Shown in pieces: positions 1-64,000 of a DNA stretch of 64,000 nucleotides. This stretch comes from Corallococcus macrosporus (GTDB lineage Bacteria; Myxococcota; Myxococcia; Myxococcales; Myxococcaceae). The first letter of the stretch is position 1, and each line of letters starts with the position of its first letter. The position numbers and the translations under genes were made by a program. The notes beneath the pieces are model-generated. The model was given only the letters and a program-made list of their open reading frames with translations. It was not told the DNA's origin and did no database searches. Location of the stretch: NCBI RefSeq assembly GCF_017302985.1, contig NZ_JAFIMU010000010.1, positions 124,001 through 188,000 on the forward strand. Reading direction: 5' to 3'.

Positions 1-2
1 CG

Positions 3-821
3 TGGCACTGGCTCATCAGCCGCTCGCGCGTCATCCGCGACGCGAACGGCAAGGTGATGGTGGTGCGCGGGGCCATCCTGGACATCACGGCGCTGAAGGA
101 GACGGAGCAGGCGCTGCAGGAGGCGGTGCGCACGCGCGACGACTTCCTGTCGGTGGCGAGCCACGAGCTGCGCACGCCGCTCACGTCGCTGCGACTCCAG
201 ATAGACCTCCTGCGCCGCATGGCCGAGGGCAAGGGCCAGGAGCCCGTCAGCTCGGAGAAGGTCACGGCGCGGCTGGACGCGGCGGACCGGCAGCTCAAGC
301 GGCTGGCGGCGCTGCTGGACAACCTGCTGGACGTGAGCCGCATCCGCACGGGCAAGCTGGACTTCGAGCTGGCGAGCGGAGACCTGGCGCCGGTGGTGCA
401 GGACCTGGTGGGGCGCTTCGCGGACGAGGCGAAGCAGGCCGGCGTGGTGCTGGACGCGCGCGTGGAGGGGCCGGCGCCGTGCCGGTTCGACAAGCTCCGG
501 ATGGAGCAGGTGGTGAGCAACCTCATCGCCAATGCGCTGCGCTACGGCCAGGGCACGCCGGTGCACGTGGCGCTGCGCCAGCAGGACGGACAGCTGCGGC
601 TGACGGTGCGAGACGGAGGCCCGGGCGTCCCGGCCACCGAGCGCGAGCGCATCTTCCAGCGCTTCGCCCAGGTGCAGGGCTCCGCGCGCACGGGAGGCCT
701 GGGACTGGGGCTCTACATCGTGCGGCAGATATTGGAAGCCCACGGCGGCCACGTCTGGGTGGAGGACACGCCCGGCGGCGGCGCAGCGTTCGTGGTGACG
801 CTGCCGGTGGAGGGCGCGTAG
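3..821 (+). CDS. Sensor histidine kinase, C-terminal part (5' end outside window)
   Basis: The reading frame is open at the left edge, so the gene begins upstream; 272 codons are visible. The first ~35 residues look like the end of a PAS/PAC domain (GKVMVVRGAILDITALKE). A HisKA dimerisation domain follows with the H-box ASHELRTPL, whose phosphorylatable His is about residue 54 of the visible part. The HATPase domain has an N-box (EQVVSNLIANALRYG), a G1 box (DGGPG), an F-box (RIFQRFAQ) and a G2 box (GLGLGLYIVRQ). All catalytic boxes are intact, so it should autophosphorylate and pass phosphate to a response regulator not seen here. It ends by TAG five bases before the convergent stop of the next gene. 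The sensed signal cannot be judged because the N-terminal part is missing. Confidence 0.93.
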   Translation, partial: WHWLISRSRVIRDANGKVMVVRGAILDITALKETEQALQEAVRTRDDFLSVASHELRTPLTSLRLQIDLLRRMAEGKGQEPVSSEKVTARLDAADRQLKRLAALLDNLLDVSRIRTGKLDFELASGDLAPVVQDLVGRFADEAKQAGVVLDARVEGPAPCRFDKLRMEQVVSNLIANALRYGQGTPVHVALRQQDGQLRLTVRDGGPGVPATERERIFQRFAQVQGSARTGGLGLGLYIVRQILEAHGGHVWVEDTPGGGAAFVVTLPVEGA

Positions 822-826
822 GCGCG

Positions 827-3100
827 TCAGCGCCGGATGAACGTCCCTCCACGGTAGGCGGGGCGATCCAGCGTGACGGTGTGCATCCGCGCGTCATCCA
901 GGACCAGGGGCATGCGCGTGACCGAGTCCCCACCGTCCACTTCGTCGCGGACGAAGACCGTGTAACGCCCCAGGGGCAGGTGCCCGAAGTGGAAGCGCGC
1001 GGCGGCCATGAAGGACGGCGTTGCCCCGTCCGGATCCCATGAGTCGTCGCCCGAGCCCTCCCGGAGCAGCGCATCCAGCGCCTCACCTGACACGGGCATG
1101 GGGATGTCCCCTGGCACGATGAACGCCGAGACGAATTCACGCGAAGCCTCGACGTGCACGCGCACTGTCCCCGGCCCTTGCCGTGCTTCGATGTCCAGGG
1201 CCGGATGCGAGCCCGGGCCCAGACGGATCCGCCGCGGAGCGAAGGACACCGGGGGCGGCTGAGGCGTGGACACATTCAGGGGACGCGCCACGGCATGCAC
1301 GAAGCAATTGCGGTCGCCCGGCACGTGCATCGTGTAGCGGCCCGCGACGTCGGTTGTGGCCTCCACCTCGAAGCCGCCTTCACAGCGGACCTCCAGGTGC
1401 ACACCCGCCAGGGGAACCTTCGCGCCACCCGTCACGGCGCCTTGAAGCTCGGCATCGGCCACGAGCCGCGACTTCACCGAGTCGTCCTCGGGATGGAGCG
1501 GCCGGAGCACCGTTCCCCTTCCCTTCGCGTGCACGCGGATCAACTGGGGCCGGGACGCCACGTTCTCGAACCGGAAGCGCCCGTCCTCATCGGTCACGGC
1601 CGTTCGCGGCGCATGCCGCCCGCGAACCTCCAGGTCGAACACCTCACGCAGCTCGACCTCCTGTCCCGCCACGTTCGTCCAGCCGTCAGCCGCGACGAGG
1701 CGCCCCCGGACGGTGCGGCCTTCCTCCAAGAGGACGTCCGGGACCGTCACCGTTTCGTCCAGGCGCCCTTCGGCGCGAACCAGCGCGGGAGCGAAGCCGT
1801 GGACATTCCCGATGACCCATTGGACGGGGCCTGATGCGGAGACGTACCGGGTGTACTCGCCACGTGGATTCGCCACGGCGTGACCGTCGATTTCGAAGTA
1901 CCAGGCGGCCCGTCCATCCGGGCGGAGGACGCGTCCCTTCAAGACACCACTGTCGGAGCTGAACACCCACGGCGCGTCCGCCGCCGAGGGCGGGCGTGCT
2001 TCCATTTCCCCGCCCGTCCTGGACTCGTTCACCGACCAGGTCAGCTTGGAGGGGGCCTGGAAGACGAAGGGAATGGCGAAGGAGCCATCCGCCTCCGTGC
2101 GGGCCATGCACCTGCCGCTCATGCCCACGCCACCGGTCCCGCCCATCCAGGCCGTCACCACGCCATGGGCGAGCGGTCGCCCCTTCAGGTCCACGGCGCG
2201 CCCCCGCCACGGTCCACCGTTCGGAACATCCTGAAAGCTCACCGTCGCTTCCGTCCGCGTGCCCGGAAGGACCTGGCTTTCGAGGGTGCGCTGCCACTCA
2301 CAGCCCGGCATCGGTTCGTACCGCCCCGTGACGCGGTAGAGCTCCGCGGGAAGTTGCTCGAAGAGAGCGGCGTCCGGAGTTTCCTTCCGGTGCATTGGGA
2401 GATCGCGCAACTCGCCCATCCCCTCGATGGACGCGGGGCCTCCAGGCAACGGCCTTCCCTGGGGATCCAGCACCCGGACCTGGAGCGAGCTGAGTCCCCA
2501 CATCATCACTTCAAGCTCCGGTTGCGGTGCACGACGCCGCAGGAGGACGGGACTCCAGCCATCCTTTTCGGCACGAAGCTGAAGCCACCCGTCCCCCGCG
2601 GGCACACCGTCGAACCGGAAGCGCCCCTGCGCGTCGCTCTGGGTTTCCGGCAGTGGTTCCAGGATGTCTTCGATGGGAAGGGTTTCAAGCCGGAGACGGA
2701 CCCCTTCGAGGGGCTGCCCTTTCATGTCGACCACGCGGCCCTCGAAGGGAACCGCGCGCGCCATGGACAGATCCCACCGGGCCTCCGTGTCGAAGGCAAT
2801 CCGCACATCCGTACGAATCACGCCCACGAATCCAGGGGCCTCCGCCTGGGCGACGTACCACCCTGGCATGAGGTGGAGCCGGGCCGTCCCGTTCACATCC
2901 GTGAGGCCCGACCTGGAGACGCTGGAGCCGCGATCCGCGCGCCGTGCCCGCAGCGTCACCCCGGGAATCGGCTGTCCCAGTGCATCGACGGCCCGGACGG
3001 TCAGCGTCCTCTCCTCCAGCGGCCATCGCTTCAACACCGGACGCGGAGCTTCCGCGCACGCGAGCACCACGGCCAAGAGCCCCACCCAGCTCCATCGCAT
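827..3100 (-). CDS. Carboxypeptidase-regulatory-like multidomain lipoprotein (paralog A)
   Basis: This is a 757-residue lipoprotein: a short N-terminus, a hydrophobic stretch and a lipobox ending VLAC (Cys15). The rest is made of about seven beta-sandwich repeats of the CarboxypepD_reg/Ig-like type. Each opens with a G-R-V-x-D-x-x-G-x-P-L-x-G phrase, for example GRVVDMKGQPLEGVRLRLE and VRVLDPQGRPLPG, and has an internal DxxGRFRF strand pair. The C-terminal segment LPLGRYTVFV is shared with the next gene, so the two are tandem paralogs. No catalytic motif was seen; such repeats usually act in surface adhesion or as structural stalks, but that role is inferred. A TAACCT -10-like hexamer lies 7 bases before the ATG, suggesting a leaderless mRNA separate from the upstream paralog. 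Confidence 0.88.
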   Translation of the reverse strand: MRWSWVGLLAVVLACAEAPRPVLKRWPLEERTLTVRAVDALGQPIPGVTLRARRADRGSSVSRSGLTDVNGTARLHLMPGWYVAQAEAPGFVGVIRTDVRIAFDTEARWDLSMARAVPFEGRVVDMKGQPLEGVRLRLETLPIEDILEPLPETQSDAQGRFRFDGVPAGDGWLQLRAEKDGWSPVLLRRRAPQPELEVMMWGLSSLQVRVLDPQGRPLPGGPASIEGMGELRDLPMHRKETPDAALFEQLPAELYRVTGRYEPMPGCEWQRTLESQVLPGTRTEATVSFQDVPNGGPWRGRAVDLKGRPLAHGVVTAWMGGTGGVGMSGRCMARTEADGSFAIPFVFQAPSKLTWSVNESRTGGEMEARPPSAADAPWVFSSDSGVLKGRVLRPDGRAAWYFEIDGHAVANPRGEYTRYVSASGPVQWVIGNVHGFAPALVRAEGRLDETVTVPDVLLEEGRTVRGRLVAADGWTNVAGQEVELREVFDLEVRGRHAPRTAVTDEDGRFRFENVASRPQLIRVHAKGRGTVLRPLHPEDDSVKSRLVADAELQGAVTGGAKVPLAGVHLEVRCEGGFEVEATTDVAGRYTMHVPGDRNCFVHAVARPLNVSTPQPPPVSFAPRRIRLGPGSHPALDIEARQGPGTVRVHVEASREFVSAFIVPGDIPMPVSGEALDALLREGSGDDSWDPDGATPSFMAAARFHFGHLPLGRYTVFVRDEVDGGDSVTRMPLVLDDARMHTVTLDRPAYRGGTFIRR

Positions 3101-3107
3101 GCCCCGC

Positions 3108-3113
3108 AGGTTA
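3108..3113 (-). promoter_or_regulatory. -10 element TAACCT preceded by TGC, 7 bases before start
   Basis: On the minus strand the 41-base gap between the two tandem lipoprotein genes reads CTGC-TAACCT-GCGGGGC-ATG. A TSS about 7 bases after the hexamer would fall on the A of the ATG. No Shine-Dalgarno is present. The same arrangement precedes the gene starting at 5400. Confidence 0.5.
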
Positions 3114-3141
3114 GCAGGGCATGGCGTGACAACGGCCAGCG

Positions 3142-5400
3142 TCAGCGAGCGAAGCGCGTGCCGCCCTCTTCAGGGCGCGGTGTCTCGAACCGGTGCACGC
3201 CGGGCTCCGTGAGGTTCACGGGGTAGCGGAGCACGACCAGGTTCGCATCGCTCGTGAGCACGAACACCGTGTAACGCCCCAGCGGCAGGTGACTGAATCG
3301 AGGCTCCCACCAGGAACGGTAGGACCAGTTCTCCACCTGGCGCTCTGGACGCTGCTCGGCGGGCTCGGAATCCGGCTCGGCGGCGGACACCATCAGCGTG
3401 TGGACGGCGTCCACCGTCGACGGCATCGGGACGTCTCCGGGAACGAGCAGGACCCGGTCCCACTCGCCCGCACCGGGGAACAGGACCTGCACGGACGCGG
3501 GCCCTGTGCGTGGCCGCAGGTCCACCCGGACCGTCTCTCCCGGACGGCCACTGCTGAAGCGCTGGGGCCAGAAGACACGCAGCGGCGGCGAGGGCCATCC
3601 GGAGGGACCGCCCGTGTCGTAGACGCTCAAGAAGCACTCGCGCCCCGAGACGACATCCAGGCTGTACCGTCCCTCCGCGTCGGTGACAGCCATCTGGTCG
3701 GGGTAGACCTCGCACCCGGTCATCAGGCGCGTGCCCGGCAACGGACGCCCCGCTTCATCCGCCACCGTCCCCACGAGGTGGGCAGCCGGGACGAGCGGCA
3801 CCGTCACCTCCGCCACCTCCGGACTCAACGGCAGCGAGGCGGTTCCGTCTTCTTCCGTCTCCGCCTTGAGGATGAGCGGCTCACGCGGCACGTTCTCCAG
3901 CAAGAACCGTCCGTCCGCCTCCACCCTCAGGAACGCCTGCTCCCAGGCGAACGTCGACTCGTTCCCTGGCGGCGGGCGCAGGGCCACCCAGCCCTTCGAC
4001 AGGGCCGGCTGCCCATCCTTCCGCAGCAGCCGGACTCGCACGTCGCGCCCGGCCTTCAGCATCACGTCGGACAGCACGGTCCGTTCCCCCACGGGCTCCA
4101 CCCGCCTGCGCGTGCTCGCGAATCCCTCCGCCGAGAAGGTCAGCCCCTCGGGCCAGGGACCTTCCAGCGTGTACTGGTAGCGCCCTTCCCGCTCATGGTG
4201 GAGCGTCGAGTTCACTTGAAAGTCAGTCAGGGGCTTCCCATCCGGCCCCAGCACGCGTCCCTGCACGCTGGGATGGGAACGGACCTCCACGGAGACGTCT
4301 CCCGCGTCCGGGCCGAGCTCGACCTTCGTGTTCCCCTTGTGAACCACCACGCGCACGGGTCCCGCCAGCAGGTGATGCACCGCGAAGCGTCCCTCCAGGT
4401 CGGTCGTGCTGGAGGACTCGCTCACGAAGGCGTCCTTCTTCGGGTCACCCGAAGAGGCCCTCAACTGCACGCCCGCCACGGGCCCGTCCGCGCCAACGAC
4501 CCGGCCCTGAAGCGGTGCGCGCTCCGGCGCGTTGTCGAAGCGGAGCGTCAGCTCGCGGGTCCCTCCCGCCACGACCTCGACGTCCAAGGACGCGCTCCAA
4601 TCCGCGCCAATCCCCACCGGACACGTGACCGTCACCCGGTAGCGCCCTGACTCCAGGCCCCGGTACACCCGGGCGTCCTTCACCTTCTCGTCGATCCAGG
4701 CCCCCTCCTTCGACACGGGATCCAGCGCCTTGATCTTCACCTCCGGCGGGTGCGCAAGCCTTCCCCCCGGGCCGAAGGCCATCACCCGCAGCGAGCCCTG
4801 CTCGCGCATCACGAGCGTCAGCTCCACGGGCCGGGCGTCGAACACCCGGCGTTCGTCGCTGTAGCCCTTGCGCCGCGCCAGCAACACGCCAGGGCCTGGC
4901 CCCATGCCTTCGAACCGGAAGGTTCCGTCCGGGTTCCCCACGAGGTCCAGACGGGGCGCCGTCGTATCCGCGGGGATCCATGAGAGCGACACGGCGCGGA
5001 CGGGCTGGCCCGCTCCGTCCACCACGCGCCCTGGCACCGGGGCGGAGGGCCGCAGCGTCATCATCACCGCCGCCGGATGCTCGCGCCCGAGCCGCATGTC
5101 CGGATCCACGAAGGTCTGATGGCCCGTGGCCTCGGCGGTGAAGACGTACCAGCCGGAGGGCACCGTCAACACGGCCTGTCCCCGTGCGTCGGTCGTGCCC
5201 CAGAACACCTCGGGGGGATTCACCATCGCCTGCCGGATGCGGAACGGGATGCCAGGAAGAGGATGGCCCTCCGCGTCCTTCGCCAGCACCGTGAGCATTG
5301 CTGTCGCGGGCGCCGGCTCGGACGCCGTCACGGGTTGCTGCTTCGGCGTGCCCGCGCACGCGAGCATCCCCACCACGAGCCCCAGCTGGCTCCATCGCAT
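3142..5400 (-). CDS. Carboxypeptidase-regulatory-like multidomain lipoprotein (paralog B)
   Basis: This 752-residue tandem paralog of the gene at 827-3100 has the same N-terminus pattern (MRWS, then a lipobox LAC at Cys15) and the same C-terminal motif HLPLGRYTVFV. It consists of repeated beta domains with consensus GxVxGxxGxPLxG, such as GRVVDGAGQPVRAVSLSW, GRVVGADGPVAGVQLRA, GRVLGPDGKPLTDFQV and GTVADEAGRPLPGTRLM. Several carry the D-x-x-G-R-F/Y strand typical of carboxypeptidase regulatory domains. No enzymatic motif was found. It should be anchored to the outer or inner membrane by lipid and exposed as an elongated rod; its role is unknown. A TAGCGT hexamer preceded by TGC sits 7 bases before the ATG. 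Confidence 0.88.
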   Translation of the reverse strand: MRWSQLGLVVGMLACAGTPKQQPVTASEPAPATAMLTVLAKDAEGHPLPGIPFRIRQAMVNPPEVFWGTTDARGQAVLTVPSGWYVFTAEATGHQTFVDPDMRLGREHPAAVMMTLRPSAPVPGRVVDGAGQPVRAVSLSWIPADTTAPRLDLVGNPDGTFRFEGMGPGPGVLLARRKGYSDERRVFDARPVELTLVMREQGSLRVMAFGPGGRLAHPPEVKIKALDPVSKEGAWIDEKVKDARVYRGLESGRYRVTVTCPVGIGADWSASLDVEVVAGGTRELTLRFDNAPERAPLQGRVVGADGPVAGVQLRASSGDPKKDAFVSESSSTTDLEGRFAVHHLLAGPVRVVVHKGNTKVELGPDAGDVSVEVRSHPSVQGRVLGPDGKPLTDFQVNSTLHHEREGRYQYTLEGPWPEGLTFSAEGFASTRRRVEPVGERTVLSDVMLKAGRDVRVRLLRKDGQPALSKGWVALRPPPGNESTFAWEQAFLRVEADGRFLLENVPREPLILKAETEEDGTASLPLSPEVAEVTVPLVPAAHLVGTVADEAGRPLPGTRLMTGCEVYPDQMAVTDAEGRYSLDVVSGRECFLSVYDTGGPSGWPSPPLRVFWPQRFSSGRPGETVRVDLRPRTGPASVQVLFPGAGEWDRVLLVPGDVPMPSTVDAVHTLMVSAAEPDSEPAEQRPERQVENWSYRSWWEPRFSHLPLGRYTVFVLTSDANLVVLRYPVNLTEPGVHRFETPRPEEGGTRFAR

Positions 5401-5407
5401 GTGCCCG

Positions 5408-5413
5408 ACGCTA
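5408..5413 (-). promoter_or_regulatory. -10 element TAGCGT preceded by TGC, 7 bases before start
   Basis: The minus strand reads TTGC-TAGCGT-CGGGCAC-ATG. It is the same TGC-TAnnnT-N7-ATG layout as at 3108-3113, so this gene is also probably translated from a leaderless transcript. No Shine-Dalgarno is seen. Confidence 0.5.
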
Positions 5414-5442
5414 GCAAGCGCGCGAGCACACGGGACAGCCCC

Positions 5443-6255
5443 TCAGCCGAAGCGCTCGCGGAAGGTGCTCAGGTTGGGCCCCTTTCCATCGCGCTCGTAC
5501 ACCGCGAACACCACGCGGCTGAACGCGCCCGCCATCGTGGACAGCCCTCGCGCGAAGGCCTCCGCCGCGTCGCGCGGGTTGTTGCGGAACGCGCCGCAGC
5601 CCCAGGCCCCCAGGATGATCGTCCGGTGCCCGTGGTGCGCCGCCACCTGCAACACCTTGAGCGCTCGCGCGAAGAGCACGTCCCTCACCTGCTGCGCGAC
5701 CTCCGGGTCCCCTGCCGGCAGCTGCTTCGCGTTGGGCGCGGGTGCCGTGAGCAGCGACACGAGGAAGGGCCGCTCCAGCAGGTCATGGTGCTCGTTGCGG
5801 AAGAACGGCACGTCCGGCGAGTAGATGAAGTGATCCGTGTACAGCGGCGAGCGCAGCTTGCGGTTCGCGTCGTAGTACTCCGGCCACTTCAACAGACACG
5901 GGTACAGCGCCGAGCACCGCGCCAGGTCCTCCTCCTGCGCCTTCGCGCCCGTGAGGAAGCCGCCGCCCGGGTTCACCGCCGACGCGAAGTTGAGCGCCAG
6001 CACGCGGCGCTCCCCCTCCTGCTCCACCAGCCGGCGCGCGGCGTCGCCCGTCTTCTCCGGCGTCACCTCGATGGTGAAGCCCTGCACCGGAGAAGGCCGT
6101 GTCAGGTGTTCGAAGTCCCCGGGGCGCACCAGCACGGTGCCCTGGACCGCGTGCGCCACCGCGTCGCGAAGGGACACCTCCTTCCCGGAGAGCGGCACGT
6201 AGCGGCCCTCATCCAGGATGCGAAGGGTCTCGTCCGCGACGCGGTTCAGCGCCAT
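5443..6255 (-). CDS. Bacterial-type poly(ADP-ribose) glycohydrolase (DUF2263/TIGR02452 macrodomain)
   Basis: This 270-residue protein belongs to the DUF2263/TIGR02452 family. The diagnostic PARG signature GGG-x(7)-QEE is present: GGG at about residues 97-99 and QEE at 107-109, in NPGGGFLTGAKAQEEDLARC. The second Glu of QEE is the catalytic residue in characterised bacterial PARGs. A later GAWGCGAFRNNP segment matches the family's conserved C-terminal strand and loop. The expected reaction is hydrolysis of ribose-ribose bonds in ADP-ribose polymers or removal of ADP-ribose. The start at 6255 was chosen because family homology begins at MALNRVADETL and the previous gene ends at 6260, giving a 4-base gap and likely co-translation. 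A longer open frame upstream overlaps the preceding gene and looks non-coding. No ADP-ribosyltransferase is visible nearby. Confidence 0.9.
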   Translation of the reverse strand: MALNRVADETLRILDEGRYVPLSGKEVSLRDAVAHAVQGTVLVRPGDFEHLTRPSPVQGFTIEVTPEKTGDAARRLVEQEGERRVLALNFASAVNPGGGFLTGAKAQEEDLARCSALYPCLLKWPEYYDANRKLRSPLYTDHFIYSPDVPFFRNEHHDLLERPFLVSLLTAPAPNAKQLPAGDPEVAQQVRDVLFARALKVLQVAAHHGHRTIILGAWGCGAFRNNPRDAAEAFARGLSTMAGAFSRVVFAVYERDGKGPNLSTFRERFG

Positions 6256-6259
6256 GGCG

Positions 6260-7084
6260 TCACTCGCAGCCGATGCGCTGGGTCGCCACCGCGAGGTCGT
6301 CGATCCACGTCTCCGACGCGGAGTCGCCCTTGGGGTGCACGAAGCCGTAGCCCACGCCGAAGTTGGTGAACGGCCGGATGCCGACGTTCGGGAAGTCGAA
6401 GGCCTGCTGGCCATCCACCCACACCAGCGCGTGGCCCGTGGTGGCGGAGGTGTCGGCGCGCTCCACGCCCCACTCGATGCACGTCCACTTGTTGGGCGAC
6501 ACCGTCACCGCCGTGTTGTCCTGGAGGTTCCAGCCCGTGCCCTTGATGCCGCTCCAGTCATCCAGCGCGAAGGCGCCGTTGTGCATGCCTTGGAGCTCGA
6601 TGCCGCCGAAGTCGTTGTCCTTCGGGGAGAAGAGGATGAAGTACGTCCCCATCACGCCCTCCGGCGAGGCCCGGCTCAGGTACACGTACGCGCGCGTGTA
6701 GAGCTTCGTGCCGAACGCCGGCATGTCCTTGCGCAGGTGCGCGATGGCCTGCTGGTCCCCCGAGCCCGTGTCCTCGTTGTAGCCGGGGTCCGTCTTCACG
6801 TGCACCGCGCCGCTGCCGGAGCGGGTGCGCGAGTTGTCGATGGTGATGGTGGCGTGGTGGTTCTCGTCCGGCTGCTTCCAGCCGTTCATCCCCTTGTCGA
6901 AGTTCTCGCAGAAGATGGCGGAGGCGGGGCACTGGCCGTTGGGCGTGGTGGTGCCGCCGTCGGTGTTCGTGCCCGCGTCCGTGCCCGAGTCGGGGGTGTT
7001 GTCCGTCTTGTCGTCGCCGCAAGCCGACAGCGCGCCCACCGCGAGGGAAGCCATCATCAACGCCAGTGCCGAAGTCGAACGCAT
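6260..7084 (-). CDS. Secreted lipoprotein with a jelly-roll/Cip1-like carbohydrate-binding fold
   Basis: This 274-residue lipoprotein has signal sequence MRSTSALALMMASLAVGALS followed by A-C (Cys22). A 25-residue Asp/Thr/Gly-rich linker follows, then one ~220-residue domain. Motifs such as FCENFDKGMNGW, KLYTRAYVYL, WTCIEWGVE and TWIDDLAV resemble concanavalin-A-like or polysaccharide-lyase/Cip1-like sandwich folds of myxobacterial secreted proteins. The fold match is from memory and is not certain; no catalytic residues are assigned. The Shine-Dalgarno GGAAGGA lies six bases before the ATG. It is the first gene of a two-gene unit with the PARG-like gene, although the two products belong to different compartments. 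Confidence 0.75.
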   Translation of the reverse strand: MRSTSALALMMASLAVGALSACGDDKTDNTPDSGTDAGTNTDGGTTTPNGQCPASAIFCENFDKGMNGWKQPDENHHATITIDNSRTRSGSGAVHVKTDPGYNEDTGSGDQQAIAHLRKDMPAFGTKLYTRAYVYLSRASPEGVMGTYFILFSPKDNDFGGIELQGMHNGAFALDDWSGIKGTGWNLQDNTAVTVSPNKWTCIEWGVERADTSATTGHALVWVDGQQAFDFPNVGIRPFTNFGVGYGFVHPKGDSASETWIDDLAVATQRIGCE

Positions 7085-7460
7085 GAGTCCTTCCAGGAAG
7101 AAGCGTCGCGCCCTCGCGCTCCTGCCGCGGGGACGGGACGTGTCGCAGTCCTAACACGGCCCCCCGTCCACCTTGGAATGGGGCCCGCCAGACCCCGGCC
7201 ACGCAAGGCAGGCGGGCAGGCGCGAGGCCCGCCGTGACGACAGGCCCCGCGGGGCCATACGGATGTCGGCCAGCGATGGATGCGCGCGCGGCGCGATCAC
7301 AAGTGCTCACTGGCAGCGCACGGACCTGCCCGGCAGGTGCGCGTTGCCGTTCCGCCCCGTACTGCTTTCCATGTGAAGCGCCAGCGGCACGGGCGTCACC
7401 CTCACGGGCAGCAGAGGGGTGGGAGCGGGTGGGGGTTCCTGGCATCGGGGAGAGCGGGAG
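7085..7460. other. Divergent intergenic region with two palindromes
   Basis: This 376-base region separates the minus-strand lipoprotein operon from the plus-strand cyclase-ATPase gene. It holds a 14-base GC palindrome at 7243-7256 (GGCCCCGCGGGGCC) and a 15-base inverted repeat at 7324-7338 (ACCTGCC, one base, GGCAGGT). Either could be an operator or simply a hairpin. No small gene or clear -35/-10 pair was recognised. An in-frame GTG at 7419 would extend the plus-strand gene by 14 residues. Confidence 0.5.
7324..7338. promoter_or_regulatory. Inverted repeat ACCTGCC-N1-GGCAGGT, candidate operator
   Basis: A perfect 7-base dyad lies between two divergent genes, about 120 bases before the cyclase-ATPase start. 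Position and symmetry suit a dimeric regulator, but no family consensus was recognised. Confidence 0.3.
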
Positions 7461-10400
7461 ATGGGAGAGGCCTTCCGAAGACTCACGATCGTCGAGCCCC
7501 CGGCCGACGACGCGCCCTCCAATTGCGCCACGCCGCCGCATGCCCGGCACCTGCCGCCCACCGGCTCGGTGGCGCTCGTCTTCACGGACATCCAGGGGTC
7601 CACGCGGTTGTGGGAGCGCTGTGGCCAGGCCATGCGCGACGCGCTGGAGCTGCATGACGGCGTGCTGCGCGCGCTGCTGCCGGGCACGGACGGCTACGAG
7701 GTGAAGTCGCAGGGTGATGCCTTCATGGTCGCGTTCGCGTCCCCGGTGGAGGCGGCGCACTGGTGCCTTCGCGCGCAGGAAGCGCTGCTGCACGCGAGCT
7801 GGCCGGAGACGCTGCTGGAGGAGCCGGACGCGGCGGAGGAGCACACGCCGGAGGGGCTGTCCCACCGGGGGCTGCGCGTGCGCATGGGTGTGCACGTGGG
7901 CGAGCCCGACTGCCGCCTGGATCCCTCCACCCACAGGCTGGACTACCTGGGGCCTCCGGTGAACATCGCGGCGCGTGTCGCGGACGCGGGCCACGGCGGC
8001 CAGGTGCTGCTGAGCGGCGCGGCGTGGGCCCGCATCCAGCCGGAGCTGGCCTCCCTGGGCATGCCCGTCTCTCGCGCGCTGGGGTCCTTCCGCCTGCGCG
8101 GCGTGAGCGACAGCGTGACGCTGGTGGAGCTGCTGCCCGCGTCGCTCGCGCACCGCCGCTTCGGTCCCCTGCGCGCCCCGCGCGAGCGGCCCGGCAACGT
8201 GCCCTCGATGCGGCAGGACCTGGTGGGGCGCGCCGAGGAGCTGGACACCCTGCGGCAGTGGATGTCCGAGGGCGCGCGGCTGATCAGCATCCTGGGCCCG
8301 GGCGGCATGGGCAAGACGCGGCTGGCCACGCACTTCGGCGCGCTGGAGTCCGACGCGGGCTCGTGGGAGGGCGGCGTCTGGCGGTGCGACCTGGAAGAGG
8401 CGCTGACGGAGAGCGACCTCTGCCACGCGGTGGGCCGGGCCCTGGGCGTGCCGCTGACGGCGGACGGCGACGGCAGCACGCCGGCGGAGCGGCTGGGGCG
8501 CGCGCTCGCCGGGTGCGGCGACGTGCTGGTCATCCTGGACAACGTGGAGCAGGTGGTGCGGCACGTGCCCGCGACGCTGGGGCGCTGGCGGGTGCTGGCG
8601 CCGCGAGCCCGCTTCCTCGTCACCACGCGCGAGGCCCTGCGCCTGCCCGGAGAGCGCGTGCTGGACCTGGCCCCGCTGGGCCTGCCGGATCCCGAGGAGA
8701 CGCGCTGGGACGTCATCCTTCGCTCGGACGCGGTGCGCCTGTTCGTGCAGCGTGCGCGGGAGACGCGCGGCGACTTCATCCTGAGCGACGCGGAGGCGCC
8801 GCGCGTCGCGGACATCGTGCGGCAGTTGGACGGCATCGCGCTGGCCATCGAGTTGGCCGCGGCGCGAGTGAGCGTGCTGGGCGTGGAGCAACTGCGCGAG
8901 CGGCTGTCGAAGCGCTTCGACCTGCTGCGCGTGGGACGAAGGGACGCGCCCGCGCGGCAGGCGACGCTGCGGGGTGCCATCGACTGGTCCTGGAACCTGC
9001 TGGAGCCGGCCGAGCGCGCCGCGCTGGCGCAGTGTTCCGTGTTCCGCGGCGGCTTCACGCTGGAGGCGGCCGAAGCCGTGCTGGTGCTGCCGGACGGCTC
9101 GCCGGACGTGCTGGAGGTGGTGCACTCGCTGCGCTCGCAGTCGCTCTTGTGCGCGCGCGAGGTGGGGGCGCCCGGCGGCTTCCTGCGCCTGGGGCTGTAC
9201 GAGAGCATCCGCGAGTACGCGGCGCTGCGGCTGCGGGAGATGGGAGACGCGGCGGCGTGCGAGGCCCGGCACGCGGACACGTACCTCCAGGTCGCGGGCC
9301 GGCTGCGCGAGCGCGTGCAGAAGACGGGAGGCGCGACGGCGCTGCGGCGGCTGGCCCTGGAGCGCGAGAACCTGCTGGCCGCGTGCGACAACGCGATGGC
9401 CGTTCGCCCCGCGACCGCCGAGTCCCTGGGCCGCGCGCTGGAGACGCTGGTGGCGCTGGAGCCGGATGCGCGCACGCGCGGGCCGGTGGGGCTCTTGGTG
9501 GATCGGCTGGAGCGCGCGCTGGAGGCCTCGTCGCAAGTGCCGGTGGCGCCGCTGAAGCGCGCGGAGGCGCTGGCGGTGCTGGGCCGCGCGTACCTGGACG
9601 CGGGCCAGGCCGAAGCCGCGCGCCGGGCCCTGGAAGAGGTGCGCGGCGTCTTCCACACGCTGGGCGAGACGGCGTCGGAGAAGCGCGTGCTCGTGGACCT
9701 GTCCATCGTCGCCCGACATGCCGGGGACGGTGCCGCCGCGTGGACGCTGATGCGCGACGCGCAGGCGCTGCCGTCCGGAAGCAACCGGTGGCTGGAGGCC
9801 TACGCCGTGGGAAACCTGGGCCTCGTCGAACAGGTGCGGCATGGACCGGAGGCGGCCATCCCGCATCTGCGCGCGTCGCTGGCGCTGTTCCGCGAGGTGG
9901 GCGACGTGACGTTCGAGGTGGGCTTCCTCACCAACTGCGCGGTCGCCATCGGCGAGGCGGGCGACCTGGGCGAAGCGGTGATGCTCCTGGGCGAGGCGCT
10001 GGGCCGGGCGCTGAGCGTGGAGGACCGCGCGGGCCAGGCGCTCGCGCGGCTCAACCTGGGCTGCTACCTGATGGACGCGGGCGGCGTCGCGGAGGCGTGC
10101 GAGCACCTGGAGGCCGCGGTGCGCCTGTCGCGGCTGTTGGGCCAGCGGCTGCTGGAAGGCACCGCGCTGGGGGAGCTGGGCCGGGCCTCGCTCGTGCGGG
10201 AGGACTGGGCGCAGGCCCGCGCGGCGCTGACGGAGGCCGTCTCCATCCTGGGCCGCGTGTCGCGCTGGCAGGCGCTGCGGTTCATCGCGTACCGGGCCGC
10301 GCTGGACGCCGCGTGCGGAGAGCCCAGAGCCGCCCGGGACGGCTTCGCCGCGCTGGAAGGCGCCCCCGAGCTGCGCGAGGACCCTGCCCTCTTCCAGCTC

Positions 10401-10610
10401 GTGGATCTGCTCCGCGCGGCGCTCGACCTGGCGGAAGCCGACGCCGCGCCCCCGGGGAGCGCGCAGGCCCACGAGGCCAGGGCCGCCGCGCGCCGCCGCA
10501 TCGAAGCCGCGCGCAACGCCCCGCGAGAGACGGCGTCGTCCGACATCCGGGGCGCGCTCCGCTTCCTGGAGGCCCGCCCCGGCGTCAGCGATTCGCACCT
10601 GGACGCGTGA
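7461..10610 (+). CDS. Class III nucleotide cyclase - STAND ATPase - TPR regulator
   Basis: The protein has 1049 residues and three modules. (1) Residues ~35-225 form a class III adenylate/guanylate cyclase domain: VFTDIQGSTRLW with metal-binding Asp43, SQGDAF for the second Asp, and PVNIAARVADAG with transition-state Asn and Arg. (2) Residues ~250-620 form a STAND/NB-ARC-like ATPase: Walker A GPGGMGKT near 279, Walker B VLVILDNVEQ near 355, and a GIALAIELAAAR motif as in LuxR/AfsR-type ATPases. (3) The C-terminal ~400 residues are helical TPR-like repeats. This is the common soluble cyclase-AAA-TPR architecture in which ligand or partner binding would control cyclase output. All cyclase residues look intact. 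The ATG at 7461 follows GGGGAGAGCGGGAG; an in-frame GTG at 7419 is less likely. It is monocistronic, and its stop is seven bases from the end of the convergent gene. Confidence 0.9.
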   Translation: MGEAFRRLTIVEPPADDAPSNCATPPHARHLPPTGSVALVFTDIQGSTRLWERCGQAMRDALELHDGVLRALLPGTDGYEVKSQGDAFMVAFASPVEAAHWCLRAQEALLHASWPETLLEEPDAAEEHTPEGLSHRGLRVRMGVHVGEPDCRLDPSTHRLDYLGPPVNIAARVADAGHGGQVLLSGAAWARIQPELASLGMPVSRALGSFRLRGVSDSVTLVELLPASLAHRRFGPLRAPRERPGNVPSMRQDLVGRAEELDTLRQWMSEGARLISILGPGGMGKTRLATHFGALESDAGSWEGGVWRCDLEEALTESDLCHAVGRALGVPLTADGDGSTPAERLGRALAGCGDVLVILDNVEQVVRHVPATLGRWRVLAPRARFLVTTREALRLPGERVLDLAPLGLPDPEETRWDVILRSDAVRLFVQRARETRGDFILSDAEAPRVADIVRQLDGIALAIELAAARVSVLGVEQLRERLSKRFDLLRVGRRDAPARQATLRGAIDWSWNLLEPAERAALAQCSVFRGGFTLEAAEAVLVLPDGSPDVLEVVHSLRSQSLLCAREVGAPGGFLRLGLYESIREYAALRLREMGDAAACEARHADTYLQVAGRLRERVQKTGGATALRRLALERENLLAACDNAMAVRPATAESLGRALETLVALEPDARTRGPVGLLVDRLERALEASSQVPVAPLKRAEALAVLGRAYLDAGQAEAARRALEEVRGVFHTLGETASEKRVLVDLSIVARHAGDGAAAWTLMRDAQALPSGSNRWLEAYAVGNLGLVEQVRHGPEAAIPHLRASLALFREVGDVTFEVGFLTNCAVAIGEAGDLGEAVMLLGEALGRALSVEDRAGQALARLNLGCYLMDAGGVAEACEHLEAAVRLSRLLGQRLLEGTALGELGRASLVREDWAQARAALTEAVSILGRVSRWQALRFIAYRAALDAACGEPRAARDGFAALEGAPELREDPALFQLVDLLRAALDLAEADAAPPGSAQAHEARAAARRRIEAARNAPRETASSDIRGALRFLEARPGVSDSHLDA

Positions 10611-10616
10611 CGCCGC

Positions 10617-12266
10617 TCACGGCTTCGCGGCGGGAGCCTCCACGGGCTCCGGCAGCGGCTTCGCGAAGCGGCGGAAGAAGCTGTCGTCGTTCCAGTACGG
10701 GCGCCGGGGCTCGTCCGCCACCGCGTTCGTCAGGGCGGTCAGGAAGGTGATGAAGCGCGCGGCGCCCTCGTGATCCACGGGCTGCTGCGCCAGGTCATCC
10801 GACGGCGCGTGGTAGCGCTCGGTCAGCCACTGCTTGAACACCTTCTGCTCCTCCGAGCCCGGCGTGTAGCCGAACTTGAAGAACAGCGCGGGCACGCCCT
10901 CGCGGATGAACGAGTACTGATCGCTGCGCACGAACAGGTTGCGGTCCGGCTCCGGATCCGGGAGCACCTGCACGTCCTGCTTCGCCGCCACCTCCGCCAG
11001 CGGCACCGCGAGCGAGGACTCGTCCTTGCCGTGCGCCACCACGGAGGTGAACGGCCAGTGGGGCATGAACATGTCCAGGTTGAAGTCCGCCACGATGGAG
11101 GTGATGGGCACCGGCGGCCGTGACGCGAAGTACTTCGACCCGAGCAGCCCCTTCTCCTCCCCCGTCACCAGCGCGAACAGCACGGACCGCTTCGGCTTCT
11201 CCGGCTGGTCGTGCAGCCGCCGCGCGACCTCCAGCACCGCCGCCACACCGGACGCGTTGTCCATGGCGCCGTTGTAGATGCGGTCGCCCTTCACCGGCTC
11301 GCCAATGCCCACGTGGTCCAGGTGCGCGCTGAGCACCACGTATTCCTTCGAGAGCACCGGATCCGCGCCCGGCATGACGCCCACCACGTTCATGGACTTC
11401 AGCGGCTTCACGTCGAAGGCCACCTTCGCCTTCATGCGCAGCGGGATGTCGAACTTCGGCAACGGCTTGTCCGCGTCGGCCAGCGCCAGCAGCTCCTCGT
11501 ACGTGTGTGGCGCGCCCTCCAGCCACTTCCGCGACTTCGTCACGTTCACCATCACCGCGACCTTCAGCCCGCGCGAGTCATTGAGCGACGGATCCGCGAA
11601 CACCACCGTGGGGTTCTTGCTGGAGCCCACGATGCGCTCCCACGGCAGCTCCAGCAGCTTCGGGTTCTGGAGGTACACGTACCCCACGGCCCCCGCGGCC
11701 TTGAGCACCTTCAGCCGCTCCGACCACGCGGAGAAGTGCGACTTCACCGGGCCCGGGATGTCCCCCGGCCCGCCCTGGAGCATCACCACCACCTTGCCCT
11801 TGAGGTCCAGGCCCGCGAAGTCGTCGTGGCCCAGCTCCGGGATGGACAGGCCGTAGCCCACGAACACCAGCGGCGCGTCCACGGTGCCGTTGTCCCCCTG
11901 CCGCGCGGACAGCACCACGTCCTCGCCCTGCACCAGCGGCAGCGTCTGGCCGTCCTTCACCAGCGCGACGCTGGACTTGGACTCGATGAGGCGGCGCGAC
12001 TGGAGCGCCATGGGCTGGAGGAAGCCCGTCTTCAGCATCGGCTTCACGCCCAGCGCGGCCAGCTCCTTGGACACGTAGCCGGCGGCCGTCGCATAGCCCT
12101 TGCTGCCCGTGTCGCGCCCCTCCATCGCGTCACTGGCCAGCACCTCCACGTGCTTCCACCAGCGATCCTCCGCGGCGGCGGCGGGCTTGGAGGCAGGAGG
12201 CTCCGCGGCCAGGGCCCCGGAGGAGACGAACAGCGCGAGCGCGGCGACGGACGAGACCCGATTCAT
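10617..12266 (-). CDS. Secreted M28-family zinc aminopeptidase with PA domain
   Basis: This 549-residue protein has signal peptide MNRVSSVAALALFVSSGALA and a predicted cut after the Ala-rich end. A PA (protease-associated) segment is recognisable around VFVGYGLSIPELGHDDFAG and LKGKVVVMLQGG. The M28 catalytic domain has the zinc-ligand and catalytic phrases LSAHLDHVG, AMDNASGVAAVLEVAR, TGEEKGLLGS and DFNLDMF, and a C-terminal YHAPSDD that supplies the last His. This is the classic two-zinc aminopeptidase set, complete in order. It likely removes N-terminal residues from peptides outside the cytoplasm, in keeping with a proteolytic lifestyle. The start at 12266 gives a clean signal peptide; ATG codons upstream (12278, 12302) would add a non-signal-like extension. 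Confidence 0.92.
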   Translation of the reverse strand: MNRVSSVAALALFVSSGALAAEPPASKPAAAAEDRWWKHVEVLASDAMEGRDTGSKGYATAAGYVSKELAALGVKPMLKTGFLQPMALQSRRLIESKSSVALVKDGQTLPLVQGEDVVLSARQGDNGTVDAPLVFVGYGLSIPELGHDDFAGLDLKGKVVVMLQGGPGDIPGPVKSHFSAWSERLKVLKAAGAVGYVYLQNPKLLELPWERIVGSSKNPTVVFADPSLNDSRGLKVAVMVNVTKSRKWLEGAPHTYEELLALADADKPLPKFDIPLRMKAKVAFDVKPLKSMNVVGVMPGADPVLSKEYVVLSAHLDHVGIGEPVKGDRIYNGAMDNASGVAAVLEVARRLHDQPEKPKRSVLFALVTGEEKGLLGSKYFASRPPVPITSIVADFNLDMFMPHWPFTSVVAHGKDESSLAVPLAEVAAKQDVQVLPDPEPDRNLFVRSDQYSFIREGVPALFFKFGYTPGSEEQKVFKQWLTERYHAPSDDLAQQPVDHEGAARFITFLTALTNAVADEPRRPYWNDDSFFRRFAKPLPEPVEAPAAKP

Positions 12267-12308
12267 GCCCCGGAGCATCCAGGGCGGAGCCGGCGCATGC
12301 AACCGCGA

Positions 12309-14333
12309 TCAGGCCTGCACGCCCAGCCGCCGGCCACGCAGCTCCGACAGCGTGCGCGCGTCCAGCAGCACCGCGGACTTCTCCTGCGGAGACAGGGGCT
12401 CCACGCCGCCCGCCAGCAGCTTGCGCCGCGCGGACGCCAGCGCCGCGGGGACGCTCGCCGCCGGGTGGGACTCCAGCAGCGCCAGGTGCAGCGCGTGCGC
12501 GCGAGGGTCGGTCAGCACGTGGTCCAGCGCGTCGTCCACCGGCTCCATCCCCTCCTCCGCCAGCTCCTGCGCGCGCACCAGCACGGTGGGCGGCTCGGCC
12601 TCTTCCGGAATGAGGAGCAGGCCCTGCTTCTGCAGCCACAGCCCCAGCGACGCACGGGAGGTGAAGACGGAGATGGCCGGGGCCAGCCACAGCCCCAGGA
12701 TGACCGGCGACAGCCACGCCAGCATGCCGGGCGCCACCGCGAGCGTCAGCGCCGCGAGCACGACGCCGATGACCATGTGCCCCTTGTGCCGGCGCAGCGC
12801 CTCCGACCACGGCAGGTCCGTGTCCTCGCGCTGCTGGCTGGACCAGTTCACCTTGTAGCCAAACAGCGTCCCGAACACGAAGTGCGACTGGAAGAGCATC
12901 ATCACCGGCGCCATCAGCGTGGACACCACGCCCTCCAGCAGCACGCTCAGCACCAGCTTGAAGCGGCCGCCCATGCGCGCCGCCTCCTCGCGGTTCGCGA
13001 GGATGAGGCCCGTCCCCATCAGCCGGGGGATCCACAGGAGCGCCAGCGACAGCACCATCAGCCGCAGCGCGCCCACCGTGTCGAACGCGTCCCCGCCCGG
13101 CAGCGTGGCCTGGAACTCCATCAGCGTCGCGGGCGCGAAGAACCACTCGTGCAGCGCGGCGAACAGGCCGGCCACCAGGAAGATGAGCCACAGGGGCGAC
13201 GCCACGTAGGACATCACGCCCATGAGGAAGTGCATCCGGCTCATCGGGTGCAGGCCGCCCGCCATCACCAGGCCCATGTGCTGGAGGTTGCCCTGGCACC
13301 AGCGGCGGTCGCGCTGCGCGTACGCCAGCAGGTCCGGCGGCGGCTGCTCGTAGCTGCCGCCCAGCTCCGGCACCAGCCACACCGTGTAGCCCGCGCGGCG
13401 CATCAGCGCGGCCTCCACGAAGTCGTGGCTGAGGATGTGGCCGCCAAAGGGCTGCTGTCCCGGCAGCACCGGCAGGCCGCAGTGCTCGATGAAGGGCGCC
13501 ATGCGCAGGATGGCGTTGTGGCCCCAGTAGTTGGAGTCCCCCAACTGCCACGCCGCCGCGCCCGCCGCCACGATGGGGCCATAGACGCGCCCGGCGAACT
13601 GCTGCAGCCGCGCGAACAGCGTGGAGCGCCCCACGTTCTGCGGCGGCACCTGGAGGATGCCCGCGCCCGGGTTGAGCTCCATCAGCCGGGCCATCTTCAC
13701 CACGCTGTCGCCCGCCATCAGGCTGTCGGCGTCCAGCACCAGCAGGAAGTCGTAGCGGCGGCCCCAGCGCTCGCAGAACTCCGCGAGGTTGCCCGCCTTC
13801 TTGGCCGTGTTGTCGGAGCGGCGGCGGTAGAAGATGCGCCCCTGCCCGCCCACCCGGCGGACCAGCTCCGACCACGCCAGCTCCTCCGCCACCCACGACT
13901 CCGCGCGCGTGGAGTCGCTCAAGACGTAGAAGTCGAACGCGTCCAACTGCCCCGTCGCGGCGATGGACTCGTACGTGGCCTGCACGTGCGCGAACACCGC
14001 GGCCGGGTCCTCGTTGTAGACGGGCATCACCACGGCGGTGCGGCGCGTGAGGGGCTTTCCGGCCTCCTCTTCCGTGGGCCAGCGCAGGCCGGGCACGCGC
14101 TGGTTCGACACGAGCTGGAGGAAGCCCGCGACGCCGCTCCAGAACGACAGGGCGATCCACGCGAAGCACAGCGCGAACAGCCCCAGCACGAACAGCTCCG
14201 GCACCGTGGTGCCGTGGGCCGCGAGCAGCCGGTGCATCTCCACCGAGGCGAACCCGGTGGACAGGGCCGCCAGTCCCAGCACCATGACGCGGCGGGGCCG
14301 CGCCAGGGCCGGAGTGTAGGGTTGGGCGTTCAT
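12309..14333 (-). CDS. opgH: Periplasmic glucan glucosyltransferase OpgH (MdoH)
   Basis: This 674-residue inner-membrane GT2 glycosyltransferase polymerises and exports beta-glucan from UDP-glucose. Visible motifs are VVMPVYNED (101-109), SDNTAKKAGNLAEF, DADS (201-204, the DxD), HDFVEAALMRRAGY, and QRDRRWCQGN (340-350, the QxxRW acceptor motif). Two N-terminal hydrophobic segments (about 15-35 and 45-75) and several C-terminal membrane helices frame the domain. E. coli OpgH is ~847 residues with a long cytoplasmic N-terminus; here the first membrane segment begins at about residue 15, so that tail is absent. The gene is last in the opgG-X-opgH unit, 47 bases after the 171-residue protein. Confidence 0.95.
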   Translation of the reverse strand: MNAQPYTPALARPRRVMVLGLAALSTGFASVEMHRLLAAHGTTVPELFVLGLFALCFAWIALSFWSGVAGFLQLVSNQRVPGLRWPTEEEAGKPLTRRTAVVMPVYNEDPAAVFAHVQATYESIAATGQLDAFDFYVLSDSTRAESWVAEELAWSELVRRVGGQGRIFYRRRSDNTAKKAGNLAEFCERWGRRYDFLLVLDADSLMAGDSVVKMARLMELNPGAGILQVPPQNVGRSTLFARLQQFAGRVYGPIVAAGAAAWQLGDSNYWGHNAILRMAPFIEHCGLPVLPGQQPFGGHILSHDFVEAALMRRAGYTVWLVPELGGSYEQPPPDLLAYAQRDRRWCQGNLQHMGLVMAGGLHPMSRMHFLMGVMSYVASPLWLIFLVAGLFAALHEWFFAPATLMEFQATLPGGDAFDTVGALRLMVLSLALLWIPRLMGTGLILANREEAARMGGRFKLVLSVLLEGVVSTLMAPVMMLFQSHFVFGTLFGYKVNWSSQQREDTDLPWSEALRRHKGHMVIGVVLAALTLAVAPGMLAWLSPVILGLWLAPAISVFTSRASLGLWLQKQGLLLIPEEAEPPTVLVRAQELAEEGMEPVDDALDHVLTDPRAHALHLALLESHPAASVPAALASARRKLLAGGVEPLSPQEKSAVLLDARTLSELRGRRLGVQA

Positions 14334-14380
14334 GCGGACTCCGGGCTCCCGTGCGGCTTCAGGTGTGGGGTGTGCCGCGC

Positions 14381-14896
14381 CTAGCGCGACGGCGACACGT
14401 CCGCCTGGCTGGCGGCGGGACGCAGCCAGCGGCGCAGCATGTCCATGAAGGGATTGAGCACGAGCACCTGCTCGCGCATCTGGCAGGGCACTTCCGCCGG
14501 CGTGGACATGGGCACTGCTTCACACACCGCGCGGCGCCAGGCCTCCGGCAGCGAGGACGGAGCGCGCATCAGCACGTCCGCGCCCCAGCGCGCGCCGCCC
14601 ACCAGCACGAACGCGGCCCGGCCGCGACCCAGCAGCGCCGGCCCCACGTGCGCGGGCCCCAGCACCTCCGCCAGCCACCCCTCCACCCGCCAGCGCGCCA
14701 GCGCCAGCGCGGCCTCCGGCGACAGGGACAGCTCGCGCGTGCCCAGGATCCAGCCCGCCAGCTTCTCCAGGTCGCCACGGGCGGTGAAGCCGAAGTCCTG
14801 GAAGAAGCTCACCAGCGCGGCCTGGGTGTCCGCACGGGGCGCCTGCGGCATCGCCGGGGCGAAGGAGATGAACGGGTGCGTGGTCACGGAATCCAC
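14381..14896 (-). CDS. Unrecognised 171-residue protein between opgG and opgH
   Basis: I do not recognise a family. The protein is mostly helical-looking, with no signal peptide or membrane segment. It starts MDSVTTHPFISFAPAMPQ and has a conserved-looking C-terminal MREQVLVLNPFMDMLRRW. Its ATG lies inside the end of opgG (13-base overlap), so it should be translationally coupled to opgG, and opgH follows after 47 bases. The position argues for a cytoplasmic accessory or regulator of OpgH rather than an unrelated gene. Codon use matches its neighbours. E. coli opgGH has no gene in this slot. Confidence 0.8.
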   Translation of the reverse strand: MDSVTTHPFISFAPAMPQAPRADTQAALVSFFQDFGFTARGDLEKLAGWILGTRELSLSPEAALALARWRVEGWLAEVLGPAHVGPALLGRGRAAFVLVGGARWGADVLMRAPSSLPEAWRRAVCEAVPMSTPAEVPCQMREQVLVLNPFMDMLRRWLRPAASQADVSPSR

Positions 14897-16413
14897 AGGT
14901 AGCTCCAGGTCTCGGTGAGGGTCTCGGAACCGCGTTTCAGGAAGCAGCGCAGCTCGACGGGGCCATCCCCGTCGGGCATGAGCTCGAAGGCCGCGCGGAA
15001 GCCACCGGTGACGGCGTGGACCTCCGCGCGCGGGTGCAGCACCTGGCCGCGCGAAGCGGTGACGACCGCCTCCACGGGGCCCGTGCCCTCCACGCTGGCC
15101 TTGTTGAAATCGAGGACGAAGCGGCGCGCCCCCGGCTTGGTGCCCGCCGCGACACGCGTCGCCGCGACGGTGGAACCTCCGGCCTTCACGCCCTCGGGGG
15201 CAAAGCCCCAGGACAGCCGGTAGGCGAAGTGAAGCTGCGCACCCGCGGGCACCGGCGCATCCGGCACCCAGAAGGCCACGATGTTGTCGTGGACCTCTTC
15301 GCGGGTCGGCAGCTCCACGAGCCGCACGGAGCCCGCGCCCCAGTCACCCACCGGCTCCACCCAGGCGCCCGGACGGCGCTCGGAGCGCGCCTCCAGGTCC
15401 TCGTAGCTGCTGAAGGCCTGGTCGCGCTGCAACAGGCCGAAGCCCGCGAGCCCGTCCGTGTGGAAGCTGCTCACCTGGATCTGCTTGGGGTTCTTCAGGG
15501 GGCGCCAGAGCTTCTCGCCGTTCTTCATCCACACGGAGATGCCGTCGGAGTCGTGCACCTCCGGGCGGAAGTCGTCGAAGTCGCCCCGGTCGTTCTCCCC
15601 GAAGAGGAACATGCTGGTGAGCGGCGCCACCCCCAACTGGCGCACCGCCTTGCGCACGAACACCTTGGAGGTCACGTCCATCACCGTGCGCTCACCCGGG
15701 CGGATGGCGAAGCGGTACGCGCCCGTGACGCTGGGGCTGTCCATCAGCGCGTGCACCACCACCGTGTCGGAGCCCCTGGCCGGCGTCTCCAGCCAGAACT
15801 CGCGGAACGTGGGGAACTCCTCGCCCCCCGGCTGCGCCGTGTCGATGGCGAGCCCGCGCGCGGACAGGCCGTACAGGTTGCCCTTGCCCAGCGCGCGGAA
15901 GTAGCTGGCGCCCAGGAAGACCACCAGCTCGTCGTAGTAGTCCTTCGTGTTGAGCGGCGCGTTGAGGCGGAGGCCCGCGAAGCCGTTCACCTGGCCCTTG
16001 GGCGGCGTCCCCACCAGCGGGCCGTAGGTGAACTGCTCCGTGGAGAACGGCACCGGGCGCGCCTTGCCGCCCTCCACCACGTTCACGCCCACCGGACGGG
16101 TGTAGAAGAAACCGGGGTGGAAGAACTGCGCCCGGAAGGGCAGCCCCTCTTCACGCCACAGCGACGCGGCGTCGCGGAAGCGGATGTCGCGGTACTGATC
16201 GTAGGTGAGCTTCTCGAAGGACGGCGGCACGCCGACGGGCGGCTCCTGGTACGGCTTCGCGGCCAGCGCGCGGGCCTTCTCTTCCACCGTCGCCGCGGAG
16301 AACCCGGACACCTTCGCCGCCCCTGCCTTCGGCTGCTGGGCACACGCCATGGCCGCGACGCACAGCCCCAACCCCCACGCCATCCCCACCGTCTGTCGCT
16401 GCCACCGCTTCAA
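14884..16413 (-). CDS. opgG: Glucan biosynthesis protein OpgG (MdoG)
   Basis: This 509-residue periplasmic protein of the OpgG/OpgD family is close in length to E. coli OpgG (511). Family signatures are FEKLTYDQYRDIRF near the mature N-terminus, FHPGFF, FAGLRLNAPLN, FRALGKGNLYGLSARGLAI, TSMFLFGEND and YRLSWGFAPEG. It is thought to add branches to, or modify, the glucan backbone made by OpgH. The start was set at TTG 16413 because GAGGAG lies 7 bases upstream, the resulting N-terminus is a signal peptide (KR then a hydrophobic run ending AMAC), and the length fits. The ATG at 16467 directly abuts a TAGCCT -10 hexamer, so it would lie upstream of the transcription start. The AMAC could be a poor lipobox. 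Confidence 0.92.
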   Translation of the reverse strand: MKRWQRQTVGMAWGLGLCVAAMACAQQPKAGAAKVSGFSAATVEEKARALAAKPYQEPPVGVPPSFEKLTYDQYRDIRFRDAASLWREEGLPFRAQFFHPGFFYTRPVGVNVVEGGKARPVPFSTEQFTYGPLVGTPPKGQVNGFAGLRLNAPLNTKDYYDELVVFLGASYFRALGKGNLYGLSARGLAIDTAQPGGEEFPTFREFWLETPARGSDTVVVHALMDSPSVTGAYRFAIRPGERTVMDVTSKVFVRKAVRQLGVAPLTSMFLFGENDRGDFDDFRPEVHDSDGISVWMKNGEKLWRPLKNPKQIQVSSFHTDGLAGFGLLQRDQAFSSYEDLEARSERRPGAWVEPVGDWGAGSVRLVELPTREEVHDNIVAFWVPDAPVPAGAQLHFAYRLSWGFAPEGVKAGGSTVAATRVAAGTKPGARRFVLDFNKASVEGTGPVEAVVTASRGQVLHPRAEVHAVTGGFRAAFELMPDGDGPVELRCFLKRGSETLTETWSYLWIP

Positions 16414-16467
16414 GTCCCGCTCCTCACCAGGGGCCACCGCCCGCGCCAGTACGGCGCGACGCGGCAT

Positions 16468-16473
16468 AGGCTA
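16468..16473 (-). promoter_or_regulatory. -10 element TAGCCT preceded by TGC, opgG operon promoter
   Basis: The minus strand reads GTTGC-TAGCCT-ATG. A TSS ~7 bases downstream would fall inside codon 3 of the upstream ATG frame. This supports the TTG at 16413, with a ~48-base leader, as the real opgG start. Confidence 0.45.
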
Positions 16474-16874
16474 GCAACGGTCATGCCAAGCGGCAGGGGA
16501 CGGGGAATTTCCCAATCAATCCAAGGACCTGCTCATCACCGGTTGATTTGAGTCCAAATGATTCCGGTGGGTTGAGAGGGGGACAGGAGAGGGAGCCACC
16601 GGCGCCTGGATTGGGGGGTTGTGGACGTTGGGGACAGGGGGCCAACAGCCCTGTCCGAAATCTCCACAGCGGAGGGGGGCAGCCGGGCGGGAAGGATTTC
16701 CCGGGACATTGCCGCCCATTGCAGGCAGTGTGGCCCGCGCCCTGGGCGGCACCGGGAATCCATCCGGAGGCCCAAGGGTTCCAAGACGTTTCCAGGTGCC
16801 TCGGGCCGCAGGTTGGCCTGACCGCGTACCGCCAGGCGCCCCCGCAATACCGCGGGAGGGCGCGCTGCGCGGTC

Positions 16875-16920
16875 GGTCCCCCGCCAGAAGGGGGAGTGGT
16901 CCCCCGCCAGAACGGGGAGT
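16875..16920 (+). repeat. Two tandem 23-base stem-loop repeats before the helicase gene
   Basis: Copies at 16875-16897 and 16898-16920 are identical except for one base (G or C at position 16 of the unit). Each contains CCCCC, a GCCAGAA loop, and GGGGG or CGGGG, so each can fold into a 4-5 bp hairpin. They end 27 bases before the chosen helicase ATG. They may form a structured leader; no known riboregulator family was recognised. Confidence 0.6.
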
Positions 16921-16947
16921 GCGCCCACCCATCTCATGCGGGATTTC

Positions 16948-18399
16948 ATGACTTTCGACGAACTGCAGTTGACCGATTCACTCCTCAAGGCCGTCAAGGC
17001 CGAGGGCTACACCACGCCGACGCCCATCCAGGCGAAGGCGATTCCCCACGCGCTCGCCGGCAAGGACGTGCTGGGCGTGGCCCAGACGGGCACGGGCAAG
17101 ACGGCGGCGTTCGCGCTGCCCATCCTCCAGCGCCTGTCTGCGAAGGCGCCCGCGGGCGGCGCCCGTCCGGTGCGCTGCCTGGTGCTGACGCCCACGCGCG
17201 AGCTGGCCAGCCAGGTGAGCGACAGCTTCGTGACCTACGGCAAGCACCTGCCCCTGCGCCACGCGGTGGTGTTTGGCGGCGTGGGCCAGAACCCGCAGGT
17301 CCAGGCGCTGCGCCAGGGCGTGGACATCCTGGTGGCGACGCCGGGGCGCCTGCTGGATCTCATCGACCAGGGCTTCGTGACGCTGCGCGCGCTGGAAGTG
17401 TTCGTGCTCGACGAGGCGGACCGCATGCTGGACATGGGGTTCATCCACGACGTGCGGCGGGTCATCAAGGTGCTGCCGCCGGTGCGCCAGACGCTGTTCT
17501 TCAGCGCGACGCTGCCGCCGGACATCATGGACCTGGCGCGCAACATCCTGAAGGACCCCGTGCGCGTGGAGGTGTCCCCCGCCTCCAGCACGGCGGAGAC
17601 GGTGAGCCAGCAGGTGTACTTCGTGGAGCGCGAGGAGAAGCGCGCGCTGCTCACGCACCTGCTCCAGGACGCGAAGGCGATTCCTCGCGCGCTCGTCTTC
17701 ACGCGCACGAAGCACGGCGCCAACCGCGTGGCCAAGCAGCTCACGGCGGCGGGTGTGCGCGCGGACGCCATCCACGGCAACAAGAGCCAGAACGCCCGCG
17801 AGCGCGCGCTGGACGAGTTCCGCGCGGGCACCCTGCGCGTGCTGGTGGCCACGGACATCGCGGCGCGCGGCATCGACATCGACGGGCTGTCGCACGTGTT
17901 CAACTACGACCTGCCCAACGTGCCGGAGCAGTACGTGCACCGCATCGGCCGCACGGGCCGCGCGGGCGCCAGCGGCCAGGCCGTGTCCTTCTGCGACTCC
18001 GAGGAGCGTGCGTACCTGCGCGACATCGAGCGCACCATCCGCCGCAGCGTGCCGGTGGTGGCGGACGCCGCCTTCCGCTCGCACCTGCCCCCTCCCATGC
18101 CCGGTGACGTGGAGGACGACCGTCCCCCGATGAACCGGGGTGGCCGGGGCCCCTCGCGCGGCAACGGCGGCGGCGGTGGCGGTCAGCGCCGTGGCGGGGG
18201 TCAGCGCCGCGCGGGTGGCGGTGGGGGTCAGGGCGGCCGTCCGAACGGTGGCCAGTCGCGTCAGGCGAGCGGCGGAAACAGCCAGGCGCCGCGCAACGGT
18301 GGCCAGGGCCGTCCGCAGCAGGCCCGGCCCGCCGTGGCGTCGCCCGCCGCGGGGCCGAGCTCGCCTCCGCCCCGTCGCACGATGTCCAAGTGGGGCTGA
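16948..18399 (+). CDS. DEAD-box RNA helicase, RhlE-like, with Gly/Arg-rich tail
   Basis: This 483-residue protein has the full helicase motif set: Q-motif GYTTPTPIQ, motif I AQTGTGKT, Ia PTRELASQ, Ib [57 protein letters not shown], and [12 protein letters not shown]. It begins MTFDELQL, typical of RhlE-type proteins. The last ~110 residues are low-complexity Gly/Arg/Gln/Asn-rich repeats ([15 protein letters not shown] and similar), expected to bind RNA and possibly drive condensates. It likely unwinds structured RNA in ribosome assembly, decay or cold adaptation. The start at 16948 follows GCGGGA; an in-frame ATG at 16936 would add MRDF. Hairpin terminators follow the stop. Confidence 0.94.
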
Positions 18400-18438
18400 T
18401 CCCTCCTCCCGGGTGAGCCGGGAGGGTTGAAGTCCATG

Positions 18439-18472
18439 ACGCCCGGGTCCTCCTTCGAGGGTCCGGGCGTTT
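18439..18472 (+). terminator. Rho-independent-type hairpin after the helicase gene
   Basis: The arms ACGCCCGG (18439-18446) and CCGGGCGT (18464-18471) pair perfectly. An inner CCT/AGG stem with a TTCG-containing loop extends the hairpin, and GTTTGA follows the distal arm. A second smaller hairpin (CTCCCGG, GTGAG, CCGGGAG) lies just upstream at 18406-18425. The T-run is short, so efficiency is uncertain. Confidence 0.6.
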
Positions 18473-18530
18473 GACTGTCCGGGGTGTGGCGGGAGGGGTT
18501 GGGCTGGCCCCCTGGCGGATGGGGCCGTGA

Positions 18531-18536
18531 TAGCGT
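18531..18536 (+). promoter_or_regulatory. -10 element TAGCGT preceded by TGA, Ser/Thr kinase promoter
   Basis: TGA-TAGCGT matches the extended -10 pattern seen elsewhere in the window. It would give a ~50-base leader before the kinase ATG at 18596. No -35 was recognised. Confidence 0.4.
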
Positions 18537-18595
18537 GACGCCCTGATTCACGGTGGTGCCTCGCACCCCTTTGTCATCAGGACACGCCCTCTTCC

Positions 18596-20545
<1,950 letters not shown>

Positions 20546-20555
20546 GCCGACACCG

Positions 20556-20579
20556 CCCCTCCGCACGCCCGCGGAGGGG
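20556..20579 (+). terminator. Strong GC hairpin between the kinase gene and the next gene
   Basis: The arms CCCCTCCGC (20556-20564) and GCGGAGGGG (20571-20579) pair perfectly around ACGCCC, beginning 10 bases after the kinase stop. There is no T-run, so it may be a weak or Rho-assisted terminator or an attenuator. The next gene's AG-rich ribosome site lies immediately after it. Confidence 0.4.
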
Positions 20580-20598
20580 TGAGGGGGAAACATCCAAC

Positions 20599-21420
20599 AT
20601 GAAATGCATCGTCGCCGTGGCCGCGCTGGCCACCCTTCTGGGCACCCTGCCCGCCCGGGCCGCGCCGCCCGCTCCCGTTGAAGCCGGCAAGGTGTTCGTG
20701 GGCCCGCAGGGGGAACAGGTCGCGGTCGTGCCGCTCACGCCCCGCGACCAGAAGAAGTTCCTCCTGCGCATCCAGGGCACGGGCTCCGCGCTGGACAACC
20801 TGGTCCTCCCCTACACCGTGAAGGACTGGAGCAGCCAAAGCACCCTGCGCCAGAACTACACCACGCAGTGGCACGGCAAGGACTACTCGCCACTGATCAT
20901 CGTGGGCAAGAACTCGGAGCTGCACTTCCCCGGCGGCCCCGGCAACGGCATCGCGGTCCAGTACGACGAGGCGCGCTCCCAGAAGCTCAAGCCGGAGGAG
21001 GTCTACGCGCAGCACGTGCAGCAGACCCAGAGCGGCCAGCTCGCGAAGCTGATGGCCTTCGACCGCAAGGCGGAGGAAGCCCTCCACGACACCGCCTACG
21101 CCGAAGCGCTCCAGGAGCTGAACACCGCCTGCCGCACCTCCGTGGCGGGCGCCATCGACTGGGCCACCATCCCCGAGCCCGTCCTCAAGACCCAGAAGAT
21201 CGCCCGCTACTGCGTCCATCCCCTCACCGCGATGAAGGCCCTATGCGAGGTCTCCGAGGAGGCCCGAGGCACCGTGAAGGCCCGCCTGCGGACCATGGAC
21301 TGCCGCTTCGGCTCCGCGCTGGAGCCCGCCCTGCAGGGTGACCGCTTCATCTGGACCACCACTCCGGAGGCGGGCAACCAGGAGAAGGCCGCCACCCGCT
21401 ACTTCAAGAAGCACCTCTAG
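20599..21420 (+). CDS. Secreted protein of unknown function
   Basis: I do not recognise the family. The 273-residue product has a clear signal peptide (MKCIVAVAALATLLGTLPARA, cut before APPAP) and a mature part with a few Cys residues, mixed beta and helical. The ATG at 20599 was chosen for the signal peptide and the GAGGGGGAA ribosome site; an earlier in-frame start overlapping the kinase stop at 20542 gives a non-signal N-terminus. It lies 11 bases before the next secreted-protein gene on the same strand, so the two likely form an operon and may work together. No catalytic motif was found. Confidence 0.8.
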   Translation: MKCIVAVAALATLLGTLPARAAPPAPVEAGKVFVGPQGEQVAVVPLTPRDQKKFLLRIQGTGSALDNLVLPYTVKDWSSQSTLRQNYTTQWHGKDYSPLIIVGKNSELHFPGGPGNGIAVQYDEARSQKLKPEEVYAQHVQQTQSGQLAKLMAFDRKAEEALHDTAYAEALQELNTACRTSVAGAIDWATIPEPVLKTQKIARYCVHPLTAMKALCEVSEEARGTVKARLRTMDCRFGSALEPALQGDRFIWTTTPEAGNQEKAATRYFKKHL

Positions 21421-21431
21421 GCCCGCGCACC

Positions 21432-22256
21432 ATGCTCTTCCAACGCATCCTTCCCGTGGCCGTGCTCCTCGCCGCCAGTCCCGCCGCCGCCGTTGAACCG
21501 CCGTGGGGCAAGGCGGAGAACCTGGGGCAGCGCATGCTCCTGGAGGCCACCTCCGTCTGCACCGACGGCAAGGGCCACTACGTCGTCTCCGTGCCCCGCG
21601 AGGACACGGACGGAACGGACGACCAGCTCTACTACGGCGACGGCAAGTCCCTGGTGGAGGTGCCGCGCCCCCGCACCCGGAACCTGTCCGCCAACACGTT
21701 CCAGGATCCGCGCTTCTTCAATCCCGCCGGCACCGCGGACTACGACGGCGTGGACCTGCGCGTGCACTCGCAGGTGTCCGTGGACACCAAGGAGCGCACC
21801 TGCTCCCTGCGCTGCGGCGAGCGCAAGGTGACGCTGGAGATGGTCCCCGGCGCGCAGGCGCGCGAGCTGCTGCGCAAGGCCACCTACGTGGCCAACCCGC
21901 AGAAGTTCGTGCCGCACGCGCTGCTGCGCGACTCGACGGGCACGTACTACTACGTGGACAAGGGCTTCACGCCCGCGGAGTCACGCAACTTCCGCGTGTT
22001 CATCGGGCCGCGCGGGGACCTGAAGCCGCAGAAGATGACCAACGTGGTGGCGGACTCCGAGGGGGAGATCTTCACCACGAAGAAGGGCCAGCTGCGGCTC
22101 GTCATCGACCGCGCGCAGAAGCCCATGTGGATCGAGAAGGCGAACAAGGAAGTGGAGCTGCGCAACGTCCCCGTGGAGCAGAACCTGCCCCTCATCTACA
22201 ACGAGCTGGGCGTCTACACGGGCATCCGGCTGGGCACGCCCTGCGACGACCAGTAG
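21432..22256 (+). CDS. Secreted protein of unknown function, partner of the preceding gene
   Basis: This 274-residue protein has signal peptide MLFQRILPVAVLLAASPAAA and a mature part rich in short beta strands. A pair of Cys in CSLRCGERK may bind metal or form a disulfide. Phrases such as LLRDSTGTYYYVDKGF and FRVFIGPRGDLKPQKMTNV look like one conserved globular domain, but I cannot name it. It is separated from the preceding secreted-protein gene by 11 bases and is probably co-transcribed. It converges on the KAS III-like gene, whose stop lies 13 bases away. Confidence 0.8.
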   Translation: MLFQRILPVAVLLAASPAAAVEPPWGKAENLGQRMLLEATSVCTDGKGHYVVSVPREDTDGTDDQLYYGDGKSLVEVPRPRTRNLSANTFQDPRFFNPAGTADYDGVDLRVHSQVSVDTKERTCSLRCGERKVTLEMVPGAQARELLRKATYVANPQKFVPHALLRDSTGTYYYVDKGFTPAESRNFRVFIGPRGDLKPQKMTNVVADSEGEIFTTKKGQLRLVIDRAQKPMWIEKANKEVELRNVPVEQNLPLIYNELGVYTGIRLGTPCDDQ

Positions 22257-22269
22257 CCCCGCCGTCGCG

Positions 22270-23235
22270 CTAGACGCGCACCAGCACGGCCAGTTGGTGC
22301 GCGCCAATGCCCAGTCCGACCATCACCAGGTACTTCGTGCGCAGCTGCCGGTGGAACCGGGCCAGCGTCACCGGCATGGACGCGTGCACCATGTTCCCGT
22401 AGTCCTCGAAGGTGTCCAGGTACTCGCGCGGGCGGATCTCCTTCGCCCAGTGGTCCATCAGCTTGCGCGTGGCCTGGTGCGAGATGAGCGTCACGTCCTC
22501 GCGCGCGATGCCGTGCTTCGCGAGCAACCGCTCCACCAGCCGGGGCGGCCCGTTCATCCCTGAGTTCAGGAACGCCTTCACGCCCTCCGTGGGCGCGATG
22601 CCGTAGGTCGGGTGCGCGATGCCGGACTCCGGCCGCACGCCCATCATCATCGCGCCGTACTCGTCGCTGAAGGTGTCCGCGCCCCAGTCCACCAGCGTGA
22701 GCCGGTCCCCCGCGCCCACCACCACCGCGCCCGCACCGTCACCAATGCCAATGGCGTGGCCCTGCGTGTAGTCCACGTTGCGGGTCCACGCGGAGCCCAC
22801 CGCCACCAGCGCGTGCTGGAGGCTGCCCGCGCGCAGAGCCTCCCAGGCCAGCACGATGCCCATGAGGAAGTTGACGAAGTCCGCCTGCACCGGCACCACC
22901 AGCGTGCCCTGCGCAAGGCCCAGGTCCCGGTGCACCGCGTACAGCGCGTTCGGCGTGACGAACTCCGACACCGACACGTAGCCGTACAGCCGGTCCACGT
23001 CCGCGACGCCCAGCCCCGCGTCCTGGAGCGCGGCGGCGCCCGCCTTCGCGGTGAGCGCGGCCAGGGACTCGCCGGGCGCCAGCACGCGGCGCTCCCGGTT
23101 GCCGTAGAAGAGCGCGTGCTCGCCACCACTTCCGGCGGCGCGGCGCAGGGGCTCGAACAGCGGGTCGTCGTTGCCGCGCACCTGGTCGGGGACGGCGGCG
23201 CCGACTCCCAGGAGCGCGAAGGTCGCGGCCGTCAT
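22270..23235 (-). CDS. KAS III-like thiolase-fold protein without the catalytic cysteine
   Basis: This 321-residue protein has the length and order of motifs of 3-oxoacyl-ACP synthase III/FabH-type enzymes: N-terminal LLGVGAAVPDQV, GDGAGAVVVG (166-), LISHQATRKLMD with His253, and EDYGNMVHASMP with Asn281. Where FabH has its nucleophile (A-A-C-x-G-F) this protein reads VQADFVNF, placing Phe120 at the Cys position. No cysteine occurs anywhere in the protein. It therefore cannot form the normal acyl-enzyme; it might bind acyl-CoA/ACP, decarboxylate a substrate, or act as a partner of the ThDP enzyme. Its ATG lies five bases after the stop of that enzyme's gene, so the two are co-transcribed and probably coupled. 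Confidence 0.85.
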   Translation of the reverse strand: MTAATFALLGVGAAVPDQVRGNDDPLFEPLRRAAGSGGEHALFYGNRERRVLAPGESLAALTAKAGAAALQDAGLGVADVDRLYGYVSVSEFVTPNALYAVHRDLGLAQGTLVVPVQADFVNFLMGIVLAWEALRAGSLQHALVAVGSAWTRNVDYTQGHAIGIGDGAGAVVVGAGDRLTLVDWGADTFSDEYGAMMMGVRPESGIAHPTYGIAPTEGVKAFLNSGMNGPPRLVERLLAKHGIAREDVTLISHQATRKLMDHWAKEIRPREYLDTFEDYGNMVHASMPVTLARFHRQLRTKYLVMVGLGIGAHQLAVLVRV

Positions 23236-23240
23236 GGGTG

Positions 23241-25157
23241 CTACTTCGCGTCCGACGCCACGGCGGCGAAGCGGTCACCGTACGGCGGCACCTCGCGGTA
23301 GTCGATGTGCGCGACGATGACCTGCGGCTGGCCGGTCTCGTTCGCGCGGCGGATCACTTCCGGCAGCAGCGCGTCCAGCTGGCCGGGGCCGTCCACCGTG
23401 TAGGCGCGCGCGCCCAGGGACTCGGAGAAGGCCTTCAGGTCCGGGTTGCCCAGGCTGTAGAAGTCGCTCTCCAGCGCGTTCGAGCGGTCCTGCGCGTGCT
23501 CGCCGTGGTTCACCATGCCCAGGAAGTTGTCGTTGAGGACGATGGTCACCGTGCCGACCTTGTAGCGCGAGGCGGTGAGCATCTCGGTGCCGTTCATCAG
23601 GAACGCGCCGTCGCCGACGACGGCCACCGCGGTGCGCTCAGGGCGGCCAATCTTGCCGCCGATGACGGCGCCGCAGGACCAGCCCATGGACGACAGGCCG
23701 CACGGGTAGAAGATTCGCGAGGGCGGCGTGATGTGCAGGATGTGCGCGGTCCAACCCGAGCAGTTGCCCATGTCGATGTACAGGTCCATGTCCGGGCTCA
23801 GGTGCTTGTCGAGCTCCAGCATCAGGTCCTGCGGCTTCACCGAGTCCCGGTCCTGCGGGGTGCGCACGACGGGCGCGGGCTCCGTCAGCGCCATCACCTG
23901 CGCCCAGCGCTCCTGCACGCGCGCGCCGCTGGACGGGCCAATCATCTGCCCCAGCTCCGCCAGGCCCGTCACCACCGAGCCCACGTCCGCCACGATGGGC
24001 AGCCGCACCGGCAGGAACTGGCCGATGTTGGAGGCGTTCACGTCCACCTGGATGACGTGGTGCACGGACTGGAAGTAGCGGTGGAAGCTCTTGGAGGCCC
24101 ACTCTCCCAGGCGGCTGCCCAGGACGAGCATCACGTCCACGCCGTCGCGCAGGTACGCCTCGGAGCGCTTGCTGCCGCCCAGGCCCAGCACGCCCAGGGA
24201 CAGCGCCTCGCGCTCGGAGAACAGCCCCTTGCCGCGCATGCTGGTGGCCACCGGGATGCCGTGCTGGGTGACGAACGCGGTGAACAGGTCGGCGTGCTCC
24301 GCCATCGCCTCGCGCGCGCCCGAGCCCAGGAAGATGAGCGGACGGCGCGCGGTGCGCAGCAGCGTGAAGGCGGCGCGCAGATCCTCGAAGGGCGCCATCG
24401 CCGGACGCGCGCGGAAGGCGCCGCGCGTGGTGGGCACCGAGGCGCGGTGGATGGGCTGGCGCGCGATGTTGGACGGCACGCTCAGGTGCGCGGCGCCGCC
24501 GGGCAGGCCCTGCGCGGTGCGCATGGCGCGCGCCAGCAGCCGGTTGAAGCTCTGCGCGTCGTTGACGCCCGTGGAGCTGGCGCACGCCTGGCGGAACATC
24601 TCCACCGTGTTCACGCCGTGGACGCTGCTGCTCTCCTGCATCGCCATCAGGCCCACGCGGTCCGTGGCGACGTTGCCGCTGATGGCCAGCATGGGCACGC
24701 CGTCCAGGTGCGCGGAGGCCACGCCCGTCAGCGCGTTGGTGGCGCCCGGGCCCGCCGTCACCATGCACACGCCCAGCTTGCCGGTGGCGCGCGCGTAGCC
24801 GTCCGCCATGAACGCCGCGCCCGCCTCGTGCGACGTGATGATGAAGCGCATGGACGCGTGCTTGCGCAGCGCCTGCTGGAACGGAGCGAGGTTGCCGCCC
24901 GGGATGCCGAACACCGCATCCACCTGCTCCGCCTCCAGGTGCGCGATCACGCAGTCGGCGACCGTGATGTCCTCCACCGTCTTGAAGCCCCGCGCGTTCG
25001 TGTCCCCGTACATCGGGATCGCGTCGCCGTGCCGAGCCTCCATCGCGTTCGTCATCCCAGTGGACGGCGCCTCATGGCGCAGTGCCTCGACGGGCACCTC
25101 GTTCCGAAGGGAGGTCGACGTGACGGACTGGAGCTCAACGAGCGAGGAGCTGGACAT
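23241..25157 (-). CDS. Thiamine-diphosphate-dependent enzyme, acetolactate-synthase-like
   Basis: The 638-residue protein has the three domains of the acetolactate synthase/benzoylformate decarboxylase family. The Pyr domain contains VFGIPGGNLAPF and the activating Glu111 in TSHEAGAAFMADGYAR. A central domain follows, and the PP domain carries the ThDP/Mg motif (GDG in VVGDGAFLMNGTEM, then NDN in IVLNDNFLGM). It likely decarboxylates a 2-oxoacid and transfers the activated aldehyde. A ~60-residue N-terminal extension before TVADCVIAHL is unusual. The standard branched-chain partner (IlvN) is absent; the KAS III-like gene follows after five bases instead, which suggests a specialised carboligation. 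A sigma70-type promoter and a hairpin precede it. GGAG lies ~11 bases before the ATG. Confidence 0.9.
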   Translation of the reverse strand: MSSSSLVELQSVTSTSLRNEVPVEALRHEAPSTGMTNAMEARHGDAIPMYGDTNARGFKTVEDITVADCVIAHLEAEQVDAVFGIPGGNLAPFQQALRKHASMRFIITSHEAGAAFMADGYARATGKLGVCMVTAGPGATNALTGVASAHLDGVPMLAISGNVATDRVGLMAMQESSSVHGVNTVEMFRQACASSTGVNDAQSFNRLLARAMRTAQGLPGGAAHLSVPSNIARQPIHRASVPTTRGAFRARPAMAPFEDLRAAFTLLRTARRPLIFLGSGAREAMAEHADLFTAFVTQHGIPVATSMRGKGLFSEREALSLGVLGLGGSKRSEAYLRDGVDVMLVLGSRLGEWASKSFHRYFQSVHHVIQVDVNASNIGQFLPVRLPIVADVGSVVTGLAELGQMIGPSSGARVQERWAQVMALTEPAPVVRTPQDRDSVKPQDLMLELDKHLSPDMDLYIDMGNCSGWTAHILHITPPSRIFYPCGLSSMGWSCGAVIGGKIGRPERTAVAVVGDGAFLMNGTEMLTASRYKVGTVTIVLNDNFLGMVNHGEHAQDRSNALESDFYSLGNPDLKAFSESLGARAYTVDGPGQLDALLPEVIRRANETGQPQVIVAHIDYREVPPYGDRFAAVASDAK

Positions 25158-25193
25158 TGAAGGACGTCTCCAAGGCCCCGGAACCCGTGTAGT

Positions 25194-25211
25194 CCGACGC
25201 GGCTGCGTCGG
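25194..25211 (-). promoter_or_regulatory. Leader hairpin CCGACGC-N4-GCGTCGG
   Basis: A perfect 7-bp stem with a 4-base loop lies 37-54 bases upstream of the ThDP gene start, inside the transcript expected from the promoter at 25286-25314. It may be an operator or a leader structure. No T-run follows, and no TPP-riboswitch core was seen. Confidence 0.4.
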
Positions 25212-25285
25212 CTCGCTGCCACCGAGTCCGGGGGGACCTCGATGCGTGTGACAGTTTTGCGGGGGTGCTGGAAAACTGCATCCCT

Positions 25286-25314
25286 TTAATAGCGGAGAAC
25301 CGAGCGACTGTGAA
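25286..25314 (-). promoter_or_regulatory. Sigma70-type promoter TTCACA-N17-TATTAA
   Basis: On the minus strand the -35 TTCACA (25314-25309) and the -10 TATTAA (25291-25286) are exactly 17 bases apart. This predicts a TSS near 25279 and a ~120-base leader for the ThDP/KAS-like operon. It is one of very few consensus-like promoters in this GC-rich window. Confidence 0.6.
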
Positions 25315-25472
25315 GTAAAAAGAGTGGAAAGTTCGCCTGACGCTGGATTCTCACACTTCGTGACGGGTTACCACGTTTACCCCGGGACGTCTTCATCTTC
25401 ACGCGGAGGCCGGGACTCGCGCGCGCGTACGCAGGTGCAGCAGGAGTGGATCCACTGTGAGCCCGAGTGGAG

Positions 25473-25478
25473 TAGGCT
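25473..25478 (+). promoter_or_regulatory. -10-like element TAGGCT before the SpoIIAA-like gene
   Basis: GAG-TAGGCT-CG would give a ~68-base leader for the ATG at 25553. It matches the window's TAGnCT -10 pattern; no -35 was found. Confidence 0.3.
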
Positions 25479-25552
25479 CGTGGCACGCTGCCATCCGGCC
25501 CGAGTCGCACGGACATGGCGCGCGCACCACAAAAACAACGTGGGGGTTTCTC

Positions 25553-25966
25553 ATGGCTGAGAATCTGCGGACGGAGTACGGCTTCCGGATCAATGCGCCG
25601 GGCTACATCACCCCAGCTGAGGCCAAGGCCTGGTACGACGACCTTCGCACCAAGGTGTCGGTGAAGCGGGGACGGCCCTTCGGGCTCCTGGTGGACATGC
25701 GGAGCCAGAAGGCGAACCCGCCGGAGACCCAGGAGATCATCAAGAACGCGATGGGCTGGCTCCGGCAGAACGGCATGGTGCGCTCGGCGGTGGTGCTCGA
25801 CAGCACCGTGGCCCGCCTGATGATGGTGCGCATGGCCAAGCAGAGCGGCGTGTACGAGTGGGAGCGCTACATCGACGCCTCGAAGGACACGGACTGGGAG
25901 CACAAGGCGATCGACTGGATCACGAACGCCACGGAGCCTTCGAAGGAAGAGGACGCCGCGGCTTGA
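25553..25966 (+). CDS. SpoIIAA/STAS-like small protein
   Basis: This 137-residue cytoplasmic protein has an alternating strand/helix pattern: TEYGFRINAPGYITPAEAKAW, GLLVDMRSQ, SAVVLDSTVARLMMVRMAKQSGV and the C-terminal DWEHKAIDWI. This resembles the SpoIIAA-like/STAS fold used as anti-anti-sigma or small sensory domains in myxobacteria. The match is structural intuition, not a motif, and no phosphorylatable Ser can be assigned confidently. The ATG at 25553 follows GGGGG at a suitable distance; an upstream in-frame ATG at 25457 gives an unlikely N-terminus. It is transcribed divergently from the ThDP operon and lies ~110 bases before the metzincin gene. Confidence 0.75.
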   Translation: MAENLRTEYGFRINAPGYITPAEAKAWYDDLRTKVSVKRGRPFGLLVDMRSQKANPPETQEIIKNAMGWLRQNGMVRSAVVLDSTVARLMMVRMAKQSGVYEWERYIDASKDTDWEHKAIDWITNATEPSKEEDAAA

Positions 25967-26076
25967 GGTGATGTGATTTCCCGGGTGATGGCGGTGAGGC
26001 TCCCGTTGAGAGGCCCACCGCCTCCCCTGCCCGGTCGGGCACGACCGTTCCCCCCGCTACCTCCCAGGTCCTGTCC

Positions 26077-27879
26077 GTGATTGCCGGGTCCCCGCGGACG
26101 CCAGGCTGGTTCGGGGTGGTCCTGCTCCTCATGGCGGGACTCCTGGGGCTGCGCTGCGCCGCCCCCGCCCCACCGCGCGACGGCTCGCGGGCGCGGATCG
26201 CACCTTCACCGACCTTGTCCCCCTCCCCGGCCGCGCGCGTGCTGCGGGTTCGCGTGTACGCGGATGGAGACCACCGCGCGCGGGTCCTCCATTGGGAGCG
26301 GTCCTTCGCGGCGTGGCTCCAGCGCGCGAGCGAGTCGGTGCGCGGGCCCCTGGGCGTGACGTTCGAGCTGGAGTCCGCCCGGACCTGGGACCGGCGCGGC
26401 TCCGAAGGTCCGCTGGAGCCGGTGCTCGGGGCGCTGGAGTCATTGGACGCGGGCGAGGACGTGGACCTGGTCATCGGCCTGGTGGCGGCGCCGGTGTCGT
26501 TCGACGGTGCCCAGCACGAGCTGGGCTTCGCGCGCGTGCTGGGGCGCCACTGCGTCCTGCGCGGTCTGGGCGGAGGGCTGCCGGTGGACGCGCGGCAGCG
26601 GCTGGAGGTGGCGGTCCTCCTGCATGAATGGGCGCACACGCTGGGTGCGCCGCATGTGCGTGACGGACGTGGGTGGATGTCGCCGAAGTACGACGCGGCC
26701 CAGACGGGGTTCGATGCGCGGACGCTCGCGTTGCTGGGCGCGGGGCTGCGGCACCTGCCCGCGGCGCGCGTGGAGCTGGAGGCGCAGAAGGCCTGGGCTC
26801 GCGAGCTGCGGCGGGAGGTGGAGGGGATGACGGGTCCGGCGTGGGAGGGACCTGAGCGGGACTTCCTCCTGGAGTGGACGGAGCGGGTCCGCGTCTCCGG
26901 CGTCGTGTTGGGGCCGGAGGGCACGCCCCGTTCGCTGACGCCGCTGGAGCGCCAGCGATTGGCGGAGGTCATCGCGCTGGAGAAGGCGGGCCGGCCGGAG
27001 GTCGCCGCGGAGGCCCTGGAGCCGCTGGCCGTGCGGCATCCCCACGACGAACGCGTGCAGTTGCTGGCGTGCTACCTCGCCGTGCACCTGACGCCGGGAC
27101 TGGACGCCACGCGGGAGCGCTGCGAGCGCGCCATCGCGCGGTTTCCCGACGAGCCCTCCCTGCGGATGAACGTCGCGCTGCTGCACCTGCACGCGGGCCG
27201 CTTCGACGAGGCGCAAGACAGTCTGGTGGCGGCGCGGAGGAACCTGGAGGCACGTTCGGAGGTGGAGCCCGCGCAGTGGGCGGATCTGGCGGCCCTCTTC
27301 CTGCGCGCGCACTGCGTGACGTGGGCGGAGGAGATGGCGGCCCGGGCACCGGGACTCGCGGCGTCAGCGGCGGTCCTGGAACAGGCGGCCCGGCTGCGGC
27401 GGCAGGTCGCGCTGCCAGCCCTGCCCGAGGCGAGCACCGCCACTGCCCTGCCCCCCGCGCGCGAAGGAACGCTGGTGCGCGCGGTGTCCGACGTGGAGGC
27501 GCTGCTGCATGCCGGCTCCTCGGGCCCGGCACGTGAGCGCATCGCCGCGCTGGCGCAGGCGTTCCCGGCGAGCGCGTCCGTCGCGCTCCTGCAATGTGAG
27601 CTGCAACTGCTCCAGGGACGCCTGTGCTCCGCGCGGACCGCTTGCGAGCGCGTGCTCGCGTTCCGGGAGGATGCGGTGCAGGCCCACCTGCTGCTCGGCG
27701 TGCTGGCGACGAACACCCGTGCGCATGCGCGTGCACGCAAGCACCTGGAGCGCGTCATCGCCCTGGAGCCCTCGCGCACGGAGGCGTGGCACCTGCTCGC
27801 CCGCGAGTACCGGGGCACCCGGCAACTGCGCACGCTCCAGACGCGCTACCGCGAACAGTTCGCGCGCGACCTGCCGTGA
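26077..27879 (+). CDS. Exported metzincin-type protease with C-terminal TPR repeats
   Basis: This 600-residue protein starts at GTG, with a hydrophobic N-terminal segment (WFGVVLLLMAGLLGLRC). It could be a lipoprotein, but Arg at -1 is a poor lipobox. The catalytic motif is LLHEWAHTLGAPH: His183, Glu184, His187, Gly190 and His193 fit HExxHxxGxxH of metzincins. Met201 in GWMSPKY is a plausible Met-turn only eight residues later, shorter than usual. Residues ~300-600 form TPR-like helical repeats (for example AHLLLGVLATNTRAHARARKHLERVIAL). The fusion suggests a membrane-tethered peptidase that docks on protein partners. It lies downstream of the SpoIIAA-like gene on the same strand; an ATG start at 26131 is possible. 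Confidence 0.8.
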   Translation: MIAGSPRTPGWFGVVLLLMAGLLGLRCAAPAPPRDGSRARIAPSPTLSPSPAARVLRVRVYADGDHRARVLHWERSFAAWLQRASESVRGPLGVTFELESARTWDRRGSEGPLEPVLGALESLDAGEDVDLVIGLVAAPVSFDGAQHELGFARVLGRHCVLRGLGGGLPVDARQRLEVAVLLHEWAHTLGAPHVRDGRGWMSPKYDAAQTGFDARTLALLGAGLRHLPAARVELEAQKAWARELRREVEGMTGPAWEGPERDFLLEWTERVRVSGVVLGPEGTPRSLTPLERQRLAEVIALEKAGRPEVAAEALEPLAVRHPHDERVQLLACYLAVHLTPGLDATRERCERAIARFPDEPSLRMNVALLHLHAGRFDEAQDSLVAARRNLEARSEVEPAQWADLAALFLRAHCVTWAEEMAARAPGLAASAAVLEQAARLRRQVALPALPEASTATALPPAREGTLVRAVSDVEALLHAGSSGPARERIAALAQAFPASASVALLQCELQLLQGRLCSARTACERVLAFREDAVQAHLLLGVLATNTRAHARARKHLERVIALEPSRTEAWHLLAREYRGTRQLRTLQTRYREQFARDLP

Positions 27880-27889
27880 GGCGCGCGGC

Positions 27890-28468
27890 CTACTTCGCGA
27901 CGGACGCGCGCCAGGCGTCCTCGAGCAGTGCCAGGAGGGCCATGTCGTTGAAGCCGCCCCCGTTGCCGTCGGCCTGGTAGCCGCGCAGCACGCCTTCCTG
28001 CTGGAAGCCCACGCGCGTCAGCGCCCGGTGCGATGCCGTGTTGCGCACGTTCACCATGCCCTCGATGCGGTGCAGGTTCATCTGCTCGAAGCCGAAGCGG
28101 ATCAGCGCGGGGAGGATTCCCGTCATCACGCCCTGCCCCCACAGCGCGCGCCCCACCATGTAGCCCACCTCCGCGCGGCGGTCCTTCTGGCTCCAGTTGA
28201 AGAGGGTCAGGTAGCCCAGGGGCGCCGGGGCCTCCTCGTGCGCCAGCACCCACCGGATGCCCTTGCCCTGGCGCATCGCCTCCAGGTCGCCGGTCAGCTT
28301 CGTGTGCAGCGTCTCCCGGAGCACCGGCACGGTGAAGTTGAGGCTCCGCGCCACTTCCGGCTGGGAGTACAGCGCGATCACCCCGTCCATGTCCTCCGGG
28401 GTGAAGAGGCGCACCCGGTACGGCGCGGGAACGACGGGCAGCGGCAGCGTGGCGTAGGACATGGACAT
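27890..28468 (-). CDS. GNAT N-acetyltransferase (RimJ/RimL-like)
   Basis: This 192-residue protein has the RimJ/RimL acetyltransferase layout: N-terminal VRLFTPEDMDGVIALYSQPEV, motif D/A region GYLTLFNWSQKDRRAEVGYMVGRALWGQGVMT (the AcCoA pyrophosphate loop is the WGQGVMT part), and C-terminal HRIEGMVNVRNTASHRALTRVGF. It should transfer acetyl from acetyl-CoA to a protein N-terminus or small amine; the substrate is unknown. Its stop lies 11 bases from the end of the convergent metzincin gene. A TAGGGT -10-like hexamer (28505-28510) sits ~36 bases upstream, inside an inverted repeat. Confidence 0.9.
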   Translation of the reverse strand: MSMSYATLPLPVVPAPYRVRLFTPEDMDGVIALYSQPEVARSLNFTVPVLRETLHTKLTGDLEAMRQGKGIRWVLAHEEAPAPLGYLTLFNWSQKDRRAEVGYMVGRALWGQGVMTGILPALIRFGFEQMNLHRIEGMVNVRNTASHRALTRVGFQQEGVLRGYQADGNGGGFNDMALLALLEDAWRASVAK

Positions 28469-28489
28469 GCGGAGGGAGGCCCCGTGCGC

Positions 28490-28512
28490 GGTAGGGACCT
28501 CCTCACCCTACC
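28490..28512. repeat. Inverted repeat GGTAGGG-N9-CCCTACC between GNAT and efflux operon
   Basis: A perfect 7-bp dyad lies between the start of the acetyltransferase gene (28468) and the end of the efflux operon (28545). The right arm contains a minus-strand TAGGGT -10-like hexamer. It may be an operator for the GNAT gene or a structure ending the efflux transcript; there is no T-run. Confidence 0.4.
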
Positions 28513-28544
28513 GGCTGAGCGCCATCCCCGCCATCGCGCAGTCC

Positions 28545-29774
28545 CTACTCCGCGCGCATCGCCTCCACCGGATCCAGCCGCGCCGCGCGCGACGCCGGGT
28601 AGATGCCGAACAGCAGGCCCACGCCGCAGCTCATGCCCAGCGACAGCGCCACGGCCCACGCGGGCACGCTCATGGGGAACAGCAGCACCCACTTGCCCAG
28701 GAAGACGAACCCGAAGCCCAGCCCCAGTCCCAGCACCCCGCCGACGAGCGACAGCATCACCGCCTCCGTGGCGAACTGGCCCAGGATGCGGCGGCGGCGC
28801 GCGCCCAGCGCCTTGCGGATGCCAATCTCCCGCGTCCGCTCCGTCACCGACATCAGCATGATGTTCAGGATGCCGATGCCGCCCACCACCAGCGACAGCA
28901 GGCACACGCCCACGCCCGCGAACGCGATGACCTGGGACAGCTCGTTGAAGGACGCCGTCATGGACTCGTTGGTGTGCACCTCGAAGTCGTTCGGCTCCTG
29001 CGGCGTCAGGCCCCGCCGGCGGCGCATCAGGTTCACCACCTCGTCCTGCGCCTTCTGGAAGGACTCACCGTCGCGCGCCTGGATGTCGATCTCCACCGAG
29101 CGGTTCTTGCCGTAGAACTGCTGGAAGGCGCGCATGGGCACGATGGCCTGGTTGTCCTGGCTGGCCATCCCCATGACGCTGCCGCGCTTCTGGAGCACGC
29201 CAATCACCTGGAAGGGCCGGCCCTGCAGCCGCACCTCGGAGCCCACCGGGTTCATGCCCGGGAAGAGCGTGTCCGCCAGGTCCACGCCAATGACCATCAC
29301 CGGGCGGCCGTCCAGCGTCTCCGTCTCGTTGAAGAAGCGGCCCGTCGACACGACGACGCCGCTCGTCTCCAGGTACGTGGGCTCCGTGCCCAGGACGCTC
29401 ACCGACGGGGGCGTCTCCCGGAACGCCGTGGTCAGCTTCTTGCCCCACTCCTGGGCCACGGGCGTGGCCGCCCCCACCGAGGGACAGGACTCCACGATGG
29501 CGCGCACGTCGTCGCCGAGCAGGTCCTTGCGCTTGGCGTACTTCGCCCAGTTGATGCGGCCGAAGCCGGTGGGCCACTTCGTCACCTCGAAGGTGTGCGC
29601 GCCCAGGCTGCCCAGGTTCTTGTTCACCTGTTCGCGCAGGCCCTCGATCAGGGCCATCATCGTGATGACGGTGGCCACGCCGATGACGATGCCCACCAGC
29701 GTCAGGAGCGAGCGCAGGGGGTTGCCCAGGAAGGTGCCCACCGACAGCCGCAGGTTGTCCAGGAAGGCCCGCAT
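28545..29774 (-). CDS. MacB-type ABC permease 1 of the efflux operon
   Basis: This 409-residue four-helix permease has no ATPase domain. The N-terminal helix (LLTLVGIVIGVATVITMMAL) is followed by a ~200-residue periplasmic MacB_PCD domain and a C-terminal FtsX domain with three helices. The coupling phrase TERTREIGIRKALGARRRRI contacts the ATPase. Such proteins use mechanotransmission to push substrates through an adaptor-TolC tunnel rather than carrying them across the inner membrane. It is the last gene of the six-gene operon, four bases after permease 2. The two permeases are clearly paralogous but not identical, which implies a heterodimer. Confidence 0.92.
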   Translation of the reverse strand: MRAFLDNLRLSVGTFLGNPLRSLLTLVGIVIGVATVITMMALIEGLREQVNKNLGSLGAHTFEVTKWPTGFGRINWAKYAKRKDLLGDDVRAIVESCPSVGAATPVAQEWGKKLTTAFRETPPSVSVLGTEPTYLETSGVVVSTGRFFNETETLDGRPVMVIGVDLADTLFPGMNPVGSEVRLQGRPFQVIGVLQKRGSVMGMASQDNQAIVPMRAFQQFYGKNRSVEIDIQARDGESFQKAQDEVVNLMRRRRGLTPQEPNDFEVHTNESMTASFNELSQVIAFAGVGVCLLSLVVGGIGILNIMLMSVTERTREIGIRKALGARRRRILGQFATEAVMLSLVGGVLGLGLGFGFVFLGKWVLLFPMSVPAWAVALSLGMSCGVGLLFGIYPASRAARLDPVEAMRAE

Positions 29775-29778
29775 CGCT

Positions 29779-31013
29779 CTATTCGTAGCGGAGCGCTTCC
29801 ACCGGGTCCAGCTTCGCCGCCCGCGCGGCCGGCCAGATGCCGAACAGCAGGCCCACCAGCGCCGCGAACGCCACCCCGCCCACCACCGTGCTCGGACGCA
29901 CGTCCGCCGCCAGCGGCGTCACCAGGGACACGATCTTCGCCGTGCCCAGCCCCACCGTCGTCCCCAGCAGGCCCCCCACCGCGGACACGCTGGAGGCCTC
30001 CATCAGGAACTGGAGCACGATGGTGCGCTGCCGCGCGCCCAGCGCCCGCCGGACGCCAATCTCCCGCGTCCGCTCGCGCACCGACACCAGCATGATGTTC
30101 ATGATGCCGATGCCGCCCACCAGCAGGGTGATGAGCCCCACGCCCGTGGCCACCGCGTAGAGCGCGCCGGTGAGCTGCTCGTAGGTCGCCGCGAGCGAGT
30201 CCGTGCGGTTGATGTTGAAGTCGTCCGGCTGGCCCGGCGGCGTCGCGCGCACGCGCCGCATGATGCCCACCAGCTGGTCCTCCACCTTCGCCATCTGGCC
30301 CGCGTCCGCCACGGAGATGGCGATCTGCATGGGCCGCCCCTTGCCGAAGCTGGCGTTGAAGGTCTTGAAGGGCATGAACACGGACATGTCCATGTTCTCC
30401 GCCACGACCTTCCCCTTGCGCCCCAGCGTGCCCACCACCTGGAAGGGCCGCCCGTCGATGCGCACCGTCTGCCCCAGCGGGCTGATGCTGGGAAAGAGCG
30501 TGGCGGCCACGTCCGCGCCCAGCACCGCCACCGGCCGGTTCACTTCTTCGTCCGCGCGGGTGAGGAAGCGGCCGGACACCACCTCGTAGTTGCCAATGGC
30601 CAGGTAGTCACTCCACACGCCGTTGATGCGCACGTTGGAGACCTGGAGCGCGCCGTGCGCCACGTCGGACGAGCGCAGCACCGCGGGGGAGATGGCGGTG
30701 ATGAAGTCCGCCTGGGCGCGCAGCTGCGCCACCTGCTCCAGCGTGAAGTTCTTCCGGTTGCGGTACATCCACCAGTTGCCCTTGATCATCCAGGGGTACT
30801 TGGAGATGAACACCGTGTTCGCGCCCAGGGTGGCCAGCTGCTTCTCGAACGACGAGTTGAGCCCCTGGATGATGCCCACGATGGCCAGCAGCGTCGCCAC
30901 GCCGATGCCGATGCCCAGCGTCGTGAGCACCGTGCGCATCCGGTTCGCGCGGAGGGAGAACACCGCGATGCGGGCCCCCTCCAGCACGTCCACGCGGAAG
31001 CCCTGCCCGAACC

Positions 31014-31017
<4 letters not shown>
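29779..31017 (-). CDS. MacB-type ABC permease 2 of the efflux operon
   Basis: This 412-residue FtsX/MacB permease has first helix [24 protein letters not shown], a large periplasmic domain, and C-terminal FtsX helices with coupling motif [20 protein letters not shown]. It ends QRPA-like with [12 protein letters not shown], a family-typical tail shared in form with permease 1. The start at 31017 was chosen because [19 protein letters not shown] begins family homology and its ATG overlaps the ATPase stop (ATGA). Translational coupling with the ATPase gene is expected. The long frame extending to 31644 is an antisense or shadow extension and was not used. Confidence 0.92.
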
Positions 31018-31768
<751 letters not shown>

Positions 31769-31772
<4 letters not shown>

Positions 31773-33022
31773 GACTTGCCCTTCGCCGCGGCCTTCTCCG
31801 GCTCGCGCACCGCGTCCCCGTGGGACAGTTCCTTGGACAGCGTGCGGTAGGGGCCCTCCACCACGCGGTCGCCCACCTGCAGGCCTTCCAGCACCTCCAG
31901 CTCCGTGTCGGACGCGATGCCCGTGCGCACGCGGCGGACCTGGGCCTTGTTGTCGTTGTCCACCACGAAGACGACCTTGGCCAGCGCCTCCGTGCGGCGC
32001 TTGGCGGTGAGGGTCGTGCCCTCCACCGGCGCCTGGTAGTCCGGCAGCGAGCGCTCGGCGCGCACCGTGACGGCCTGGATGGGCACGAGCACCGCGTCGT
32101 CGTGCGTCTCCGCGCTGATGCGCGCCTCGGCGCTCATGCCGGGGAGCACGCCCGGCGGACGCGCGTCCAGGGCGACGGTGATGGGGAAGCTCGTCACCTC
32201 GGCCTCCGTGCCCGGGTTCTTGATGGTGGCCTTCTGGGCGATCTCCACCACGGTGCCGCTGAAGGACTGGCCCTCCAGCGCGTCCAGCGTCACCTCCGCG
32301 GGCTGGCCGTACTTCAGGTGCACGACCTCGTGCTCACCCACCTCGAACTTCACCTCCATCTGGTTGAGCGCGGCGATGGTCATCACCACGTCCTCGGAGA
32401 AGTCCGAGCCGCGCACGCGCTCGCCCACTTCACGCGACAGCTCGATGACGTTGCCGTCGATGGGGGACAGGAGCGTCGTGCGCGCCAGGTCCGTCGTCGC
32501 CTGCTCCAGCACGGCGCTGCTCTGGGCCACGCGCTGCTTGGCGGCGGTGAGGCGCGCCTCGGCGGTGTCCGTCACGGCCTGGGACTGCTCCACCTCCGCG
32601 GCGGACGCGAGCCCCTTCTCCGCCAGGCCCTTCACGCGGGCCAGGTCCGCGCGCTGGCGCACGGCCTCCACCTCCGCCACCTGCACCTCGGAGCGGGCCG
32701 CGTCGCGCGACGCGGTGGCCTGCTTCACGGCCGCCTCGTAGTAGCGCTTGTCGATCTGCCCCAGCACCTGCCCCTTGGTGACGGAGTCGCCGTCCTTCAC
32801 CTTGAGGGCGACGAGGTCGCCGGACAGGTTGGAGGAGATCTTCACCGTGGTGGCCGCCTGCACCTTGCCCGCGCCGGTGATGGTGCGGGTGATGGTGCCC
32901 TTGCGGGCCTTGGCCATCTGGACTTCCTGCGTCGGGGGCGGCCGTTCACGCAAGCCGCCCACGGTGATGGCCACCGCTCCCAGCAACAGCGCGCCGGCGA
33001 TTGCCGCCTTCCACCACGTCAT
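31769..33022 (-). CDS. Periplasmic adaptor (membrane fusion protein, MacA/HlyD-like)
   Basis: This 417-residue adaptor has an N-terminal membrane anchor ([21 protein letters not shown]), a biotinyl-lipoyl-like half ([22 protein letters not shown]), and a long alpha-hairpin (about residues 95-175, rich in Ala/Arg/Glu and heptad-like). The second lipoyl half contains [12 protein letters not shown], and beta-barrel and membrane-proximal domains follow. It bridges the inner-membrane permeases and TolC. Its ATG overlaps the TolC stop by four bases (33019-33022), and its stop overlaps the ATPase start. The set of partners makes this a MacA-like adaptor rather than an RND one. Confidence 0.93.
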
Positions 33023-34344
33023 TGTGATTCTCCCGGGTTCAGCGTGCCCATGGCCCGGAACAGGGCATAGCGGGCGATTTCGACATCAATGCGGCTCTGG
33101 AGCAACACCAGCTCCGCCTGGGTCAGCTTGAGCTGCGCGTCTCGCACGTCCAGCGTGGAACCGGCGCCCGCGCGGAAGCGCTGTTCCGCCAGCTCCAGGC
33201 CCTGCTGGGCGACCGCGCGGTTGGCCGTCGCGAGCTTCGCGGAGGCAATCTGTCCGTCCAGCACCTGGTGGGCGCGGCGGACCTCCGCCTCCAGCTCGCG
33301 CGCCGTCTGCGCGAACGTCAGCTCCGCCTTGCGGATGTTCACCTGGGCGCGAGCGGACTGGGCATCCGTGTTGAACCCGTTGAAGAGGTCCCACGTCAGG
33401 TTGATGCCGCCCGTGAAGATGTTGCCGTAGCCGGGCTCGCTGAAGAACGGGCCCGGGGCCTGGCTGGTGTGCGAGTACTGCGCGGACAGGCCCACGCGCG
33501 GGATGTAGTCCCCCTGCACGATGGCGCGCTGCAGCTCCGCCACGCGCACGCGCTGCTGGAGCGCCTTGAGCAGGGCGCGGTGCTCGCGGGCCTGCTTGAT
33601 GGCGTCCTCCAGGACGGGCGCGGGCGCGGGCTCCTGCTGGAGCACGCCGGGGTCCACCGCCTGGATGGCCTCGGTGCCGGGGCGCGCCAGCCACACGGCC
33701 AGCTGCACCTGGTCCGCCACCAGCTGGTTCTGGCGCTGCACGATGTTGATGCGGTCGTTGCCCAGGTTGACCTCCGCGGAGATCTCCTCGGCCTTGCCCA
33801 CGCGGCCCGCCTGGAAGAGGGCGCGCGCGCGCTCCAGCTGCTCCTCGCTGCGCTTCGCGGTGGCGTTGAGCACGTCCAGCGTGGCCTGCGACAGGAAGAG
33901 GTTGAAGAAGCGGCGGATGGCCTCCAGCTCGGAGGTGTCCGCCTCCTCGATGGACTGGTTGCGCGTGGCGTCCACGTTGACGCCCGCCTGCTCCAACTGC
34001 TTCCAGAGGCCGCGGTTGTAGATGACCTGCGACAGGCCCAGGGACGCGGAGTAGCTGTCCGCCGTGTTGGAGGTACTCACCACCTCGCGCGTGACGGTCT
34101 CCGTCTCACTGACGGGGACGCTGAAGACCTGCCGGCGCCGGCCCAGGTACTGGAGGCTGGGGCCCAGGTTGAGCTGCACCTGGGGCAGGAGGCCGGAGCG
34201 CGCCACGCGCTGGTCCTCCTGGGCCACGGCGACGTCCAGCGCGGCCTGGAGCGCCTGGGTGTTCTTGCGGCCGAGCTGGCGCGTCTCCTCCAGCGTGATG
34301 GGCGTGGCGGACAGCAGCGCCGCGACGACGAGGAAGCCGCTCAC
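33019..34344 (-). CDS. TolC-family outer-membrane efflux protein
   Basis: This 441-residue protein starts at GTG 34344, which overlaps the stop of the YIP1 gene (GTGA). The signal peptide is VSGFLVVAALLSATP. It has the duplicated TolC architecture: helical hairpins with coiled-coil character (AVAQEDQRVARSGLLPQV and FRAGAGSTLDVRDAQLKLTQAEL), and beta strands such as GLSAQYSHTSQ and NIFTGGINLTWDLFNGF. The latter is the characteristic TolC strand ending in WDLFNGF. It forms the outer-membrane channel of the efflux system encoded downstream. A longer upstream frame to 34959 lies in the YIP1 gene and was rejected. Confidence 0.93.
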   Translation of the reverse strand: MSGFLVVAALLSATPITLEETRQLGRKNTQALQAALDVAVAQEDQRVARSGLLPQVQLNLGPSLQYLGRRRQVFSVPVSETETVTREVVSTSNTADSYSASLGLSQVIYNRGLWKQLEQAGVNVDATRNQSIEEADTSELEAIRRFFNLFLSQATLDVLNATAKRSEEQLERARALFQAGRVGKAEEISAEVNLGNDRINIVQRQNQLVADQVQLAVWLARPGTEAIQAVDPGVLQQEPAPAPVLEDAIKQAREHRALLKALQQRVRVAELQRAIVQGDYIPRVGLSAQYSHTSQAPGPFFSEPGYGNIFTGGINLTWDLFNGFNTDAQSARAQVNIRKAELTFAQTARELEAEVRRAHQVLDGQIASAKLATANRAVAQQGLELAEQRFRAGAGSTLDVRDAQLKLTQAELVLLQSRIDVEIARYALFRAMGTLNPGESQ

Positions 34345-35042
34345 TGGCCACCTCCCATCCCCGGCAACCCGATGACGAAGACGCCGACATACATGAGGTA
34401 GAGCACTCCGATGAGGACGAGCGCGCGCCCCAGACGCATCCCGGTGGCGGTGGAGAAGCCCACGCCCAGCAGGCCCACGCTCCACAGGTTGAAGAAGTCC
34501 GCGCCCTTGAGCACCCGCTGCATCTTGGGCGACAACCCGTCCAGGAGGGCCAGGCTGGAGGGCACGAGCCGCTCCGCGCGCAGGGTGGTGAGCGAGTGCT
34601 GGTAGCTGGCGCACACCGCGTAGATGAGGTGGTACAGCGCGATGGGCAGCAGCGCCACCGCGGCGGCCGCCATCAGCTGACCGAAGGAGGCGGGCTTGTT
34701 GAAGAGCCACGCCGTGACCCAGAGGATGCACGCGAGCAGCAGCACCATCAGGGGCATCACGATGAGGCCGTTCGCGATGCCGCCCACCAGCGCCTTGCGC
34801 GACGCGGTCTGGATCTGCTCGGCGATGTCGGACTCCGACACGCTGGAGGCCGTGGCGTCCGTGGGGAGGGAGCTCACCACGGAGGTGGCGGCGTCCCAGC
34901 GCAGCGCGAAGACGGTGCCGGAGGCGGCGACGCAGAAGGCGAGGATGAGGAGCGGCCACAGCCAGTGCCGGGCCTCGACGGCGCTGCGCGTGCCCCCGAG
35001 GGGGTCCACGAAGATGCGCGCCGGTTGGACAAGGGAGGTCAT
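34341..35042 (-). CDS. YIP1-family membrane protein, first gene of the efflux operon
   Basis: This 233-residue protein of the YIP1/DUF1282 type has the N-terminal amphipathic phrase PARIFVDPLGGTRSAVEAR, then about five membrane helices (LWPLLILAFCVAASGTVFAL, ANGLIVMPLMVLLLACILWV, LMAAAAVALLPIALYHLIYA, FNLWSVGLLGVGFSTATG, ALVLIGVLYLMYVGVFVIG). No enzymatic function is known; YIP1 proteins are often encoded with exporters. The ATG at 35042 begins family homology; an upstream ATG at 35153 adds 37 non-conserved residues. The GTGA overlap with tolC ties it to the operon. Confidence 0.85.
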   Translation of the reverse strand: MTSLVQPARIFVDPLGGTRSAVEARHWLWPLLILAFCVAASGTVFALRWDAATSVVSSLPTDATASSVSESDIAEQIQTASRKALVGGIANGLIVMPLMVLLLACILWVTAWLFNKPASFGQLMAAAAVALLPIALYHLIYAVCASYQHSLTTLRAERLVPSSLALLDGLSPKMQRVLKGADFFNLWSVGLLGVGFSTATGMRLGRALVLIGVLYLMYVGVFVIGLPGMGGGQ

Positions 35043-35177
35043 AGGGATGGGGTCTCTGGGCGGATTACGCAGCCCACCCGGCGTGATTGCCCGGTCGCTT
35101 GAATTGAGTCGGGAAACGGGCGGGCAGCCAATCGAAATCCGGCCGCGCCCCAAGGTTTATCCTGCCTTGCATCCATC

Positions 35178-35196
35178 CTGTAGCGGTCTGTAGCCT
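35178..35196 (+). promoter_or_regulatory. Tandem CTGTAGC repeats ending in a TAGCCT -10 element
   Basis: CTGTAGC occurs at 35178-35184 and 35188-35194, exactly 10 bases apart. The second copy runs into TAGCCT (35191-35196), followed by AAATTTT. A TSS near 35203 would leave a ~56-base leader for the Clp-like gene. The same double repeat with 10-base spacing occurs at 58212-58230. Confidence 0.45.
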
Positions 35197-35258
35197 AAAT
35201 TTTGCGGCGGGGCGGCGGACGGTGTATTCCGCTCGGCTGCACGCTTGCCGGAGCATGA

Positions 35259-37826
35259 ATGGTCGACAGCACGGATCTCGCCCAGGTTCTCCATGAGGCG
35301 CATGACATCGCCCGCAGCGTCGCCCAGAAGCCCACGTCGGCCCACGTGCTGCTCGCGCTCTTCACGGTGGAGAACCGCGCCCAGCTCCTCCTGAAGGAGA
35401 AGGGCGTGGACGAGGACGCGCTGCTCCAGCTCATCACGGAGGCCCCGGCGGAGACGGGCAACGTGGTGCAGGAGCTGACCGCGCGCGCCCGCGAGCTGGC
35501 CAGCAACTCCCGGGCGAACGAGGCGGACTGCCTCCACCTGCTCATCGCCATCATCCGCAAGCGCTGCGCCGCGAGCGACCTGCTGGGGCGGACGGGGCTG
35601 GACCTCATCTCGCTGTCCAACACGGCGCTCGCCTATTCCACCAGCGGCGGGCTGCCGCGCCGCCTCCAGCCGGGCTACGGCCAGGCGGTGACCACGCGCG
35701 CGCCGGTGAGCCGCCCGGTGGGGGCGCCGCCGTCTCCCCTTCCCTCCTCCACGTTCGCGCTGAGCGTGCCGCGTCCGGCCCCCATCACGACGCCCCCGGT
35801 GACGACCCCGCCGCCGCCGGCCGCGCGCGCGACGCCCGCGCTGTCCCCGCGAGACCTCATCGACGTGGACGAGGACGACGTGACGCAGGACGCCGCGGAG
35901 CCGGTGCCTCCGCCGATGCCGCGCATGGCGCCGCCCGCGCCTCCGGCCCCGGTCGCCCGCGCGACGCCGCCTCCCGCGTCCCAGGCTCCGGTGACGCGTC
36001 CGTCCCCGCCTCCGTCCTCGCAGGCCAGGGGACAGGCGCTGACGCTGGACGCCAAGGCGTTCCCGATGCTCACGTCGCTGGGCCGCAACCTGAGCCAGGC
36101 GGCCCGCGAGGGGAAGCTGGACCCGGTGGTGGGCCGCGCGCGGGAGGTCGAGGAGGTCATCGACATCCTGGGCAAGCGCCGCACCAACAACCCGTGCCTC
36201 CTGGGCGAGCCCGGCGTGGGCAAGACGGCGGTGGTGGAGGGCGTGGCGCAGCGCCTGCTGGGCCTGCGCGGCACGCTGGCGGAGAAGATCCTCGTGGAGC
36301 TGGACATGGCCACGCTGGTGGCGGGCACGCAGCTGCGCGGCTCGTTCTCCGAGAAGCTCAACGCGCTGAAGGAAGAGGTCCGGCGCGCCGAGGGGCGCGT
36401 GGTCGTCTTCATCGACGAAATCCACACGCTGGTGGGCGCGGGCTCCACGGGCGAGGGCCCGCAGGACGCGGCCAACGAGCTGAAGACGGCGATGGCTCGC
36501 GGCGAGTTCCCCTGCATCGGGGCGACGACGCACGACGAGTACCGCAAGTTCATCGCGGCGGACCCGGCGCTGGAGCGGCGCTTCACGCCGGTGGTGGTGA
36601 ACGAGCCGTCCGTGCCGGAGACGGTGCAGATCCTCCAGGGCATCATCGGCCGCTACGAGGAGCACCACGCGCTGCGCTACCTGCCGGAGGCGCTGGAGGC
36701 GGCCGCGTCGCTGGCGAGCCGCTACGTGACGGACCGGTTCATGCCGGACAAGGCCATCAGCGTGGTGGACCTGGCGGGCAGCCGCTGCCACCGCGAGGGC
36801 AAGCAGCGGGTGGACGCGGCGGACGTGGCGCGCGTGGTGGCGAAGCTGGCGGGCGTGCCGGAAGAGCGGCTCCTGATGAAGGATTCCGCGCGGCTGTTGC
36901 GGCTGGAGAACGACCTGGCGGAGCGCGTGATTGGCCACGGCGACGCGGTGGTGCGCATCGCCCGGGTCATCCGCCGCAACTACGCGGGCTTCGCGTCGCG
37001 CCGTCCCATGGGCAGCTTCCTCTTCCTGGGCCCCACGGGCGTGGGCAAGACGGAGATGGCGCGGGCGTTGGCGGAGGTGCTGTTCGGCAACCGGGACGCG
37101 CTGGTGCGCCTGGACATGAGCGAGATGTCCGAGTCCCACGGCGTGTCGCGCCTCATCGGTTCGCCCGCGGGCTACGTGGGCTTCGGCGAGGGTGGGCAGC
37201 TCACGGAGCCGGTGCGCCGGCGGCCGTCGTCGGTGGTGGTGCTGGACGAGATCGAGAAGGCGCACCGCGAGGTGCAGATGCTGCTGCTCCAGGTGCTGGA
37301 GGAGGGACGGCTGACGGACGGCAAGGGCCGTCACATCGACTTCTCCAACACGGTCATCGTGATGACCACGAACCTGGGCGCGGAGGCGTTCAACCGCACG
37401 GGCCGCGCGGTGGGCTTCGGCGCGGCGGACGCGGCCGAGGGCAAGGCGCTGGACATGGCGTCGGACACGGCGCGCAAGGCGCTGCCGCCGGAGCTGTGGA
37501 ACCGCATCGATGAGCGGCTGCCGTTCCGTCCGCTGGCGGAGCAGGAGGTGGCGAAGATCGCCACGCTCATCCTGGCGGAGAGCAGCAAGCGGCTCGCGAC
37601 GGAGCGTGGCATCGTCTACACGGCGGGCACGGACGTGGTGGGTCACCTGCTGAAGTCCGGCGGCTTCGATCCGATGCTGGGCGCGCGGCCGATGCGCCAG
37701 GTGGTGCAGCGGCTGGTGGAAGGTCCCCTGGCGGAGCGAATCCTCTCCGGCGAGTTCGGCGCGGGAGACCGCGTGCGAGTGGCCGTGCAGGCCGGGCAGC
37801 TCCAGTTCGCGCGGGACGCCGCCTGA
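35259..37826 (+). CDS. ClpA/ClpC-like AAA+ unfoldase with long Pro-rich linker
   Basis: This 855-residue Clp ATPase has an N-terminal Clp repeat domain (~1-150: AQVLHEAHDIARSVAQKPTSAHVLLAL). A ~110-residue Pro/Ala/Thr-rich linker (~150-260) follows, longer than usual. The first AAA domain has Walker A GEPGVGKT (~316) and Walker B VVFIDEIHT; the second has Walker A GPTGVGKT (~591) and Walker B VVVLDEIEK. There is no coiled-coil M domain between them, so the architecture is ClpA-like. A VGFG loop after FNRTGRA occupies the place of the ClpP-binding loop (IGF/VGF), so it may work with ClpP. The ATG follows CCGGAGC. A DUF2520 gene starts two bases after the stop. Confidence 0.93.
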   Translation: MVDSTDLAQVLHEAHDIARSVAQKPTSAHVLLALFTVENRAQLLLKEKGVDEDALLQLITEAPAETGNVVQELTARARELASNSRANEADCLHLLIAIIRKRCAASDLLGRTGLDLISLSNTALAYSTSGGLPRRLQPGYGQAVTTRAPVSRPVGAPPSPLPSSTFALSVPRPAPITTPPVTTPPPPAARATPALSPRDLIDVDEDDVTQDAAEPVPPPMPRMAPPAPPAPVARATPPPASQAPVTRPSPPPSSQARGQALTLDAKAFPMLTSLGRNLSQAAREGKLDPVVGRAREVEEVIDILGKRRTNNPCLLGEPGVGKTAVVEGVAQRLLGLRGTLAEKILVELDMATLVAGTQLRGSFSEKLNALKEEVRRAEGRVVVFIDEIHTLVGAGSTGEGPQDAANELKTAMARGEFPCIGATTHDEYRKFIAADPALERRFTPVVVNEPSVPETVQILQGIIGRYEEHHALRYLPEALEAAASLASRYVTDRFMPDKAISVVDLAGSRCHREGKQRVDAADVARVVAKLAGVPEERLLMKDSARLLRLENDLAERVIGHGDAVVRIARVIRRNYAGFASRRPMGSFLFLGPTGVGKTEMARALAEVLFGNRDALVRLDMSEMSESHGVSRLIGSPAGYVGFGEGGQLTEPVRRRPSSVVVLDEIEKAHREVQMLLLQVLEEGRLTDGKGRHIDFSNTVIVMTTNLGAEAFNRTGRAVGFGAADAAEGKALDMASDTARKALPPELWNRIDERLPFRPLAEQEVAKIATLILAESSKRLATERGIVYTAGTDVVGHLLKSGGFDPMLGARPMRQVVQRLVEGPLAERILSGEFGAGDRVRVAVQAGQLQFARDAA

Positions 37827-37828
37827 CC

Positions 37829-38671
37829 GTGAAGTCGAAGGCGAAGCGCGCGCCCGTGGTCATCGTCGGCGCTGGCCGGCTGGGTGGTGCGCTCGCGCTG
37901 GCGCTGCAGGCGAAGCGCTGGCCCGTGCGCGTGTACTCGCGCGACGACGCGGGCCGTGAGCGCACGTGGGCACTGGGGCTGAAGCCCGCGACCCCGGCGG
38001 ATCTGAAGAAGGCTCGCGTCTGCGTGCTGTGCGTTCCGGATGCGGCGGTGCCTTCCGTGTCCGAAGCGCTCTCACGTGAGCTGCCGCGCACGGTGGCGCT
38101 GGTGCATACCGCGGGCGCCCTGCCCCTCTCCGTGCTGGGGACACAGAAGAGCCGCGCGGTGGGCTCCTTCCATCCGCTCTGCGCCGTGTCCTCCGCCCGG
38201 GATTCGCTCGCGGGCCACACGGCCGCCATCAGCACGCGCTCCCCTGCCCTGCGCGCCCTGCTCCAGCGCATGGCGGAGGACGTGGGCTTCGCGATGTTCG
38301 ACGTGCCGGAGGAACACCGGGCCGCCTACCACGCGGGCGCGGTGCTGAGCGCTGGCGGACTGGTGTCCCTGGCGGACGCGGCCGTGGGCGCCCTGGGCGC
38401 GGCCGGCATCGAACCCGAAGCCGCGCTGAAGGCCCTATTGCCGCTGATGCGCTCGGCGTTGCGAGGCATCGAAGCGCGCGGCCTCTCGGGCGGACTCACA
38501 GGCCCCATCGTCCGGGGTGACGCGGGCGTCGTCGCGGCGCACCTCGCGGCGCTGCCCGCGGACATCGCCCCGCTCTACGCACAGCTCTCGCGGCGGGCCC
38601 TGCGGCTGGCCTCCGAGCGGCTCCAGCCTGGACCGCGCGCCGCGCTAGAAGCCCTGCTCGCCAAGAAGTGA
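37829..38671 (+). CDS. Rossmann-like/DUF2520 NAD(P)-binding protein
   Basis: This 280-residue protein starts at GTG two bases after the Clp stop and is therefore probably translationally coupled. The N-terminal Rossmann fold has the dinucleotide motif VIVGAGRLGGALALAL. The middle has VGSFHPLCAVS, a family signature, and the C-terminal DUF2520 helical domain has AYHAGAVLSAGGLVSLADAA and GGLTGPIVRGDAGVV. Members resemble ketopantoate/6-phosphogluconate-type dehydrogenases, but the reaction is unknown. Pairing with an unfoldase is curious, though not evidence for shared function. Confidence 0.92.
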   Translation: MKSKAKRAPVVIVGAGRLGGALALALQAKRWPVRVYSRDDAGRERTWALGLKPATPADLKKARVCVLCVPDAAVPSVSEALSRELPRTVALVHTAGALPLSVLGTQKSRAVGSFHPLCAVSSARDSLAGHTAAISTRSPALRALLQRMAEDVGFAMFDVPEEHRAAYHAGAVLSAGGLVSLADAAVGALGAAGIEPEAALKALLPLMRSALRGIEARGLSGGLTGPIVRGDAGVVAAHLAALPADIAPLYAQLSRRALRLASERLQPGPRAALEALLAKK

Positions 38672-38715
38672 CGGCGCGCGTCCCGGTACTCCCGGACGCG
38701 CGCCCCCCCACCGGA

Positions 38716-40041
38716 CTAGGTGAGGATGATGCGCGGGCTCTGCAGCGCGCGGCGCACGATGGCCAGCGCCTGCTCGGAAGCGGCCTCGGCCTCGGTGAGG
38801 CGGCGCAGGCAGACGTCGCCCGGCACCGACACGGAGCGCTTCAGGTCCGCCAGCAGCGTCAGCGCCGCCTGGAGCATCTCCTTGCCCTGCGCGGACTCCG
38901 CGGCCGGCTGGCCCGCGGCCTTCGACACGTGCGCCGTGAAGCGCTGCACCGCGTCCATGGTCGCGTTCGGGTCGTACTTCTCCAGCAGCGGCTTCAGCCG
39001 GTCCGGGTTGATGCGGATGAGGCGCAGCGCGCCGACCTTCTGGAAGGCCGGGTGCACCAGGCCGATCTCCGACATCTCGAACGCGCCCAGCAGGCCCTCG
39101 TCCGGCGCGCGGTGCGAGTGCGGCACCACGTCCACGAAGAGCGCCAGCGGATCCGCGCCCTGCTTGAACGCGTCCAGCTCCTCGTCATCCAGCGGCGGGA
39201 AGCTCGCGGGCGTGCCGATGAACAGCAGCGGCAGCACCACGTCGTGCCAGAACTCCTCCGGCGCGGAACCCGTGCCGCCCACCGTCGCCACCAGGTGCGT
39301 CATCAGCTCCGCCAGACGCGGGGCGCGCTCGGCCTGATCCGCCAGCGTCTTGCCCTGCTCCATGCGCTGCAGGGACGTGACGATCTGCCCCTCGAACTGC
39401 TGGCGGGCCTCCGGCGGCAGCGGCGGCTGGGTGCGGCCCAGCGCGTCACGCACGTCGCGCGCCAGCACGTCCGTCTTCGCCTCCAGCGTCTGCTTCGCCT
39501 TGGCCTGATCCACCACGATGAACTGGAGGAAGCCCGGGTCGAAGAGGCGCTGGTAGTCCTGGGGCGCCAGCTTCTGGGGCTGACCGCCGCCCAGGGCCTG
39601 CGCGGGGTTGGTGCCGAAGCGCACCTGCCCCAGCGAGCGGCGGATGTCGCTGGCCAGGTCGTCCAGGCGCGTCAACTTGCCCTGCGCCAGCGCGTCCATC
39701 ACCGCGCCGAACGGGGACAGCATGATGATGGCCTCGGGGAAGCCCAGCGAGGCGCCCTCCGGCGAGTCCCGGTTGGGGAACCAGAAGGCCTGGTGCTCGG
39801 AGATGAGCCGCAGCGCGAAGCCGCCCGCCAGGCCCAGCGCCGCGCCCTGGTGGTTCGGGTTGTTCGGGTCGAACCGGCCGCCCAGGAGCTGGATGACCGA
39901 CTTCTCCACGTCCGCCCACGGCGCCTTCGTCAGGTCGACCGGCGCGCCGCTGGCCTTCTCCAGTGCGGCGGAAATCTGGAGCTGCGCGTTGTGGACGTGC
40001 TGCGGAACAGGGAGCCCCTGGGGCTCGGCGGGTTCGGTCAT
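38716..40041 (-). CDS. Unrecognised 441-residue cytoplasmic protein
   Basis: I do not recognise a family. No signal peptide or transmembrane segment is seen. The N-terminal third has hydrophobic helices with the phrases NHQGAALGLAGGFALRLISEH and GFPEAIIMLSPFGAVMDAL. The centre is Gln/Lys-rich and helical, and a WHDVVLPLLFIGTPASFPPLDDEEL segment follows. The ATG at 40041 was chosen for AGGAATC upstream and for the start of high-GC3 coding; a longer frame to 40275 overlaps the divergent lipoprotein gene. It stands alone, between the convergent DUF2520 gene and the divergent peptidase-barrel gene. Codon use matches neighbours, so it is a real gene. Confidence 0.8.
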   Translation of the reverse strand: MTEPAEPQGLPVPQHVHNAQLQISAALEKASGAPVDLTKAPWADVEKSVIQLLGGRFDPNNPNHQGAALGLAGGFALRLISEHQAFWFPNRDSPEGASLGFPEAIIMLSPFGAVMDALAQGKLTRLDDLASDIRRSLGQVRFGTNPAQALGGGQPQKLAPQDYQRLFDPGFLQFIVVDQAKAKQTLEAKTDVLARDVRDALGRTQPPLPPEARQQFEGQIVTSLQRMEQGKTLADQAERAPRLAELMTHLVATVGGTGSAPEEFWHDVVLPLLFIGTPASFPPLDDEELDAFKQGADPLALFVDVVPHSHRAPDEGLLGAFEMSEIGLVHPAFQKVGALRLIRINPDRLKPLLEKYDPNATMDAVQRFTAHVSKAAGQPAAESAQGKEMLQAALTLLADLKRSVSVPGDVCLRRLTEAEAASEQALAIVRRALQSPRIILT

Positions 40042-40116
40042 GGAAAGATTCCTGTGAGGAAGGCGACGCGTTCCCTTACCGTGAAAAACGCGTTCGTGAC
40101 TACGAATTGTGGTCGG

Positions 40117-40122
40117 TAGGAT
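40117..40122 (+). promoter_or_regulatory. -10 element TAGGAT, 7 bases before start
   Basis: CGG-TAGGAT-GCCCACC-ATG places a -10-like hexamer 7 bases from the ATG at 40130. The same letters could be read as a weak Shine-Dalgarno (TAGGA). With the other examples in the window, a leaderless mRNA is likely. Confidence 0.4.
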
Positions 40123-40129
40123 GCCCACC

Positions 40130-43100
40130 ATGTCAGCTTCTCGCGGGCCTGCCCGCCAGCCCGCCATCCTCGCGTGTCTCCTTCTGCTGACATCGGGGTG
40201 TGCTTTCGTCGCACCCCGTTTTCCGCAAAACGTCCAGGCGTCGTTCGCCCGGGACGACATGCACAAGCTGACCACGCGTTCCCTGGAGCTCTACTACCCG
40301 GTGCACCTGCGCGCGACGGCGCTGCGGGTGGCCGCCCGGATGGAAGGCTGCGTGGAGCGGCTGCGCACCGACGCGTGGAGCAAGGCCGAGCGCAAGCGGG
40401 TCCTCGTCTACCTGACGAGCGCGGACTTCAACAACGCGTACGTCCAATCGGAGTTCGCCAGCACGCCGCAGCAGATGGTCCTGCCGCAGCACATGACGCT
40501 GGAGCAGTTCAACCTGCTGGGCCTGGGTGAGACGGACATCGGAGACGTGGCCTGTCACGAGTCCGTCCACTACGTGCAGATGCAGCAGGTCGGGGGCCTC
40601 TGGAACGTCCTCAACAAGGTCACGGGCGGCCTCTTCCAGCCCAACATCTTCACCGAGTCCTGGTTCCTGGAAGGACTGGCCACCTACTACGAGGGACGGC
40701 TGGGCAAGGACACGGGACGTCCCCACAGCCCGGTGTGGCGCGGCTGGTGGGAGGGCGCGGTGCAGGCCCGGCGCGGTGAGCTCAACGCGGGCTACCTGTC
40801 CCCGGAGCACCGCGCGCTGGAGCCGTTCGGCGGCAACTACCTGAGCGGCATGCACTTCGTGGAGTACCTGGCGAAGACCTACGGCGAGAAGCGCCTGTGG
40901 AAGCTGGTGGAGGAGCAGGGCAGCTCGCTGTTCCCGCCCGTCGCGGTGACGCTGCGGTTCAAGCGGGTGTACGGCAAGGACATCGGGTCGCTGTTCAGCG
41001 AGTTCGAAGAGAGCCTCCAGAAGGACCTCCCGGTGCGCGAGCGCCCCGCCACGCAGCAGGTGCTCGTGCGGGAGGGAGGCTACTTCTCGCGGCTCGCCGC
41101 GAACCCGCTCGACGGCAGCACCGCGCTCCTGAGCGTGGGCCGCGAGGAGATCACCCACCTCACCGTGCGCGAGCGCGACGGCCGCGAGCGCTTCAGCCGC
41201 GCGCTGGTGCAGCTCTTGCCCGGGCGCAGGTGGGTGGTGGCCAGCCCGTCGCTCGTCAGCGGCATGACGTTCAGCCGCGATGGCCAGTGGCTCTACCTGG
41301 TCAGCGCGGACGTGGACTCGGTGGGCAGTTACGTGGGGAAGCTGTGGCGGGTGGACGCGCGCACGGGCGACGTGGTGCGGCTGTGGGACGACCTGGACGG
41401 CATGGGCGGCGACGTCACCGCGGACGGCCGGGCCTACGTGTTCGTGGACGTGAAGGGTGACGCGGCGAACCTCGTGCGGTTGGACCTGGAGAGCGGCCAG
41501 CGCGAGCGGCTGACGGAGTTCCCGGCGCACACGGCGCTGGGCACGCCTGTCACGTCTCCTGACGGTGGGCGCTACGTGTTCCCCATGGCCGGCGCGCAGG
41601 GCTGGGACCTGGTGCTGCGCGAGCCGGACGGTTCGCTGCGCTGGCTCACGCGGGACGGGCTGTTCAACTACTCGCCCCGGTGGCTGGACGATGATCACCT
41701 CGTCTTCCTGCGCGAGCACGAGGGCCGGCTCCAGGCGCACGTGATGACGGTGTCCACGCGTCGCATCGCGCGGGTCACCGACGCGCCGCTGCTGGTGCTC
41801 GACGTGGCGCCCGTGGGCGGGGACACGGTCGTGTTCCTCAACCGCGACGGTGTCAACTTCACCGTGGACCGCGCGCCCCTCACCGAGGCCCTGGCGGAGC
41901 TGCGCGCGACACCGGAGCCCGCGTCCGAGAGCATCGCGGCCGCGCCGGCCCCGGCACCCGCGCCCCCGGAAGCGCCAGCCGCCCCGAGCACGGACGCGCA
42001 GGAAGGCTTCGTCGCCTTCCCGGGCCAGCCCGCGGCCCCGACGGATGCCCCCACGCAGGCGCCTGCCGATGCATCCATCGCCCAGGTAGCACCGCCGCCT
42101 CCGCCGCCGGTGGATCCCGCGCAGGACGTGGACGCCCCCGTGACGCCTCCCGCCGTCGCGGGCCGCGCGGTGGACGTGCTGACCGACGAGCCCTACTCGC
42201 CGCTCGAGGGCTTCTTCATCCCGAACTACCGGGTCCCCTACTTCTACACGGTCCCCAACGAGGTCGACGGCGAAGACCCTTACCTCGCCGCGGGCCTCTC
42301 CATCGCCGGCCAGGACCGGCTGGGCTTCCACGCCTACGCGCTCACGCTCACCTACGACACGAAGGAAGAGCAGCCCAGCCTGTCGTTCGCGTACGGCAAC
42401 GCGCAGTTGTCGCCCTTCTACCTCCAGGTCTCCGCGTCGCGCCTGCGCGAGGACGACCGCACGGACCTGCAGGCCACCGTGTTCGCGTCCCGCACGTTCT
42501 GGACGACGCCGGTGAGCTTCGGCGTGCTCGCGCTCGACCGCCGCTTCGACGCCACGGACCGCCGTCCGGCCATCACCACGCGCCTCATCGGTCCGGAGGT
42601 CGCCGCGTCGTACTTCTCCGGCGAGGGCACGTCCTACGGCGGCACGCAGCGCGGCCTGGGGCTATCCGTGAGCGGTGGCATCTTCCCGAAGGCGTTCACG
42701 CTCGACTCCGCCGTGGGCGACGTGCGACTGGGCGTGGATGGCTACCTGGGCGGCCTGCCCTTCACCGGCAAGGACAACCTCCAGCTCTCCGTCGTGGGCC
42801 GAGCCCTGCCCGGCGCGCCCGACGGCCTCCTGGAGGTCGGCGGCATCCTCCCGGGCCAGGCCTTCTTCATCAACCGCGACAGCACCAGCGATGGCGGCCT
42901 GCCCCTCCAGCTCCAGCCCGGGCTCGCCTTCAGCGAATACCTGCGCGGCTACGAGGACCACACCTTCCGCGCGCGCAACGTGCTCATCGCCAACGCGCGC
43001 TACCGCTACCGCTTCATCATCGACTACGGCTGGGCCTCCACGCTGTGGGTGCTGCCGTCGCTCTTCGTCAGCCAGGTGGAGCTGGACGGCTTCGGGTCCA

Positions 43101-43261
43101 TCGCGCGCACGGACAACCGGGACAACCACGCGGCGGTGGGCGGCATGGCCACGCTGCGGCTCACCGTGGGCCAAGCCTACGCCGTCGCCTTCTACTACCA
43201 GTACGCCCACCGCTTCGATGACGGCTTCGGCGACCTGCACCTCATCGGCGTGACCTTCTAG
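40130..43261 (+). CDS. Outer-membrane fusion: peptidase MA-like domain, beta-propeller, beta-barrel
   Basis: This 1043-residue protein has N-terminal signal AILACLLLLTSGC, with a plausible lipobox. Residues ~40-320 contain CHESVHYVQ (HExxH, His143/His147) and WFLEGLATYYEGRLG (Glu181). This pattern matches the peptidase MA-like zinc-protease family. Residues ~330-600 are TolB/WD40-like propeller blades (GMTFSRDGQWLYLVSADVDS, GTPVTSPDGGRYVFPM). A Pro/Ala-rich linker of ~80 residues follows. The last ~350 residues are alternating beta strands ending in LHLIGVTF; a terminal Phe is the hallmark of a barrel inserted by the BAM complex. A lipobox together with a C-terminal barrel is odd. It may cut or sense peptidoglycan or proteins at the outer membrane; substrate unknown. 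The ATG at 40130 was preferred to 40121 and 40109. Confidence 0.85.
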   Translation: MSASRGPARQPAILACLLLLTSGCAFVAPRFPQNVQASFARDDMHKLTTRSLELYYPVHLRATALRVAARMEGCVERLRTDAWSKAERKRVLVYLTSADFNNAYVQSEFASTPQQMVLPQHMTLEQFNLLGLGETDIGDVACHESVHYVQMQQVGGLWNVLNKVTGGLFQPNIFTESWFLEGLATYYEGRLGKDTGRPHSPVWRGWWEGAVQARRGELNAGYLSPEHRALEPFGGNYLSGMHFVEYLAKTYGEKRLWKLVEEQGSSLFPPVAVTLRFKRVYGKDIGSLFSEFEESLQKDLPVRERPATQQVLVREGGYFSRLAANPLDGSTALLSVGREEITHLTVRERDGRERFSRALVQLLPGRRWVVASPSLVSGMTFSRDGQWLYLVSADVDSVGSYVGKLWRVDARTGDVVRLWDDLDGMGGDVTADGRAYVFVDVKGDAANLVRLDLESGQRERLTEFPAHTALGTPVTSPDGGRYVFPMAGAQGWDLVLREPDGSLRWLTRDGLFNYSPRWLDDDHLVFLREHEGRLQAHVMTVSTRRIARVTDAPLLVLDVAPVGGDTVVFLNRDGVNFTVDRAPLTEALAELRATPEPASESIAAAPAPAPAPPEAPAAPSTDAQEGFVAFPGQPAAPTDAPTQAPADASIAQVAPPPPPPVDPAQDVDAPVTPPAVAGRAVDVLTDEPYSPLEGFFIPNYRVPYFYTVPNEVDGEDPYLAAGLSIAGQDRLGFHAYALTLTYDTKEEQPSLSFAYGNAQLSPFYLQVSASRLREDDRTDLQATVFASRTFWTTPVSFGVLALDRRFDATDRRPAITTRLIGPEVAASYFSGEGTSYGGTQRGLGLSVSGGIFPKAFTLDSAVGDVRLGVDGYLGGLPFTGKDNLQLSVVGRALPGAPDGLLEVGGILPGQAFFINRDSTSDGGLPLQLQPGLAFSEYLRGYEDHTFRARNVLIANARYRYRFIIDYGWASTLWVLPSLFVSQVELDGFGSIARTDNRDNHAAVGGMATLRLTVGQAYAVAFYYQYAHRFDDGFGDLHLIGVTF

Positions 43262-43268
43262 CCTCCGC

Positions 43269-43826
43269 CTACCTGCCGCGCAGGCCGAACAGTCCCTCCT
43301 CGCGCGCCACCTTGAGCACCGCGGAGGGCACCAGCTCCGACGGCTCCAGGCCGCGCGCCAGCAGGTCGCGCACCTGCGTGGAGGACACCTCCGCCAAGGG
43401 CGGCCCCACCGTGTCCGGCGCCGGGTAGCCCGCGCGGTAGAGCACCAGCACGCGGGCCATGCGCTGGATGCGGTCGAAGTCCTTCCAGTTCGGCAAATCT
43501 CTCAGGATGTCGCTGCCGATGATCAGCGAGAACTTCGTATCCGGGTAGCGCTCCACCAGGAACGCCAGCGTGTCCACCGTGCGCCCGCCGCCGCCCAGCT
43601 CCCGCTCCACCAGGCTCGTCTGGAGCCAGCCGGACGTCTCGCGGCAGAGCGCCTCGCACATGCGCACGCGCGCGTCGAAGGACTCCAACTGCTTGCCGAA
43701 CGGATGGTGGAACGTGGGCATCAGCCAGACGGCGTCCACGCCCTGCGTCGCATGGACGTAGGAGGCCGCCATCAGGTGGCCCACGTGCGGCGGGTTGAAC
43801 GAGCCTCCGAGCAGCGCGACCTTCAC
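43269..43826 (-). CDS. nadD: Nicotinate-nucleotide adenylyltransferase NadD
   Basis: This 185-residue nucleotidyltransferase has KVALLGGSFNPPHVGHLMAA (the GxFxPPHxGH motif) and SSTQVRDLLARG (the ISSTxIR motif). These bind the ATP phosphates in NaMN adenylylation, the last common step in NAD synthesis. Length fits the family (~190-210). The GTG at 43826 was chosen because homology begins at VKVALLGG and AGAGG lies ~7 bases upstream; the frame to 43907 adds an unlikely Arg/Cys-rich N-terminus. Its start is 10 bases after the stop of the metallophosphoesterase-like gene, so it probably sits in an operon with it and the NamZ-like gene. Confidence 0.93.
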   Translation of the reverse strand: MKVALLGGSFNPPHVGHLMAASYVHATQGVDAVWLMPTFHHPFGKQLESFDARVRMCEALCRETSGWLQTSLVERELGGGGRTVDTLAFLVERYPDTKFSLIIGSDILRDLPNWKDFDRIQRMARVLVLYRAGYPAPDTVGPPLAEVSSTQVRDLLARGLEPSELVPSAVLKVAREEGLFGLRGR

Positions 43827-43836
43827 GGCGGGCCTC

Positions 43837-44514
43837 TTATTTGACGGTGAGCTTCGTCGAGCGCGAATCGACCTGCAGCACCCGGGGCGGCAGCACCAGG
43901 TGCCCATCCAAGCGGAACGCGGAGAAGCTGAGGTTGCGCTCCGCCTTCTCCAGCAGGCCGCACGTCTGCTCCGCGGCCCCCACCAGCCGGCCCGGCGTCA
44001 CGAAGTAGCGCGGGCCAATCTGCACCACCGCGGGCTCCGGCTCCTTGCCGTGGATGAACACCTGCGCGTTGAGCAGGTCGTCCCGCACCAGGTCGTTCTT
44101 GTCGTGCACCACGCAGCAGAGCGTGTCCCCCACCAGGTCCATGGCCTTGTTGGCCACGGTGGGGTCCCGGTACGCCAGCGAGTCGCGCTCCGGCACGCGC
44201 ACGAAGCGCTCCATCACCAGCCGCCGGTCGTCCTCGGACGTGAGGTCCGCGGGGGCCTCGCGGGACGCGGGCGTGCGCCCCAGGCCGTCCTGCGGCGGCG
44301 CCACCAGCCACTGCGTCACGTCCGCCAGGAAGTCCGCGTCGGAGTACTCGCGCCCGCCCCGGCCCTTCTGCCGGCGCCACAGCACCCACTCATCCAGGTC
44401 CGTGTAGCGCGCGCCGGTGAAGAGGAAGCGCCGGGCACCCTTGGCCCGCAGCAGCTCATAGGCCGCGTCGAAGGCGGCGAGGTCGCCGTGCGTATCGGAG
44501 AAGACGCCAATCAC
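43837..44514 (-). CDS. Degenerate calcineurin-like metallophosphoesterase-family protein
   Basis: This 225-residue protein starts HVIGVFSDTHGDLAAFDAAYELL, the classic first block (D-x-H) of YfcE-like phosphoesterases. The later blocks are altered: the GD block reads FLFTGARYTD, the GN(H/C)D block reads CVVHDKNDL, and the GHTH block reads VFIHGKEPEPAVVQ, followed by IGPRYFVTPG as in the family's end. The fold is probably retained but the two-metal centre may not be complete. The GTG at 44514 precedes family homology and lies eight bases after the NamZ gene stop. An insert of ~60 residues after the first block is unusual. Confidence 0.8.
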   Translation of the reverse strand: MIGVFSDTHGDLAAFDAAYELLRAKGARRFLFTGARYTDLDEWVLWRRQKGRGGREYSDADFLADVTQWLVAPPQDGLGRTPASREAPADLTSEDDRRLVMERFVRVPERDSLAYRDPTVANKAMDLVGDTLCCVVHDKNDLVRDDLLNAQVFIHGKEPEPAVVQIGPRYFVTPGRLVGAAEQTCGLLEKAERNLSFSAFRLDGHLVLPPRVLQVDSRSTKLTVK

Positions 44515-44521
44515 GTGAGGG

Positions 44522-45712
44522 TCACCGCCCGGAAGCGTACAGCAGGGCGGGCTCGCGGTGCTTGCGGAAGGCCTCCGTCTGCGGCTCGAAGCCCTCCAGC
44601 ATCCGGTCCAGGCTCCACCCCTCCTCGATGCCACGACGCACCTGGTCGGTGCCGCACAGGAGGTCGAACGCGGGCACGTCCTCCACGAACTCGTACGCGT
44701 CCGCCCGCCAGTCGAAGTGCCCCGGGCCAATGTCGTGCAGCGCCTGGGTGATGGCGATGCCCGTGCGCAGCGGCTTGAACGCCTTGCGGTCCGTGACGTG
44801 GATGAAGGCCCCGTTGCACGACTGGCCCTTGAACTTGTCGAACGTCGGCGTGAAGCCCACCGGACGGAAGGCCACGCCCGGCAGCCGCTCCCTGTCCAGC
44901 CGGGCCATGAGCTGATCCGTGTCCACCCACGGCGCGCCGAACTGCTCGAAGGGCCGGCAGGTGCCGCGGCCCTCGGACACGTTGGTGCCCTCCAATTGGC
45001 ACATGCCCGGGTACACCAGCGCGGTGTCCGGGGTGGGCATGTTGGGCGACGGCGGCAGGAACGGCAGGCCCGTGTCGCTCCAGTACATGTCGCGCGTCCA
45101 GCCCTCGCACGGCACCACCGTGAGGTCGCAGCCGAAGCCCTCCTGCGCGTTGAACAGCCGGGCCAGCTCCCCCGCCGTCATGCCGTGGCGGTTGGGCAGC
45201 GCGTACAGCCCCACGAAGGAGCGGAACTTCTCCCCCACGAGGTTGCCCTCCAGCGTCACCCCATCCAGCGGGTTGGGCCGGTCCAGCACGTAGAACGCGA
45301 CGCGGGCCTGGGCCGCGGCCTTCATGGCCAGGGCCATGGTGTAGACGTAGGTGTAGTAGCGGCTGCCCACGTCCTGGATGTCGAAGACGAGCGCGTCCAG
45401 GCCCTTGAGCCACTCCTGGCGCGGGGAGAGCGACTCGAAGGTGGAGCCATAGAGGCTGTGCACCGGCACGCCCGTCTTGCGGTCGCGCGCCTCGTCCACG
45501 GCCACCATGTACTGGGCCTCGCCGCGGATGCCGTGCTCCGGGCCGAAGAGCGCCGCCAGCGTCACGCCCTCCGTGCCGGCCAGCAGGTCCGCCAGGTGGC
45601 GGAAGCGCGAGTCCACGCTCGTGGGATTCACGATGGCGCCCACGCGCTTGCCCTTGAGCGCGGAGAAGCCCTGCGCGGCCCACACATCCAGTCCCGTCTT
45701 CACCTTCGTCAC
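44522..45712 (-). CDS. namZ: Exo-beta-N-acetylmuramidase NamZ-like (DUF1343)
   Basis: This 396-residue DUF1343 protein belongs to the family in which NamZ from Bacillus was shown to release MurNAc from the non-reducing ends of peptidoglycan fragments. Conserved phrases are GKRVGAIVNPTSVD, LFGPEHGIRG, LVFDIQDVGSRYYTYVYTM, LDRPNPL, YPGMCQLEGTNVSEGRGTCRPFE (the GTNxSEGRGT signature) and GWSLDRMLEGF. No signal peptide is visible, so it may act in the cytoplasm on imported muropeptides or be exported another way. The GTG at 45712 follows GAGG by nine bases. It heads a three-gene unit with the phosphoesterase-like gene and nadD. Confidence 0.88.
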   Translation of the reverse strand: MTKVKTGLDVWAAQGFSALKGKRVGAIVNPTSVDSRFRHLADLLAGTEGVTLAALFGPEHGIRGEAQYMVAVDEARDRKTGVPVHSLYGSTFESLSPRQEWLKGLDALVFDIQDVGSRYYTYVYTMALAMKAAAQARVAFYVLDRPNPLDGVTLEGNLVGEKFRSFVGLYALPNRHGMTAGELARLFNAQEGFGCDLTVVPCEGWTRDMYWSDTGLPFLPPSPNMPTPDTALVYPGMCQLEGTNVSEGRGTCRPFEQFGAPWVDTDQLMARLDRERLPGVAFRPVGFTPTFDKFKGQSCNGAFIHVTDRKAFKPLRTGIAITQALHDIGPGHFDWRADAYEFVEDVPAFDLLCGTDQVRRGIEEGWSLDRMLEGFEPQTEAFRKHREPALLYASGR

Positions 45713-45773
45713 GTTCGGTCGCCTCGTCCCGCCGCCCACGGCATGCGCGGGCACGACAGGTCAGGTTCAGAGG

Positions 45774-47150
45774 TCAGTTCGCGGCCAGGCGCTTGAGCGC
45801 GCTCTGCGCCGCCTTCTTCGAGTCACAGGCGCCAAAGCCGAGGACGCCCCCGGACCCTTCATTCGGGCCCCCGTCGTCCGCGAGCGTCTTCAGCGGCCCC
45901 CGCGCGGACTCCAGGCGCAGGCTGGCCAGGGCCTCCGCCGCGCTGACGCGCACGCCGCACTGCTCGTGCTTCAGCAGCGAGATGAGCCGGGACGCCGCGC
46001 GGTCGCTGCCGTCCTCGCGCACCGCCTTCTTGTAGAAGCCCATCGCGGTGGTCATGCTGCCCAGCGCCTCGTCCAGCCGGCCATCGAGGTAGTTCCGCTC
46101 ATCCTCGTCCTCCAGCTTGATGAGCCGCCGCGCCTCGTTCGCTCGCGTGAGCTTCTCCGCGCCGGTGGCGTGCTCCACGTCGCGGATGGCTCGCATGGCG
46201 GGGCCCCCGCCGTTGACGAGCAGCGCCCCGCCCAGCAGCACCACCGCCAGCAACAGCGCGCACACGGCCCAGCCGGCCACGGTGGACGACACCTTCGAGG
46301 TGATGGCGGGCGGCAGCTTCGCGTACGTGCGCGCCCAGAGCGCATCCGTCGCGGTGCGCGCCTGCTTGCCCAGCACCGTGGCCCGCTGCCTCACCGCCAC
46401 CGCGCCCGCCGCCGCGCGCTGACTCACCACCACCGCGCCTGCCGCCGCGCGCTGCCCCACCGCCACCGCGCCCTGCCCCACCACCGCGCCCACCACGGCC
46501 GCGCGCTGGCCCAGGACCGCCAGGTCCAGGCCCGAATCCGGCACGCGCGACAGGGCCAGGTTGCCGTACGGCGGCAGCGAGGACGCCTCCTCCGGCGCGG
46601 GCAGCACCGCGTCCGGCGCCGGCGCCAGCACCCGGTAGGGCGCGCGCGGCACGCGGAAGACGCGGATCTTCCCGGGGATGCCCTTGAGCTCGAAGGCGCC
46701 CACCTCCTGGGAGGGCACCTCCGCCTTGTTCATGGAGAGGTAGACGGCCTCCGTGAAGAAGACCTCGTCCGCGTCGGTGATGCCCTCCACGCGGGCCGCG
46801 ATGTTCACCGGCTCGCCGAAGATGTCGTTGCTCTCCACCCGGACCTCGCCCACGTTCACCGCGACGCGGACGTGGATCTGATCATCCTCCAGCAGCCCCC
46901 GGTTGTGGTGCCACAGCCGGTCCTGGATGGCGATGCCGCTCAGGACGGCCTGGGTGGGGGACTCGAAGGTGACGAGGAACGCGTCGCCAATCGATTTGAT
47001 GATGCGTCCACCGAACGCCTTGAACAGCGGCGCGAGCAACGCCTCGTGCACCTGGAGCAGCCGCTGGTTCTCCTCCAGCGTCTGCCGACTGGTGCGCTCG
47101 GTGAAGCCCTTGATGTCGGTGAAGACGATGGCGAGGTTGGCGGTCTTCAA
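45774..47150 (-). CDS. Membrane class III cyclase with 11-residue repeats
   Basis: This 458-residue protein starts at TTG. The N-terminal cyclase domain (1-165) has IVFTDIKGFT (Asp12), SIGDAF (Asp56) and EPVNIAARVEG (Asn116, Arg120); all catalytic residues are present. A Pro-rich linker follows, then a stretch (214-264) of near-perfect 11-residue repeats built on GQRAAAGAVVV. A transmembrane helix (~291-313, TVAGWAVCALLLAVVLLGGALL) separates these from a C-terminal ~130-residue helical domain of HEAT/TPR-like character (EQCGVRVSAAEALASLRLE). It likely makes cAMP or cGMP in response to a signal from the C-terminal domain. A TACACT -10 hexamer lies 9 bases before the TTG. The repeats could be a membrane-binding amphipathic helix. 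Confidence 0.88.
   Translation of the reverse strand: MKTANLAIVFTDIKGFTERTSRQTLEENQRLLQVHEALLAPLFKAFGGRIIKSIGDAFLVTFESPTQAVLSGIAIQDRLWHHNRGLLEDDQIHVRVAVNVGEVRVESNDIFGEPVNIAARVEGITDADEVFFTEAVYLSMNKAEVPSQEVGAFELKGIPGKIRVFRVPRAPYRVLAPAPDAVLPAPEEASSLPPYGNLALSRVPDSGLDLAVLGQRAAVVGAVVGQGAVAVGQRAAAGAVVVSQRAAAGAVAVRQRATVLGKQARTATDALWARTYAKLPPAITSKVSSTVAGWAVCALLLAVVLLGGALLVNGGGPAMRAIRDVEHATGAEKLTRANEARRLIKLEDEDERNYLDGRLDEALGSMTTAMGFYKKAVREDGSDRAASRLISLLKHEQCGVRVSAAEALASLRLESARGPLKTLADDGGPNEGSGGVLGFGACDSKKAAQSALKRLAAN
46359..46511 (-). repeat. 11-residue protein repeats (GQRAAAGAVVV) in the cyclase
   Basis: Codons 214-264 encode GQRAAVVGAVV, GQGAVAV, GQRAAAGAVVV, SQRAAAGAVAV and RQRATVLGKQA. The period is 11 residues (33 bases) apart from one 7-residue unit. 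The DNA is correspondingly repetitive, so copy number may vary between strains. Confidence 0.7.
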
Positions 47151-47159
47151 AGCGGGGGC

Positions 47160-47165
47160 AGTGTA
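47160..47165 (-). promoter_or_regulatory. -10 element TACACT, 9 bases before the TTG start
   Basis: On the minus strand TACACT is followed by nine C-rich bases and the TTG start of the cyclase. A TSS 6-7 bases downstream gives a leader of at most three bases. No Shine-Dalgarno is seen. Confidence 0.4.
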
Positions 47166-47228
47166 TGCAGCGCGTCGCGCGAAGCAATCGCCATGGACCG
47201 CGCCCCGCTGCTCGCTGTTCGCGCCTTG

Positions 47229-47963
47229 TCAGCGCTTCGAAGGTTTGAGGGCCCGCATGTTTCGCTTCTCCGGCGCCGTCAGCTGCGCCCGCACCTTCGC
47301 TGCGAGCTGGGGCCTGTCCGTCCGCTCGTAGAACGCGGCCAGGGTCCGCAGCACGCCCGGGTTGTCCGGCTGGGCGTCGCGCGCGGCCAGGAACTCCCGC
47401 TCCGCGTCCAGCGTCCGGCCCTGCTTCTCCAGCACCGCCGCCAGCTGCATGCGAACCTGGACCCACGCAGGGCGGGACTTGGAGAGCGGACGGTAGTGCA
47501 GCTCCGCCTTGAGCCAGTCCCCCGCCTGCGCCCAGAGGCCCGCGAGCCGGAAGCGCGCGTCGTCGTAGGACGGCCGCAAGGCAACGGCCTTCTCGTAGGC
47601 GCGGATGGCGTCGAGCGACGTCCCGCGCTCCTCCAGCAGTTGTCCCTGGAGGAACCAGACGCGGGGGTTGTCCGGGGCCTCGCGCAGGGCGGCCTCCAGG
47701 TGGGTGGCCGCGCGCTCCAGCTCCGGGGCGCTGCCTCCCTTGAGGAGCAGGCGCGCGGCCTCCAGCCTGGGCAACTCCCAGCGGGGCTGGTTAGAAATCA
47801 GCCGCTCCAGGGCGACGAGCGCTCCCGCGTCGTTGCCCGCCGTCTCCAGCGCCAGCGCATCCGCCAGCGGACTGGAGGCCGGAGCCGCTTGCGCCGTCAG
47901 GACCGGAGAGGCCGGTGCGTCGGACGCGCCCGCAAGCAGCGCCGCCACGAGAACCCACATCAT
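47229..47963 (-). CDS. Secreted TPR-repeat protein
   Basis: This 244-residue protein has a signal peptide (MMWVLVAALLAGASDAPASP) and about five TPR units. Examples are DALALETAGNDAGALVALERL, WFLQGQLLEERGTSLDAIRAYEKAVALRP and AAVLEKQGRTLDAEREFLAARDAQP, with typical W/L/G, Y/A/F and P32 positions. It is likely a periplasmic scaffold; partners are unknown. A TGC-TATCTG element ends six bases before the ATG, suggesting a near-leaderless mRNA. It is divergent from mutS2 with only 66 bases between the starts. The long minus-strand frame covering mutS2 continues into this gene but is an antisense shadow. Confidence 0.85.
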   Translation of the reverse strand: MMWVLVAALLAGASDAPASPVLTAQAAPASSPLADALALETAGNDAGALVALERLISNQPRWELPRLEAARLLLKGGSAPELERAATHLEAALREAPDNPRVWFLQGQLLEERGTSLDAIRAYEKAVALRPSYDDARFRLAGLWAQAGDWLKAELHYRPLSKSRPAWVQVRMQLAAVLEKQGRTLDAEREFLAARDAQPDNPGVLRTLAAFYERTDRPQLAAKVRAQLTAPEKRNMRALKPSKR

Positions 47964-48029
47964 GGTTGGCAGATAGCAGGTCCCGGTGGGCCACCTCAAT
48001 ACTTCCCCTTGACGGACACCCGGCCTCGC

Positions 48030-50444
48030 ATGAAACCCATGACTGTGCAGATTTCCCAAAGGACGTTGGAAGATCTTGGTTTCTCGGAAGTGCTCCGCGC
48101 GCTGACGCAGCGCTGCCGCACGGAGCCAGGAAGGGAGCGAGTGCTCGCCCGTCCATTCCTGGACACCGAGGCGGAAGTCACCGAAGCGCTGGCCCTGGTC
48201 GACGAGGCCCGCTTCCTCTCCCAGCAGCAGTTCTCCCTGCCCCTGGGCGGCGTGACGGACCTGCGCACCGCCGTGGGCCACGCGGAGAAGGGCGGCGTGC
48301 TGGAGCCCCGCCAGCTCATCGACGCGGCCCAGTTGCTCTTCGCCTTCGCGCGCACCCGTGAGGCGCTGGACGAGCGCAAGGAGCGCGTCCCCCGCCTGGT
48401 GGAGATCTCCAAGCGCCTCCCCTTCCTGGAGGCCATGGCGCGCCGGTTGGATCAGTGTTTCGAACCGGACGGAACCATCGCGGACCGCGCCAGTCCTGAG
48501 CTGAAGGAAGCGCGGGACCGGGCGCGCGGCCTGCACCGGCGCATCAAGACGCGCCTGGACGAGCTGCTGCACGACGAGAGCTTCACCACCAAGCTGCGCG
48601 AGAACTACTACACGCTGCGCAACGGGCGGTACGTGGTGCCGGTGGTGTCGAACTACCGCTCGGAGGTGGACGGCATCGTCCACAACGCCAGCCAGACGGG
48701 GCAGACGCTCTTCATGGAGCCCCAGGCGATGGTGGGCCTGGGCAACGACCTGGCCATCGCGCAGTCGGAGGTCGCGGAGGAGGAGCTGAAGGTGCTCCAG
48801 GAGCTGAGCAAGCACGTGGGCCGCGAGTCCGTGCGCATCCTGGAGGGCCTGGAGGCGGTGGCGGAGCTTGACGAGGTGGAGTCCATCGCGGTGCTGGCCG
48901 CGGACCTGGACGCCACGACGCCCATCTTCGTGGACGTGAAGGAACTTCAGCTGCGCTCGCTGCGCCACCCGCGCCTGGTGCTCAAGGGCACGGAGGTGGT
49001 GTCCAACGACGTGACGCTCACGCAGGACGCCCGGGCGCTGGTGGTGTCCGGCCCCAACGCGGGCGGCAAGACGGTGACGCTGACGGGCGTGGGGCTGTGC
49101 GCGCTGATGCTGCGCGCGGGCCTGCCCATCCCGGTGGGCGAAGGGTCGCGGATGCCGCTGTACCGCTCCGTGCACTCCACCGTGGGTGACACGCAGGACC
49201 TGGCGCAGGGCCTGTCCTCGTTCAGCGGCCACGTGACGATGCTGCGCGACATCCTGTCGGTGGTGGGCACGGACTCGCTGGTGCTCATCGACGAGATCGC
49301 CTCGGACACGGATCCGCGCGAGGGCGCGGCCATCGCCATCGCGGTGCTGGAGGAGCTGCTGGGCAAGGGCGCGTACGTCCTGGTGACGACGCACCTGGAG
49401 GAGCTCAAGGCGCTGGCGCACATGGATCCGCGCTTCCTCAACGCGCGCGTGGGCTTCGACGCCAAGCGGATGGCGCCCACGTTCCGGCTGCAGATGGGCG
49501 CGTCCGGCCAGTCGTCCGCCATCGACGTGGCGGCGCGGGTGGGCCTGCCCGCTTCGGTGTGCGAGCGCGCGCGGGAGCTGTCGCTCAACGCGGGCGGTCC
49601 GCTCAGCAAGGCGCTGGCGGCGGCGGAGGAGGAGCGGCGCAAGCTCACCGAGGAGCTGGAGAAGGCGCGCATCGCGGCGAAGGAGGCGGAGGCACTTCGC
49701 GCGGACCTGGAGAAGCAGAAGGTCGCCTTCGAGCGCGAGCGCAAGGGCCGCATGATGCAGTTCAACGAGGACGTGCACGCGGCCAGCGAGCACGCCGCGC
49801 AGGAGGTCCGAGACCTCCTGACGAAGCTGCGCGCGGAGCAGAACGAGAAGGCGCTGTCGGAGGCGCGGCAGCAGTTGCAGCAGCGCGCGGACGAGGCGGC
49901 GAAGCGCGCGGCGGCGGCCAAGGCGGAGCTGTTCCAGGTGGAGGCCCCGGGGCCCGCGAGCCTCAAGGTGGGCGCGTGGGTGCACCACTCCGGCCTTGGC
50001 CGGGACGTGGAGATCCTGGAGCTGACGGACGGCCAGGCGGTGGTGTCCGCGGGCGGCGCGCTGAAGATGCGCGTGCCCACGACGGAGCTTTCCGGTTCGC
50101 GGGGCAAGAAGCCGCAGCAGGCGAAGTTCCCGGACCAGAAGAAGGGCGAGGCGGCCCTGAAGCGCGCGGCCTCCGCGGCGCCGTCGCAGGTGGACGCCAC
50201 GAACTTCCGCTGCGACGTGCGAGGCATGCGCGCGGACGACGCGCTGGCGGAGCTGGAGACGTTCCTGGACCAGGGCCTGCGCAAGGGTGAGGAGGCGGCG
50301 CTCATCATCCACGGCCACGGCACGGGAGCCCTCAAGCAGGCCATCCGGGACCACCTGGCCGCGTCGCCCTACATCCGCATGTTCCGCCCCGGGGAGAGCC
50401 ACGAGGGCGGCGACGGAGTGACGGTGGTGTCCCTGCGAGGCTGA
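48030..50444 (+). CDS. mutS2: Endonuclease MutS2
   Basis: This 804-residue MutS2 has an N-terminal helical core (TLEDLGFSEVLRALTQRCRT), a clamp/lever region with LRENYYTLRNGRYVVPVVSNYRSEVDGIVHNASQTGQTLFMEP, and an ATPase with Walker A GPNAGGKT (~342), Walker B LVLIDEIASDTDP and signature QGLSSFSGHV. A coiled-coil arm (~520-640, Glu/Lys/Ala-rich) and a C-terminal Smr nuclease domain (DVRGMRADDAL and IIHGHGTGALK) follow. MutS2 resolves branched DNA and limits homologous recombination, or rescues collided ribosomes in some bacteria; it is not a mismatch-repair MutS. The ATG at 48030 has a weak ribosome site; MTVQISQ at 48039 is an alternative. It is divergent from the TPR gene. Confidence 0.95.
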   Translation: MKPMTVQISQRTLEDLGFSEVLRALTQRCRTEPGRERVLARPFLDTEAEVTEALALVDEARFLSQQQFSLPLGGVTDLRTAVGHAEKGGVLEPRQLIDAAQLLFAFARTREALDERKERVPRLVEISKRLPFLEAMARRLDQCFEPDGTIADRASPELKEARDRARGLHRRIKTRLDELLHDESFTTKLRENYYTLRNGRYVVPVVSNYRSEVDGIVHNASQTGQTLFMEPQAMVGLGNDLAIAQSEVAEEELKVLQELSKHVGRESVRILEGLEAVAELDEVESIAVLAADLDATTPIFVDVKELQLRSLRHPRLVLKGTEVVSNDVTLTQDARALVVSGPNAGGKTVTLTGVGLCALMLRAGLPIPVGEGSRMPLYRSVHSTVGDTQDLAQGLSSFSGHVTMLRDILSVVGTDSLVLIDEIASDTDPREGAAIAIAVLEELLGKGAYVLVTTHLEELKALAHMDPRFLNARVGFDAKRMAPTFRLQMGASGQSSAIDVAARVGLPASVCERARELSLNAGGPLSKALAAAEEERRKLTEELEKARIAAKEAEALRADLEKQKVAFERERKGRMMQFNEDVHAASEHAAQEVRDLLTKLRAEQNEKALSEARQQLQQRADEAAKRAAAAKAELFQVEAPGPASLKVGAWVHHSGLGRDVEILELTDGQAVVSAGGALKMRVPTTELSGSRGKKPQQAKFPDQKKGEAALKRAASAAPSQVDATNFRCDVRGMRADDALAELETFLDQGLRKGEEAALIIHGHGTGALKQAIRDHLAASPYIRMFRPGESHEGGDGVTVVSLRG

Positions 50445-50509
50445 GAGCCCCTTGGTGACAGGGGGCAGGGTCTGGATGGCCCCGCTCCCCTGCCCCTTGG
50501 GGGGTTGAG

Positions 50510-50515
50510 TACAGT
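50510..50515 (+). promoter_or_regulatory. -10 element TACAGT, 8 bases before start (paralog 1)
   Basis: GAG-TACAGT-GCGGCGCC-ATG. The same TACAGT-GCGGC sequence precedes paralog 3, and TAGACT-GCGCAGCC precedes paralog 2. No Shine-Dalgarno lies close enough to the ATG. Confidence 0.5.
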
Positions 50516-50523
50516 GCGGCGCC

Positions 50524-52767
50524 ATGTATCGGCTCTGCCTGCTGGGATGTGTGGTGTTGCTGGCTGCCTGTGGGGAAAAGGCTCCCGACGAAGGCGCCAT
50601 CCGCGTGTCCGTGACCTACGGCTCCTTCAAGCCCGCGTGCCTGCGCGTCGAGGCGAAGGATGCAACCGGACACTCAGAGCGGACGGACATCCTCTCCAGC
50701 CAGTTCAAGAACGCTGACAAGCGAGAGGTCCTGGTCGCGGTGCGCCGCAAGGCGGACTGGGACACCGCGCTGAACGTCACCGTGTCGTCTTACGCGGCGG
50801 CGTCGGGGAACAGTTGCTCGGGCGAGGCCGTGGAGACCTTTCCGAGTAATTCACTCACCGTCGTGCCCAAGGAGTTCACGCGCTTCGACGTGACGCTGCA
50901 GGCCGTGGACGGAGACGGAGACGGTTCTCCCACGGGCATCGAATGGGCGGGGATCTCCGACTGCGACGACAAACGGGCCGACGTCCGTCCTGGCGCCGAT
51001 GAGAAGTGCGACACGGAAGTCGACTTCGACTGTGATGGCAAGAAGGCGTGCGCGGACTCGAAGTGCGCACAGAAGACGTGCACGGACGGGGACCTGTGCA
51101 ACACCGGCAAGCGGTGCATCGGAGTGGGCGCAGCGGCGGAGTGCGGGGGTGGCGAGCCGAAGTGCAAACAGACCGGGGGCCAGTGTCAGTCAGCGGTGCG
51201 GTGCGAAGCCTTCACGGGTCAATGCATCGATGAGATCGTGCTCGAGGGGACGGCCTGTGATCCCGGCGACAAGTGCGTGACGAATGGCCGCTGCACCGCC
51301 GACAAGCGATGCGTCGGCGATGTGAAGCCGTGCAACACACCGTTGGACGCCCAGTGCCAGGAGTCCGTGGGCACCTGCAACTCGACCAACGGCCTCTGTG
51401 AGTACGCCCCCAAGCCGGTCACCACGTCCTGCGTGGATGGGAACGTCTGCAATGATCCGGGGTCCTGCAATGGCAGTGGCGTATGCATCGGAACGCCCAC
51501 GCCGTGCCCGCCCAGGGAGTGCCATGCCGTGGCGGGTTGCACGCGCAACGCGTCCTGCGTCTACGCGGGTGACCCGGCGCAGGTCAACAACCCCTGCAGC
51601 GAGGACAACTCGGGAACGCCGCGCGTGTGCAAGGTGGATGGCCAGTGTGTCGCGTTCCCCTACAGCCCGAGCAACTTCGATCCGAACGACATTCCTGGTG
51701 GGCAGATTGGTGAGCTGAAAACCACCGGCGCGGTGGTGTTCGACACGGATGCCCGGACCTGGACCCCTGCGAATCTGGGCCCGGATACTGACGCGTTCAC
51801 AATCAGGGCCCTGCCCCAGGCTGGGGGCCCCGAGATTCTCCTCATCCCGGTACGGACCCTGGCCTTGGGTGGCGAGCTGCGCATCGTGGGCAGCCGCGCG
51901 GTCATCCTCGCGGTGTATGGGAATGCAACGTTAAGCCACGACATCCTCGCGAGCGGGCGCATTGTGAATGGCGAGCTGGTCCCTGGAAGTGGCGGCAATC
52001 AGCAGTGCGGGACTTCGACTGGAAAGAACGGGAAGTTCGGCGGTGGTGAGGGCGGTGGCGGAGGTGGTGCTGGTGGTGCGACGGTCGGGGCTGTTGGCGG
52101 CAAGGGCTACGACGACGGTGCCACGCGGGGCGACGCGGGCGCCCAGCAGGCCTCGGTCATCACGCCGCTCCTCGGCGGGTGCGCGGGAGGCAATGGTGGA
52201 GGCACGGGCGACGCGGCTGGTGGATTGGGCGGTGCCGGTGGTGGCGCACTCCAGCTCTCCGTTGCCAGGACCCTGACCATCAGCAAAACCCTTTCCGTCA
52301 GCGGCGGGGGTGGCTTGGGCGGCAAGGTGAGCACTTCGCCTGCCCAGGCGGCAGGGGGTGGAGGCGGCGGGAGCGGAGGACGCATCGTGCTGGAAGCCTT
52401 CCAGGTGAGCCTGACCGCCGATGCCAGTCTCACCGCCAATGGCGGCGGAGGTGGCCAGGGCGCCGGCCAGAGCGTCGGCTTCGCGAACAATGGAGCAGAT
52501 GGTGCGAATGGCAGCGAGACCACTAGCACCACCGCGAGTGGTGGGACTGGTGGCAGCACGCTGGGAGGCACGGGCGGAGCCGGTGGCGCCCTGGACATCC
52601 CGACGGCTGGCGGCGCAGGAAGCACGGTCCCTGTCGCTGGCGGTGGCGGCGGTGGCGGCGGCGGCGGTGGCGCCGCGGGCTTCATCTACCTGCGCAGCAT
52701 GCGGCCCTGCATGGTGAACACCACGGTGGTCAGCCCCACGCCCACGGGAGGCTGCACTCCCCTGTGA
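50524..52767 (+). CDS. Cys-rich/Gly-rich surface lipoprotein, paralog 1 of 3
   Basis: This 747-residue protein has lipobox LLAAC (Cys16). A ~110-residue N-terminal beta domain is followed by a MopE-like putative metal-binding motif (DGDGDG, DCDD, DVRPGADEKCD; ~137-171). A Cys-rich region (~170-375) has repeated C-x-D-G-x-x-C units such as TCTDGDLC and SCVDGNVCND, probably disulfide-bonded. A beta module (FPYSPSNFDPNDIPGGQIGELKTTGAVVFDT) leads into ~220 residues very rich in Gly (GGGEGGGGGGAGGAT) and a short tail YLRSMRPC. No catalytic motif is present. The layout suits a matrix or cell-surface structural protein. The N-terminus is almost identical to paralog 2, while the Cys-rich and later parts resemble paralog 3. 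Confidence 0.85.
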   Translation: MYRLCLLGCVVLLAACGEKAPDEGAIRVSVTYGSFKPACLRVEAKDATGHSERTDILSSQFKNADKREVLVAVRRKADWDTALNVTVSSYAAASGNSCSGEAVETFPSNSLTVVPKEFTRFDVTLQAVDGDGDGSPTGIEWAGISDCDDKRADVRPGADEKCDTEVDFDCDGKKACADSKCAQKTCTDGDLCNTGKRCIGVGAAAECGGGEPKCKQTGGQCQSAVRCEAFTGQCIDEIVLEGTACDPGDKCVTNGRCTADKRCVGDVKPCNTPLDAQCQESVGTCNSTNGLCEYAPKPVTTSCVDGNVCNDPGSCNGSGVCIGTPTPCPPRECHAVAGCTRNASCVYAGDPAQVNNPCSEDNSGTPRVCKVDGQCVAFPYSPSNFDPNDIPGGQIGELKTTGAVVFDTDARTWTPANLGPDTDAFTIRALPQAGGPEILLIPVRTLALGGELRIVGSRAVILAVYGNATLSHDILASGRIVNGELVPGSGGNQQCGTSTGKNGKFGGGEGGGGGGAGGATVGAVGGKGYDDGATRGDAGAQQASVITPLLGGCAGGNGGGTGDAAGGLGGAGGGALQLSVARTLTISKTLSVSGGGGLGGKVSTSPAQAAGGGGGGSGGRIVLEAFQVSLTADASLTANGGGGGQGAGQSVGFANNGADGANGSETTSTTASGGTGGSTLGGTGGAGGALDIPTAGGAGSTVPVAGGGGGGGGGGGAAGFIYLRSMRPCMVNTTVVSPTPTGGCTPL

Positions 52768-52887
52768 CGGGTCTGTGGGACCCCTGCCATCCCCATCAGC
52801 GCCAGTCGCAGTCTACCCGCCACGGCCGGCTGCACGCGGCCTTGGCCCGTCTCCTCCGCGAGGCTTCAGAGGAGGAGGGCCGACAGG

Positions 52888-52893
52888 TAGACT
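52888..52893 (+). promoter_or_regulatory. -10 element TAGACT, 8 bases before start (paralog 2)
   Basis: AGG-TAGACT-GCGCAGCC-ATG, the same spacing as for paralogs 1 and 3. A GGAGGAGGG stretch ~20 bases further upstream is too far from the ATG to be a ribosome site. Confidence 0.45.
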
Positions 52894-52901
52894 GCGCAGC
52901 C

Positions 52902-55109
52902 ATGTATCGGCTCTGCCTGCTGGGATGCGTGTTGCTGCTGGCCGCCTGTGGCGAGAAGGCGCCCGACGAAGGCGCCATCCGTGTGGCCGTGACCTACGGC
53001 TCCTTCAAGCCCGCATGCCTGCGCGTCGAGGCGAAGGACGCGAACGGGCATTCCGAGCGGACGGACATCCTCTCCAGCCAGTTCAAGAACGCTGACAAGC
53101 GAGAGGTCCTGGTCGCGGTGCGCCGCAAGGCGGACTGGGACACCGCGCTGAACGTCACCGTGTCGTCGTACGCGGCGGCCTCGGGGAACGGTTGTGACGG
53201 GCCCTTCGTGGAACGGCACGAGAGCAGTGGTCCCCTTCCCATCGTCGCCAAGAAGTTCACGAACTTCGAAGTGCTCTTGAAAGCGTCGGACGTGGACGGC
53301 GACGGCCATCTGGCGGGTGCCATGTGGGACGAGCCCGAGGACTGCGACGACTCGAAGCCGGATGTGCACCCGGGTGCCGTGGAGTCTTGCGGTGCCACCG
53401 TGGACATCAACTGCAACAAGCTGGTGGGCTGCCAGGAGGCAGGCTGCGGGGGCAAGTCGTGCGACGACAGCAGTGCCTGCACCACGGGAGACCACTGCGA
53501 GGGTTCAGGCCTGGACGCGAAGTGCATGCCTGGTCAGACGAAGACGTGCACGCAGCCCACGGGCATCTGTGATGCGCCCCAGGCATGCAATCCCAACACA
53601 GGTGCATGCGAGGCCCAGGCGGTCCCGACTGGAAAGAGCTGCGACGACGGGAACAATTGCACGGACATGGACGCCTGCGGAGCCGATGGGAAATGCGCAG
53701 GCACCGCTCGCACGTGCGTCTCCAACGGACAATGCGTGCAGAATCAAGGCACTTGCAACCCGATCACCGGAGCCTGTGTCTTCACTCCGCTTCCGAACAC
53801 GACCTCCTGTCAGGACCCGCTGACGTGCACCACCTCGGACCGCTGTGACGGAAGCGGCAACTGCGTGGGCACCCCTGGGACTTGCGCTCCCCCTCCGTGC
53901 TACCGCGTGAAGCAGCAGTGCACGGCCAGCACCGAGTGTGAGTACGAGGTGGACCTCAACGCCGCATGCAGCACGTCCGGTGGCGTCCCCGGCGTGTGCT
54001 CGGCAACGGCCGAGTGCAGCCCCTTCCCCTACCGGCCCTCCAACTTCGACCCGAATGCCGTCGTGGCGGCGGACATCGGGGAGTTGAAGACCAGCGCGAA
54101 CGTGACGTTCAACACCGCCGACCAGACCTGGTCGCCGTCGAGCGCGGTCACGACGCTGGCCAGCCTGCACGTCATGACGATCACCCAGGGTGCCGGAAAT
54201 CCCCCGGCGCTCCTCATCCCGGTGAAGGCCCTGGAATTGAATGGCAGCCTCACCATCACCGGCCCCCTCCCTGTCATCCTGGCCGTCTACGGCGCGGCGA
54301 CCGTGGACCAGTCCATCCTGGCCACCGGCAGCATCTTGAATCCCAACTTGGCCTGCGGCGCGTCCCAGGGCACCGCGGGCACCTTCGGCGGCGATACGGG
54401 CGGCGGGGGTGGCGGAGGCGGCAATACCACCGCGGGCGGGAATGGCGGCAAGGGCTATGACAATGATCAGCCTCAAGGTGGGGCCGGCGTCCTCCGGCCT
54501 TCCGGGCTTGAACCGCTCCTGGGAGGCTGCCCGGGGGGAAATGGTGGAAGCGGGGGACCTTCGTCCGCGGGAGGCAAGGGCGGAGCGGGAGGTGGTGCCA
54601 TCCAGCTCTCCGTCGCTCGCACCCTGACCATTTCGAAAATGGTCTCCGCGAGCGGGAACGGGGGTGAAGGCGGCAAGGCGGGCGGGGGCAAGGGAGCTGG
54701 CGGCGGAGGCGGCGGCAGCGGTGGACGGATCGTTCTGGAAGCCTTGCAGCTGTCGCTGACTTCCGCCGCGCGTATCACCGCAAATGGCGGCGCTGGCGGC
54801 GAGGGAGGTTCCAGCGCCAACAATGCTGGCGAGAATGGCTCCAGCGGCAGCCAGGACACGTCCATTCCCGCGAGTGGCGGAAGCGGCGGAGCCGTGACGG
54901 GAGGAGACGGCGGCGACGGCGGCACAGGCACGGTTGGCCCGGGTAAAGGCATTAGTGGAAGCAGGGATGGTTTCAGCGGCACCGAGGGCGGCGGCGGTGG
55001 TGGTGGTGGCAGTGTGGGCTCCATCCACCTGCGCAGCGTCCAGAGCTGCACCCTGCCCGTCGGTCACGTCATCAGCCCCCCAGCCACGGGCGGCTGCGTG
55101 GCCCCCTGA
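52902..55109 (+). CDS. Cys-rich/Gly-rich surface lipoprotein, paralog 2 of 3
   Basis: This 735-residue paralog has lipobox LLAAC (Cys16). Residues 1-~95 are nearly identical to paralog 1, with only a few substitutions (S/A, T/N). After that the two diverge: the metal-binding motif is DVDGDGHLAG, DCDD, DVHPGAVESC, and the Cys-rich block has its own spacing (GCGGKSCDDSSACTTGDHC). The conserved FPYRPSNFDPNAVVAADIGELKTSANVTF module returns, then a Gly-rich region and a YLRS-like tail (HLRSVQSC). A start at 52902 was chosen because it matches the other copies; an open frame reaching 52764 has no signal peptide. It is transcribed in the same direction and 134 bases after paralog 1. Confidence 0.85.
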   Translation: MYRLCLLGCVLLLAACGEKAPDEGAIRVAVTYGSFKPACLRVEAKDANGHSERTDILSSQFKNADKREVLVAVRRKADWDTALNVTVSSYAAASGNGCDGPFVERHESSGPLPIVAKKFTNFEVLLKASDVDGDGHLAGAMWDEPEDCDDSKPDVHPGAVESCGATVDINCNKLVGCQEAGCGGKSCDDSSACTTGDHCEGSGLDAKCMPGQTKTCTQPTGICDAPQACNPNTGACEAQAVPTGKSCDDGNNCTDMDACGADGKCAGTARTCVSNGQCVQNQGTCNPITGACVFTPLPNTTSCQDPLTCTTSDRCDGSGNCVGTPGTCAPPPCYRVKQQCTASTECEYEVDLNAACSTSGGVPGVCSATAECSPFPYRPSNFDPNAVVAADIGELKTSANVTFNTADQTWSPSSAVTTLASLHVMTITQGAGNPPALLIPVKALELNGSLTITGPLPVILAVYGAATVDQSILATGSILNPNLACGASQGTAGTFGGDTGGGGGGGGNTTAGGNGGKGYDNDQPQGGAGVLRPSGLEPLLGGCPGGNGGSGGPSSAGGKGGAGGGAIQLSVARTLTISKMVSASGNGGEGGKAGGGKGAGGGGGGSGGRIVLEALQLSLTSAARITANGGAGGEGGSSANNAGENGSSGSQDTSIPASGGSGGAVTGGDGGDGGTGTVGPGKGISGSRDGFSGTEGGGGGGGGSVGSIHLRSVQSCTLPVGHVISPPATGGCVAP

Positions 55110-55151
55110 GTTGTCCTTTCCCGTGTAATTCCAGCAAAGAGGGAGGACGAG

Positions 55152-55157
55152 TACAGT
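55152..55157 (+). promoter_or_regulatory. -10 element TACAGT, 8 bases before start (paralog 3)
   Basis: GAG-TACAGT-GCGGCACC-ATG, almost identical to the sequence before paralog 1. A GAGGGAGGA run lies ~25 bases upstream of the ATG, too far for ribosome binding. Confidence 0.5.
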
Positions 55158-55165
55158 GCGGCACC

Positions 55166-57415
55166 ATGCGTCTGATTTGTCTATTGACCTGCGTGGTGCT
55201 GCTGTCCGCCTGTCGGATGAAAGACCCGGCTGAGGGCGTCCTTCGCTTGACGGTGAAGTATCCCTCCTACACGCCCCAGTGTCTCCGCGTGGAGGTAGGC
55301 GACGGTCACAACCAGGTGGGCACCGACCTTCCCTCCAGCCAGGCCAAGGACCCTGACGCGAAGGAGGTCCAGGTCGCGATGGTCCGCAAGCCGGGGTGGG
55401 GGAATCGGCTGAACGTGAAGGTGACCTCGTTCGCAGCCTTCAGCGGCATTCAATGCGCAGGCTCGGTCGTGGAAGCCCACGAGGATCGCGCGTTGGATGC
55501 GCCTCCTGGAAAGTCCATCGACTGGACCGTCACGCTCCAAGGCCAGCAGGCGGCGGACGCGGATGGTGACGGTTTCGTCCCAGGCATGCCCGGAGTGGAG
55601 TCGCCCGACTGTGACGATACCCGCGCGGACGTCCATCCGGGCGCTGAGGAGAAATGCGACACGGCAGTCGACTTTGACTGTGACGGCAGGAAGGCATGCG
55701 CGGATCCGGACTGCTCCGACAAGACGTGTACGGACGGGGACCTGTGCACCCAGGGCAAGCGGTGCGTTGGCGTGGGCGTTATGGCCGAGTGTGGGGGCGG
55801 CGAGCCGAAGTGCAAACAGACCGGGGGCCCGTGTCAGTCGGCCGTGCGGTGCGAGGCCTCCACGGGTGAATGCATTGATGAGACGGTGGACGAGGGAACA
55901 GCCTGTGATCCTGGCGACAAGTGCGTGAACAATGGCCGGTGCACTGCCGACAAGCGGTGCGTGGGTGACGTAAAGACGTGCAACACACCGTTGGACGCCC
56001 AGTGCCAGGAGTCCACGGGAACCTGCAACTCGACCAATGGCCTATGTGCGTACGCCCCCAAGCCGGTCACCACGTCCTGCGTGGATGGCAATGTCTGCAA
56101 CGATTCAGGATTCTGCAATGGCAGCGGTGCATGCAACGGCACGCCCACGCCCTGCCCGCCCAAGGAGTGCAACAGCGTCGCCGGCTGTACGCGCAATGCC
56201 TCCTGCATCTACGCGCCTGATACGGCACAACTCAACCTGCCCTGCAGCGAGGACAACTCGGGAGCCCCACGCGTGTGCCGTGCGGATGGCCAGTGCGTCG
56301 CGTTCCCCTACACACCCGCAAACTTCGATCCGAATGCGATTCCAGGCGGGCAGATTGGTGAACTGAGGACCACCGGGGCGGTGGTGTTCGATACGGACAC
56401 GAGAACTTGGACCCCCTCTGCGGCCGGTCCCAATGTGGAGAATCTCACCATCAGAACCGTTACCCAGGCTGGAGGCGCCCCGGAGGCCCTGCTCATCCCG
56501 GTGAGGGCCCTGGTCCTCGGCGGTGAACTGCGCATCGTGGGCAGCCGCCCGGTCATCCTCGCGGTGTATGGCGATGTGGCGTTGAACCACGACATCCTCG
56601 CTAGCGGGCGCATCGTGAACGGTGCGCCGGTTCCAGGCGCAGGCGGTACTCAGCAGTGCGGGACATCAACTGGAAAGAACGGGACGTTCAGCGGTGGCGA
56701 GGGTGGCGGCGGCGGTGGAGCGGGCGGTGCGACGGCCGGTGCTATTGGCGGCAGGGGCTACGACAACGGTGCCACGCAGGGTGACGCGGGCGCGCAGCAG
56801 GCCTCCGTCATCACGCCGCTCCTCGGAGGATGTGCGGGAGGCAGTGGCGCAGGCATGGGCGGCACGAGCGGTGGGTTGGGCGGCGCCGGAGGTGGCGCAC
56901 TCCAGCTCTCCGTCGCGAGGACCCTGACCCTCGGCAAGGCCCTTTCCGTGAGCGGCAGCGGCGGCTTAGGAGGCCAGGCAACTGTTTCGCCCGCCCAGGC
57001 GGCAGGTGGTGGAGGCGGCGGAAGCGGTGGCCGGATGGTGCTGGAAGCATTCCAGATAAACCTGTCGACTGGTGCGCGACTCACCGCCAATGGCGGTGGG
57101 GGTGGCCAGGGTGGCGGTGCCGGCTCCGGATCTGCGAGCAACGGAGCGAACGGCACGAGTGGCAGCGAGACCAGCGGAAGCAGCGCTAGCGGCGGCACCG
57201 GGGGCAGCACTTCAGGTGGTGCGGGTGGCTCGGGTGGTACATCGAGCAATCCCACCTCGGGTGAGAACGGAACCGCAATCATCTTGGCAGAAGGAGCTGG
57301 CGGTGGTGGCGGTGGTGCCGCAGGCTCCATCTATCTGCGCAGCATCCGGTCATGCGCCGTAAATGCCGCCGCCGTCGTCAGCCCCCCGGCCACGGGTGGC
57401 TGCACTCTCCCCTGA
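55166..57415 (+). CDS. Cys-rich/Gly-rich surface lipoprotein, paralog 3 of 3
   Basis: This 749-residue paralog has lipobox LLSAC (Cys16). The N-terminal domain has diverged (MKDPAEGVLRLTVKYPSYTPQ). From the metal-binding motif onward (DADGDGF, DCDD, DVHPGAEEKCD) it is very close to paralog 1: the Cys-rich block CGGGEPKCKQTGG, TACDPGDKCVNNGRCTADKR and KPVTTSCVDGNVCND matches almost residue for residue. So do the FPYTPANFDPNAIPGGQIGE module and the Gly-rich part with VITPLLGGCAGG. It ends with the shared tail YLRSIRSC. No enzyme motif is present. The transcript probably ends before the palindromic promoter of the next gene, though no terminator was recognised. Confidence 0.85.
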   Translation: MRLICLLTCVVLLSACRMKDPAEGVLRLTVKYPSYTPQCLRVEVGDGHNQVGTDLPSSQAKDPDAKEVQVAMVRKPGWGNRLNVKVTSFAAFSGIQCAGSVVEAHEDRALDAPPGKSIDWTVTLQGQQAADADGDGFVPGMPGVESPDCDDTRADVHPGAEEKCDTAVDFDCDGRKACADPDCSDKTCTDGDLCTQGKRCVGVGVMAECGGGEPKCKQTGGPCQSAVRCEASTGECIDETVDEGTACDPGDKCVNNGRCTADKRCVGDVKTCNTPLDAQCQESTGTCNSTNGLCAYAPKPVTTSCVDGNVCNDSGFCNGSGACNGTPTPCPPKECNSVAGCTRNASCIYAPDTAQLNLPCSEDNSGAPRVCRADGQCVAFPYTPANFDPNAIPGGQIGELRTTGAVVFDTDTRTWTPSAAGPNVENLTIRTVTQAGGAPEALLIPVRALVLGGELRIVGSRPVILAVYGDVALNHDILASGRIVNGAPVPGAGGTQQCGTSTGKNGTFSGGEGGGGGGAGGATAGAIGGRGYDNGATQGDAGAQQASVITPLLGGCAGGSGAGMGGTSGGLGGAGGGALQLSVARTLTLGKALSVSGSGGLGGQATVSPAQAAGGGGGGSGGRMVLEAFQINLSTGARLTANGGGGGQGGGAGSGSASNGANGTSGSETSGSSASGGTGGSTSGGAGGSGGTSSNPTSGENGTAIILAEGAGGGGGGAAGSIYLRSIRSCAVNAAAVVSPPATGGCTLP

Positions 57416-57448
57416 CCCGCCTGGGTAGCAGCCGAGCCAGCAGTCCCT

Positions 57449-57489
57449 GATGTGAAGTTTCACACACTCGATGTGAAACTGTGTAATAT
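57449..57489 (+). promoter_or_regulatory. AT-rich promoter with repeated GATGTGAA half-sites
   Basis: GATGTGAA occurs at 57449-57456 and again at 57470-57477, 21 bases apart (two helical turns). The first is part of the palindrome TGTGAA-GT-TTCACA (57451-57464). TTCACA (57459-57464) can be a -35, 19 bases before the -10 TAATAT (57484-57489). An activator or repressor probably binds here. The region is much richer in A/T than the rest of the window. Confidence 0.55.
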
Positions 57490-57544
57490 CTGTTTCGCCT
57501 GTCGCACGACGCGCGGGCGAAACACATCCAGGGGGATTCACATC

Positions 57545-58126
57545 ATGAATCGCAAGCATGTGCTGCGTTGCAGCGCGGTGGTGGGCTTTGGCTTTTTCGC
57601 GCTGGCGGGCTGTGGGGGCCCGGACGCGGTGATCCAGGAGCCGGAGCTCGGCAACGTCGAGCAGGGCATCAACGTCGCCACCAACGGCAGCTTCGAGAGC
57701 AACGCCATTGCCTCCAACTACGTGGTCCTCAGCGCGGGCAGCACCGCGCTGCCGGGCTGGACCATCACCTCCGGCATCAAGGTGATGCGCAGCCCGTACA
57801 AGACGGCGCAGAACGGGTCGCAGTCCATCGACCTCAACGGCCTGGGCGCGGGCTCGCTGTACCAGGACGTCCCCACCGTCGTCGGCGCCGGCTACACGGT
57901 GACCTTCTACCTGTCCAACAGCCCCGCCTGCGCCACCGTGTCCCGGTCCGCCACCATCAACTACGGCCCGTCCAGCGCCAGCTTCTCCAACGCGTCCGCG
58001 TCGTGGAGCCTGCGCACCTACGTGTTCAACGCCACCAGCACCACGTCCCGCATCCAGCTCACCAGCACCTCCGGCGGCGTCGGCTGTGGCCTCGCCATCG
58101 ACAACCTCCAGGTGAACGGGCCGTGA
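57545..58126 (+). CDS. Small lipoprotein with NGSFE-type (DUF642/choice-of-anchor C) domain
   Basis: This 193-residue protein has signal sequence MNRKHVLRCSAVVGFGFFALAG and lipobox LAGC (Cys23). The single ~150-residue domain begins INVATNGSFESN, includes LPGWTITSG, SIDLNGLGAGSLYQDV and YTVTFYLS, and ends CGLAIDNLQVNG. These are hallmarks of the NGSFE/DUF642-like galactose-binding sandwich domains found in secreted proteins. It probably binds carbohydrate at the surface. The ATG at 57545 follows AGGGGGA; an upstream in-frame ATG at 57452 lies inside the promoter. A perfect 12-bp terminator hairpin follows the stop, so it is monocistronic and likely strongly expressed. Confidence 0.88.
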   Translation: MNRKHVLRCSAVVGFGFFALAGCGGPDAVIQEPELGNVEQGINVATNGSFESNAIASNYVVLSAGSTALPGWTITSGIKVMRSPYKTAQNGSQSIDLNGLGAGSLYQDVPTVVGAGYTVTFYLSNSPACATVSRSATINYGPSSASFSNASASWSLRTYVFNATSTTSRIQLTSTSGGVGCGLAIDNLQVNGP

Positions 58127-58171
58127 TGCACCGCGTCCGCTGATCCAGCGGATCATCCCTGTAGCCCTCCG

Positions 58172-58208
58172 GGCCGCCGCTCCGCTTCTGTGGAGCGGCG
58201 GCCTTTTT
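58172..58208 (+). terminator. Strong Rho-independent terminator
   Basis: The arms GGCCGCCGCTCC (58172-58183) and GGAGCGGCGGCC (58192-58203) form a perfect 12-bp stem with an 8-base loop, followed by TTTTT (58204-58208). It ends the transcript of the small lipoprotein gene and is the clearest terminator in the window. Confidence 0.9.
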
Positions 58209-58211
58209 CCG

Positions 58212-58230
58212 CTGTAGCGCCCTGTAGCGT
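58212..58230 (+). promoter_or_regulatory. Tandem CTGTAGC repeats ending in a TAGCGT -10 element
   Basis: CTGTAGC lies at 58212-58218 and 58222-58228, 10 bases apart, and the second runs into TAGCGT (58225-58230). The layout is the same as at 35178-35196 before the Clp-like gene. A TSS near 58237 would give a ~257-base leader if translation starts at 58494. Confidence 0.45.
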
Positions 58231-58493
58231 CCTTCGTGGGACGTCCGCTGGAGAACCCGGGGGGTAGACGGTTCGGGCCCGACGACACAGATCGCCGATG
58301 CCTTGGATCATCCCCCGCCCCCATCCCACATCCTGCGCTCGTGGAGAGCCCGGCTTGCTGCCGGCTCCGTGCGATCAACGCGGGATCAGCGGACCGGGAG
58401 ACGACCCACGGCATCGGGCGGCGACGTGCGCCCGTAACGGGCACCAGGACACAGGGCCGGACGCTTCACCGCGTCCGGCTGGGAGGCGTGGAC

Positions 58494-59816
58494 GTGGCGG
58501 GTCTGGACTGGGTGCAGGTGGACGTGGGCTTCCCCATGAGCCTCGCGGTGATCGGCGCCGCGCGTTCGCTGGGCATGGAGCGCCGCGCGTTCCTGGGCGC
58601 CATGGTGGAGCTGCAGATCTGGGCCGTGCAGGCCCTGCCCGAAGGCCGCTTCGTGTCCTTCGGACCGTCCGCGGATGCGTCCGGCGGACAGGCGTGGGAC
58701 GCGTCCGCGGACGAAGCCGTCTGGATTGAAGCGCTGGAGTCCGCCGTCCGCTGGACGGGCACCCCCGGCGCCTTCTGGTCCGCCCTGCTCCGCGCCCGCC
58801 TCCTGATCCGTGAAGAGGACGGCGTGCGCCTCACCCTGTGCGACCGCTACGTCGGAGTGCTCGACAAACGGAAGAAGGAGGCCGAGCGCAAGCGACGGGA
58901 ACGGGCGGCCGCCAGGGGCATCGACGTGTCCGCCGGACGTCCTCGGGACACGTCCGGGACGTCCTCGCCCAGAAACAGAAGGGAGAAGGAGAAAAAGAGA
59001 TCTTCATCTGCTGCTGCCGGCCTGGATGAACTGGAAACCCACCGGGACACCGCCGCCACGCTCCCGGCCCATCTGGCCCCCGTGGCGCTGCTCCCGGTCG
59101 AGGACGCACCCACCCCGGACGCGGAGCAGGATCCCATCCAGCTCTCCCTCCCCGGCACGCACCTGGTCCCGGCCACCCCGCCCCGCGAGGACGCCCCCGC
59201 GCCGTCCCCGGACGCGGTCCGTCCCCTGCCCGGCCCCACGCTGACCGCGCGCGCCACGGCCTTCTTCGAATCCTTCCAGGACGCCAGAACGCGGGCCTTC
59301 CGGGGCGTTCCCCGGGAGAAGCCGCCCACCGGCTGGACGGAGTGGTACGCCCAGGCGCTGCGCGCCGTGGACGGCGACGAAGCCCGGCTCCATGCGGCCT
59401 GCCAGGGCTACCTCCAGTCCGACTGGGGCCGTGCCCGCCAGCCCCCCGGGACCGTGGTCGCGTTCTGCTCGCCGCGCGTGTGGACGCGCTACGTCCCGCA
59501 GCTGGAGGACGGACCGGAGACGGACACTGCGGAGTCCGGCCTCCCCGTCACGTCGGAGGCGGCGTCCACGGAAGCAAATCGCGTCTGGAGCGCCTGTCTG
59601 GACGGCGTGCGCGCCCAGGGCAAGCGGTATGCGCTGTCCTGGCTGGGCAAGGCCCGCGCGGTGGGCCTGGAGGACGGACACCTGGTGCTCGCGGCGCCGG
59701 ACGCCTATTTCCGCCAGTGGGTGGAGGAGCAGTACGGCTCGCTGATGGAGGCGGAGGCGCGCGGCCTGGGGTTGAAGGGCGTGCGCTGGGCCCGGGCCGC
59801 GCACGAGGTCGCGTAG
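58494..59816 (+). CDS. Replication-initiator-like protein with C-terminal DnaA-N-like domain
   Basis: This 440-residue protein begins VAGLDWVQVDVGFPMSLAVIGAARSLGMERRAFLGAMVEL, which looks like the winged-helix start of phage-type replication or DnaD-like proteins. A strongly basic run (DKRKKEAERKRRERAAARG) and a ~170-residue Pro-rich linker follow, then a small helical domain (PPTGWTEWYAQALRAVDGDEARLH). The last ~75 residues (RVWSACLDGVRAQGKRYALSWLGKARAV, then LVLAAPDAYFRQWVEEQYGSLM) match the DnaA N-terminal domain, which binds DnaB helicase. There is no AAA+ domain. The GTG at 58494 was chosen for GGGAGG seven bases upstream and the onset of high GC3; GTG 58488 or 58236 are alternatives. 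It may load helicase for a mobile element or bind DNA as a regulator. Confidence 0.75.
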   Translation: MAGLDWVQVDVGFPMSLAVIGAARSLGMERRAFLGAMVELQIWAVQALPEGRFVSFGPSADASGGQAWDASADEAVWIEALESAVRWTGTPGAFWSALLRARLLIREEDGVRLTLCDRYVGVLDKRKKEAERKRRERAAARGIDVSAGRPRDTSGTSSPRNRREKEKKRSSSAAAGLDELETHRDTAATLPAHLAPVALLPVEDAPTPDAEQDPIQLSLPGTHLVPATPPREDAPAPSPDAVRPLPGPTLTARATAFFESFQDARTRAFRGVPREKPPTGWTEWYAQALRAVDGDEARLHAACQGYLQSDWGRARQPPGTVVAFCSPRVWTRYVPQLEDGPETDTAESGLPVTSEAASTEANRVWSACLDGVRAQGKRYALSWLGKARAVGLEDGHLVLAAPDAYFRQWVEEQYGSLMEAEARGLGLKGVRWARAAHEVA

Positions 59817-59819
59817 GCC

Positions 59820-62231
59820 TTATTCGTCGGCGCGCAGCGCGATGGCGGGCGTCACGCGCAGCGCGCGGCGAGCGGGCAGCCAACTGGCCACGAGCGCCAC
59901 CACTCCCAACAGCAGGGGCACGCCTCCGAACGTCAGGGCGTCCAGCGTTCCCACGCCGTAGAGCATCCCCGCGAGCCCGCGCGCGAGCACCGCCGCGCCC
60001 ACCAGCCCCACTCCGACGCCCACCGCGGCCAGCCGGAGTCCCTGCCCCACCACCAGCCACAGCACCTGCCGATCCGTCGCGCCCAGCGCCATGCGGATGC
60101 CCAGCTCGCGCGTGCGCTGGCTCACCGTGTACGCCAGCACGCCGTACAGCCCCACGCCCGCCAGCGTCAGCGCGAGCACGGCCATGGCCGTGAGCAGGCC
60201 GCCCATCACCTGCGTACGCCCCAGGCTCTCCGACACCACGTCCTCCAGGTCGCGCACCTGCATGAGCGGCAGGCCCGGATCCACCGCGCGAAGCTGTTCA
60301 CGCAGCGCGGGCACCAGCGCCTGTGCGCTCCGGGTGGCGCGCACGGCGATGACCATGTGCAGGCCCTCGAACTGATCCATGGGCAGGTACACCTCCGCGC
60401 GCGGCTCCTCCGCGAGGCTCGCGTGGTGCACGTCTCCCACCACGCCCACCACCTCCCGGAACGGCTCGCCGTCGAGCGTCAGCCGGGCGCGCTGTCCCAG
60501 GGAGGGACCCTTCGGAAGAAAGCGCTTCACGAAGGCTTCATTGACCACCATCACTGGCGCGCTCCCCGCGCCGTCCGAGGCGCGCACGTCACGGCCTTCC
60601 TTCAGTGGGATGCGCAGCGTGGCGAAGTAGCCATCGCTCACCGCGCGGAAGTTGACGGGCTCGCGCGCATCGGCCTCGCGCTCCGTCTCACCGGGCAGCA
60701 GCACCGCGCTGAAACCGTTGCGATTCCACAGCGGCAACGTGCTGGCCAGTCCCGCCGACTGCACCGACGGCAGCGCCCGCACGCGCGCCAGCAGCTCCGC
60801 GCTCACCAGCCGCCGTCGCGTGTCGTCCTCTCCATACGCCTCGCGAGGGAACGACAGATCCATCGCGCTGACACCGTGCGGCTCAAAGCCAGGTGCTACG
60901 GAGTGCAGTGCGTGGAGCGTGCGCAGCATCAGCCCCGCGCCCACCAGCGGCACGAGCGCCAGCGCGACCTGCGCCACCACCAGCACCGCCCGCGCCCGCA
61001 CCGGCCCCGTCGCGCCCCTTCCTCCGCGAAGGCCTCCGAGCGCGCCCTTCGCCTCCGCGCGGGAAGCGCGCAACGCGGGCACCAGACCGAAGAGGATGCT
61101 CGTGGTCAGCGACAGCCCCGCCGCGATGGCGAGCACGTGCGGCTCCAGCCGGATCTCCTCGGGTGACACCACCTCACCGGGCACGAACACGCGCAGCAGG
61201 TCCATGCCCCACAGCGCCAGGAGCAGCCCCACCGCGCCGCCCAGCACCGCCAGCACCGCGCTCTCCACCAGGAACTGCCGCACCAGCCGGCCCCGGTCCG
61301 CGCCCAGCGCCGCGCGCACGGCCACCTCCCGCTCCCGGGCACTGGCTCGCGCGAGCAGCAGGTTCGCCACGTTGGCGCACGCCACGCACAGCACCAGCAC
61401 CATCACTCCGGCCAGCAGCCACAGCTGCTCGCGGGACGTCTCCACCACCTGTTCATGCAGCGGCACCAGGCGCACTCCGGGCACCGCTTCACCTCCACCC
61501 ACCGTCGCGGCCCAGGCGCGCGAGCGCTCCTCCAGCTCCGCACGGGCGCGCTCCAGCGGAACGCCCGGCCGCAGCCGGCCCACGCCGCGCACGTAGAGTT
61601 CCTCCGGAACCTGCCCCGGTGCGGCGGTCGCGGGGGCCAGCGGCATCCACAGCTCCACGCCTGGCCAGAAGCGGAACGACGCGGGCAGCACGCCCTGGAC
61701 GACGTGCGGGGTGCCATCGAGCGTCACCGTCTGCCCCACCACGTCCGCGCGTCCCGCGAAGTGGCGCCACCAGAAGGCATGGGACAGGAGCACGCCCCGG
61801 TCGCGCCCGGGCACCTGGGACTCGGGACCGAAGGCCTGGCCGCGCTCGGGCCGCACGCCCAGCAGGGGCAACAGGCCCGGAGTGGCCAGCCCCGCCCGCA
61901 CCCGCTGCGCCGCGCCCGGACCGGTCAGCGTGTAGTCCACGGCGGTCACGCCCTCGATGCCCTGGAACGCGTCCGAGCGCTCGCGCCACGCCTGGAGGTA
62001 CGAGTACGCCACCCCGCCCCGCTCGCGCTGCGGCGTCGACTGGTACAGGCGCAGCAGCTCCTGGGGCTCGGGGTACGGCAGGGGCTTGAGCAGCACCTGG
62101 TACACGAGGCTGAAGACCGCGGTGGTGGCGCCGATGGCGAGCGCGAGCGTGGCCACGACCACCCCGGTGAACACGGGCTCGCGGCGCATCCGGCGCAGCG
62201 ACAGGCGGACGTCTTGGAGGAGCTGGGACAT
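59820..62231 (-). CDS. ADOP-type ABC transporter permease (duplicated FtsX)
   Basis: This 803-residue permease of the acidobacterial/myxobacterial duplicated type has an N-terminal QDVRLSLRRMRREPVFTGVVVATLALAIGATTAVFS helix, a first MacB_PCD periplasmic domain, and a first FtsX block with SAREREVAVRAALGADRGRLVRQFL. A second pair follows, with VAQVALALVPLVGAGLMLRTL and a C-terminal FtsX block QRTRELGIRMALGATDRQVL. It ends ARRALRVTPAIALRADE. No ATPase or adaptor gene is next to it, so it must use a partner encoded elsewhere. The ATG at 62231 is the onset of homology; the frame to 62606 is not coding upstream. It converges on the initiator-like gene, three bases apart. A TAGAGT -10-like hexamer lies 20 bases upstream. 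Confidence 0.9.
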   Translation of the reverse strand: MSQLLQDVRLSLRRMRREPVFTGVVVATLALAIGATTAVFSLVYQVLLKPLPYPEPQELLRLYQSTPQRERGGVAYSYLQAWRERSDAFQGIEGVTAVDYTLTGPGAAQRVRAGLATPGLLPLLGVRPERGQAFGPESQVPGRDRGVLLSHAFWWRHFAGRADVVGQTVTLDGTPHVVQGVLPASFRFWPGVELWMPLAPATAAPGQVPEELYVRGVGRLRPGVPLERARAELEERSRAWAATVGGGEAVPGVRLVPLHEQVVETSREQLWLLAGVMVLVLCVACANVANLLLARASAREREVAVRAALGADRGRLVRQFLVESAVLAVLGGAVGLLLALWGMDLLRVFVPGEVVSPEEIRLEPHVLAIAAGLSLTTSILFGLVPALRASRAEAKGALGGLRGGRGATGPVRARAVLVVAQVALALVPLVGAGLMLRTLHALHSVAPGFEPHGVSAMDLSFPREAYGEDDTRRRLVSAELLARVRALPSVQSAGLASTLPLWNRNGFSAVLLPGETEREADAREPVNFRAVSDGYFATLRIPLKEGRDVRASDGAGSAPVMVVNEAFVKRFLPKGPSLGQRARLTLDGEPFREVVGVVGDVHHASLAEEPRAEVYLPMDQFEGLHMVIAVRATRSAQALVPALREQLRAVDPGLPLMQVRDLEDVVSESLGRTQVMGGLLTAMAVLALTLAGVGLYGVLAYTVSQRTRELGIRMALGATDRQVLWLVVGQGLRLAAVGVGVGLVGAAVLARGLAGMLYGVGTLDALTFGGVPLLLGVVALVASWLPARRALRVTPAIALRADE

Positions 62232-62391
62232 GGGGTGGGTCCGGGGCTGCAACTCTAGCGCCACGGGTCTTCGCCGGGCCGGGGTCGGAGGAAGGCGGAG
62301 CGGGTGTTCGCTCGTGGCACACGGCGTCCCGCAAGCGGACAGCGGCCGTTTTTCGGAAGGCAGGCGCGGGCCCCGGCGATATGGAGGGCCC

Positions 62392-63174
62392 ATGCGCAAT
62401 GCACTGATGGCGGCTTCGTTCCTTGCCCTCGCGGGCTGTTCCCACTCGACGCCCACGGCTCCGGCGTCCTCCCCCCAGGCCCAGGCGGCGTCCGTGCCGG
62501 CGCAGGCGCTGGTGGACGCGCCGGACCGCACGGAGGCGGACCGCAAGCTGGACGCGGGCCGGCACCCCGCGGCCCTGCTCGAGTTCGTGGGCGTGAAGCC
62601 CGGCATGCAGGTGGCGGAGCTGATGGCGGGCGGCGGCTACACCACGGAGCTGCTGGCTCGCGCGGTGGGGCCCACGGGCAAGGTGTACGGCGAGAACCCC
62701 AAGGTCGTGCTGGAGCGCTTCGCGGAGAAGCCGTGGCAGGAGCGGCTGGCGCGGCCGGTGAACCAGAACGTGGTGCGCCTGGACCGTGAGCTGGACGCGC
62801 CCTTCCCGCCCGAGCTCAACGGCACGCTGGACGCGGTGGTGAGCCACATCATCTACCACGACACCGGCTGGCTGGGCGTGGACCGGGCGAAGATGAACGC
62901 GGCGGTGTTCCAGGCGCTCAAGCCGGGCGGCGTCTACGTCATCCTCGACTCCAGCGGGAAGCCGGGCACGGGCATCACGGAAGGCCAGACGCTGCACCGC
63001 ATCGACGAGCAGTTGGTGCGCGACGAGGTGCAGGCCGCGGGCTTCAAGTTCCAGGAGGAGGCCAACACCTGGCGCAACCCCGAGGACACGCGCGACTGGA
63101 ACTCCAGCCCGGGAGCCGCGGGCGAGCGCCGGGGCACGAGCGACCGCTTCGCGTTCAAGTTCGTCAAGCCGTAG
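62392..63174 (+). CDS. Methyltransferase-fold lipoprotein
   Basis: This 260-residue protein starts MRNALMAASFLALAGC (lipobox LAGC, Cys16), then a Ser/Pro/Ala-rich linker. From ~45 on it has a class I methyltransferase fold: motif I VAELMAGGGYTTELL, DREL in the acidic strand, DAVVSHIIYHDTGWLG and ALKPGGVYVILDSS. The family is common in proteobacteria as predicted SAM-dependent methyltransferases with exported signals, but SAM is not available in the periplasm. It may have another ligand or activity. The start follows GGAGGG. It begins ~160 bases after the divergent ADOP gene and 14 bases before the next gene, with which it may form an operon. Confidence 0.88.
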   Translation: MRNALMAASFLALAGCSHSTPTAPASSPQAQAASVPAQALVDAPDRTEADRKLDAGRHPAALLEFVGVKPGMQVAELMAGGGYTTELLARAVGPTGKVYGENPKVVLERFAEKPWQERLARPVNQNVVRLDRELDAPFPPELNGTLDAVVSHIIYHDTGWLGVDRAKMNAAVFQALKPGGVYVILDSSGKPGTGITEGQTLHRIDEQLVRDEVQAAGFKFQEEANTWRNPEDTRDWNSSPGAAGERRGTSDRFAFKFVKP

Positions 63175-63188
63175 AGGCAGACACGCAC

Positions 63189-63647
63189 ATGGCCTCTCAC
63201 AAGTTCAAGGCGAAGCTCGAAGTGGCCAACGACGTGGGAGGCCGGTTCGTGCGCTGTCCGTTCGACAGCCGCGAGGCCTACGGTGAAGCGCGGCCTCCCG
63301 TGGTCGGCACCGTCAACGGGCATCCCTTCCGGAGCCGGTTGATGGTGTACGGCGGCATCACCTACCTGGGCTTCACCCAGAAGGTGCGCGAGGCCGCGGG
63401 CGTCGAGGACGGCGCGCTGCTGAGCATCACGCTGGAGCGCGACACGGCGCCTCGCGAGATTGAAGTGCCGGAGGACCTCCAGCGTGCGCTGGACGCGGAG
63501 CCCGCGCTGCGGGACGTGTTCACGAAGCTCGCGTTCACGCACCGCAAGGAGTTCGTCCAGGCGCTCACCGAGGCGAAGAAGGAGGAGACCCGCGCGCGCC
63601 GCCTCGCGCAGACGCTGGAGAAGCTGCGCGCCAAGGTGGCGAAGTAG
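63189..63647 (+). CDS. YdeI/OmpD-associated-like (DUF1905) protein
   Basis: This 152-residue cytoplasmic protein has an N-terminal DUF1905 beta barrel (KFKAKLEVANDVGGRFVRCPFDSREAYG, VVGTVNGHPFRSRLM, YLGFTQKVREAAG) and a C-terminal YdeI-like helical tail (PEDLQRALDAEPALRDVFTKLAFTHRKEFVQAL and KKEETRARRLAQTLEKLRA). The two-domain arrangement is standard. Function is not well known; YdeI proteins are linked to stress resistance and bacteriocidin-type domains. The start at 63189 follows TAGAGG at ~10 bases. It is 14 bases downstream of the methyltransferase-fold gene. Confidence 0.9.
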   Translation: MASHKFKAKLEVANDVGGRFVRCPFDSREAYGEARPPVVGTVNGHPFRSRLMVYGGITYLGFTQKVREAAGVEDGALLSITLERDTAPREIEVPEDLQRALDAEPALRDVFTKLAFTHRKEFVQALTEAKKEETRARRLAQTLEKLRAKVAK

Positions 63648-63702
63648 ACCGGGTACGGACAGTGTCTGCTGGAGCCCCAGGCTGCCCGTCCCAGGGGTGG
63701 AG

Positions 63703-63708
63703 TAGCCT
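63703..63708 (+). promoter_or_regulatory. -10 element TAGCCT, 7 bases before start
   Basis: GAG-TAGCCT-TCAGCCC-ATG, the same arrangement as before the lipoprotein genes at 3100 and 5400. A leaderless mRNA is likely; there is no Shine-Dalgarno. Confidence 0.5.
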
Positions 63709-63715
63709 TCAGCCC

Positions 63716-64000
63716 ATGGCCTCTCGCATCCCGGCTCGCCCTGTCCGCAACGTCGACGATTCGAGCGCACGCCTCATCGCCTGTGGCGTGTCCATCGGGC
63801 TGTTCGTGATCGCCTGTTTCATGCCCGCGCTGATCACGCGCACCCCGCACCATGGGGGTGACTCGTCGGTGAATGGAGCGTTCCTGCTGCTCATCGGCCC
63901 CACGGCCGTGGTCTCCGGGAACTTCGGTTGGTTCGCCAATCCCCTGCTGGCCGTGGCGATCGTCATGCTCGCGCTGAGGGCGGACCGGAAGGCGTTCTGG
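63716..64000 (+). CDS. Membrane protein, N-terminal part (3' end outside window)
   Basis: The frame from ATG 63716 is open to the right edge (95 codons). After a ~20-residue basic N-terminus come two predicted membrane segments (LIACGVSIGLFVIACFMPALI and LLAVAIVMLALRA), with a loop rich in Gly/Asn (HHGGDSSVNGAF and SGNFGWFANP) and a weaker hydrophobic stretch FLLLIGPTAVV. I do not recognise the family. The start is supported by the TAGCCT hexamer 7 bases upstream and the onset of high GC3. Confidence 0.7.
   Translation, partial: MASRIPARPVRNVDDSSARLIACGVSIGLFVIACFMPALITRTPHHGGDSSVNGAFLLLIGPTAVVSGNFGWFANPLLAVAIVMLALRADRKAFW

Follow-up and report, generated by a model that had tools for sequence, protein, structure and literature searches.

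A predicted zinc peptidase, a TolB-like propeller and an Omp85-type barrel in one chain of a myxobacterial protein family

One gene of the window (the whole 64,000-nucleotide stretch of Corallococcus macrosporus DNA that was analysed) encodes a protein in which a predicted zinc peptidase, a TolB-like propeller and a barrel of Omp85 ancestry follow one another without a POTRA domain. This WD40-Omp85-type protein is reasonably likely to act as a periplasm-facing zinc peptidase anchored in the outer membrane, with the propeller docking or gating its substrates. Comparison across Myxococcota indicated that the three domains were inherited together, and that a lipobox and two further cysteines belong to one clade.

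Domain order and distribution in Myxococcota

The initial annotation had read from the letters a zinc-peptidase-like domain, a TolB-like propeller, a Pro/Ala linker and a C-terminal barrel. This order was borne out, and the domain-architecture check found members with the same peptidase-propeller-barrel order in 20 of the 23 Myxococcota genomes sampled (13 from the order and 12 from the phylum, with two counted in both). Conservation along the protein was at its maximum in the peptidase domain and at its minimum in the linker. The features are listed in Table 1.

Table 1 Features of the gene and of its surroundings (positions in the window)
Feature	Position	Strand	Evidence or remark
Whole-protein CDS, 1043 aa and stop	40130..43261	+	ATG at 40130, stop 43259-43261
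Predicted signal peptide and lipobox LLLLTSG↓C, lipid-acceptor candidate Cys24 (codon 40199-40201)	40130..40201	+	
Predicted gluzincin / Peptidase-MA-like domain, residues ~36-305	40235..41044	+	PF13485 weak match, profile comparison
Cys74, candidate disulfide partner of Cys142	40349..40351	+	cysteine conservation
Cys142, immediately N-terminal of the HExxH motif	40553..40555	+	cysteine conservation
HESVH zinc motif, residues 143-147	40556..40570	+	conservation
WFLEGLATYYEG, residues 178-189, third zinc-ligand candidate Glu181 and conserved Glu188	40661..40696	+	conservation
TolB/PD40-like beta-propeller, residues ~306-592	41045..41905	+	NCBIfam, PDB, AF2, Foldseek
Pro/Ala linker, residues ~593-685, variable in length and sequence	41906..42184	+	conservation, gap lengths
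Predicted Omp85-type 16-strand beta-barrel, residues ~686-1043, C-terminal Phe	42185..43258	+	AF2, Foldseek, profiles
LRGYE, Omp85 loop-6 (V/I/L)RG(F/Y) motif, residues 938-942	42941..42955	+	conservation, AF2 strand positions
Upstream of the gene: clpA-like, DUF2520, divergent hypothetical gene			conserved synteny
Downstream of the gene: nadD, hypothetical gene, namZ, cyclase			conserved synteny

The alignment contained 26 proteins, 8 of clade A (the clade of the window protein) and 18 others, and many of them were about 20% identical to the window protein. The N-terminal part and the barrel, each placed in its own tree, gave the identical split of the 8 clade-A proteins from the 18 (support 100/100), which argues that the co-inheritance of the three domains, and hence their fusion, is old. 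Both clades were present in two genomes. A long-branched outlier among the 18, a 1181-aa relative (L075, 5399-8941), has HEFTH and AEGVA at a wider spacing and no RG motif, and is possibly a further subfamily.

A tblastn search of plasmids gave TolB and other propellers, and one peptidase-propeller protein without a barrel on plasmid pSR116 of Salinibacter ruber (L076, 2912-4813). This protein (WP_118831798.1, 633 aa, annotated as 'basic secretory protein-like') resembles the window protein in its HELVH ... IEGMA peptidase followed by a PD40 propeller, but stops after the propeller, which suggests that the peptidase-propeller pair exists apart from the barrel in another phylum.

The N-terminal domain is probably a gluzincin, a zinc peptidase resembling Peptidase MA. 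HE[SA]VH and WFLEGLATY[YF]EG were invariant in all 15 close relatives, and H143, E144, H147 and E181 were kept in 26/26 of the phylum-wide relatives (E188 in 25/26). The predicted zinc-peptidase signature, HExxH with a third Glu ligand, was thus retained in every homolog aligned; its loss in most homologs had been named in the initial annotation as the outcome that would speak against the proposal. Matches to known families were weak: two family members matched PF13485 (Peptidase_MA_2) at E 0.009, the window protein scored 13.8 bits, below the gathering cut-off of 32.4, and the family profile matched an M1 aminopeptidase of the PDB over the peptidase region at E 0.04. The peptidase profile was also compared with three other proteins of the source genome that carry PF13485, two of them above the Pfam cut-off, and gave 79.8% (clade A), 94.5% (clade B) and 95.6% (both clades); the alignment pairs HExxH and EGLA, and reversed controls reached at most 0.4%.

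The propeller was recognised from sequence, as the initial annotation had proposed, by matches to TolB in NCBIfam (1.9e-8) and in the PDB (7e-9 by sequence and 4e-34 by family profile). It was modelled at a pLDDT of about 70-89 across much of the domain, and Foldseek matched it to TolB. The whole protein was considered as a TolB and rejected, its score being 33.7 bits against an NCBIfam equivalog cut-off of 343.

The mature window protein contains cysteines at 24, 74 and 142 only, and all three were present in 8/8 clade-A proteins and in 0/18 of the others. The lipobox that had been suspected in the initial annotation gained support, as Cys24 was invariant among close relatives and earlier-branching members have the textbook lipoboxes LAGC, CAGC and LVGC. 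By these counts, the lipobox is the mark of only one long-branched clade. Cys74 and Cys142 could form a putative disulfide next to the zinc motif, and their conservation would suit an oxidising compartment. The Pro/Ala linker was present and had no invariant residue over 601-660 among close relatives. The gap between propeller and barrel measured 32-170 aa in clade A and 31-85 aa elsewhere (31-45 aa in 19 of the 26 proteins), and the long Pro/Ala linker was limited to part of clade A.

Assignment of the barrel to the Omp85 superfamily

Profile comparison and motif conservation place the barrel in the Omp85 superfamily, an assignment that the first reading had overlooked. When the clade-A barrel was aligned directly with the Omp85 proteins of the source genome, the LRGY segment alone aligned, and weakly, so the link was made through the clade-B homologs. 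By hhalign, the clade-A barrel matched the clade-B barrel at 98.5% over 325 columns (E 2.4e-15), and the clade-B barrel matched the POTRA-bearing, BamA-type Omp85s of the source genome at 98.9% (E 2.8e-17); these values are single comparisons and not a database search, and reversed-sequence controls for the clade A/B and Omp85 comparisons gave a probability of at most 5.1%. The peptidase and propeller profiles of the two clades matched at 99.5% and 99.6%, respectively. The Pfam Omp85 cut-off (PF01103) was passed by 9 of 15 scanned clade-B homologs. The window protein alone had no PF01103 match in Pfam, and no Omp85 or peptidase match in Pfam, NCBIfam or the PDB; the family profile matched TamA of the PDB weakly (E 0.05).

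The segment LRGY (938-941) falls after predicted strand 11 and before strand 12, the position at which Omp85 proteins such as BamA have their loop-6 RG motif, and Arg939 was kept in 25/26 and Gly940 in 26/26 of the aligned proteins. A count of 16 strands was obtained both in the full-chain AF2 model (mean pLDDT 49.6, poor apart from the propeller) and in the barrel model (pLDDT 55.6), both of low confidence because the alignment was shallow, with just 15 related sequences. The barrel ending in Phe that had been read from the letters was confirmed as regards the Phe, and the barrel model, though weak, has 16 strands and resembles Omp85 barrels; the result that had been named beforehand as contrary, a structure without a closed barrel, did not appear. 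In a Foldseek search with the barrel model the best 50 matches were all TamA, BamA or SAM50 (best E 2.4e-6). VIA-align placed Omp85 level with the unrelated barrels AlgE and OprD, so the fold alone is no proof of Omp85.

No Pfam POTRA match was found in the family. The propeller-barrel gap is short in 19 of the 26 proteins, and in the rest it is filled by low-complexity sequence or variable linker, which leaves no space for a conserved POTRA domain. The source genome has six further places above the Omp85 cut-off, one of which is a BamA with several POTRA-like repeats (judged by eye).

The gene and its neighbourhood

The gene is present in one copy in the source genome (9.8 Mb, 17 contigs) and has a GC3 of 0.94, like the adjoining genes. 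Full-length orthologs were 80-90% identical in Corallococcus and 54-62% identical in Archangium, Hyalangium and Citreicoccus, and the gene order around the ortholog was kept in these relatives. The divergently transcribed gene (38719-40041, minus strand) encodes a 441-aa protein that is 67-99% conserved among relatives and gave no Pfam match. A gene for a NamZ-type exo-beta-N-acetylmuramidase (44525-45754, minus strand) lies near nadD in conserved synteny. Several opposite-strand ORFs nearby are GC-rich shadows, and a scan for promoters and terminators around the gene found none.

A functional partner was not found among the gene neighbours, which are nadD and namZ in clade A and an alpha/beta hydrolase in clade B. 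At eight clade-B loci (L046, L049-L054, L067) the hydrolase gene precedes the family gene in the same orientation, in most of them directly adjoining it, and is a possible functional partner of these eight genes. In Corallococcus praedator (L007, 7459-9790), about 2 kb of stop-rich sequence lie 3' of the gene, ahead of nadD, and end with a second copy of the last 69 codons of the gene (78% identity to the window protein); the arrangement reflects either a partial duplication accompanied by an insertion or an assembly error. Elsewhere in the window, three tandem paralogous putative lipoproteins of 747, 781 and 749 aa (50524-57415, plus strand) have lipobox-like starts, Cys-rich segments near 'DGDG..CDD' motifs and Gly-rich C-terminal halves, and their GC3 is below that of their neighbours.

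Known relatives and proposed function

The initial annotation knew of no characterised protein with this layout. The layout is indeed uncharacterised, but it is not unknown: with the barrel in the Omp85 superfamily, it belongs in the WD40-Omp85 subfamily, defined in 2014 by Heinz and Lithgow as a TolB-like propeller with an Omp85 barrel (PMC4104836). Like that subfamily, the window protein has an N-terminal TolB-like propeller, an Omp85-type barrel and no POTRA; it differs in its peptidase domain, the word 'peptidase' being absent from the text of that paper, where the 'Metallo' Omp85 subfamily rests on PF00149, a different domain (PMC4104836). By its domain layout, the window protein therefore fits the WD40-Omp85 type, to which it adds a gluzincin domain in the same chain. 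A 2024 paper described these Omp85 subfamilies as still not well characterised (PMC11116518).

Other relatives share parts of the layout. PlpD of Pseudomonas, which among enzyme-bearing Omp85 fusions has been studied best, likewise has an enzyme domain N-terminal to an Omp85 barrel (PMC11116518), but the domain is patatin-like and not a zinc peptidase, and it has one POTRA and no propeller. The combination of a lipobox with a barrel, which had been called unusual, has a precedent in the lipidated TamL and 'Lipo' Omp85 proteins of Bacteroidota (PMC12045153). These share the N-terminal lipidation (here predicted from the lipobox) and differ in having POTRA domains, no enzyme and no propeller. 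By functional analogy alone, the Escherichia coli proteins BepA, BamB and BamA also bring together a zinc peptidase, a propeller lipoprotein and an Omp85 barrel, but as separate chains, with BepA of family M48 and BamB of a different propeller family. BepA works in the periplasm, where this zinc peptidase is reported to act on LptD at the BAM complex (PMC8423444). As a further candidate analogue, BamP from the BAM complex of Flavobacterium was considered and set aside, its paper mentioning neither a peptidase nor a propeller.

The phylum-wide relatives with unchanged zinc-binding residues point to a protein that is probably a membrane-anchored periplasmic protease. The protein would be exported by Sec and, in clade A, lipidated at Cys24; by analogy with other Omp85 proteins, the barrel would be embedded in the outer membrane, with peptidase and propeller facing the periplasm. 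PlpD lends support to this placement by analogy, as its enzyme domain stays periplasmic (PMC11116518), and BepA offers a precedent for a zinc peptidase in this compartment (PMC8423444). The propeller may dock, recruit or gate substrates, a role close to the substrate selection suggested in the initial annotation, and cleavage by the zinc site would take place on the inner side of the outer membrane. Possible substrates are outer-membrane or exported proteins that are misassembled or still maturing, and in lipidated members the lipid anchor and the barrel would hold the peptidase to the membrane from both ends.

Three other readings were weighed. The protein might work as an insertase or translocase of the Omp85 type, with its propeller and peptidase standing in for POTRA domains, the barrel assembling or exporting clients and the peptidase processing them in transit. 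Omp85 ancestry, the conserved loop-6 RG motif and the likening of WD40-Omp85 to a BamA-BamB fusion with a favoured assembly role (PMC4104836) all agree with it. It is nevertheless unlikely, given the missing POTRA, the six further Omp85 places in the genome, one of them a BamA with POTRA-like repeats, and the example of PlpD, an Omp85 barrel that is useful without a known assembly role (PMC11116518).

Myxobacteria are predators, and the barrel could export the other two domains of its chain to the surface, as an autotransporter does, where they would digest prey or matrix proteins. That lifestyle and the long, flexible Pro/Ala linker would suit such display. The linker measures just 31-45 aa in 19/26 members, however, so a device for passage has not been conserved in the family; clade A carries a lipobox at its N-terminus, and PlpD, formerly held to be surface-displayed, is periplasmic (PMC11116518); display is accordingly improbable. 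A vestigial or non-cleaving zinc site would leave a structural anchor whose propeller ties the outer membrane to peptidoglycan or Pal. TolB binds Pal, and TolB is the closest match of the propeller, but the invariance of HExxH and the third Glu in 26/26 proteins, many about 20% identical, is unexpected for a dead enzyme and makes such an anchor similarly improbable. The classes TolB, autotransporter and dead enzyme were weighed and not favoured.

Extending the preferred reading of a periplasm-facing anchored peptidase, the protein may be a one-chain quality-control machine of the outer membrane, in which a propeller and a zinc peptidase replaced POTRA and do BamA-, BamB- and BepA-like jobs jointly, ancestral to Myxococcota and with a lipid anchor and a disulfide by the active site in one clade; this proposal is a tentative and rather doubtful one. 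Bacteria, mitochondria and chloroplasts all rely on Omp85 proteins to build their outer membranes. The POTRA-less, enzyme-bearing Omp85 branches are almost unstudied, and PlpD recently revealed unexpected abilities. The family described here is spread through a phylum with a complete predicted zinc-peptidase site, and would combine a protease, a binding platform and a membrane barrel in one gene.
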